IMG/VR virus record: IMGVR_UViG_3300028569_002730
Coordinates: 1-30,668 of that record
Source of the DNA: a virus
DNA: 30,668 nt
Reading direction: 5' to 3' (one strand)
In this document: piece by piece, positions 1 to 30,668 of the stretch
Layout: every line of letters starts with the position of its first letter
How positions within the stretch are numbered: the stretch's first letter is position 1
Translations under genes and position numbers: made by a program
Notes under the pieces: model-generated
The model's input: the letters and a program-made list of their open reading frames with translations, nothing else
The model's database searches: none
What the model was told of the DNA's origin: nothing

Positions 1-13
1 ACCCTTCATATTT

Positions 14-679
14 TCAGCTTACTATTATAGTGTGTTTAAATGTTGTATCTGCAATCTTCTGATTTGTCCATTCGGCTCCGTCAGGAGCATTATCATAATC
101 TCTGAACTTTAATGTTCCATTAGCGCTAGCACAACCACTTTTCCCACAATCCCACACTGCTTGTTGAAAAGTGTTCCATAACGTTGAAGAAGTAGCTCTA
201 TCACCAGCATTCGTAGCGTTTTGTATTTCTCCTTCTATTTCCCTGTGTTTGTCGTATGCTATTCCTTCTATGAATTTAGTGAAACAAACTTTACCGCTTC
301 TAATTTCAACGGTTTGAGGAACCCTAAAAATTTGCTTGCTTCTCTTGTTTTTAAATCTGGGGAAGCCACCCAGTTTTTTGTAAAATCTGTTGAAGGCTCC
401 ATCCAAATGCTTCAGTGAGTGTTGCAAAGATTGAGCATTGCACTCGTACAACCAATCCTTATCATCTTGCTTCTTAAGTTCGGTCAGAGCCTTTGCGTCA
501 TCTAGGTAGTTCAAAGACTTTTTAGCCAATTGTTTTTCTTTGGCATTGAGGTAAAATTTGTTTCTGCGATCCAAGAAGTAGTTATACACAAACCGTATGC
601 TGCCAAAGTGCTTGTTGAGGAGTACTTTTTGCTTTTCGGTCGGGAATAGTCTGAATTTGTAGGTGTATTCTTTCTTCAT
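14..679 (-). pseudogene. TnpB (IS200/IS605 OrfB) N-terminal remnant fused to unrelated C-terminus
   Basis: Residues 1 to about 152 look like the N-terminal half of TnpB, the RNA-guided nuclease of IS200/IS605 transposons. There is the opening YKFRLFPTEKQ, the SIRFVYNYFL helix, the FPRFKNKRS basic segment and the HREIEGEI strand typical of the family. From about residue 155 the sequence changes to an unrelated Trp/Asp/Asn-rich tail (CGKSGCASANG, DYDNAPDGAEW). The RuvC catalytic Asp/Glu residues and the zinc ribbon of a full TnpB (roughly 370-420 residues) are absent, so nuclease activity is not expected. The tail resembles the end of a phage structural protein, which is inference. No TnpA transposase or terminal hairpin is visible nearby. 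The start has no clear Shine-Dalgarno site. It could be a decayed insertion, a domesticated DNA-binding fusion, or an assembly chimera. Confidence 0.7.
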
Positions 680-819
680 GGCAAAATCTATTCTGTTTTA
701 TATAATAGTATATATGCATGAGATTTGATTTTTGGAGTGGTATTTTTTGCTCATATTAGTTTCCAGTTAGAATTGTCGTTACCTATTGAAAGTGCATTTG
801 ATATTTGTTACAAAATACC
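680..819. promoter_or_regulatory. Divergent AT-rich intergenic region
   Basis: This gap separates the minus-strand TnpB remnant from the plus-strand glycosylase-like gene. It contains TATAAT at 701-706 followed by another TATATAT run, which could serve as a -10 element in either direction. No good -35 box is seen at the right distance on the plus strand. No ORF or hairpin of note is present. Confidence 0.3.
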
Positions 820-1395
820 ATGAACTACAAAATAAATCCAGACAATGTAACTTGTTTCGAGCTAGACAAAGATGGTCTAGAGTTACAAATTTTATTTTGG
901 ATTTTTGCTGCTGGTAAAAACGGGCACACAGCAGCAAGATGTCTTAATAACATACTGTCAGAACACAGCAAGCTAACAAGACTAACAAGTCCTTTATTAA
1001 TACTAAAAAGTATTAATAATTTAGGTGTTGAGCTAAAGAAATTCGGCGTCGGCTGCTACAACAACAAAAGCAAAGCTATATTGGATTTAATATCAAAGAA
1101 TTTAGATTTATCAACTTGCTCAATAGAGGATCTTGAAAATGTCTGGGGCTTAGGACCCAAAAGCGTTAGATGCTTTATGATTCATACAAGAAAAAATCAA
1201 AATATAGCTGGGCTAGATAGGCATGTTTTAAGGTACTTAGGAGAATTGGGATATAAAGTTCCCAAATCTACTCCCAATAAAAAACAATACCTAGAAATTG
1301 AAAAAATATTTATTGATTTGGCAAGAAGTATGGGTAAAAGCATAAGTGAGTTAGATCTTGAAATATGGACCAAATACAGAAAGAAAACAGCATGA
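820..1395 (+). CDS. Helix-hairpin-helix DNA glycosylase-like protein (endonuclease III superfamily)
   Basis: The 191-residue product carries the HhH-GPD signature of base-excision repair glycosylases. The hairpin is VWGLGPKSV (residues 108-116), with Lys114 where endonuclease III has its catalytic Lys120. It is followed by AGLDRHVLR with Asp133 at the position of the conserved catalytic Asp. The four-Cys iron-sulphur loop of endonuclease III is missing, as in several shorter members. The likely role is removal of damaged or modified bases from DNA, but the substrate cannot be read from sequence. The frame is open to a TTG at 805, but the ATG at 820 is preferred. No strong ribosome binding site is seen for either. 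It is the first gene of a plus-strand cluster that continues into the deaminase fusion 18 nt downstream. Confidence 0.65.
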   Translation: MNYKINPDNVTCFELDKDGLELQILFWIFAAGKNGHTAARCLNNILSEHSKLTRLTSPLLILKSINNLGVELKKFGVGCYNNKSKAILDLISKNLDLSTCSIEDLENVWGLGPKSVRCFMIHTRKNQNIAGLDRHVLRYLGELGYKVPKSTPNKKQYLEIEKIFIDLARSMGKSISELDLEIWTKYRKKTA

Positions 1396-1413
1396 ATAAA
1401 AGGTCTTTAAATT

Positions 1414-2679
1414 ATGCCTAAAGCAATCGATTTAAAGGGTCAAACTTTTGGCGAATTGTTTGTCCTAGAAAAAACAGAAAGCAAGTTTATAGGGAAGAAA
1501 AAACGAACAGCTAAATCTACATGGAAATGCAGATGCTCCTGTGGTAAAGAAATATCTGTATTGGCAACAAATTTAAGACATAAAGGAAAAGGAACAAAAT
1601 CTTGTGGTTGTAAATTTTTAAAATCAAAAAAATATAATTTTAATGATTTAACTGGTAAGAAATTTGGATATTTAGCTGTTATTAAAAGAAGTATTAAGTT
1701 TACAAAAACTCGTGGTGCTATTTGGATCTGTAAATGTGAATGCGGAGAAAGCTGTGAAGTTCCTACAAATTCTCTGACATCTGGAAACAAAATAACTTGT
1801 GGAAATAAAAAAAATCATACGAACAATAGTTTAGATCGTGTATTAAGATGTGGTGAGATACCATTAAGCCACATAAATAATACAAAGCAAAATGCAATAA
1901 AAAGGAATTTATTGTTTACAGTATCGCCTGAATATCTATGGGATTTATTTATAAAACAAGATAGAAGATGTGTTCTTTCTGGTCTGCCTCTTCAGTTCAC
2001 TCCTCATAGAGCAGCCACTTCAACAAGAAGAGACTTTACCAACGCATCCCTAGATAGGATAGACAGTTCGGTAGGATATATAGAAGGAAATGTAAGATGG
2101 GTTCACAAAACATTAAATATAATGAGAATGTCTTCAACCGATAAAGACTTTTTAGAGTACTGCAGACTTTGTTTTTTAAATCAATATTCTGTTGGTAAAA
2201 ACAACCGTCCAACTTTTGATGAATATTTCCTAAACATAGCATTTGATGTCTCGCTCAGATCTGATGATAACAACATCAGACATGGTGCAGTAATAGTCAC
2301 TAATCAAAATCATATTATAGGCACTGGTTATAATGCTACAATTAGAAATTCGGATAAAAATAAAATTCCTTATAATATAAGAGAAAAGAAACGTCTTTGG
2401 ATGATTCACGCCGAAGAAAATGCCATACTAAATAGTAGGGAAAATCCTTTATCTATAGGTGGCGCAAAAATTTATATAACAGGATTACCTTGTGTTAATT
2501 GTCTACAGAGAATTATTAATTTCGGAATTACAGAAGTAATATATGCCGACAGAATAGGATCTGTTACGGAAAACGAAGAGACTATGCAGATGAGAAAAGA
2601 CATTATAAAAATGTCTAAAATAAAAGTTCGTAAAATGAAATTGGACAGTTTTTGGCTAAAAAGAACAATATTAAGTTAA
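1414..2679 (+). CDS. HNH endonuclease fused to dCMP deaminase
   Basis: This 421-residue protein has three parts. Residues about 35-135 hold two Cys-rich repeats (C39, C41, C43, C64, C66; C106, C108, C110, C129), of the kind found in front of phage HNH and AP2-type homing endonucleases. Residues about 180-250 hold an HNH-like nuclease core: C186, then SLDRIDS at 213-219, then GYIEGNVRWV. Residues 265-421 form a complete dCMP deaminase, opening RPTFDEYF, with zinc ligands H332, C360 and C363 and catalytic E334 in the HAE and PCVNC motifs. The deaminase would make dUMP for dTMP synthesis. The nuclease half would recognise and cut DNA. The reading frame is uninterrupted, with AAAGGT upstream of the ATG. 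In known phages the two activities are usually separate genes. The fusion may record an in-frame homing insertion. Confidence 0.85.
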   Translation: MPKAIDLKGQTFGELFVLEKTESKFIGKKKRTAKSTWKCRCSCGKEISVLATNLRHKGKGTKSCGCKFLKSKKYNFNDLTGKKFGYLAVIKRSIKFTKTRGAIWICKCECGESCEVPTNSLTSGNKITCGNKKNHTNNSLDRVLRCGEIPLSHINNTKQNAIKRNLLFTVSPEYLWDLFIKQDRRCVLSGLPLQFTPHRAATSTRRDFTNASLDRIDSSVGYIEGNVRWVHKTLNIMRMSSTDKDFLEYCRLCFLNQYSVGKNNRPTFDEYFLNIAFDVSLRSDDNNIRHGAVIVTNQNHIIGTGYNATIRNSDKNKIPYNIREKKRLWMIHAEENAILNSRENPLSIGGAKIYITGLPCVNCLQRIINFGITEVIYADRIGSVTENEETMQMRKDIIKMSKIKVRKMKLDSFWLKRTILS

Positions 2680-2691
2680 AGAAAACATTAA

Positions 2692-3297
2692 ATGTTAGAA
2701 CAGTTGGAAAAAGATTTAACTAAATCCATAATCACAACAAACACCCTCACTAGTGGCTTTAAATTCATAGACGAATCAAGCAGAAGAAGTGGAGCTTTCA
2801 ATGATCCATTATATATACCTTTTTATTACCATCTGGGAAAATATTTAAAACCAAATAATCTTCTGGAGATAGGAACCGATCTGGGTTTTATAAGCAGTTG
2901 TTTTCTTAAATCTTGTAAAACTGTAGATTATCTACTAACAGTTCAAAATAAATCAAATAATCATTGGGACGAGAAACTCGGTAGGTCGAATATAAAAATA
3001 AATTATAAAAAAATATTAGAACTATATCATGGAGATTTATTAGACAAAAATTTGTTAGATAAAATTGAAAGTAAAACATTTAATTTAGCAATAATTAACT
3101 TTCAAGGAAGCTATGATAATCTCTTTACTTTATGTGATTTTATATATCTTAGATTAAATGAAGATGGATTCATTGTAATGGATTTTATAAAAAGCAATAA
3201 AAAAAATGAAGAAATATTTTTTAATATTGCAAATGGATATAAAAAAGAATATAAAGTGTTTAACACAAGATACGGAACTGGAGTAATTAAAAAATAA
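2692..3297 (+). CDS. Class I SAM methyltransferase-fold protein
   Basis: The 201-residue product has a Rossmann-like motif I at about residues 57-66 (LLEIGTDLGF, an E-x-G-x-x-x-G pattern). Further on, LAIINFQGSYDN and a terminal strand (DGFIVMDFI) are arranged as in the methyltransferase_24-like branch. In that branch a D-x-x-x-x-H motif is normally found in the middle; here the His is replaced by Ser (GSY), so activity may be altered. The substrate is unknown. It lies 12 nt after the deaminase fusion and its stop overlaps the next start (TAATG), so it is part of the same operon. Composition is strongly Lys/Asn/Ile-rich, like its neighbours. Confidence 0.5.
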   Translation: MLEQLEKDLTKSIITTNTLTSGFKFIDESSRRSGAFNDPLYIPFYYHLGKYLKPNNLLEIGTDLGFISSCFLKSCKTVDYLLTVQNKSNNHWDEKLGRSNIKINYKKILELYHGDLLDKNLLDKIESKTFNLAIINFQGSYDNLFTLCDFIYLRLNEDGFIVMDFIKSNKKNEEIFFNIANGYKKEYKVFNTRYGTGVIKK

Positions 3298-3971
3298 TGG
3301 GATACGAAGTAATTTTTTATTATAAGGCAAAAGATAAAGAAACAGGAACCTATAAAGAGGAAGAATCGAACAACTTTAAAAAAAGAGTTGGAGATCCTTA
3401 TGAAGATACCCCAATAGAAAAGCTAGCCTATGTTATTATGAAGCAATTAGCAAGAAGAGATGTATGGGTCGAAGATATAGAAATTTATGAAATTACTAAA
3501 AAGAAAATTAATTTCAAGGAAACTAAAAATGGAATTATAATTAAAAACAAAAAGATAATTTTAGATGATAATTTTGAAATAGACATCAAACAAGAGAATG
3601 AAAATGAAACTATTGAAGCTATATCTACTGTAGAAATTTCTTCACAACAAAAAAATGAAACTGGTATTGTGAAAGGAACCACGAGAGTTTTAAGAAGAAT
3701 GTTGTTTGCACCAGAACCACAACAACAAATTAATTTGCTTAAACAAGGCGTTAAGCTTACTCCCGATAAAGTCTATGATATTTATAAAATAGAAAAAGGG
3801 TTAAATGGCATAAGTGAAATTTACCTTTTAATAGATGATAATAATCATGAAAAAAAGGTTGGTGATGATTGTTTCGTCCCAGCTACAACTTTGTCTCAAC
3901 AAGATGAAGAAGAGAGCGACGGACTAAATTGGGGTGGTGTTATAAAAGGTAGTCTTCCATCAGTAAGGTGA
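3297..3971 (+). CDS. Hypothetical protein, charged, operon member
   Basis: I do not recognise this 224-residue protein. The first 60 residues look globular (GYEVIFYYKAKDKETGTY; KLAYVIMKQLARRDVWVEDIEIYEI). The middle is Lys/Glu/Ile-rich. The C-terminal third (LTPDKVYDIYKI, then IYLLIDDNNHEKKVGDDCFVP) has the rhythm of a small beta-barrel of the kind seen in several short phage proteins. There is no signal peptide or membrane segment. The start shares one base with the stop of the methyltransferase-like gene, implying coupled translation. A position between nucleotide-metabolism genes and gp32 suggests an early or middle function. Confidence 0.6.
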   Translation: MGYEVIFYYKAKDKETGTYKEEESNNFKKRVGDPYEDTPIEKLAYVIMKQLARRDVWVEDIEIYEITKKKINFKETKNGIIIKNKKIILDDNFEIDIKQENENETIEAISTVEISSQQKNETGIVKGTTRVLRRMLFAPEPQQQINLLKQGVKLTPDKVYDIYKIEKGLNGISEIYLLIDDNNHEKKVGDDCFVPATTLSQQDEEESDGLNWGGVIKGSLPSVR

Positions 3972-3974
3972 AAA

Positions 3975-4367
3975 ATGAGTAAAAAACAAAAAGAAAGAAA
4001 AAAGAAAAATAGAGAAAATATAGCAAGAGCTAGGGTCTTGTATAGAAGAAAGCAGATTAGAGAAGCTACAAAAAAAGAAAAACAAGATCAATTAAGATTT
4101 GAAACAGAATATGAATTAAAAAATGGAAAGGAAAAACCTTTTGTGAAAAATATAGATCCCGAACAAGAAAAAATAAAAAACGAAAACATTAAGAATAAGC
4201 TTGAAAGAAATATGAAGCTGTTAGAGGCATTAGAACAAGAATACATCAGAGAGCAAAAAGAACGTGAAGAAAATGCGAAGTTAACAGAAGGTATGGACTT
4301 GAAAGAAAAAATAAAGACGATTGCAGAAAAAAATCTAGAGGAAAAATCAGAACAGCCTATTGAATAA
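3975..4367 (+). CDS. Highly charged coiled-coil protein, unknown function
   Basis: The 130-residue product is dominated by Lys, Glu, Arg and Gln with almost no aromatic residues. It is predicted by eye to be one or two long helices. The first 40 residues are very basic (SKKQKERKKKNRENI), and the rest alternates acidic and basic residues in a heptad-like way. No enzyme motif is visible. AAGGTG lies just before the ATG, three nt after the preceding stop, so it is the last gene of the operon before the gp32 promoter. The -35 box of that promoter overlaps the end of this gene. An RNA- or DNA-binding role is possible but not shown. Confidence 0.6.
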   Translation: MSKKQKERKKKNRENIARARVLYRRKQIREATKKEKQDQLRFETEYELKNGKEKPFVKNIDPEQEKIKNENIKNKLERNMKLLEALEQEYIREQKEREENAKLTEGMDLKEKIKTIAEKNLEEKSEQPIE

Positions 4368-4387
4368 AAAAAAGCTTTTGTTATAAT
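4360..4387 (+). promoter_or_regulatory. Sigma70-like promoter of gene 32
   Basis: TTGAAT at 4360-4365 and TATAAT at 4382-4387 are separated by 16 bp, and TG in front of the -10 gives an extended -10 context (TGTTATAAT). The leader of about 40 nt carries AGGAG at 4423-4427 before the gp32 ATG. The same layout recurs at 7065-7092. Confidence 0.65.
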
Positions 4388-4434
4388 GAATCTGTTCTAG
4401 CGAATAACACCCAACTAATCACAGGAGTTTAATT

Positions 4435-5388
4435 ATGGCGGCTTACGAAGCACTTGATCTAAGTGATCTGGAGTTAGAGAGTAATAGAGTTAATTCCAAG
4501 GGTCCAAATGGAGAAGGGAACAATAATTCCTACGTCAGGTATCCTGACGCAAATTCATTTGTCACCCTCAGACTTCTCCCTAGACGCAAGGGAGAGCCTC
4601 TATTTTGTGCAGTCAAATACCATATGCTGAGAGACAGCAATGGAAACAAGAAAATTTTCTTTAGCCCAAAACAACTTGTAAAAACAGACAAGGGTCCAAA
4701 GTGGGTTGGAGACAACACAGTAATTGATAAATATTTAAGAGATCTTTGGGCTAAGAGTGATAAGGTAACAGGTAAGGCTCAAGATGATCTCCGAAATCAG
4801 TACAGAGAGTTGAAGGGAATTGAGCGGTACTATTATAACGTTATGCAAAGACAGGAAAAAGATCCCAAAACTGGTGAGACTCTCAAGAACACTGGTCCTA
4901 AGATCTTTAGTTGTGGAAAAACAATTCACGCTATGATTGTCAGAGCAATCGTTGGCGACAAAGATGCTGGTGAAGAAGCTCTTGGAGACGTAACAAATCC
5001 CAAGTCTGGAAGAGACTTCAAGCTGGTCAAGAAGATGAATGGAGAGTACCCCAACTACGATCTATCAAAGTTCCTAGATAGTTCAGCTCTAGGAGAGCCA
5101 GATGAGATTAACACTTGGTTAGAAAATCTTCACGACCTTCAGGCTATACGAGTTGTTAAAAGTGAAGATGAACTTAAGCACGCTCTAAAGGTTCATCTTG
5201 GTTTGGTTGAAGAGGCTACTCAGACTGACGATAGCTATGATCCATCTGAATTTACCTCAAAACCTTCCGCCAAGACTTCAAAGCCAACATCATCTGCTGA
5301 TTTGGGGCTGGAGTCAGTTTCTTCGACGGTGGTAGAAGAAGAAGTAATGGCTGACGATGAATTTCTCAAGGAAATAGACGATCTGTGA
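4435..5388 (+). CDS. 32: gp32, single-stranded DNA-binding protein
   Basis: The 317-residue product matches the T4 gp32 family, which coats ssDNA during replication, recombination and repair. Recognisable parts are the OB-fold segment (SYVRYPDANSFVTLRLLPR, then FCAVKYHMLRD), the later core (KIFSCGKTIHAMIVRAIVG; RDFKLVKKMNGEYPNYDLSKF) and a flexible Ser/Thr-rich linker. The acidic C-terminal tail (DDEFLKEIDDL) is the protein-interaction handle. The T4 zinc-binding Cys-x-x-Cys insertion is not visible, and the N-terminal KRKST-type cooperativity motif is also absent (the start is MAAYEALDLSDLELES). The gene has its own promoter, a strong ribosome binding site (AGGAG) and a strong terminator, consistent with a highly expressed single-gene unit. 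UvsX follows. Confidence 0.92.
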   Translation: MAAYEALDLSDLELESNRVNSKGPNGEGNNNSYVRYPDANSFVTLRLLPRRKGEPLFCAVKYHMLRDSNGNKKIFFSPKQLVKTDKGPKWVGDNTVIDKYLRDLWAKSDKVTGKAQDDLRNQYRELKGIERYYYNVMQRQEKDPKTGETLKNTGPKIFSCGKTIHAMIVRAIVGDKDAGEEALGDVTNPKSGRDFKLVKKMNGEYPNYDLSKFLDSSALGEPDEINTWLENLHDLQAIRVVKSEDELKHALKVHLGLVEEATQTDDSYDPSEFTSKPSAKTSKPTSSADLGLESVSSTVVEEEVMADDEFLKEIDDL

Positions 5389-5406
5389 AGTGTGGGTGCC
5401 GCTCGA

Positions 5407-5447
5407 CCCCGCAGCCTAGTCAAAAACTAGGCTGCGGGGTTTTTTTT
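5407..5447 (+). terminator. Intrinsic terminator after gene 32
   Basis: A perfect 13-bp GC-rich stem (CCCCGCAGCCTAG at 5407-5419 paired with 5427-5439) with a 7-nt loop is followed by eight T residues at 5440-5447. This is the strongest terminator in the window. Confidence 0.93.
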
Positions 5448-5478
5448 CAAACACAATTATTAAAAGGAACTGTAAAAA

Positions 5479-6702
5479 ATGAAACGTAAAAAAATATCAA
5501 GCTCATCTGATGACTCTCTCGACGATCTATTTAAAGAAATTGCTTCCGAAACTGGTGGCGATGTTCTGGATAAAATAGATAGCGTGAACTACTTTGTAGA
5601 CACCGGTAGTTTAGCTTTAAACTATATATGCAGCGGAAGATTCATCGACGGAGGCATACCCGGCGGCAAATTAACTGAAATTTATGGACCATCAAGCTCG
5701 GCAAAAAGCTTGTTTGGCAACAATATCCTCTTCGGATGCCAGAAAATGGGCGGTATTCCAGTTCTTCTGGATTGCGAGAACAGTGCAAATAAAGAATTCA
5801 TAATGAAGGCAAGCCATTGCGATCTTAACAAGGTTTTGAGATATACTCCTCAAAGTCTTGAAGAAGTTTTTTCAAAAATGTATTCAGTTATAGAAAAAAT
5901 TAGAAAGAAAGATTCAGAGAGACCAATTGTAATAGTTTACGACAGTATTGGTGTATCACCAAGCGCAAGAGAATTGAGAGAAGTTGATCTTCCTGAAAAT
6001 TACGATAAGGCTACATATAAGAGAATCGTAGGTGGCAATGAACAGCCTGGCGAAAGAGCTAAAATCTGTTCCAGAGAGTTGAGAAAACTCAATACTGTTA
6101 TGGAGAAGAGCGGTGCCACTGTAATAATTTTGAACCAGACTCGTGAAAAAATTGGCATAATGTTCGGCAACCCAGAAACAACGGCAGGTGGTGGTAATGC
6201 ACTTCCGTTCTATGCAAGTTGCAGAATTAGACCACAGACTCAAAGAAAAATAGAAAAGAAAATAACAGCCAAGAAAAACAAAATTCTTGGAGTTAACATA
6301 AAGTTGAAAAATGTTAAAAATAAAACTCACAAGCCTTTTGTTGAGTCTGAGGGAGTGCAATTGCTTTTTGACAAGGGAATAAATCCCCTTAGTGGTCTTT
6401 TAACGTGTCTTTTAGAGGCAGAAAGACTAGAGGCAAAAGGTGCCGGTAATTTCATTATAAAAAGTGAGTATTTGGGTGATGATAAAGAGGATAATAAATT
6501 CAAGGCTTCATTAGAAAAAAATGAAATGCCCTTAGATGTTGTCTTGAATCATCCTCTCTTGATTAATGCCTCTTCCAGAGAACAAGCAGAAACTTATTTT
6601 GCTCCATATATGGATGCAATTAATTTCGAAATTTCTGGAGATGTTGTTGAAATAGAATCTTCAGAAGATGATGATGATTTAATCGATGCAGAATTAGTGT
6701 AA
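5479..6702 (+). CDS. uvsX: UvsX, RecA-like recombinase
   Basis: The 407-residue product is a RecA/UvsX-family strand-exchange ATPase. The Walker A is GPSSSAKS (residues 70-77), the UvsX-type variant in which the Gly before Lys76 is replaced, as in T4. The Walker B is PIVIVYDS, with Asp155. Downstream, VIILNQTREKIG and the TAGGGNAL segment match the loop L1/L2 region that contacts DNA. The C-terminus is acidic (ESSEDDDDLIDAELV), probably a contact for gp32 or UvsY partners. Length is close to the T4 homologue (about 390). AAAAGGAACTG precedes the ATG. No separate promoter is seen between the gp32 terminator and this gene, so read-through or a cryptic promoter must supply transcription. Confidence 0.93.
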   Translation: MKRKKISSSSDDSLDDLFKEIASETGGDVLDKIDSVNYFVDTGSLALNYICSGRFIDGGIPGGKLTEIYGPSSSAKSLFGNNILFGCQKMGGIPVLLDCENSANKEFIMKASHCDLNKVLRYTPQSLEEVFSKMYSVIEKIRKKDSERPIVIVYDSIGVSPSARELREVDLPENYDKATYKRIVGGNEQPGERAKICSRELRKLNTVMEKSGATVIILNQTREKIGIMFGNPETTAGGGNALPFYASCRIRPQTQRKIEKKITAKKNKILGVNIKLKNVKNKTHKPFVESEGVQLLFDKGINPLSGLLTCLLEAERLEAKGAGNFIIKSEYLGDDKEDNKFKASLEKNEMPLDVVLNHPLLINASSREQAETYFAPYMDAINFEISGDVVEIESSEDDDDLIDAELV

Positions 6703-6753
6703 AAAAACAATCAAACCTCCACCGATTTTATTAAAGGTGGAGGTTTGATTGTT
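6701..6753 (-). terminator. Hairpin with T-tract on the minus strand (possibly bidirectional)
   Basis: An 18-bp perfect inverted repeat (6706-6723 with 6736-6753, 12-nt loop) lies between the convergent uvsX and the small minus-strand gene. The A-run at 6701-6707 reads as a T-run immediately after the hairpin on the minus strand, the classic form for the gene at 6780-6980. On the plus strand no T-run follows, so termination of uvsX would be weaker. Confidence 0.8.
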
Positions 6754-6779
6754 ATGTTGTATCTACAGCTTTTCTAAGC

Positions 6780-6980
6780 TCAGCCCTTAGCCTTGCCGCC
6801 CTTTAGCTTGATTAAAGCATCGGCAGCGATTGGCAGGAAGTAGGAGTCAGGATACTGACCTCTTGCCACAGCATCTGGATAAGCCCAGGTTGCTATGCCG
6901 CCTCTCTTTGTCTTTTCGTCAAGAATAAAGACTGGTAGTTCTTTTTTGGTTTCAGTAGCCCAATCAATAAAATTTTTCAT
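6780..6980 (-). CDS. Small protein with capsid-targeting-like N-terminus
   Basis: I do not recognise the body of this 66-residue protein. The start at 6980 is chosen because GAGGT sits six bases upstream of this ATG, while the upstream extension begins with a weak TTG. The product then begins MKNFIDWATE, which fits the M-K-x-F-x-x-W pattern shared with the products starting at 8547, 9572 and 23195. The residue three before Glu10 is Ala rather than Leu/Ile, so a gp21-type cleavage site is imperfect. The middle (RGGIATWAYPDAVARGQYPDSYFLP) looks compactly folded and the end is Lys/Gly-rich. It is a single-gene unit ending at the hairpin at 6701-6753. Confidence 0.7.
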   Translation of the reverse strand: MKNFIDWATETKKELPVFILDEKTKRGGIATWAYPDAVARGQYPDSYFLPIAADALIKLKGGKAKG

Positions 6981-7064
6981 TTTTACCTCACTAATGGTTG
7001 CAATAGTTGCAAAGTATCTATTACTTATATATGGAAAATTATTCAAAAATTATTTACAAACATC

Positions 7065-7092
7065 TTGAATTTTAAAAAAATTTATGTATAAT
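7065..7092 (+). promoter_or_regulatory. Sigma70-like promoter, twin of the gene 32 promoter
   Basis: TTGAAT at 7065-7070 and TATAAT at 7087-7092 are 16 bp apart, identical boxes and spacing to the gene 32 promoter, with G following the -10 in both. It would drive the 96-residue protein at 7183 with a leader of about 85 nt. Confidence 0.65.
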
Positions 7093-7120
7093 GGAAGTAT
7101 CAAGCGAGCAATAAAGATTG

Positions 7121-7149
7121 ACCTTAAAAACAAACGTAGTTTTTAAGGT
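7121..7149 (+). promoter_or_regulatory. Leader hairpin upstream of the gene at 7183
   Basis: An 11-bp perfect inverted repeat (ACCTTAAAAAC at 7121-7131, GTTTTTAAGGT at 7139-7149, 7-nt loop) sits between the promoter and the ribosome binding site. It is followed by TTCTTT, a poor T-tract. It could be a weak attenuator, an mRNA-stabilising stem or a protein-binding hairpin. No known riboswitch class is recognised. Confidence 0.4.
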
Positions 7150-7182
7150 TTCTTTAAAACTCACACCTAAGAAAGGATTTTT

Positions 7183-7473
7183 ATGACGAATCTGAATGTT
7201 CAAGTATCTTCGAAAAAGATTAGCTCCTCGAATTATTTTGAGGCAACTGTTGATGTAGATGGTCTGCGTCCAACAAAGTTAGAGAGAAAGGCTGATGGCA
7301 GCACATGGTTTTCAACTAGATCAGCCCTCATTACTGCCGCCAAGAACATGGCAAAGAGACTAGGCTATAATAATGTTCGTATTATTGAGTCTGGGAACGC
7401 TGTGATCAAGAGAGCAAGCAAGTCTGTTCCGCCTTCAACAAAGAATAAGAAGAAGACAATCCTCAGCAAGTAG
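7183..7473 (+). CDS. Small basic protein, unknown function
   Basis: The 96-residue product is not recognised. It has an N-terminal beta-rich half (NLNVQVSSKKISSSNYFEATVDVDGLRPTK is broken up by short turns), then a helix (SALITAAKNMAKRLGYNNVRII), and a very basic tail (KNKKKTILSK). This is consistent with a small nucleic-acid-binding protein, but that is inference. The gene is a complete transcription unit: sigma70-like promoter, structured leader, AAAGGA ribosome binding site and intrinsic terminator. The unit design matches that of gene 32, which suggests early, abundant expression. Confidence 0.75.
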   Translation: MTNLNVQVSSKKISSSNYFEATVDVDGLRPTKLERKADGSTWFSTRSALITAAKNMAKRLGYNNVRIIESGNAVIKRASKSVPPSTKNKKKTILSK

Positions 7474-7497
7474 TTAAAAACTATAATTGTGTAGTTT

Positions 7498-7533
7498 AAA
7501 CCCTCCCAGATAGCTGTCTGGGAGGGTTTTTTT
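7498..7533 (+). terminator. Intrinsic terminator after the 96-residue protein
   Basis: The stem CCCTCCCAGA/TCTGGGAGGG, extended by flanking A-T pairs (7498-7510 with 7517-7529, 6-nt loop), is followed by a seven-T run at 7527-7533. Confidence 0.9.
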
Positions 7534-7545
7534 ATCTATACAAAC

Positions 7546-7556
7546 AATATATACAT
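7546..7556 (+). promoter_or_regulatory. Candidate late promoter motif AATATATACAT
   Basis: AATATATACAT lies 30 nt before the ATG of the gene at 7586, just after a terminator, so a new promoter is needed here. The identical 11-mer occurs at 8504-8514, 33 nt before the next plus-strand gene. T4 late promoters have only a -10-like TATAAATA box; this may be the local equivalent read by gp55. Confidence 0.45.
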
Positions 7557-7585
7557 ATAGGTCCATTAACTAAAGGAGTTTAACT

Positions 7586-7801
7586 ATGGGATGTGGATGT
7601 TCAAAAAATGCCGGCAGGGTTACAAGAACTCAAGCAACTACACCTAGAATTGTTCAAAATACACCAAGACCATCATCACAAATAGTTGGTCCGAGTAATC
7701 TTACACCAAGAGCATCTCAAAGTGTTTCTGGCTTGAATGTAAACAGAAATGCTGTCAATCAAATAAGACAAGATGCTATCAAAAAGGCTCTTGGTAAGTA
7801 G
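7586..7801 (+). CDS. Small Cys-starting, Ser/Thr/Pro-rich protein
   Basis: The 71-residue product begins MGCGCSKNAG and continues with a disordered Thr/Pro/Ser/Arg-rich stretch, ending in a short amphipathic helix (NAVNQIRQDAIKKALGK). The CGCSK motif recurs in the acidic protein at 8547. The start is firm because AAGGAG is ideally placed. Its 3' end overlaps the convergent LolA-like gene by 23 nt. I know of no function. A small virion-associated or metal-binding peptide is possible. Confidence 0.7.
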   Translation: MGCGCSKNAGRVTRTQATTPRIVQNTPRPSSQIVGPSNLTPRASQSVSGLNVNRNAVNQIRQDAIKKALGK

Positions 7802-8498
7802 GAATCATTTCGTTCAGCACCTTATAATTATAAAAAGGTGTTACAAAGACGCTTTCATCAATCTTATTTTTGAAAGCGTCTTTTATTTTTATCTTTATTT
7901 TTATGTTTTTTTCAAAAAAGGTATACTCGATCTCAGAGCTATTCAAAACTATAGCTTGAGAAATCTTACTTTTTTGATCAGATAGTTCATATATCTTTAT
8001 TTCTTTGCTTTTTTTGTCTATAAAATAAGAAAAAATTAGATTTTTTTTGTTTATTGTGGCTATGTAGAAATCATTATTTTCACCATTATATTTGCTAAAT
8101 TCTTTATTTTTTAGAGTTTCCAAGAGCCACACAATATTGAAGCTTTTTTCAAAAACATCTACCATGTATTCTTTTTTGGAATAAAAGAGTTTTTCTGGAG
8201 CTTCTTCTTTAGACCAATACCAAAAATAAGCTTGATTCACCCCAGCTTCTATTTGTTTTTTTGAATTTTTATAAAGATTAAACTTAAAATTATCCTTATA
8301 TTTATATAAAAAACCTTGTAATTCTAAGGTTAAAAATCCTTTTCTTATTTCACAATCTAAAACAATTGTCTCCTGCTCTTTGATTACAATAGTATTTCTA
8401 TCAAAGTCTACATATTGTTTATTTTTATTGTTTTTTAAATATATTATAGCTGTGGCAAGAATCAGAATAACAGTTATTTTTTTTAAAAAATTACACAT
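7779..8498 (-). CDS. LolA-like periplasmic protein with N-terminal membrane anchor (tentative)
   Basis: The 239-residue product has an N-terminal hydrophobic segment (ITVILILATAIIYL, about residues 9-22) followed by a Lys/Asn-rich polar region. It looks like an uncleaved signal anchor or signal peptide; no lipobox is seen. The rest is beta-rich. The segment FLYKYKDNFKFNLYKNS, then GVNQAYFWYWSKEEAP and KLFYSK, resembles LolA-fold envelope proteins, especially planctomycete ones with an FWFW-type motif. LolA proteins carry lipoproteins across the periplasm. This resemblance is from memory and unverified. It is an unusual gene for a T4-like phage and may have come from a host. It is divergent from the acidic protein gene and convergent with the 71-residue gene. 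Confidence 0.5.
   Translation of the reverse strand: MCNFLKKITVILILATAIIYLKNNKNKQYVDFDRNTIVIKEQETIVLDCEIRKGFLTLELQGFLYKYKDNFKFNLYKNSKKQIEAGVNQAYFWYWSKEEAPEKLFYSKKEYMVDVFEKSFNIVWLLETLKNKEFSKYNGENNDFYIATINKKNLIFSYFIDKKSKEIKIYELSDQKSKISQAIVLNSSEIEYTFFEKNIKIKIKIKDAFKNKIDESVFVTPFYNYKVLNEMIPTYQEPF
7845..7890 (+). terminator. Intrinsic terminator lying inside the convergent gene
   Basis: A 13-bp perfect stem (AAAGACGCTTTCA at 7845-7857, TGAAAGCGTCTTT at 7871-7883, 13-nt loop) runs into TTTTATTTTT. It terminates the 71-residue gene, yet the same bases encode the C-terminal part of the minus-strand protein at 7779-8498. Confidence 0.65.
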
Positions 8499-8503
8499 TG
8501 ATT

Positions 8504-8514
8504 AATATATACAT
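8504..8514 (+). promoter_or_regulatory. Candidate late promoter motif AATATATACAT
   Basis: This is an exact copy of the 11-mer at 7546-7556, in the 48-nt divergent gap between the LolA-like gene and the acidic protein gene. It lies 33 nt before the ATG at 8547. Confidence 0.45.
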
Positions 8515-8546
8515 TTATCACTTTAACTTTTAATTAGAGGTCTAAA

Positions 8547-9575
8547 ATGCTCAGCTACAAACAATGGAAGCAGTTAAACGAATCAGTTTTCGGTTCATTC
8601 CCCCTAGGCTTATCACAAACCCAATCATTAGGAATATCTTCAAATGTAGAGGGTGCCGAAATTGAAGGTGTTGAACTAGAGGAAGGTAGAAAGAAAAAGA
8701 AAGTTAAAGTTGTTGAAGATGAAACTGGTGATGGAGAGGTGGTAGCGCCAGCCTCTAAGAAAGACGAGCCAAAGTCAGCTAGCTGTGGCTGCTCAAAATG
8801 TGGCAAAAACTGCAAAAATATGCTTTCTGATGAGGATGATACTGATAACGAAGAGGATGAGGATGAGGATGAGGATGAAGAAGATACCGAAGATGAGGAT
8901 GATACTGACGAAGATGAAGAAGAGGATGATACTGACGAAGATGACGAAGATGAAGATGAAGAGGATGATACTGATGAAGATGAAGAGGATGATACAGATG
9001 AAGATGAAGATGAAGATGAAGATAAGGAAAAAGCTCCAAAAATGATGAAAAAGAAGATGAAAAAAGAGGAAAGAGAATGGCTAGGCAGCTTGTTAAATCA
9101 AATTGGAGATCCCACTCAGAAGTTTGACAGCGGGTTCACAGAAGATAATTTTTCTGCTGATCAAGCCGGTCCTGGTGAAGTTGGATATGCTCCATCTGGA
9201 AGAATCGCAGATAATTTCACACAAGTTACAGAAGCTTCTGAAGGATTGACTGCCAAACAAAAGAAACTTCCCAAGGCTTTACAAGATGAAATTCTTAAAA
9301 AGAAAGGCGTAAAGTCTGACAAAGACAGTGACGAAAAATCTGAAGATTCAGAGGAAGTAAGCGACAAGTCTGATGAAGATTCAGATGAATCAAGCGACAA
9401 AAAATCTGATGAAGGTTCAAAAGGAAGTGTAGAAAAGCACTTAAAAGCTTATCTGAAGAAAAATCCTAAAGCTTCTTTCAAAGAAGCAAAAGATTATGTA
9501 AAGAAGCAAAAAGGCATGGAAAAAAGTAAAGTTACTTTAAAAGATTATCTTGTTTGTAAGAAAAAAGCAAAATGA
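8547..9575 (+). CDS. Acidic low-complexity virion cargo candidate with capsid-targeting N-terminus
   Basis: The 342-residue product starts MLSYKQWKQLNESV. This resembles the T4 capsid-targeting sequence, with a predicted gp21-type cut at L10-N11-E12/S13. A Cys cluster (SCGCSKCGKNC, about residues 78-88) is followed by a 65-residue tract of almost only Asp and Glu (95-159), then a basic patch, an ordered segment (EWLGSLLNQIGDPTQKF) and a second Ser/Asp/Lys-rich tract. The C-terminal region is Lys-rich and helical (VEKHLKAYLKKNPKASFKEAKDYVKK). It could be a prohead core or internal protein, where acidic tracts are common, or a DNA mimic that counters host DNA-binding proteins. AGAGGT precedes the ATG. 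The stop overlaps the next start (ATGA). Confidence 0.75.
   Translation: MLSYKQWKQLNESVFGSFPLGLSQTQSLGISSNVEGAEIEGVELEEGRKKKKVKVVEDETGDGEVVAPASKKDEPKSASCGCSKCGKNCKNMLSDEDDTDNEEDEDEDEDEEDTEDEDDTDEDEEEDDTDEDDEDEDEEDDTDEDEEDDTDEDEDEDEDKEKAPKMMKKKMKKEEREWLGSLLNQIGDPTQKFDSGFTEDNFSADQAGPGEVGYAPSGRIADNFTQVTEASEGLTAKQKKLPKALQDEILKKKGVKSDKDSDEKSEDSEEVSDKSDEDSDESSDKKSDEGSKGSVEKHLKAYLKKNPKASFKEAKDYVKKQKGMEKSKVTLKDYLVCKKKAK
8829..9023 (+). repeat. Asp/Glu-coding simple repeat
   Basis: This is a 195-bp stretch built from GAT, GAG and GAA codons with interspersed ACT/ACA, forming imperfect GATGAGGAT and GATGATACTGA repeats. It encodes residues 95-159 of the acidic protein and gives long spurious ORFs in other frames. 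Such tracts can change length by slippage. Confidence 0.85.
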
Positions 9576-9757
9576 AAAGCTTTCTTAATTGGCTTGAGGA
9601 TGCCGTAGCTTCTTCTGCAACGACCACCGCTTCAGTCTCTGGAAGTCCAGGAGCCACTACATCCCATGATATAGCCCCTTATTTAAGACCGATCGGATCT
9701 GTTGTAAAAAGGCAATTTCCTGGAAAAAGACGTAGAAGAAAAAAGCATAAAAGGTAA
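9572..9757 (+). CDS. Small basic protein with capsid-targeting-like N-terminus
   Basis: The 61-residue product begins MKSFLNWLEDAV, matching the tag shared with its neighbours. The protease-type site is L8-E9-D10/A11, with Asp in place of the usual Glu. The middle is Ser/Thr/Gly-rich and the end is extremely basic (KRQFPGKRRRRKKHKR). A mature product of about 50 residues with that tail would bind nucleic acid tightly, reminiscent of small DNA-associated internal head proteins. The start overlaps the acidic gene's stop by four bases (ATGA), so translation is coupled. An acidic-basic pair made together may interact directly; this is inference. Confidence 0.7.
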   Translation: MKSFLNWLEDAVASSATTTASVSGSPGATTSHDIAPYLRPIGSVVKRQFPGKRRRRKKHKR

Positions 9758-9766
9758 TATATCTAT

Positions 9767-10324
9767 ATGCACTTTAAAGGTTGGTTAGATATAAACGAAT
9801 CATCAGATCCAGGATCTAAAACTGGTTTGTATCCTCCTGGGTATGGAGGAATAGCCCTTTATCCTCCCCAGTGGTATATGACCAGAAGCGCTGATGCTAT
9901 TTTTTATCTATCTATAGACGAAAGAATATATAACTTCAAGAATCATAAAATGGTTGATACTTCTCTTAATTCAGGAGAAGGTGGATTGTGGAATATAAAA
10001 CATATTCCTGGTGGCGGGGATCAGACAAAGCCTACCAAAGACGGGTTAGGCACCAATAATGGTGAAGGTGGAATGTGGAATATAAAGCACATAGAGGGCA
10101 AACCAACCTACACTAAAAACAAAGAGTTTATACCAGATGCTGGTGAGGGTGGAATATGGAACATAAAGCACATAAAGGGCGATTCTAAGCCTTCAAAAAT
10201 GACTGTTGGAGAAAGAGAGCCTTGGGATATATCTAAGTTAAAAGGCAAGCCAAGCTACACAAAGAATAAAGAGATTGTTCCAAACGCAGGAGAAGGTGGC
10301 GCCTGGAACATAAAGGATATTTAA
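9767..10324 (+). CDS. GEGG-x-WNIK repeat protein with capsid-targeting-like N-terminus
   Basis: The 185-residue product begins MHFKGWLDINESSD, with a predicted gp21-type cut at I9-N10-E11/S12. Residues 70-185 hold five repeats headed GEGG-x-WNIK-x-I at residues 70, 99, 126 and 175, with a diverged copy (GEREPWDISKL) at 148. The linkers also repeat: KPTYTKNKEFIPDA and KPSYTKNKEIVPNA are near copies. The first third is Tyr/Pro/Gly-rich (LYPPGYGGIALYPPQWYM). I do not know this family. Each repeat offers an exposed Trp and a Lys, as in short binding modules. AAAAGG precedes the ATG by 12 nt. The stop directly abuts the stop of the convergent small gene. Confidence 0.75.
   Translation: MHFKGWLDINESSDPGSKTGLYPPGYGGIALYPPQWYMTRSADAIFYLSIDERIYNFKNHKMVDTSLNSGEGGLWNIKHIPGGGDQTKPTKDGLGTNNGEGGMWNIKHIEGKPTYTKNKEFIPDAGEGGIWNIKHIKGDSKPSKMTVGEREPWDISKLKGKPSYTKNKEIVPNAGEGGAWNIKDI
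9974..10321 (+). repeat. Five imperfect tandem repeats of 66-87 bp
   Basis: The repeats start at 9974, 10061, 10142, 10208 (diverged) and 10289, giving spacings of 87, 81, 66 and 81 bp. They encode the GEGG-x-WNIK units and have diverged at third positions, so they are older than a recent slippage event. Confidence 0.85.
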
Positions 10325-10561
10325 CTATCCTCCTTCCATTTCTTTCTTAAGTATATCCCTGCATCTTTGCATGGTCTCCTCTAGCTCCTTGGGCTTACAA
10401 CCTAAAAGTCTACACGCACCACTTTTATTTAATCTACCTTTTTTAGTATAAACTTTATTTTCATTTAAAAGTAAAATATCGATTATTTTTCCGTAACCAT
10501 TATCTATTAATTTTTGAATTAATTCTTGTCTTTCAATAATCTCAAGAAAACTTAATTTCAT
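10325..10561 (-). CDS. Small helical protein, unknown function
   Basis: The 78-residue product is largely helical and includes a segment that could be a helix-turn-helix (NKSGACRLLGCKPKELEETMQRCRDIL). It begins MKLSFLEIIE, faintly like the capsid-targeting tag, but without the Trp/Phe at position 7 and with Arg after Glu. A real ribosome binding site (AAGGA) and a plausible promoter upstream support it as a gene. Its stop codon abuts the stop of the repeat-protein gene with no gap. A small DNA-binding regulator is one possibility. Confidence 0.65.
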   Translation of the reverse strand: MKLSFLEIIERQELIQKLIDNGYGKIIDILLLNENKVYTKKGRLNKSGACRLLGCKPKELEETMQRCRDILKKEMEGG

Positions 10562-10584
10562 ATTTTATCCTTTTTGTTGCGCTT

Positions 10585-10613
10585 ATAATAACAATATTTT
10601 TATATTAAATCAA
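10585..10613 (-). promoter_or_regulatory. Possible sigma70-like promoter of the 78-residue gene
   Basis: Read on the minus strand, TTGATT (10613-10608) and TATTAT (10590-10585) are 17 bp apart, about 24 nt upstream of the ATG. Both boxes are imperfect. Confidence 0.4.
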
Positions 10614-10627
10614 CGACAAATTTAATT

Positions 10628-11149
10628 TTATGATTCTAAGTATGCTCTATCATATCGAAGAGTCAAATCTATAGTAACAACATCACTGCTACTCATATCA
10701 AGATCGCCAAACTCTATGGAGTTTGGCCACACATTTTCTAAAACCCACTTCTCTATGGTCTCCCCACAACCGTCATATAGCTCTAAAAAGCATGTGCCAA
10801 TCTTAAAACCAGATGAACTAGGCTTCCAAGTAGATAAAGTTGATGTAACCTCATACGATTTTTTAATCCAGTTCATTACAGGATTAGACTTCTTTTTAAT
10901 ATCATATAAACTTAAATTTATTGGCTTCCAGTCTGGTTTACTTGGAAAGTAAATTGTTTCGTTTAAATGTTGTGCGTCCATTTCTTTGAATGTTAATCCT
11001 GGTCTGCTTCCTTTAAATGGAGGGAGACAAGGGCTGCCTTCCGCAGAAACATTTTCTATTTTGAAAATCCATCTATTTTTGCGTTTAAAACAAACTTTTG
11101 GATCATTGAGTGCTCCGTCTCCATAATCCCATCCCATTGGTCTTGCCAT
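10628..11149 (-). CDS. 19: gp19-like tail tube protein, paralog B
   Basis: The 173-residue product belongs to the gp19 tail-tube family (T4 gp19 is 163 residues), which stacks as rings to form the inner tail tube. Shared marks are FKRKNRWIFKIENV at the start, LYDIKKKSNPVMNWIKKSY in the middle, LELYDGCGETIEKWVL and WPNSIEFGDLDMSSSDVVTIDLTLRYDRA. Each has a counterpart in the paralog 85 nt upstream. There is no Shine-Dalgarno site: ACTAAATAATATT abuts the ATG. A terminator lies between the two copies, so this gene may need its own start of transcription. One copy is presumably the main tube and the other a tube-end or baseplate-proximal variant. Confidence 0.85.
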   Translation of the reverse strand: MARPMGWDYGDGALNDPKVCFKRKNRWIFKIENVSAEGSPCLPPFKGSRPGLTFKEMDAQHLNETIYFPSKPDWKPINLSLYDIKKKSNPVMNWIKKSYEVTSTLSTWKPSSSGFKIGTCFLELYDGCGETIEKWVLENVWPNSIEFGDLDMSSSDVVTIDLTLRYDRAYLES

Positions 11150-11174
11150 AATATTATTTAGTATAAATATAAAA

Positions 11175-11208
11175 AAAAATGCAAGATTGCGAACAATCTT
11201 GCATTTTT
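11175..11208 (-). terminator. Terminator between the two tail tube genes
   Basis: A 15-bp stem (11175-11189 with 11194-11208) closed by a CGAA loop is flanked by A/T runs. On the minus strand it is followed by T-rich sequence (complement of the A-run at 11171-11179), placing it as the terminator of paralog A. It could also act on the plus strand. Confidence 0.75.
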
Positions 11209-11233
11209 ATTTTTATTAATTTTTTAAAATTAT

Positions 11234-11878
11234 TTATTTGCATCCCTTGCAGCCGCACGGAGCAAACGCCTTGACACATCCACCAGCTGATTCCTTTGGG
11301 TTATATTGAACCTCGGAATATCTAAGAGTTACTTCTACTGTAGCCTCATCACTACTAGCGTAATCAAGTTCTCCAAAACTAATAGATTGTGGCCAAACAT
11401 GCCCAAGAACCCAAGTTTCTAATACATCTCCACAACCATCATACATGTTAAGCACAGCGGTACCAGCATAACCCGCCTCACTACCAGTGGTACTACTTCC
11501 TCCATTACCAGTCAAAGTAGCACCTTTGTCTCCTCTAATTGAGGATTGATGTAATCCTGTGTTGTTATGAAAAGCATAAACTGTGCTTAACCATTTATAA
11601 AGATTGGTTATATCGTTTTTTCCTTCTCCACCTTTTTCTAAAACATCATAAAAGGTCACTGAAGTTGTTTGCCAAGCCGCCTTTCCTGGTATCCACATCT
11701 TTCCATGTAAATAATTTATTTCAGTCTCATCTATATCCAATTGAGGTCTATTTGCAACCTTAACTATAGTATCAGGAATATCACCGCAAGAAGTCTGCAT
11801 AGCAAATGTCCATCTATATTTTCTTTTGAATATAGTCTTTGGTCCTGCAAGAGTTCCAAGCCCCATGTCTTTAGCCAT
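11234..11878 (-). CDS. 19: gp19-like tail tube protein, paralog A, with Cys-rich tail
   Basis: The 214-residue product has the same gp19 core as paralog B: FKRKYRWTFAMQT, VTFYDVLEKG, NMYDGCGDVLETWVLGHVWPQSISFGELDYASSD and VEVTLRYSEV. It differs by a Gly/Ser/Thr-rich insertion of roughly 35 residues before the NMYDGCG motif and by a C-terminal extension ending CGCKGCK. AAGGAGAA lies just before the ATG, and the gene follows the sheath gene by 29 nt. This is the normal T4 order (18 then 19), so it is the likelier main tail tube. The insertion would probably face the tube lumen or the sheath. Confidence 0.88.
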   Translation of the reverse strand: MAKDMGLGTLAGPKTIFKRKYRWTFAMQTSCGDIPDTIVKVANRPQLDIDETEINYLHGKMWIPGKAAWQTTSVTFYDVLEKGGEGKNDITNLYKWLSTVYAFHNNTGLHQSSIRGDKGATLTGNGGSSTTGSEAGYAGTAVLNMYDGCGDVLETWVLGHVWPQSISFGELDYASSDEATVEVTLRYSEVQYNPKESAGGCVKAFAPCGCKGCK

Positions 11879-11907
11879 TATTAAATTCTCCTTTTATCTT
11901 AAAAATA

Positions 11908-14319
11908 TCATGCTGTCTCAGCAAAACTTCCAGTTCTATGTATACTGAATTCAAGGAATATAAATTCTGCTGCACGTACAGGTTGTATTCCTATTCTTGC
12001 TCTAAATTCATTTCTATCAATAACATCGGGTGTATTAAGTTCAGCATCAGATTTAATTATATAATCTGTTATACCTCTGCCAACCTTAATAGTATCCAAT
12101 ATTCCTGAAGCTATAATTCCAAATCTTTGTCTAAATATATCGTCATTTGGTTCAAACAGAAGAGATCTACTTGCGATTCTCAATCTTTTTTCAACTGTAA
12201 GCATTAATCTTCTTACATTTACTCTATCGAGAGCAGTTGGTTTTCTCTGAAGTGTTTTCTGACCAAATATTACGAATCCACCAACATCAACAAATTGAAC
12301 AATTGGATTTACGCAATTTCTGTTGCCATACATCAGATCTCTTTCTTCTAATGTTGGGCGATCATAAACATCTAATATATTTGAAACAGTTCCTCTGTTT
12401 AGTCCAGCAGGAGCAAACCAGGGAGCAGACAAGCTGTCCGATTGAGCTATTGTTGCCATTACAGCACCACTTGGTGGAGCCCAAACGTCAATTAGATTGA
12501 ATGAATCTCTAACCTTAACCCATGGCCAGTATAGTGCAGCAAAATCACTATCAAATCTATCATTGTTTAAAGGATGTGTTCCATTTTGCCATTGGACAAC
12601 TTCTTTGACTGTCAATCCAAAAGGAGGATCAATTATAGCCATGCAGTCCATTCTCACGTTCTGACATAGATCTATGAGTGCTCTAACAACAAATGTGCTG
12701 CTATGACCAGGAACCGCAATTAGATCAATATCAATTTGCTCTGGCTCACTAAGAGAATAAATTCCAGTGTAACCCAAGGCGCTACCTATGATTAGATCGT
12801 CCTGCTTTTCTGGATCTGAAGGTATGCCGTCAGAACCTCCAGATAATAAGTAAGCGCCGCTTAGAGGTGAATATGTCGTTGAATCAAGTGGTGGAGAGCT
12901 TATATCTGTAGCATCCATAACTCGGACATAGTCAGAAACTTGAGCTAAGTATGATTCAACATAGTATCTACTTGCTGGATCCTTGGTCAAATTGCCCCAA
13001 GATTCTACTTGAACTCCATTACTATAAACTTCCATTGTGAAGTTATTTTCATAAGAATTGTTTGTAATCTTAACTTGTGTTCTGTTGCCTTCAATGCCTG
13101 GAGAATCAGCATAAACTGTAAATGTTACCTGACTCATTCCTACATTGTCTGATCCTACAATAATTCCGCCGATATCAGAGTCAGAATTAGATATACCACC
13201 GGTAACAGAGACGGCACTTGATTGAACTGGGCTATCACCCGTAGCGGTTGATGTGCTCATACCGAACACTTCTATTGCAACACCAACAGCCTTAACTCTT
13301 AGTCTGGCATCTCTTCCATAATGCTCAGTCCTAAAAGAAAGATAGTTTTTGCTCTCAAGCGTTTTTGATTCTGCTACCCAACCACCGGGCAATTCACCAA
13401 GATTATCTGCTTTTTGGCTGTTTATTGAGAGTATGATATCATCTAAAGTCACATCAGAAGCTCCATCAAACTCAGAAAGATCGATTACTTGAACTACATT
13501 ATCAATCAAAGCACTATCTGTTCCGTCTAAAACTATCTGAATATTTAGTCCAGCCATTCCTTCGAAATTAAAAATTCCGTCTTCAGCCTCATCTGGTGTT
13601 CCGCTATATCCATAGTTTGATGCAACAACTTCTGCTTGAGTCATACCAACACCAAGACCAGTAACAGCATTTTCGCCATATATTGAATCTTTAACAGAAA
13701 CTAGTTCTAGACTTGAGCTAGGACCATAAGCCCATACTGTTTTTACACCTATATAAGAATCTGATTCAACCTGGCGAGCAAAGAAAATTATTCCATCATT
13801 AACAGTATCTAGCTGATCGTTCAAAGCATTTGCTAATTCATTAGCACTATAATCACCGCTTGCAACAACAAGAGTCTTTGATGAAAGAACTGTGTTGAGT
13901 CTCCATCTGAAGAAAGAATCCTTTGCGAAAGTGTAGGTATCTGGTAGTTTTGAAATTGCTTCAACAACAGAGCCAGCACTTGGAACATCAACATAAGCAG
14001 ACTCTGCTCTTTCGTTGCTAACAGCTTCTTCGTCTGCAACTCTTACTATGTAAAGTTCATTTGCTGCATTTAAATATTGCTCTGCGGCATAAATTAAGAA
14101 GGGATCACTAACATCAGGATGAGGATAGCCAAAAACTGTGTTGAGTTGTCTTCTAGTAGAAATTAGTGTTGGGGTATTAATTGGACCCTTACTGGCGAAT
14201 CCCACCAATGCACCTCTATGAAAGGATTGGTTGGGAGCTATAAAGCTCAAATCCTTCTCAGCTATTCTAACACTTGGACTTATTGTATTGGAAGGTGGAA
14301 ATCCCCTTAAAATTGCCAT
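11908..14319 (-). CDS. 18: gp18, contractile tail sheath protein
   Basis: The 803-residue product is the T4-type tail sheath (T4 gp18 is 659 residues), which polymerises around the tail tube and contracts on infection. The N-terminus (SPSVRIAEKDLSFIAPNQSFHRGALVGFASKGP) and the C-terminal core (NPIVQFVDVGGFVIFGQKTL; LDRVNVRRLMLTVEKRL; FEPNDDIFRQRFG; EFRARIGIQPVRAAEFIFLEF) are typical. The roughly 140 extra residues lie in the middle, in Ser/Asp/Gly-rich beta-type domains that are probably exposed on the tail surface. GGGAG precedes the ATG. It sits between a 65-residue gene and gp19 paralog A in one minus-strand operon. Confidence 0.95.
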   Translation of the reverse strand: MAILRGFPPSNTISPSVRIAEKDLSFIAPNQSFHRGALVGFASKGPINTPTLISTRRQLNTVFGYPHPDVSDPFLIYAAEQYLNAANELYIVRVADEEAVSNERAESAYVDVPSAGSVVEAISKLPDTYTFAKDSFFRWRLNTVLSSKTLVVASGDYSANELANALNDQLDTVNDGIIFFARQVESDSYIGVKTVWAYGPSSSLELVSVKDSIYGENAVTGLGVGMTQAEVVASNYGYSGTPDEAEDGIFNFEGMAGLNIQIVLDGTDSALIDNVVQVIDLSEFDGASDVTLDDIILSINSQKADNLGELPGGWVAESKTLESKNYLSFRTEHYGRDARLRVKAVGVAIEVFGMSTSTATGDSPVQSSAVSVTGGISNSDSDIGGIIVGSDNVGMSQVTFTVYADSPGIEGNRTQVKITNNSYENNFTMEVYSNGVQVESWGNLTKDPASRYYVESYLAQVSDYVRVMDATDISSPPLDSTTYSPLSGAYLLSGGSDGIPSDPEKQDDLIIGSALGYTGIYSLSEPEQIDIDLIAVPGHSSTFVVRALIDLCQNVRMDCMAIIDPPFGLTVKEVVQWQNGTHPLNNDRFDSDFAALYWPWVKVRDSFNLIDVWAPPSGAVMATIAQSDSLSAPWFAPAGLNRGTVSNILDVYDRPTLEERDLMYGNRNCVNPIVQFVDVGGFVIFGQKTLQRKPTALDRVNVRRLMLTVEKRLRIASRSLLFEPNDDIFRQRFGIIASGILDTIKVGRGITDYIIKSDAELNTPDVIDRNEFRARIGIQPVRAAEFIFLEFSIHRTGSFAETA

Positions 14320-14339
14320 GTTTTATTCTCCCTTTGTAT

Positions 14340-14537
14340 CTAAATTTTCTTTGTAGTAATTAAACCTTTTTTCTCTGCCCTAAGTATATAGTCAGTTGAT
14401 CTCTCTTCTTCGAGCAAAAAAATATTTTTTCCTGAACCAACTCCTGGTACATTTAAAACTGTAAATGTACGGGGTGCCCTTCTTGACAAAACAACCAGTT
14501 GTATAGGAAATTTATTTCTGTTTGTTATCTCTAACAC
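14340..14537 (-). CDS. Small conserved-looking tail-operon protein
   Basis: The 65-residue product reads MLEITNRNKFPIQLVVLS and continues with RAPRTFTVLNVPGVG and IFLLEEERSTDYILRAEKKGLI. It has a compact beta-rich pattern and no cysteine. The start is a GTG at 14537 supported by AAGGAG five bases before it. It overlaps the end of gene 15 by 7 nt and precedes the sheath gene by 20 nt, so it is translated from the tail operon. A small tail component or a chaperone for sheath assembly is possible. I do not recognise it. Confidence 0.7.
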   Translation of the reverse strand: MLEITNRNKFPIQLVVLSRRAPRTFTVLNVPGVGSGKNIFLLEEERSTDYILRAEKKGLITTKKI

Positions 14538-15469
14538 TTCATCTCCTTAACGGTTTCCTCAATTCTACCAACAATTGCATCTATCTCTTCTTCTATCAAG
14601 CCATCTGTCAATTCTATCTTTGTAGATAGAACAGACTTTTTCCTGACAATCGGCTGAGGTATATAAGATTCGGCAGTTAAGTTGAATTGAAACTTAACAA
14701 CTCTAACTGCTTGGTCACCTGGTTCTATTTCAAGATTATTAGCTATTGAGTCTAATTTCACTTGAGTTTCCCAGTTTACACCTCTAACCTTTATATATGC
14801 AACAGGACTAAATTTTAAAATAATTTGCTCTAATATTTGATTCATATCTTCAATATACATAGTCCAAGCATATAAGCTGTAAGAAATATCTATGGGTATT
14901 CCCCAAGATGTTCCAAAAATTGTATCTCTTTGATATTTTTCACTATGGGCGATAGGCTTGCCGTCAGCACCTCTAGGATAGTCAACAGCCTTATGATATC
15001 TATATCTAGCTTGATTAAATTGATAATCTTGGCTATGTATCGCCATTATTGGAAGTCTAATTCTATCAACAACTAGCGAGTTATCTTTTCTCACATTATC
15101 TTGAAGTATTGCGGCTACTGCTTTTTCTTGTGTTCCCCAAATAATAGGAATCGGATGTGCTTTCCCATCCTCGTCCAATACAACAATATCTTTAAATAAG
15201 TCTAAAACTGCTTCGTCAGCGCCTCTTAAAGATTTGGTGTATCTATAAATTGTATTATAATTAGTTCCATCATTTATGATCTTGCCACTCTGCATCGGAT
15301 CACAAAGATCACTTTTTCCGTTGCCTGTTTTTTCATTTATCGAAGATTCTTTCAAGAAGTCTAAATTTCCATCAGAGCTTGAGCATGTATCTGGTGTTGT
15401 TTTATTTTCTTGAAAATTAAATCCTTTTGGATTACAATCAACGAAACTTTTTTCTGGGTGATTCTGCAT
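14531..15469 (-). CDS. 15: gp15, tail sheath stabiliser and tail completion protein
   Basis: From the ATG at 15469 the product is 312 residues. Its C-terminal two thirds resemble T4 gp15, which forms the hexameric ring closing the tail. PIDISYSLYAWTMYIEDMNQ and ILEQIILKFSP match the gp15 PIKMIYELSIFTRYEDDMFQIVEQ region, and VKFQFNLTAESYIPQP matches the later strand. The first 70 residues are extra, polar and Cys-containing. The frame is open further upstream, but that extension would run into the divergent gene at 15480, so the ATG 10 bp away is preferred. There is no Shine-Dalgarno site. The order gp15, small protein, gp18, gp19 follows T4 synteny. Confidence 0.8.
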   Translation of the reverse strand: MQNHPEKSFVDCNPKGFNFQENKTTPDTCSSSDGNLDFLKESSINEKTGNGKSDLCDPMQSGKIINDGTNYNTIYRYTKSLRGADEAVLDLFKDIVVLDEDGKAHPIPIIWGTQEKAVAAILQDNVRKDNSLVVDRIRLPIMAIHSQDYQFNQARYRYHKAVDYPRGADGKPIAHSEKYQRDTIFGTSWGIPIDISYSLYAWTMYIEDMNQILEQIILKFSPVAYIKVRGVNWETQVKLDSIANNLEIEPGDQAVRVVKFQFNLTAESYIPQPIVRKKSVLSTKIELTDGLIEEEIDAIVGRIEETVKEMKC

Positions 15470-15479
15470 AATAATATAT

Positions 15480-16298
15480 ATGAGTAACATAAAATTAAAG
15501 TGGAGAAGTTTTTTTAATGCAAAAGAATTTCCTCCCACTCAAATAAAGCTTCAAATACCTGGCTGGGCAGGTGAGGATAAAACCCATGGAAATGGATCAA
15601 AGCCTCAGCCCTGGCATTGTCCGCCGTTTGTGGAAGCAAGCACTTACGGGATAGAATTAATTTATCCATTCGAAACAGAATGTGTAGTTAAAAATATAAA
15701 CGGAACAACCGTATTTGAAGGTGATTTTTCCGAAGAAGGAAAAAAATACAATCACCCAATGCCTCCTTTTATGAATTTTGCTCCTGGGCATTTTGGGTTC
15801 ACATCAAGCTTTGATTTTGAACCACCTGCTGACCACATAATAAGAATAGAGCCTCACCCTAAATACTACACAGACACTTCTTGGACAACGCCTTTGCCTG
15901 TAGTTGGACACATACAAGGCGAATGGTGGTCAAAGATATTTTTTGTTGTTTTTAAACAGCCTTCTTTAAACGGCAGTTATATATTTAGAAAAGGAGAGCC
16001 CTACGCTCAAATATTAATTTTACCAAAAAGAGTGAGTTATGAAATAATAGAAATGACAGAACAAGAAAAAGAGAAAAGAATCATCTTAGAAGCAAATGTT
16101 TCAAAATATAGCGGCGAGTTTTGTAAAAAATGGAAAGACCATGAAGGCAATACTTTTGACGATAAATATAAAGTTTTAAATACAGCTTTTTCTAAAGATG
16201 GAATATCGGGCATAAATAAATTAATTAAACAATCTGCAGATAAACACTTTAAAAAGAAGTGCCCCAGAGTAAAACTCTTTAGGCGAAAAAGAAAATGA
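15480..16298 (+). CDS. DUF6065-like protein inserted in the tail cluster
   Basis: The 272-residue product contains PPFVEASTYGIELIYPFETEC, then PPFMNFAPGHFGFTSSF, GEWWSKIFFVVFKQP and FRKGEPYAQILILPKR. This is the pattern I associate with a family of unknown function (DUF6065) found in phages and bacteria, often near sugar or peptide modification genes. The name is from memory. The last 90 residues are Lys-rich. It is the only sizeable plus-strand gene inside the minus-strand neck-tail block, and only 10 bp separate its ATG from that of gp15. No Shine-Dalgarno site is seen; TAATATAT abuts the ATG. Transfer into the cluster is likely. Confidence 0.6.
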   Translation: MSNIKLKWRSFFNAKEFPPTQIKLQIPGWAGEDKTHGNGSKPQPWHCPPFVEASTYGIELIYPFETECVVKNINGTTVFEGDFSEEGKKYNHPMPPFMNFAPGHFGFTSSFDFEPPADHIIRIEPHPKYYTDTSWTTPLPVVGHIQGEWWSKIFFVVFKQPSLNGSYIFRKGEPYAQILILPKRVSYEIIEMTEQEKEKRIILEANVSKYSGEFCKKWKDHEGNTFDDKYKVLNTAFSKDGISGINKLIKQSADKHFKKKCPRVKLFRRKRK

Positions 16299-16423
16299 AA
16301 CTGATAAACAATAAGCCTAAAAATTTTATAAAAAGAGAGATATTTTTTCCGTTTCCAAACGTAGAATATAAACAACTTAAAAAACCAAGGCTACCTTTAA
16401 AATTACTAAAGAAATCTAAATAA
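16295..16423 (+). CDS. 42-residue basic peptide, translationally coupled
   Basis: The ATG overlaps the stop of the DUF6065-like gene (ATGA), and the frame runs 42 codons to TAA at 16421-16423. The peptide starts MKLINNKPKNFIKREIFFPFP and ends LKLLKKSK. It is strongly basic with a hydrophobic core. It overlaps the 3' end of the convergent gp14 gene by 8 nt. Support is positional (coupled start, codon use like the neighbour), with no homology known to me. Confidence 0.5.
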   Translation: MKLINNKPKNFIKREIFFPFPNVEYKQLKKPRLPLKLLKKSK

Positions 16424-16949
16424 TTTTAAAGTCTTGTTTTGGAGTAGGAATCTTACCCTCACCAGTTGTAATACTCTCTTGGAATTTCTGAGATATTAGT
16501 TGAATGTGCAACACTCCCCACTGTTTAAATTCAGCCAAATTTCTTTGTATAATTACCCAATTTTCCTGAAGATGTGGAGTGTATAATCTTGATCCTATTT
16601 TAGGTGGATGACCAATAGCTTTCAAAGTAGATCTATAGTTAAGCTCAAATATTTGTTCATCTGGTGCATCTATTCCAAATTGATTAACATAATTTTGACT
16701 TGCTGCTGGCTCATAATATCCCCAAAGTTGAACGGGAGTTGGTGAAAATATTTTGCCTCTATCTTCGAGATATATGGGGTCTACTGTTGATGATTGTATA
16801 AAAACTTCATAGTAGAATATTGGAATTCCACCTCTTTTTATTGCTTCCTCATCCCAGCTATCATAAAGAGTAAATTGTGGATCTTGAGGATCAAACTGCT
16901 GATAACTTCCTGTTACACAATATGGAGTTCCGTCTTGTTTTCTAATCAT
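16416..16949 (-). CDS. 14: gp14-like neck protein
   Basis: The 177-residue product resembles the central part of T4 gp14, a neck protein joining head and tail (T4: 256 residues). The matching order is EEAIKRGGIPIFYYEVFI (gp14: ESIQMRGIECYYVPRE), IYLEDRGKIF (LIFGEDLKNKF), a GYYEP-type segment, NQFGIDAPDEQIFELNY (SNFGMQVQDEVTLSI), IGSRLYTPHLQENWVI (EGDLIYFPMDNSLFEI), then a short C-terminus. The T4 C-terminal tail is missing. The order gp14 then gp15 on the minus strand follows T4, although a plus-strand gene now lies between them. No Shine-Dalgarno site is present; AATATATAATAGT abuts the ATG. Confidence 0.72.
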   Translation of the reverse strand: MIRKQDGTPYCVTGSYQQFDPQDPQFTLYDSWDEEAIKRGGIPIFYYEVFIQSSTVDPIYLEDRGKIFSPTPVQLWGYYEPAASQNYVNQFGIDAPDEQIFELNYRSTLKAIGHPPKIGSRLYTPHLQENWVIIQRNLAEFKQWGVLHIQLISQKFQESITTGEGKIPTPKQDFKII

Positions 16950-16982
16950 ACTATTATATATTATTTTTAAAAATATTAATTT

Positions 16983-17390
16983 TTAACTTACGCCTATATT
17001 TAAGTTAACAGAAATACTACCACCATTAGAAGGTAGTATGAATGGCGCATTAGTGAACTTCTCAACCCATAAAAGATAATTGATTCCATTAATGTTAGTT
17101 GTTACATAATAACCATAAACTTGAGCTGAGCCTGTGAATGTAAATACTGATTCTGGATATAAAGCTGTTGTGACTCCTCCTGTAGTAACCACAACCCAAT
17201 CGGATGCATTTAAATTTTTAGAAGTATACCCAGGCTGATTAGCTTCTAATAAACTCGAAATTATTGTGCTTTTACTTGGGTTGTGATTGTTTGTAAATAA
17301 TCTTAAAGTTTGTGTTTCAGATACTGCAAGTTTACCAAAAATAAATTTTAGTATCGTCTCATTAGATATGCTTGGAATTATTAAGGTCAT
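16983..17390 (-). CDS. Beta-rich virion-type protein (decoration or fibre-like)
   Basis: The 135-residue product has the pattern of a beta-sandwich family common in phage particles: LRLFTNNHNPSKSTIISSL, EANQPGYTSKNL, then WVVVTTGG, FTFTGSAQVYGYYV, LLWVEKF and a final Gly/Ser strand. This GY, YGYYV and LWVEKF order is known to me from several uncharacterised virion proteins. A role on the capsid or tail surface is likely but unproven. It is followed by gp14 on the same strand after 33 nt. No Shine-Dalgarno site is seen. The divergent gap to 17434 contains CTAATATATAGAT. Confidence 0.6.
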   Translation of the reverse strand: MTLIIPSISNETILKFIFGKLAVSETQTLRLFTNNHNPSKSTIISSLLEANQPGYTSKNLNASDWVVVTTGGVTTALYPESVFTFTGSAQVYGYYVTTNINGINYLLWVEKFTNAPFILPSNGGSISVNLNIGVS

Positions 17391-17418
17391 TTGTTTGTTT
17401 GATTGGGTGAATAATTAC

Positions 17419-17430
17419 TAATATATAGAT
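17419..17430 (+). promoter_or_regulatory. Candidate late promoter motif TAATATATAGAT
   Basis: TAATATATAGAT ends three bases before the ATG at 17434. It matches TAATATATACAT (8503-8514) at 11 of 12 positions. It lies in the 43-nt gap between two divergent genes, and on the other strand TATATATTAG could serve the gene at 17390. Confidence 0.4.
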
Positions 17431-17433
17431 ATC

Positions 17434-17994
17434 ATGTCAATAAAAAATAAAGATGGGACTGTCTTCAAAATCTCTGGACCCAATCCTTTGATGGACGAAC
17501 AGACTTTATGGGATGGCTTTACAAAACATAATTTTGAATGGACCGAGGAAATAGACAAAGAAAATAAAACCAAAGTTTTTGAAATAAAGCAAAATAAAGA
17601 AGATGTGGTGTTTGAAGAAAAGAAAATAGTTGTAGAAGAGCCTAAAATAATAGAAGAAAAGAAAGAAGAAGTTAAAGAACAAAAAAAGATTTCAGATCAC
17701 AAAACCATACAATGTTTCTGTCTACCTGCGAAGATTATAGAAAAAAAAGATGAATTATATGAAGAGGCGTATCAGAGGATAGAATATCTTGATAAATTTA
17801 TATTCGATACAATCTTAATAGAAAAAGCAGATATTTATTTAAAATTTTGGACCATGGAAAAAATTACTAAAAATTCAATAGTATATCCAAAAAATAAAGA
17901 TAAAAGATGGTGGAAAGTTTCTGATCAAAAAGAAGCCCCTATTGGCTTTATATACACAGCCATGATTTCAGACTACACACCTTCTTTTGAATGA
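17434..17994 (+). CDS. Hypothetical protein with Lys/Glu-rich linker
   Basis: The 186-residue product starts IKNKDGTVFKISGPNPLMDEQTLW, loosely like the start of gp14 in this window (IRKQDGTPYCVTGS). It then has a 50-residue Lys/Glu/Val linker (VVEEPKIIEEKKEEVKEQKK), and a C-terminal domain of about 90 residues with CFCLPAKIIEKKDELYEE and RWWKVSDQKEAPIGFIYTAMISDYTPSF. This suggests two domains on a flexible tether, as in adaptor or fibre-attachment proteins. No known family is recognised. It overlaps the convergent 89-residue gene by 22 nt. Confidence 0.6.
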   Translation: MSIKNKDGTVFKISGPNPLMDEQTLWDGFTKHNFEWTEEIDKENKTKVFEIKQNKEDVVFEEKKIVVEEPKIIEEKKEEVKEQKKISDHKTIQCFCLPAKIIEKKDELYEEAYQRIEYLDKFIFDTILIEKADIYLKFWTMEKITKNSIVYPKNKDKRWWKVSDQKEAPIGFIYTAMISDYTPSFE

Positions 17995-18242
17995 TCAGAC
18001 ACTACCTTAACGCTGTATCCCAACTGTTCAAACTTTTTTCTGTGATCATCAACACATTTTAAATAAGCAGTTTCATAAACATCAGCAATTAATTTATTAA
18101 GATCTTTTAGATCTTGTTCCGTAGCTAGATGATATAATATTCTGTCTATTATATTTTCATTTCTATTAAATCTTTCTTTTAAAACTTCAAATATATATTT
18201 TTTAATATAATGATTTCTTTGATTTTGTAAAAAGTCCATCAT
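17973..18242 (-). CDS. Small helical protein next to the 1346-residue gene
   Basis: The 89-residue product begins with two consecutive ATG codons; AAGGTGAG is better spaced to the second (18239). It is almost all helix and includes QRNHYIKKYIFEVLKERF, then ILYHLATEQDLKDLNKLI and DHRKKFEQLGYSVKVV. The gene starts one base after the stop of the giant gene and is clearly cotranscribed with it, so it may be a partner, chaperone or small virion component. I do not recognise the family. Confidence 0.65.
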   Translation of the reverse strand: MMDFLQNQRNHYIKKYIFEVLKERFNRNENIIDRILYHLATEQDLKDLNKLIADVYETAYLKCVDDHRKKFEQLGYSVKVVSDHSKEGV

Positions 18243-18243
18243 C

Positions 18244-21200
18244 TCACCTTGATTGTTTCATAAATAAAGATCTTATGCCGCTCATTCCTTGGTTATATTG
18301 AGGAGAAACTTTGAGAATAGTTTCGTCACGAATTAATTCTTTATCTTTCTTGTTTAAACTGCTTAAAATTGAAGAATTCTTTTTTAATTCTTCCACAGCT
18401 TCTGGTGCTAACTTAGTGAATTCTGATAAATTTAAAGCAAGTTTATTTAAAAAATTATCAGCCTGATGTTTCAATGAAGTGGTTGATGGAATTTTTATTT
18501 TTCCATATATTGGAGCCTTAGAATTAAAGTCAAATAATTGTTTAAACAAATCTTGCTCATCACTAGAAGGTTCAACGCCCATTTTTCTAAGCATCTTTTT
18601 TGCATCTTCTATTTCTTTTTCTCGCAATCTTTGTCCTACTGGAGACCATTGCCCCATGTGTTTTAAAATAACTTGGATCAAACTTGGGTTACGAGTTAAA
18701 ACACCTATTAAATTAGTTATGGAACGAAACCAGGTTATTATAATTGGGTCGCCCGCTAATGGTTTATGAAACTGTAAGCCTGTTGTAGGCAACTTATAAC
18801 TTTCATCTTTCATTATACTTTCTACTTCATCTATTATTTGCTTTAATTGATTGTACCCATTTTCGAGAGATCTACCTGTGGGTATTTCTTGTCGTTGCGT
18901 CTGATTATTTTTTTTACTTTCTTGATTTTTTATTTCTGTATCATACAAACTGTTTATAGTTTGAGATATTTTTTCATTACTATTTCTAAGATATTCTCCG
19001 AGCTGAGGAATTAGATCCAATGCAGGAATCTTTTTTAATTCTTCTTCATATACTTTTGATAATAAAGGAAATTTCTCGGACCAATATTTCAAAAGATTTT
19101 TTCTTTCTATTTCTAAATTATCAACAATTTTTTGATAATTACTCGAATTAATTTTTTCTGAATTTTCTGATAAAAATCTTAATACGTTAGAGGTAGAATA
19201 AATCTTCTTACGCAGATTTTCTTCATCACTTCTAAAGCTGCATGATTGTCTTTCCTCGGGGGCATCTGGCATTTTAACCTGCTGAATCCATACTCTCTTA
19301 CCATTTCTTTTTAAAACCATTGTTTCAGATGTGTCAACAAAAATAGATACAAAAGATGATCTTGTTTGTTTATCAAGATCTAAAGAATAAGCCAATGGTT
19401 TTAATTCATCTATATTTATCTCTGGCTCTACATAAGCTTTCGGTCCTCCTGGCGATCCCTCTAAATCAGTCCTGGATCTTCTAGATAAACCACCACCAGA
19501 AAAAACTCCTGCCGCCTGTAACATTTTGCCAGCCTCGCTCTTAGCGACATTTTGTCTTCCCTGTGGCGTGTAAAGGGTCCTGTCTTTCACATTGTTGTAA
19601 AAATAGTATACAATATCATCATGTACCGTGTTCATATCTCTTTCTACTATTTTCTTTATATCTACATCATATGCATCTCCGCCACCAAGAGCTTTATTTA
19701 AAACTGTGTTTGTTATACCACGAATGATATCGCTCCATCCCTCAAAATCACCAGTTCCTTCTTCTACTTCTTCTATCTTATAAAAAGATTTTCCAGATCC
19801 TCGCTTAATTGTTTTGCCTGTTTTACCTTTTCTGGCTCCCTCTGCTGATCTATCTTCATCATTATCACCATCTTCGTTATCGAAAAAATCATCGTCGTTA
19901 TATTCTTCTTCTTCATAATCGTCAGCTTCTTTTATGAGTTTAAATTGAGATAAATCAAAATATGAAGACTCTCCTATGGACTGTTTTGATTTATCTACAA
20001 CTGCATAAGCAGCCCATCTCATTGGATTGCTATCTTTTGGAAACAAATTTGGATTTCGTTTAAAATAATCCCAAGTTTTTTTGTCAACAAGTGTTCTTTT
20101 TCTGGCTGGAATTTTTCCATCTTTTGATGCAGGTATTGTGTAGAACGCCTCGCTGTCTATGGGAAATATTTTCGCCAATGCAATTTTTGTTTCTTTATTG
20201 TGGGGCGACCCAGGTTGCTGACCAGAAACTTCCGGTCTAAAACCAGCCAGCCTAGCGCCCTCTCCTCCGTGAATATATTCTGGTGTTTGGTAAAATTTAC
20301 TAAAAATTCTTTCTTTGCCGTCTTTGTCAAAAACCACACTACTTCTAGAGGTTGTAGTTAATTTTTTCCCTTCAACACTGGTGGAATTTATCAATTGTTG
20401 AATTGATTCTTTTATCTTGCTGTCAATTTTATCCACAGATAGTAATTTTTCCAAATCATCAGAGGAATAAAAATCAATTGAGTTCACATCTATCCCAAGT
20501 TTCTCTAATGAATCAATTATTCTATTTCTAAGTTTATTTATATTTTTGTCTTCTAAAGACGAACCAGCTCTAATAAAAGAAGGAATGTTTAATAAAGGAA
20601 CAGATCTTGTGTTATCTCCTTCTCCCACCTTTAAATAAGGTAGAATCATCAAAGGGCTTTCACCACCTTTTTCGCCAATTCTTAATTTATCTCCCATAAT
20701 TCTATATGGAATTCGCCCAGTTCTCTCGAAAGACTCCCAATCCTTTCCCAGTATCTTTTTTAGTTCCTCTTTATCTTTTTCATCCATTCTGTCTAATTCT
20801 TTTTTTCTCATCTCTCCGTCTTTTATGGGATCTCCTGTTATATCAACAGAAAGTATTTTTGGTCCATGAACACCTTGTTCTCCTAATATTTCTTTGCTTA
20901 ATTTTTCTGAGAAATACTTAGCGAAAAGATCTTTCAATCTATTGTTTTGGGCCAGTACGAGCCAGCTAGTCATCCATTTAAAAGCTTCTTCACCTATTTT
21001 TCCTTTAACTTTGAGATCTTCTACTTTACGATAATTTTCAGAAAATAGTTTCTTAAAAATATTTTCACTAATGCTTGGTAAATTTTCAATTGATGCAGTT
21101 GGATCTTTAAGAATATATCTTATAAGCCAAACACCACTTTCTACTTCATCTTTATCTTTTATTGTATACAATTCATTTCTGAAAAAATCTTGAGCATTTT

Positions 21201-22284
21201 CGCTCTGCCAACTACTCATTGTTTTATTGTTGCCTATAAATCTTTTTATAAAATTAAATATATTTGTTTGTATTCTATTTTTAACCTCTTTATCGGCAAG
21301 CACTTCTTTTCTGGTGCCCATTCCGCTTTTTACCACTTTGTATGTAACATCTTTTTCGTGAGATGGGTCGTCTGTTGGCAGGCTTCCAAAATGCCGGTGA
21401 TAATTTAAAGAATAAAGATTTTTTAGTCCTTCAGCCGCACTTTTTGAAAAATCAAAACCTTCTGTACCCGAACCAACCTTGTAAATTGTATCTTTTCCCT
21501 TAGCCTTAGATTTATCAGACTTAATCTTTCTGGCATTTGACAAATCTACTCCATATTTACCATGAGTTTCAAACTTAATTTCCTTACCATAAACTTGACT
21601 CAAATGATCCAATCTTGTTTTTATTGTGTGCTCATCTCCCGGTAAAGTTTCAAGTTTTTCTATATATCGGTTTATATAGAATTTTATTTTTTTATCTCCT
21701 ACGGAATACTCTTCTTGATCTCCACCTTTGACATAAATTACTATATGTTTAATTACTTCATAAATTAAATCTCTGATTGTTCTAAAATTATCATCATACC
21801 CACCAGAGGAACTATGCATTAAATCATAATCTTTCACAAGATTATCAAGCCAACTCGATAGCTCTTCTCTTGTTTCGGGAGAAGAAGAAGATTCTTGCCC
21901 ATAATTATCGTATTTTGAAGATAGGCTTAAGATAAAATTTTTGAAATCCTCCAAGTTGGATGTATCTATAGATATAATTCTTTTTTTAACTCTTACTCCA
22001 CCTGCAGCAGTTTTTGATAAGCCAAATTTAGATTTGATTTCCGATAATATATTTCTAATAATTTTATTTCTAATATTTTGTCTGTACTTTAAAAGTCCCC
22101 AGGTTTTTTGTATTCTTGACTGTAAAGCTTCTGACCAATAATTTTGATCTATTTGATAGAGAAAATCTAAATCTTCTTCATCAATTAGTATTGGACTTTT
22201 AATATAAGTTCCTCTATTAGCTCTTGCCTCCATCAAAATTGTGTAATCAAAATTTTTGGCAAAGAATTCTTTAAAGTTGTACAT
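18244..22284 (-). CDS. Giant 1346-residue protein with capsid-targeting-like N-terminus
   Basis: I know no family for this protein. It starts MYNFKEFFAK, and TILMEARAN at 15-23 gives a gp21-type site L17-M18-E19/A20. Residues about 20-780 are mixed alpha/beta and Lys/Asp-rich. A very acidic stretch lies around residues 787-815 (EADDYEEEEYNDDD, then FFDNEDGDNDED), preceded by a second possible cut at I784-K785-E786/A787. A Gly/Lys linker and a C-terminal region of about 500 residues follow, with long helices (RQNVAKSEAGKMLQAAG; NLLKYWSEKFPLLSKVYEEELKK). No polymerase, peptidase or lysozyme motif was found. AGGAAG precedes the start. Size, tag and position beside gp13 and gp14 suggest an internal or injected virion protein. 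Confidence 0.75.
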   Translation of the reverse strand: MYNFKEFFAKNFDYTILMEARANRGTYIKSPILIDEEDLDFLYQIDQNYWSEALQSRIQKTWGLLKYRQNIRNKIIRNILSEIKSKFGLSKTAAGGVRVKKRIISIDTSNLEDFKNFILSLSSKYDNYGQESSSSPETREELSSWLDNLVKDYDLMHSSSGGYDDNFRTIRDLIYEVIKHIVIYVKGGDQEEYSVGDKKIKFYINRYIEKLETLPGDEHTIKTRLDHLSQVYGKEIKFETHGKYGVDLSNARKIKSDKSKAKGKDTIYKVGSGTEGFDFSKSAAEGLKNLYSLNYHRHFGSLPTDDPSHEKDVTYKVVKSGMGTRKEVLADKEVKNRIQTNIFNFIKRFIGNNKTMSSWQSENAQDFFRNELYTIKDKDEVESGVWLIRYILKDPTASIENLPSISENIFKKLFSENYRKVEDLKVKGKIGEEAFKWMTSWLVLAQNNRLKDLFAKYFSEKLSKEILGEQGVHGPKILSVDITGDPIKDGEMRKKELDRMDEKDKEELKKILGKDWESFERTGRIPYRIMGDKLRIGEKGGESPLMILPYLKVGEGDNTRSVPLLNIPSFIRAGSSLEDKNINKLRNRIIDSLEKLGIDVNSIDFYSSDDLEKLLSVDKIDSKIKESIQQLINSTSVEGKKLTTTSRSSVVFDKDGKERIFSKFYQTPEYIHGGEGARLAGFRPEVSGQQPGSPHNKETKIALAKIFPIDSEAFYTIPASKDGKIPARKRTLVDKKTWDYFKRNPNLFPKDSNPMRWAAYAVVDKSKQSIGESSYFDLSQFKLIKEADDYEEEEYNDDDFFDNEDGDNDEDRSAEGARKGKTGKTIKRGSGKSFYKIEEVEEGTGDFEGWSDIIRGITNTVLNKALGGGDAYDVDIKKIVERDMNTVHDDIVYYFYNNVKDRTLYTPQGRQNVAKSEAGKMLQAAGVFSGGGLSRRSRTDLEGSPGGPKAYVEPEINIDELKPLAYSLDLDKQTRSSFVSIFVDTSETMVLKRNGKRVWIQQVKMPDAPEERQSCSFRSDEENLRKKIYSTSNVLRFLSENSEKINSSNYQKIVDNLEIERKNLLKYWSEKFPLLSKVYEEELKKIPALDLIPQLGEYLRNSNEKISQTINSLYDTEIKNQESKKNNQTQRQEIPTGRSLENGYNQLKQIIDEVESIMKDESYKLPTTGLQFHKPLAGDPIIITWFRSITNLIGVLTRNPSLIQVILKHMGQWSPVGQRLREKEIEDAKKMLRKMGVEPSSDEQDLFKQLFDFNSKAPIYGKIKIPSTTSLKHQADNFLNKLALNLSEFTKLAPEAVEELKKNSSILSSLNKKDKELIRDETILKVSPQYNQGMSGIRSLFMKQSR

Positions 22285-22323
22285 AGTTTTAATTTCTTCC
22301 TGGTTACTTTATATATATAATAT

Positions 22324-23190
22324 ATGAGCAATATTTTAGAAATCCCCAAACCTTCTCAAGATGTAAATTGTCAATCTTCGGCTCCTTGTGGGTCAAATTT
22401 GGGTCCAACAGACCCGTTAGTTAAGATATCGCCAAGAAGAAACAGGGAAAAAGTAAGAGAACAGATAAAAGATTATGTTCTTTTGATGTTGGGAGCACCT
22501 GTAGTAAGTATTGAATTAGACCAACAGCAACTTGATGGAGCTGTTGATTTCGCTCTTCAAATATTTGAGGATTACGCTCCCAGAGAATATTACCAGTGGT
22601 ATGTTTTCAATACAGTGCCAGGGCAAACAATATATCAAATGCCTAATGACATAGGTATGGTGAGAGAAGTTGCCTATAAAGAAACAGCCCAATACGCTTT
22701 CAGTGCATCGGATTTAGGAGGTGTTATACCCCTTGAATATATGGGCGCTGGAGCATACGGAAGCATCGCCGGTGGAATTAATCCACAGACTCCTGTTTGG
22801 GGCAAAATGAATGAATGGATGTTATACAAGCAGTATGAAGACACATACAATAGAATGGCGAGTCAACAAGGAGGTTGGGAGTTTATTGGAGGATATGGCT
22901 CTATAAAACTTTACCCAGTTCCTTATAAGTCCCACCTAGTGGCTGTTCATTATTTACAAAAAAATACAGATTTCAAACAAGTAACACAAGCAATGCAAGA
23001 GGGCTCTCTTGCTTTTGCGAAAATAATGTTGGGAAGAATTCGTTCCAAGATAACAAATCCCCCTGGACCAAATGGTGGAGTTCAGCTCGACGGTCAGCAA
23101 ATACTTCAAGAAGGATTACAGGATAAGAAAGATTGGGAAGAAAGATTGATAAATAGATTCGGAGATCTTCCACAAATTAAGATGGGCTAA
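22324..23190 (+). CDS. 13: gp13, neck protein
   Basis: The 288-residue product matches T4-type gp13, which with gp14 forms the neck that closes the DNA-filled head. Typical segments are the N-terminal helix KVREQIKDYVLLMLGAP with VVSIELDQQQLDGAVD, the FEDYAPREYYQWY stretch, PGQTIYQMPNDIG, and the C-terminal MLGRIRSKITNPPGPNGGVQLDG. In T4 genes 13, 14 and 15 are contiguous and co-oriented. Here gp13 is on the opposite strand, with over 5 kb separating it from gp14. No Shine-Dalgarno site is present; TATATATAATAT abuts the ATG. Confidence 0.9.
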   Translation: MSNILEIPKPSQDVNCQSSAPCGSNLGPTDPLVKISPRRNREKVREQIKDYVLLMLGAPVVSIELDQQQLDGAVDFALQIFEDYAPREYYQWYVFNTVPGQTIYQMPNDIGMVREVAYKETAQYAFSASDLGGVIPLEYMGAGAYGSIAGGINPQTPVWGKMNEWMLYKQYEDTYNRMASQQGGWEFIGGYGSIKLYPVPYKSHLVAVHYLQKNTDFKQVTQAMQEGSLAFAKIMLGRIRSKITNPPGPNGGVQLDGQQILQEGLQDKKDWEERLINRFGDLPQIKMG

Positions 23191-23194
23191 AATT

Positions 23195-23656
23195 ATGAAA
23201 TCATTTAAAGAATGGAAATTAGAAGAAAGCGTAGATTCAACAAGGTACAGTGTTGCCATAAACTACAGAACTGATCCAAATGAAGTTTTAGATGCATATT
23301 CAAAAATAGCTCTTGGATACATAAGCGCTGCAATGAAAAACCACGGGTTTCACACAAAGCATGTCTATTCAGAACAGCCGTACAGACTAATTGTTGCAAG
23401 CAGAAATTGGGATGATGGCGAGTGGGTTGGCGTTGCAAGCTGGGATCACAAGAATAAATGTTTTGTAATATCAAAAGGATTTTATAATAAATCAAATAAA
23501 ACAACTTCAATTATAAGCACAGATAAGTGCTCGGGAACCACGCCTGGAGATATAAGTAAAGATTTATATAAATTAATGCAAGATTTAAAAGATAAGCCAG
23601 ATAGATACTCAGAAAAATTAAAGCCAGTTAATATGAAAAGAGGACCAAAAACTTAA
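23195..23656 (+). CDS. Virion cargo candidate with capsid-targeting N-terminus
   Basis: The 153-residue product begins MKSFKEWKLEESVD, with a gp21-type site L9-E10-E11/S12. The remainder looks globular: TRYSVAINYRTDPNEVLDAY, SKIALGYISAAMKNHG, PYRLIVASRNWDDGEWVG, VASWDHKNKCFVISKGFYN. It is rich in Trp, Tyr and Lys, with no cysteine pattern. The start is four bases after the gp13 stop, so it is cotranscribed with a late gene, as a packaged protein should be. No enzyme motif is recognised. Its stop codon shares TTAA with the convergent gp55 gene. Confidence 0.72.
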   Translation: MKSFKEWKLEESVDSTRYSVAINYRTDPNEVLDAYSKIALGYISAAMKNHGFHTKHVYSEQPYRLIVASRNWDDGEWVGVASWDHKNKCFVISKGFYNKSNKTTSIISTDKCSGTTPGDISKDLYKLMQDLKDKPDRYSEKLKPVNMKRGPKT

Positions 23657-24156
23657 TCCCTAGTCTTATGTGTTTTTGACACATTTATTTCGCTCTGCAA
23701 CTCTCTAGACATATGATCTTGATACTTTTTCTTTAATTCTGTGTAGTTCCGTGCAGATCTATATAATTGTTTGAAGTGATTTAAAATACAGGTTGTCATA
23801 TAATTAAAAGCTTTTCCAAATCTGGGATCAAAACGATCTAGTTTTTCAAAGCATATAAGAACGCCTTCTTGAACACTATCATCTGGGTCAATTAAATTAA
23901 ACTTTGCGTATCTAACTATATTCTCAGATAGAGTATAAAAAGCGGTAGCTAAATCTCTTTGAGTAACATCATAATCACCTAACGCTCTATTATATTCATC
24001 TTTAACAAAGATCCAGGAATCAGGTTCTTTTTCTTTAACACCTTGCTCTTTGATGTTATTCATCAAATATTGATACATATTTTTGCTTCTTTTTATTTTT
24101 TGAAAAGAAACTATGACTTTTTCTAGCTTCTTGTTATTCAGGTATTCTGATGCCAT
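23653..24156 (-). CDS. 55: gp55-like late sigma factor
   Basis: The 167-residue product resembles T4 gp55 (185 residues), the small sigma factor that directs host RNA polymerase to late promoters. Sigma-region-2-like sequence is clear: LATAFYTLSENIVRYAKFN, DPDDSVQEGVLICFEKLDRFDPRFGKAFNYMTTCILNHF and KQLYRSARNYTELKKKY. The matching T4 stretch is [31 protein letters not shown]. No region 4 is present, as expected. AAAAGGAAATTA precedes the ATG. T4 gp55 also needs a C-terminal clamp-binding motif; the end here is polar and the motif is not obvious. The upstream gap contains GAATATATTC, so it could recognise TATATA-like motifs that include its own promoter. Confidence 0.82.
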   Translation of the reverse strand: MASEYLNNKKLEKVIVSFQKIKRSKNMYQYLMNNIKEQGVKEKEPDSWIFVKDEYNRALGDYDVTQRDLATAFYTLSENIVRYAKFNLIDPDDSVQEGVLICFEKLDRFDPRFGKAFNYMTTCILNHFKQLYRSARNYTELKKKYQDHMSRELQSEINVSKTHKTRD

Positions 24157-24197
24157 TAATTTCCTTTTAATTTTTAAAGAATATATTCTATTAATTT

Positions 24198-24341
24198 ATG
24201 GATTATTATTACATATTCTATAAAATATTAGAAGATCCGAGATGCATAAAGCATTACAAAGATCTATTGTGTTATTATAAAAGTAAAAATAAACAAAATT
24301 TTATAGCCGCAATAGAAAACCTGATCGAAAAAATTAAATGA
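24198..24341 (+). CDS. 47-residue protein coupled to the glycosyltransferase
   Basis: The ATG at 24198 opens a frame of 47 codons whose TGA overlaps the next ATG at 24338. The peptide begins MDYYYIFYKILEDPRCIKHY and ends AIENLIEKIK. Small proteins with this Tyr/Phe-rich start, followed by a P-x-x-x-K-x-Y-K-x-L helix, accompany glycosyltransferase genes in several marine T4-like phages as far as I recall. Together with the ATGA coupling, this supports a real gene. It lies 41 bp from the divergent gp55 start. Confidence 0.6.
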   Translation: MDYYYIFYKILEDPRCIKHYKDLLCYYKSKNKQNFIAAIENLIEKIK

Positions 24342-25276
24342 AAGACAATTTATCTTTTTGCATAGTTACAAAAAATAATCAAGATACTTTGCTAAGCTGC
24401 ATAGAATCTTTTTTTGATATCTGTAAAAATATTTCTTATATTGACATGGGATCAACAGATAAAACTGTGAGCATTTTGGAAAAATATAATGGCAAAAAAT
24501 TTAAAAAAATAGGTGAAGACTTTGCATCTAATAAGAATTATTTAATAAAAAATGTTAAAAAAGATTGGTTATTTTTCATTGAGCCAAATGAAACCATTAT
24601 AAATGGCAAAAAAGAGATAGTAGATATTTCAAATAAAAATGAAGGTATTTATAGTGTTTTATTATTAAATAATGAAGTTTTATCTAAATCCACTAGGTTT
24701 TTTTGTGACAATAAAATAAAATTTGAAAATCCAATTTTTGAAACCATATATTCAAAATCTTCTTCTTCAAATATAATTTTAAAAGAGTTGTCATCAATAG
24801 AGATACCAAATGAACATAAGCATATATTAAAATGGAAGTCTGAGGAACCTTTAAAAACGCAACCACTATATTATGAATCATGCTTTTATATAAAAAATAA
24901 AAAATGGGAAGATTTCATTAAGACTGCTGAAAAATATCTTTTTATGGAAAAAAATACAAATCTACCAAGTTATATCATGATCAAATATTATCTTTCTTTA
25001 ATTTTATTCTACACACAAAAAGATATTAAAAAATCTATCCAAACATTGGCTTTTTGTATAGAAAAAAATCCAACCATGTCTGAATTTTGGTGTTTACTTG
25101 GAGATATTAATTTTGAAATGAAAAAATATCAAAAAGCATATTATTTTTATGATAATGCAATAATATTGGGATCTCAAAGATTAAATGGTGATGAACTACC
25201 AATAGATGTCAAGAAATATAAAGAGTATCCGGATAAAATGAAAATTATATGTAAAGATTTAATAGACAAAATCTAA
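24338..25276 (+). CDS. Family 2-like glycosyltransferase with TPR-type C-terminus
   Basis: The 312-residue product starts with the GT-A fold hallmarks of family 2: LSFCIVTKNNQDTLLSCIESF, then YIDMGSTDKTVSILEKY at 34-50. The second marker, normally FLDADE in the DWxxFLDADE motif, is changed to FIEPNE at 80-85, so the metal-binding DxD is lost or altered. Residues about 190-295 contain helices spaced like TPR repeats (SEFWCLLGDINFEMKKYQKAYYFYDNAI). Related proteins modify sugars on lipid, protein or phage DNA. Given the altered DxD, activity is uncertain. The start overlaps the preceding 47-residue gene. The end overlaps the convergent gene by 18 nt. Confidence 0.75.
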   Translation: MKDNLSFCIVTKNNQDTLLSCIESFFDICKNISYIDMGSTDKTVSILEKYNGKKFKKIGEDFASNKNYLIKNVKKDWLFFIEPNETIINGKKEIVDISNKNEGIYSVLLLNNEVLSKSTRFFCDNKIKFENPIFETIYSKSSSSNIILKELSSIEIPNEHKHILKWKSEEPLKTQPLYYESCFYIKNKKWEDFIKTAEKYLFMEKNTNLPSYIMIKYYLSLILFYTQKDIKKSIQTLAFCIEKNPTMSEFWCLLGDINFEMKKYQKAYYFYDNAIILGSQRLNGDELPIDVKKYKEYPDKMKIICKDLIDKI

Positions 25277-25639
25277 TTCATTTATAACAACTGTAACTTG
25301 GTCTTCGTATCTTGAGATAGCGAGTTGTTTTCTTCCTGGAGACAAAGACCTTAATTTAGACTCCAGTTCATCTATTGAACAGTTGATTATAGAGAAATTG
25401 TTTTGAGACAGCTTACTAACTTGCTCCTCCACAGCAACCACTTCTTTATCAGGAAAATATTCTTGAAGCTGAGGTTTGGCTTCTGCCAATAATCTTTTAT
25501 AAAGACTAACATTACAACCACAACCTGGATTTGACATAAATTTATTTAAATCTTCCTTAAACGTTTCAGGAAGACTGTTTCTGAATCTATCATCTCTCAA
25601 AGCTTGTTTTACATCTATTAAACTAATAGATTGTTTCAT
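25259..25639 (-). CDS. Small conserved-looking phage protein with CGC motif
   Basis: From the ATG at 25639 (GAGGAAAG upstream) the product is 126 residues. It begins MKQSISLIDVKQALRDDRFRN and contains LPETFKEDLNKFMSNPGCGCN. The longer open frame upstream overlaps the membrane-protein gene and is rejected. The LRDDRFR and LP...NPGCGCN pattern is one I recall in unnamed T4-like marine phage proteins; the function is unknown. The Cys-Gly-Cys pair could hold metal. It is the last gene of a three-gene minus-strand cluster with short or overlapping junctions. Confidence 0.7.
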   Translation of the reverse strand: MKQSISLIDVKQALRDDRFRNSLPETFKEDLNKFMSNPGCGCNVSLYKRLLAEAKPQLQEYFPDKEVVAVEEQVSKLSQNNFSIINCSIDELESKLRSLSPGRKQLAISRYEDQVTVVINELDFVY

Positions 25640-25647
25640 TTCTTTCC

Positions 25648-25947
25648 TCATTTGGTTAAGTTTATTATCGAAGCTTCCAATAAGTTCAATACCACAGCCA
25701 TCAGCTGAGATAACATACTGCCAGCGCAACCACAAGCGAATACTTGAAGGGGATCTGTTGTTAAAAGACAAGCTCCCATGAACATACCGCACCAGAAACC
25801 CAAGCACATATAACACTCAAATAGTTTTGCAATTTTTTCGGGAAGATTGCTTTTAATCCAATCTCTTAAAAATTGAAATATAGACCCATCTATTATTATG
25901 TGGGTCATTCCTATTGATGCCAAAATAAATATAACAGTATTATTCAA
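25648..25947 (-). CDS. Small membrane protein, DUF1360-like
   Basis: The 99-residue product has an N-terminal hydrophobic helix (VIFILASIGMTHIIIDG), a polar loop, then LFECYMCLGFWCGMFMGACLL and a C-terminal hydrophobic helix (SMLSQLMAVVLNLLEASI). The C-x-x-C followed by W-x-G is the mark of the DUF1360 family, which occurs in T4-like phages and bacteria without a known role. The start codon is TTG at 25947, supported by GGAG seven bases upstream inside the stop region of the previous gene. It should sit in the inner membrane. Confidence 0.7.
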   Translation of the reverse strand: MNNTVIFILASIGMTHIIIDGSIFQFLRDWIKSNLPEKIAKLFECYMCLGFWCGMFMGACLLTTDPLQVFACGCAGSMLSQLMAVVLNLLEASIINLTK

Positions 25948-25950
25948 ATT

Positions 25951-26310
25951 CTATCTCCAAAATGTTAAGTTGAAACCATCTTTTCCTCGGGACAAGCAAA
26001 ACTCTCTATATTCCTTTGCCTCAATTGGTACTTCGCAATCAACAAGAGAAAAATCAAAGTTTTTAATAATATTGTTGCTGATCTTTTTTAAAACAACATT
26101 TGTTTTAAAATATTGTTTTAAAATATCTATATGCTTTTGTTCAATAGAATTAACAAGATTAATTTCCATATCTTTAATCTTGGATGCCATTCCACCCACC
26201 GTTTTTGCAAATTTCCATTGATCGAAAATTTCTTTAAAATCAGATAATTTTTTTTGTAATTCTGAATTCAAAAAAATTTTTTCTTCTATGTTATAAAGAT
26301 TTATTTCCAC
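25951..26310 (-). CDS. Hypothetical helical protein, GTG start
   Basis: The 119-residue product begins at a GTG that directly follows an in-frame TGA, so no longer start is possible. It reads EINLYNIEEKIFLNSELQKK, with a central helix (FDQWKFAKTVGGMASKIKDMEINLV) and a C-terminal part ending EYREFCLSRGKDGFNLTFWR. It looks like an alpha-helical DNA- or RNA-associated protein, but no family is recognised. It heads the three-gene minus-strand cluster, and its stop overlaps the ribosome binding site of the membrane-protein gene. Confidence 0.6.
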   Translation of the reverse strand: MEINLYNIEEKIFLNSELQKKLSDFKEIFDQWKFAKTVGGMASKIKDMEINLVNSIEQKHIDILKQYFKTNVVLKKISNNIIKNFDFSLVDCEVPIEAKEYREFCLSRGKDGFNLTFWR

Positions 26311-26314
26311 TCAC

Positions 26315-26340
26315 TATAATAGAAAAATTAAAAATTTTTC
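26315..26340 (+). promoter_or_regulatory. Possible -10 box and hairpin in the divergent gap
   Basis: TATAAT at 26315-26320 is followed by an 8-bp inverted repeat GAAAAATT/AATTTTTC (26322-26329 with 26333-26340). There is no convincing -35 box. It could start the transcript of the gp26-type gene. Confidence 0.3.
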
Positions 26341-26388
26341 ACTATGATAATTTTGTCAAATAAGATACTTTAAGAAAGGCTTTAAAAC

Positions 26389-27414
26389 ATGTCCGAAGAA
26401 GTTTACCGCCCCAGGAAACCAGAAGAAAATTTAGAAAGATTAAACGCTGCTGAGTCCATGAGGCACGCCGCAAGCGGTGAAGCAAAAAAACCAGAAGGAC
26501 AAGCCCCTTTTGAAATTAAAGGAAATGTTCCTCCTGAATTTTTAAATGCTATGGGGATGCAAAACGTCCCCGCTAACTCGACAACAAATCCAAATTCAGA
26601 CAGACAGCCGGTTAGTGGAAACCTAAAAGATCTTCTTGAAGACTTAAGACAATCAACATCTGTTTACGAAGAGATAGAGCTTCCTTCTAAAGGTGTTTTT
26701 TATGATGGTGAAAATGGTCCTTCAGACGGAATAATTCACATAAGACCAATGACCGGAGAAGAGGAGCAAATTCTTGCGACTCCAAGGTTTGTCAGAAAAG
26801 GACAAGCCCTAAATATGATATTCTCCAGATGCATAAAAGAAAAAATTAAGCCAGAAGATCTTTTGACTGTTGATAGAACATACCTGTTAATCTACCTCAG
26901 AGGCATATCCTATTCCCCATTATACGAAGTAGAGATAAAGTGCCCAGAATGCGAAAGAAAGTTCTCTACAGAAATCGACTTAAATACTTTGATGGTTGAG
27001 TCTTGCCCAGAAGGATACGGTCCATCACTATCAGGTGTTTTACCAACTTCTAAATATTCTTTCACATATAGGTTGTCTAAGGGTAAAGATGAAACAGACA
27101 TTCAAGATCACAGAGAAAGAAGAATTAAGAATTTCGGAGATAATTCAACAGATGACACTTTGATATACAGAACATCTATTTTAGTTGATGAGATCCAAGG
27201 AATAACAGACAAGAGAGATCTTCAAACATTAATTAAAAATCTCCCAATATCAGACGTTTCTCACATTAGAAATTGTGTTAACGAGCCTCCATTTGGCGTA
27301 GATACAAAAGTTGATATGGCTTGTCCAAGTTGCCTGCAGGAATTTGACGTAGACCTCCCGCTTGAAGCAAATTTTTTCTTCCCGCGTCGGAGGAGGGAGA
27401 AAACACAAGCTTAA
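26389..27414 (+). CDS. 26: gp26-type baseplate hub protein
   Basis: The 341-residue product matches the T4 gp26-like family (T4 gp26 is 208 residues). Marks are VYEEIELPSKGVFYD, the acidic MTGEEEQILATPRFVRKGQAL stretch, LLTVDRTYLLIYLRGISYSPLYEV and a four-Cys zinc ribbon (C185-x-x-C188 and C312-x-x-C315). The first 95 residues are extra and disordered (Pro/Asn/Glu-rich). The family helps assemble the baseplate hub and tail and resembles tail assembly chaperones of other phages. GAAAGG lies before the ATG. Near the 3' end is A-AAT-TTT, a canonical -1 slippery heptamer, in the correct frame to enter the next ORF (27417-27596), which lacks an ATG. Confidence 0.8.
   Translation: MSEEVYRPRKPEENLERLNAAESMRHAASGEAKKPEGQAPFEIKGNVPPEFLNAMGMQNVPANSTTNPNSDRQPVSGNLKDLLEDLRQSTSVYEEIELPSKGVFYDGENGPSDGIIHIRPMTGEEEQILATPRFVRKGQALNMIFSRCIKEKIKPEDLLTVDRTYLLIYLRGISYSPLYEVEIKCPECERKFSTEIDLNTLMVESCPEGYGPSLSGVLPTSKYSFTYRLSKGKDETDIQDHRERRIKNFGDNSTDDTLIYRTSILVDEIQGITDKRDLQTLIKNLPISDVSHIRNCVNEPPFGVDTKVDMACPSCLQEFDVDLPLEANFFFPRRRREKTQA
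27369..27375 (+). promoter_or_regulatory. Candidate -1 frameshift site A-AAT-TTT
   Basis: In the gp26-type frame the codons are GCA AAT TTT TTC, so A-AAT-TTT fits X-XXY-YYZ exactly. A -1 slip enters a frame that has its last upstream stop at 27363-27365 and stays open to 27596. The original frame ends at TAA 27412-27414. Confidence 0.5.
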
Positions 27415-27421
27415 GCTTGTG
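27404..27421 (+). repeat. 18-bp perfect palindrome over the gp26-type stop codon
   Basis: CACAAGCTTAAGCTTGTG contains the stop codon (27412-27414) and the TTG that could start the next ORF. As RNA it can fold into a 7-bp stem with a UUAA loop. The AGGAGGGAG just before it (27391-27399) is a strong Shine-Dalgarno-like sequence. Confidence 0.7.
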
Positions 27422-27596
27422 GGAAAACCTGGCAGAAGAAATTTTCTTCTTTCAATATCATATGCGACAAAGCATGAAAGATACTATGATCTTGCCTATT
27501 AACCTTAGAAAATGGTTAATACAAAGATACATACAACAAAAAGAAAAAGAAAACGAACAGATGGAATCAGAAAGAAGAAAAATAAGAAGGAAATAA
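27417..27596 (+). CDS. 59-residue tail-chaperone-like ORF without an ATG (frameshift extension or TTG start)
   Basis: Read from TTG 27417 the product is MWENLAEEIFFFQYHMRQSM, then KDTMILPINLRKWLIQRYIQ and a charged Glu/Lys tail. The W-E-x-L, H-M-R-x-S and L-P-x-x-x-R-x-W-x-I-x-R spacing looks like the small C-terminal partner of phage tail-assembly chaperones, which are often made by -1 frameshifting. No ATG lies before the conserved part, and the Shine-Dalgarno site is about 20 nt away. If the slip at 27369-27375 is used, it becomes a gp26-type fusion; otherwise it starts at TTG. The stop is 2 nt before the next ATG. Confidence 0.6.
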   Translation: MWENLAEEIFFFQYHMRQSMKDTMILPINLRKWLIQRYIQQKEKENEQMESERRKIRRK

Positions 27597-27598
27597 AA

Positions 27599-28342
27599 AT
27601 GCCTACGAAAGAAAGATTTCAAAACCCAAATTGTGGCGATGATGTAAACTTAAGGCTATTTTCATTTAATTCAAATGTAAAAACAAACTTCTATCAAGTA
27701 GATAAAGTTGAAATATTCTTCCTAGATTCAGAAGAAGTCACAGCAGAAAACCCTACCGGAAAAAGATTAGTCCAATCCATAGCGGGAGAAGAAGTATCCA
27801 ACAATGACGAAGGTGAATATGTTTTAACTGTTAATTTAACTAGTCCTTTGTACACAATTGGTAGATACGTTGATGTTTGGCACGTAAAATTTGAAGATGG
27901 ACAACCTTGTGTAGAATCTAGTATTGAAAATTATTTCGAAGTATTTCCAGGTCTTTGGTTTACTTCAACCTCTCCAAGCATATATGATTTTAGCTTTTAT
28001 TTTAAGCCCAACAAAGTAACAAAAGGCAGCAAAAGATACATAATAATAGAAGTTGTCCCTAATGTTCCAAAAAGCGAAGAGCTAGAAAGATACTACAACA
28101 ATCTTGCTATAATATCTAATCTTAAGATTTATATAGAAAGAAATTGTTCTGACTGCCTGCCCACAGAACAAGATTTAAGGTTGGTTGTTGATGGAGAAAG
28201 CGTCTCGTTTAGAGAAAAGAGATTTGGTTACTACCACTTAAACACAACAGAACTAGATGTGGGCATATATGATATTTGGTTTGAATTAAGTTACGCAGAA
28301 AACATATTCATCTCAGATAGAAGTCAACTTCAAATATATTAG
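27599..28342 (+). CDS. Beta-rich structural-type protein
   Basis: The start at 27599 is set by AAGGA upstream; the frame is open for 29 more codons on the 5' side, but these encode only a Lys/Arg-rich string that overlaps the small ORF. The 247-residue product reads MPTKERFQNPNCGDDVNLRLF and continues with strands that repeat at about 90-residue intervals (VDKVEIFFLDS; YTIGRYVDVWHVKFEDG; SNLKIYIERNCSDC; VGIYDIWFELSYAEN). It looks like two or three beta-sandwich domains of a tail or baseplate component. I do not recognise the family, but it follows the gp26-type gene in one operon. Confidence 0.65.
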   Translation: MPTKERFQNPNCGDDVNLRLFSFNSNVKTNFYQVDKVEIFFLDSEEVTAENPTGKRLVQSIAGEEVSNNDEGEYVLTVNLTSPLYTIGRYVDVWHVKFEDGQPCVESSIENYFEVFPGLWFTSTSPSIYDFSFYFKPNKVTKGSKRYIIIEVVPNVPKSEELERYYNNLAIISNLKIYIERNCSDCLPTEQDLRLVVDGESVSFREKRFGYYHLNTTELDVGIYDIWFELSYAENIFISDRSQLQIY

Positions 28343-28350
28343 GAATATTT

Positions 28351-29577
28351 ATGGAAAAGATATTTGTAAGCATAGCATCCTACAGGGATCCTCAATTAAT
28401 ACCAACTATAAAAGATTTATTAAATAAATCTAAATATCCAGAAAATTTAAGTTTTGGAATATGTTGGCAACACGATGATGATGAAAATTTTGATGAATTT
28501 AAAAATGATTCAAGATTTAAAACAATAGATATAAATTATAAAGACAGCCGAGGGGCTTGCTGGGCTAGAAGTAAGGTGCAAGAGCTATACTCTGGGGAGA
28601 AATACTACCTTCAGCTAGATTCTCATCACAGGTTTATACCAGAATGGGATTCTAAGCTCATAGAAATGTACAAAGGATTGGCGGTTGCTAAGCCTTTGCT
28701 GACAGGATATTGCACAGTTTTGGATATGGAGAATGATCAAAAATTAAATAATCAACCTTTGAAAATAGTTGGAAATGAGACTTTTTCTCAAGATGGAAAC
28801 TTGATGCTCAAGCCTCATTATGTTGATAATTTTACATCTTTAAACGAACCCATTCCAGCAAGATTTGTTTCTGGGCATTTTATATTCGTGGATGGTAAAT
28901 GGGTAGAAGAATGTGGATATGACCCAAGCTTATATTTTCATGGAGAAGAAGTGAGTTTGAGCATAAGATCATATACACACGGATATGATTTATTTCATCC
29001 TCACTATTCAATAATATGGCACCAATACATCAGATCCAGCAACAAGAAGCACTGGGATGATCACACAAAAGATAATCCTTGGTGGAATCTCGACTCAAGA
29101 GCCAAAAAAAGACTAAGAAAGTTATTACAACAAGAAGAAAATGATGAACAGTTGGGAAAATACTGTTTGGGGACAACCAGATCTTTCCATGATTATGAGC
29201 TGTACACAGGAATTGATTTCAAAAATAAAAAAATAGGATCCAAAGCTAAACGAGGGCAAAACCCTTATATAATGACCGAAGAAGAGTGGTCAAAAGATTT
29301 TGAAAATAAGTATAATTTAAACTTATCTTGGGATCCAAAAGATGTACCATCAAGAGATGATTGTGATTTTTGGTTCTTTGGAATAGAAGATGTTGACAAT
29401 AAATTAATTTTTAGAAACGATTTTTTTCCTGAAAACAACAAAGAAATAATGGATAAAAAGATCAGTAAGTTTAATGCTGTCTTTGATTCCAACTCAAATC
29501 CTCATCACTTTGTGATATGGGCACACAGTAAAAAAGATGGATGGCTTGAGAAGTATATAAAAGAGATTGAAGGTTAG
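28351..29577 (+). CDS. GlcNAc-transferase-like glycosyltransferase (GT60-type)
   Basis: The 408-residue product resembles the Skp1 GlcNAc-transferase (GT60-like) family. It starts KIFVSIASYRDPQLIPTIKDLL, then GICWQHDDDENF, SRGACWARSKVQELY, LQLDSHHRF with a D90-S91-H92 metal motif, VSGHFIFVDGKWVEE and YFHGEEVSLSIRSYTHGYDLF at about 194-216. The last third is less conserved and Lys/Asp-rich. It would transfer a sugar from a nucleotide donor to protein, lipid or DNA; the acceptor is unknown. AGGAA lies before the ATG. Its stop overlaps that of the next convergent gene (TTAG). Confidence 0.82.
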   Translation: MEKIFVSIASYRDPQLIPTIKDLLNKSKYPENLSFGICWQHDDDENFDEFKNDSRFKTIDINYKDSRGACWARSKVQELYSGEKYYLQLDSHHRFIPEWDSKLIEMYKGLAVAKPLLTGYCTVLDMENDQKLNNQPLKIVGNETFSQDGNLMLKPHYVDNFTSLNEPIPARFVSGHFIFVDGKWVEECGYDPSLYFHGEEVSLSIRSYTHGYDLFHPHYSIIWHQYIRSSNKKHWDDHTKDNPWWNLDSRAKKRLRKLLQQEENDEQLGKYCLGTTRSFHDYELYTGIDFKNKKIGSKAKRGQNPYIMTEEEWSKDFENKYNLNLSWDPKDVPSRDDCDFWFFGIEDVDNKLIFRNDFFPENNKEIMDKKISKFNAVFDSNSNPHHFVIWAHSKKDGWLEKYIKEIEG

Positions 29578-30668
29578 TCGGCTACTGCAACCACACTGTT
29601 ATCGTCATCATCTTCGTAGTCATAGCCATATTTTTCTGCATCGAGTCTCTCCCTATCCTTTCGACGATTCTCAGCATCCCAGGCTTGCATTTGTAGGTTG
29701 TGGTATCTGTCAGCTTCCTCTTCTCTACTATTACGTGGAGAATAATGATTTATTATCTCACCAGTTTGATTTTTAAGTTGTTCAAGTTTTTTATGTAAGT
29801 TTTTATTAAAACCATCAGGGGATAAAATCTTATCTCGAATAAACTTCATACTTTTTATAAAAGATTGAAAATCTTTTGGTAATCTTATTTCATCTTCCTT
29901 TTTTGTGCTTAAATAAACACTATTTATATAATTTGATATTTTATTTATGTTTTCTTTAGTAAGATCTATCTTAAAATCTTCTGGTGCACCTAAATTTTTA
30001 ACTTTAATTTGGCTAAAATATTCCTTTAAAATTATACTCAACTTCGTGTCTAAGTTTTGATTTTTCGCACCAGAACCAATATAAGCTATCAATAATTTTT
30101 TAATAAAAACTTCTGGTTTTTCATTATTAACTGTAAGTCTTTTTCCTTGTTCATGTGCTCTGTAAATATCTTCAATATAATCCGAAATAGAATTAAAAAA
30201 TTCAGATTCTGGAACTTTTGGCATAATGTATGGCTCTGAGTTAGCCCTTTTTACTGTTTTTTCTCTTTTTTCTCTGTCTTTTCTTTCTAATTCTTTATAT
30301 TGAGTGAAATAAAACTTTTTCATTTGTGAAATAATTTCTATTCTTTCGTTTTTATCTTTTGTTGAACTAAGCTTTGAAAGTAATTCTTGCCAAGGCGGTG
30401 CATACTCTCCTCTAACGCCAAGCATTTCACCCCAACCACCTTTATCACCAGACTTCATGGCAGAAAATGGATTCCTACCAGCCTCAACGCCTCGCCATAC
30501 TGCAGCCGCTGGCGAAGTCAAAGCTTGAGTAACACCTCTTGTTACTTGTCCTAAATTTGAACCAAGGTTCTGTCTAGATTTTCTTCTAGACTCTTTAGAT
30601 CCAAAAATAGATCCAACTCCACTTGCCGCTGCTTTTACGCCCCCCCAGCCAGCATTGCCAACACCTCT
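29574..30668 (-). CDS. Gly/Lys-rich hypothetical protein, 5' end beyond window
   Basis: The frame is open to the window edge, so the start is not visible. The 364 visible codons begin with a Gly/Ala/Ser-rich segment (GVGNAGWGGVKAAASGVGS, then KESRRKSRQ), followed by TQALTSPAAAVWRGVEAG, a Lys/Glu-rich charged middle with helices (EIISQMKKFYFTQYKELERK; FNKNLHKKLEQLK) and an acidic C-terminus (EDDDDNSVVAVAD). Gly-rich and basic N-terminal parts are seen in virion and injected proteins. I do not recognise the family. Its stop overlaps the stop of the glycosyltransferase gene. Confidence 0.6.
   Translation of the reverse strand, partial: RGVGNAGWGGVKAAASGVGSIFGSKESRRKSRQNLGSNLGQVTRGVTQALTSPAAAVWRGVEAGRNPFSAMKSGDKGGWGEMLGVRGEYAPPWQELLSKLSSTKDKNERIEIISQMKKFYFTQYKELERKDREKREKTVKRANSEPYIMPKVPESEFFNSISDYIEDIYRAHEQGKRLTVNNEKPEVFIKKLLIAYIGSGAKNQNLDTKLSIILKEYFSQIKVKNLGAPEDFKIDLTKENINKISNYINSVYLSTKKEDEIRLPKDFQSFIKSMKFIRDKILSPDGFNKNLHKKLEQLKNQTGEIINHYSPRNSREEEADRYHNLQMQAWDAENRRKDRERLDAEKYGYDYEDDDDNSVVAVAD

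Follow-up and report, generated by a model that had tools for sequence, protein, structure and literature searches.

Tail-assembly chaperones of phages are usually made in two sizes by frameshifting, and their gene typically, though not universally, lies between those of the tail tube and the tape measure. The frameshift class of lambda G/GT has been described (Xu, Hendrix and Duda, 2004), and a 2016 review presented T4 as an exception to tail-chaperone frameshifting (PMC5009743). T4 has two proteins that match PF12322, gp26 (208 aa) and gp51 (249 aa); of the 282 columns of phrog_150, gp26 spans 14-235 and gp51 13-280, and the two families align by hhalign at 99.4%, from which gp51 can be recognized as a gp26-like protein with an additional C-terminal domain. 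As judged from these alignments, the two are paralogues. For the tail chaperones of T4-like phages, poly-T frameshift signals have been published before, to go by the papers that cite Vladimirov, Gautam and Davidson (Virology, 2022) on this subject (PMC10885494; PMC12846349). As cited there, some T4-like phages do not frameshift and encode the short form and the fused long form in a gene each (PMC10885494, citing Vladimirov 2022), and poly-T signals are known in the TAC-N genes of T4-like phages (PMC12846349, citing Vladimirov 2022). An invariant GTTTTT -1 site was reported for the TAC-N/TAC-NC genes of Vandenendeviridae and Andersonviridae (PMC12846349), and cyanophage gp51 was noted to correspond to no more than the C-terminal part of the T4 protein (PMC3037559).

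The gene considered here, from a lineage related to T4, is located in the window, by which is meant the whole stretch of 30,668 nucleotides analysed (IMG/VR virus record IMGVR_UViG_3300028569_002730). As with T4 gp26/gp51, a PF12322/phrog_150 protein would exist in a short form without and a long form with a C-terminal domain, but the two forms are separate paralogous genes in T4, whereas the window has one gene and a predicted slip site. It differs from the TAC-N/TAC-NC genes of Vandenendeviridae and Andersonviridae in belonging to another phage lineage and in having T TTT TTC within an AAT/AGT-TTT-TTC context, and from the lambda G/GT class in encoding a zinc-ribbon gp26-type protein and in not adjoining a recognized tape-measure gene. 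Its features are listed below. It is very likely a tail-assembly chaperone gene of the gp26/gp51 type in which a programmed -1 frameshift takes place at U UUU UUC.

26389..27414, plus strand: gene read in frame 0, encoding the gp26-type short form of 341 aa, with EANFFFPRRRREKTQA and the stop at its end
27369..27375, plus strand: A AAU UUU, the heptamer of the original prediction; overlaps U UUU UUC and is not strictly conserved
27372..27378, plus strand: candidate slippery heptamer U UUU UUC; codons AAT TTT TTC, re-pairing as TTT TTT
27378..27596, plus strand: -1-frame extension, beginning LPASEEGENTSLSLWENLAEEIFFFQYHMRQSMKDTMILPINLRKWLIQRYIQQKEKEN, 72 residues and a stop; open and conserved in 50/50 loci
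27391..27399, plus strand: AGGAGGGAG, purine-rich and dual-coded (RRRE in frame 0, EEGE in frame -1); varies among relatives
27404..27421, plus strand: palindrome CACAAGCTTAAGCTTGTG, 18 nt, forming a 7-bp hairpin whose loop holds the stop codon
27412..27414, plus strand: zero-frame stop TAA, 40 nt past the heptamer start (31-46 nt in relatives)
27599..28342, plus strand: next gene, hypothetical protein of 247 aa, with ATG at 27599 and AAGGA just upstream

The assignment of the ORF at 26389-27414 as a gp26-type gene was borne out by its matches to PF12322 (T4_baseplate; E=1e-18, 68.3 bits against a curated cut-off of 24.5) and phrog_150 (baseplate hub; E=1.8e-22). Its AlphaFold model (pLDDT 76) matches predicted phage baseplate-hub proteins, best that of SP-15 (E=1.3e-19); a fold search of the PDB placed the HK97 chaperone 2ob9_B at rank 19 with a non-significant E of 5.2 (TM 0.50 by target), and sequence searches against solved structures returned nothing relevant. 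The gene lies outside the usual interval between tail tube and tape measure: the tube and sheath genes of the window (10628-14319) are on the opposite strand, and no tape-measure gene was recognized in the window, so that none stands beside the gp26-type gene. In SP-15, LIS04 and immuto, the related gene is placed between tube and tape measure. On the minus strand, 10628-11149 gave a weak match to the T4 gp19 tail tube (E=6.8e-6, below cut-off), and the adjoining 11234-11878 appears by eye to be a second tube gene and has no Pfam match. The gene at 27599..28342 opens directly where the extension has ended; a family search with a longer ORF call in its frame found no family.

Eighty relatives of the gp26-type gene were collected from IMG/VR, giving 81 loci with that of the window, of which 50 constitute a nonredundant set (pairwise nucleotide identity <90%). 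The final codons of the ORF are GCA AAT TTT TTC TTC CCG ... TAA, and the AAATTTTTTC run within them comprises two overlapping in-frame heptamers, A AAT TTT (27369-27375) and T TTT TTC (27372-27378). Of the loci collected with gp26, 81/81 have the latter in frame; searching independently with the extension recovered 80 loci, overlapping the first set, all of which (80/80) have an in-frame TTTTTTC. The original prediction had assigned the slip to A-AAT-TTT, which is indeed present in the right frame; it is, however, retained at only 41 of the 50 nonredundant loci, being replaced by AAGTTTT (5), CAATTTT (3) or GAATTTT (1). Its loss from close relatives that keep the small downstream ORF had been named as evidence that would count against the proposal, and was found for that heptamer at these nine loci, whereas T TTT TTC is never lost. 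The proposed comparison of the slippery site in relatives thus favours a -1 frameshift, at T TTT TTC, and on this conservation U UUU UUC, not A AAU UUU, is to be taken as the slip heptamer.

Codon identity among same-residue pairs is 1.00 at AAT/AGT, TTT and TTC compared to a gene mean of 0.42, so that no other synonymous sites of the gp26-type gene are as well conserved as the three slip codons. As the first two of them are read in frame 0 only, dual coding cannot explain their fixed third bases. The chance of this pattern under each gene's own codon usage is approximately 10^-51, a naive value that ignores shared ancestry and serves as an indication only. In a set of 408 other ORFs (80 aa or longer) from the window and its relatives, an in-frame TTTTTTC within the last 45 nt was found in one, and the heptamer together with a -1 frame open for at least 40 codons past the stop in none (0/408). 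The combination of heptamer and open -1 frame exceeds chance.

Two further claims, that the -1 frame is open across 27366-27596 and that it holds a 59-residue ORF with no ATG ahead of WENLAEEI, were confirmed, TTG 27417 being the only start-like codon (59 aa). At 50/50 nonredundant loci, the frame is open up to the conserved helical domain. The extension is under purifying selection, with dN of 0.007-0.02 against dS of 0.2-0.8 and a dN/dS of about 0.01-0.04 (loci L001-L004); family-wide, third positions hold 49% of its changes. AlphaFold modelled it as three helices (pLDDT 85), with which Foldseek returned no significant match. A Pfam match to Tma16, a eukaryotic ribosome-biogenesis family, was set aside as probably due to the charged helical sequence of the extension; it scored 24.9 bits against a cut-off of 22.7, and 32 of 36 members of its family exceeded the curated cut-off. 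Matches of the family to DUF6760 were below cut-off.

A programmed -1 frameshift remains the best explanation of the invariant heptamer (81/81) and the open -1 frame (50/50). The rival offered by the original prediction, re-initiation at TTG 27417 helped by an SD-like run and the palindrome, would yield a separate 59-aa protein, as would a coupled start at that codon. The window and its closest relatives do have the TTG, and an ATG conserved 5 nt past the gp26 stop in cyanophage-type relatives (26/26) makes a free C-terminal protein plausible there, but the codon aligned with TTG 27417 is CTT, CTC, CTA, ATT, ATC or ACA in many relatives, and at 22 of the 50 loci the stretch from the slip site to the FFF motif contains no ATG, GTG or TTG. 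Re-initiation fails on this lack of conservation; it likewise gives no reason for the invariant AAT/AGT-TTT-TTC codons or for the conservation of the -1 frame upstream of the TTG, and is considered very improbable. Both supposed helpers are present in the window, yet neither is conserved, which speaks against them as functional elements: AGGAGGGAG lies some 20 nt from the TTG and is probably not a functional SD, and the palindrome is intact in L001-L002, near-intact in L003 and broken in L004 and most others.

The arrangement at the heptamer finds parallels in other lineages. T TTT TTC with a -1 extension was also found, at the corresponding position, in RaK2, 121Q, PA5oct, Vibrio 2.275, Atu_ph07, VH7D and Aswh_1, and variants of the heptamer in RAS14 and XacN1 (T TTT TTT) and RHph_Y68 (T TTT TTG); PhiSH19 (Ackermannviridae) has no such heptamer. 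Cyanophages resemble the window in that gp26 is followed by a short 'gp51' in the -1 frame, with an in-frame T TTT TTC located 10 nt ahead of the gp26 stop at 26/26 nonredundant loci, but differ in possessing a conserved ATG for the -1 ORF, which is lacking in the window. As the heptamer and the ATG are both kept at all 26 (within L186-L266), the product of the cyanophage ORF may occur both fused to gp26 and by itself. Relatives of SP-15, Mel-JY01 and immuto (L271-L431; L083-L087, L090) have the extension in the +1 frame, or equally -2, at 82/82 nonredundant loci, the conserved sites being TTT TTT TGG CC in 62 and TTT CTT TGG CC in 12 of these.

These lineages bear on a second alternative, transcriptional slippage at the T6 run, by which some mRNAs would gain a U and so encode the fusion without any shift of the ribosome. 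The six-T homopolymer is indeed present throughout the window family; against this, its length there is exactly six and never more, and its codon phase is fixed, which is what slippage of tandem tRNAs requires. Some sites of the other-frame lineages, moreover, lack a long run (TTT CTT TGG). A six-base run is also short for slippage by RNA polymerase, and this alternative is judged slightly less probable still than re-initiation. Finally, although homopolymer runs are prone to errors, a sequencing or assembly indel that hides a single frame shared by gp26 and the extension is already refuted, its probability being negligible, since the frame relation is identical at 81/81 loci, which come from many metagenomes, and recurs in named isolates.

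The evidence relating the extension to T4 gp51 is indirect. The extension of cyanophages matches the C-terminus of T4 gp51 at 98% (E=1.9e-13), in agreement with the earlier description of cyanophage gp51 (PMC3037559). The extension of the window family matches that of the +1-frame group at 97%, and the +1-frame group matches the distant and cyanophage extensions, again at 97%; controls with shuffled columns were below 1%. Compared directly with the T4 gp51 C-terminus, the window extension gave a non-significant 0.5%, so that the identification depends on the chain of profile matches. Through these intermediates, the view that the extension corresponds to the gp51 C-terminal domain is supported, and the one gene probably encodes two chaperones, a short one resembling gp26 and a long one resembling gp51.

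Under the -1 frameshift proposed here, most ribosomes would remain in frame 0 and stop at 27414, producing the 341-aa gp26-like protein. A fraction would slip by -1 at U UUU UUC (27372-27378), resume at CTT 27378-27380 and read the -1 frame to 27596, giving a product of 402 aa (330+72), the C-terminal helical domain of which would be the equivalent of the T4 gp51 C-terminus. That such a slip supplies a short and a long chaperone from one gene, the latter with a gp51-like C-terminus, is on the sequence evidence held with high confidence. If lambda G/GT is a guide, both forms would jointly chaperone the tape-measure protein and the hub, and be absent from the virion. The sequences show the ORFs, the conserved slip codons, the open and conserved -1 frame, the gp26 homology and the paralogy of gp26 and gp51 in T4, whereas slippage, its efficiency and a function as chaperone are inferred.

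Regarding a stimulatory RNA, folding of 30-120 nt in the 50 relatives and two consensus folds revealed no convincing conserved hairpin downstream of the slip site. The consensus folds had little covariation and hairpin z-scores were weak in short segments; a 120-nt segment including the heptamer was alone in being somewhat more stable than its shuffles (mean z of -1.85). Upstream, no conserved SD stimulator was found among the relatives. Good hairpins do exist in a few individual members, though not across the family. A hairpin some 6 nt past a slip heptamer occupies the textbook position of a stimulator, and one (CGTCGCC-GCAA-GGCGACG) is located there in L060; strong hairpins at this position occur in L059 and L060 only.

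Taken across lineages, it appears likely, if some way from certain, that one homologous chaperone family makes its short and long pair in three ways: by -1 slippage in the window family, cyanophages and several jumbo phages, by +1 or -2 slippage in the relatives of SP-15, Mel-JY01 and immuto, and from two separate genes in T4. Both frameshifts would occur at the same Phe-Phe codons, and if this reading is correct, the direction of frameshifting has switched in evolution while the protein domains were unchanged. Many relatives of the T4 gp26/gp51 genes retain the -1 site, and hence the two genes of T4 look like an alternative to frameshifting. The gp26 genes of many phages, cyanophages and huge phages included, are annotated without a long product, and ORFs designated 'gp51' or hypothetical that follow them may belong to a fusion. 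In the literature consulted, where Vladimirov 2022 is represented by the papers citing it, no account was found of the opposite-frame group or of the uncultured lineage of the window; the window gene and its sister lineages would be natural sites at which to ask why the shift is -1 in one and +1 in another.

Other ORFs of the window were noted in passing. That at 14-679 (minus strand) has a TnpB-type N-terminal HTH (residues 5-43) with no match past it, and is perhaps a truncated or chimeric TnpB close to the contig edge. The 288-aa ORF at 22324-23190 (plus strand) matches the head-tail adaptor phrog_211, limited to 687-962 of 976, and the 342-aa ORF at 8547-9575 (plus strand) contains a long low-complexity stretch of Asp/Glu. 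The 421-aa product of 1414-2679 (plus strand) has a C-terminal dCMP deaminase domain (E=1e-19), and its N-terminal half appears by eye to combine zinc ribbons with an HNH endonuclease, an unusual fusion.
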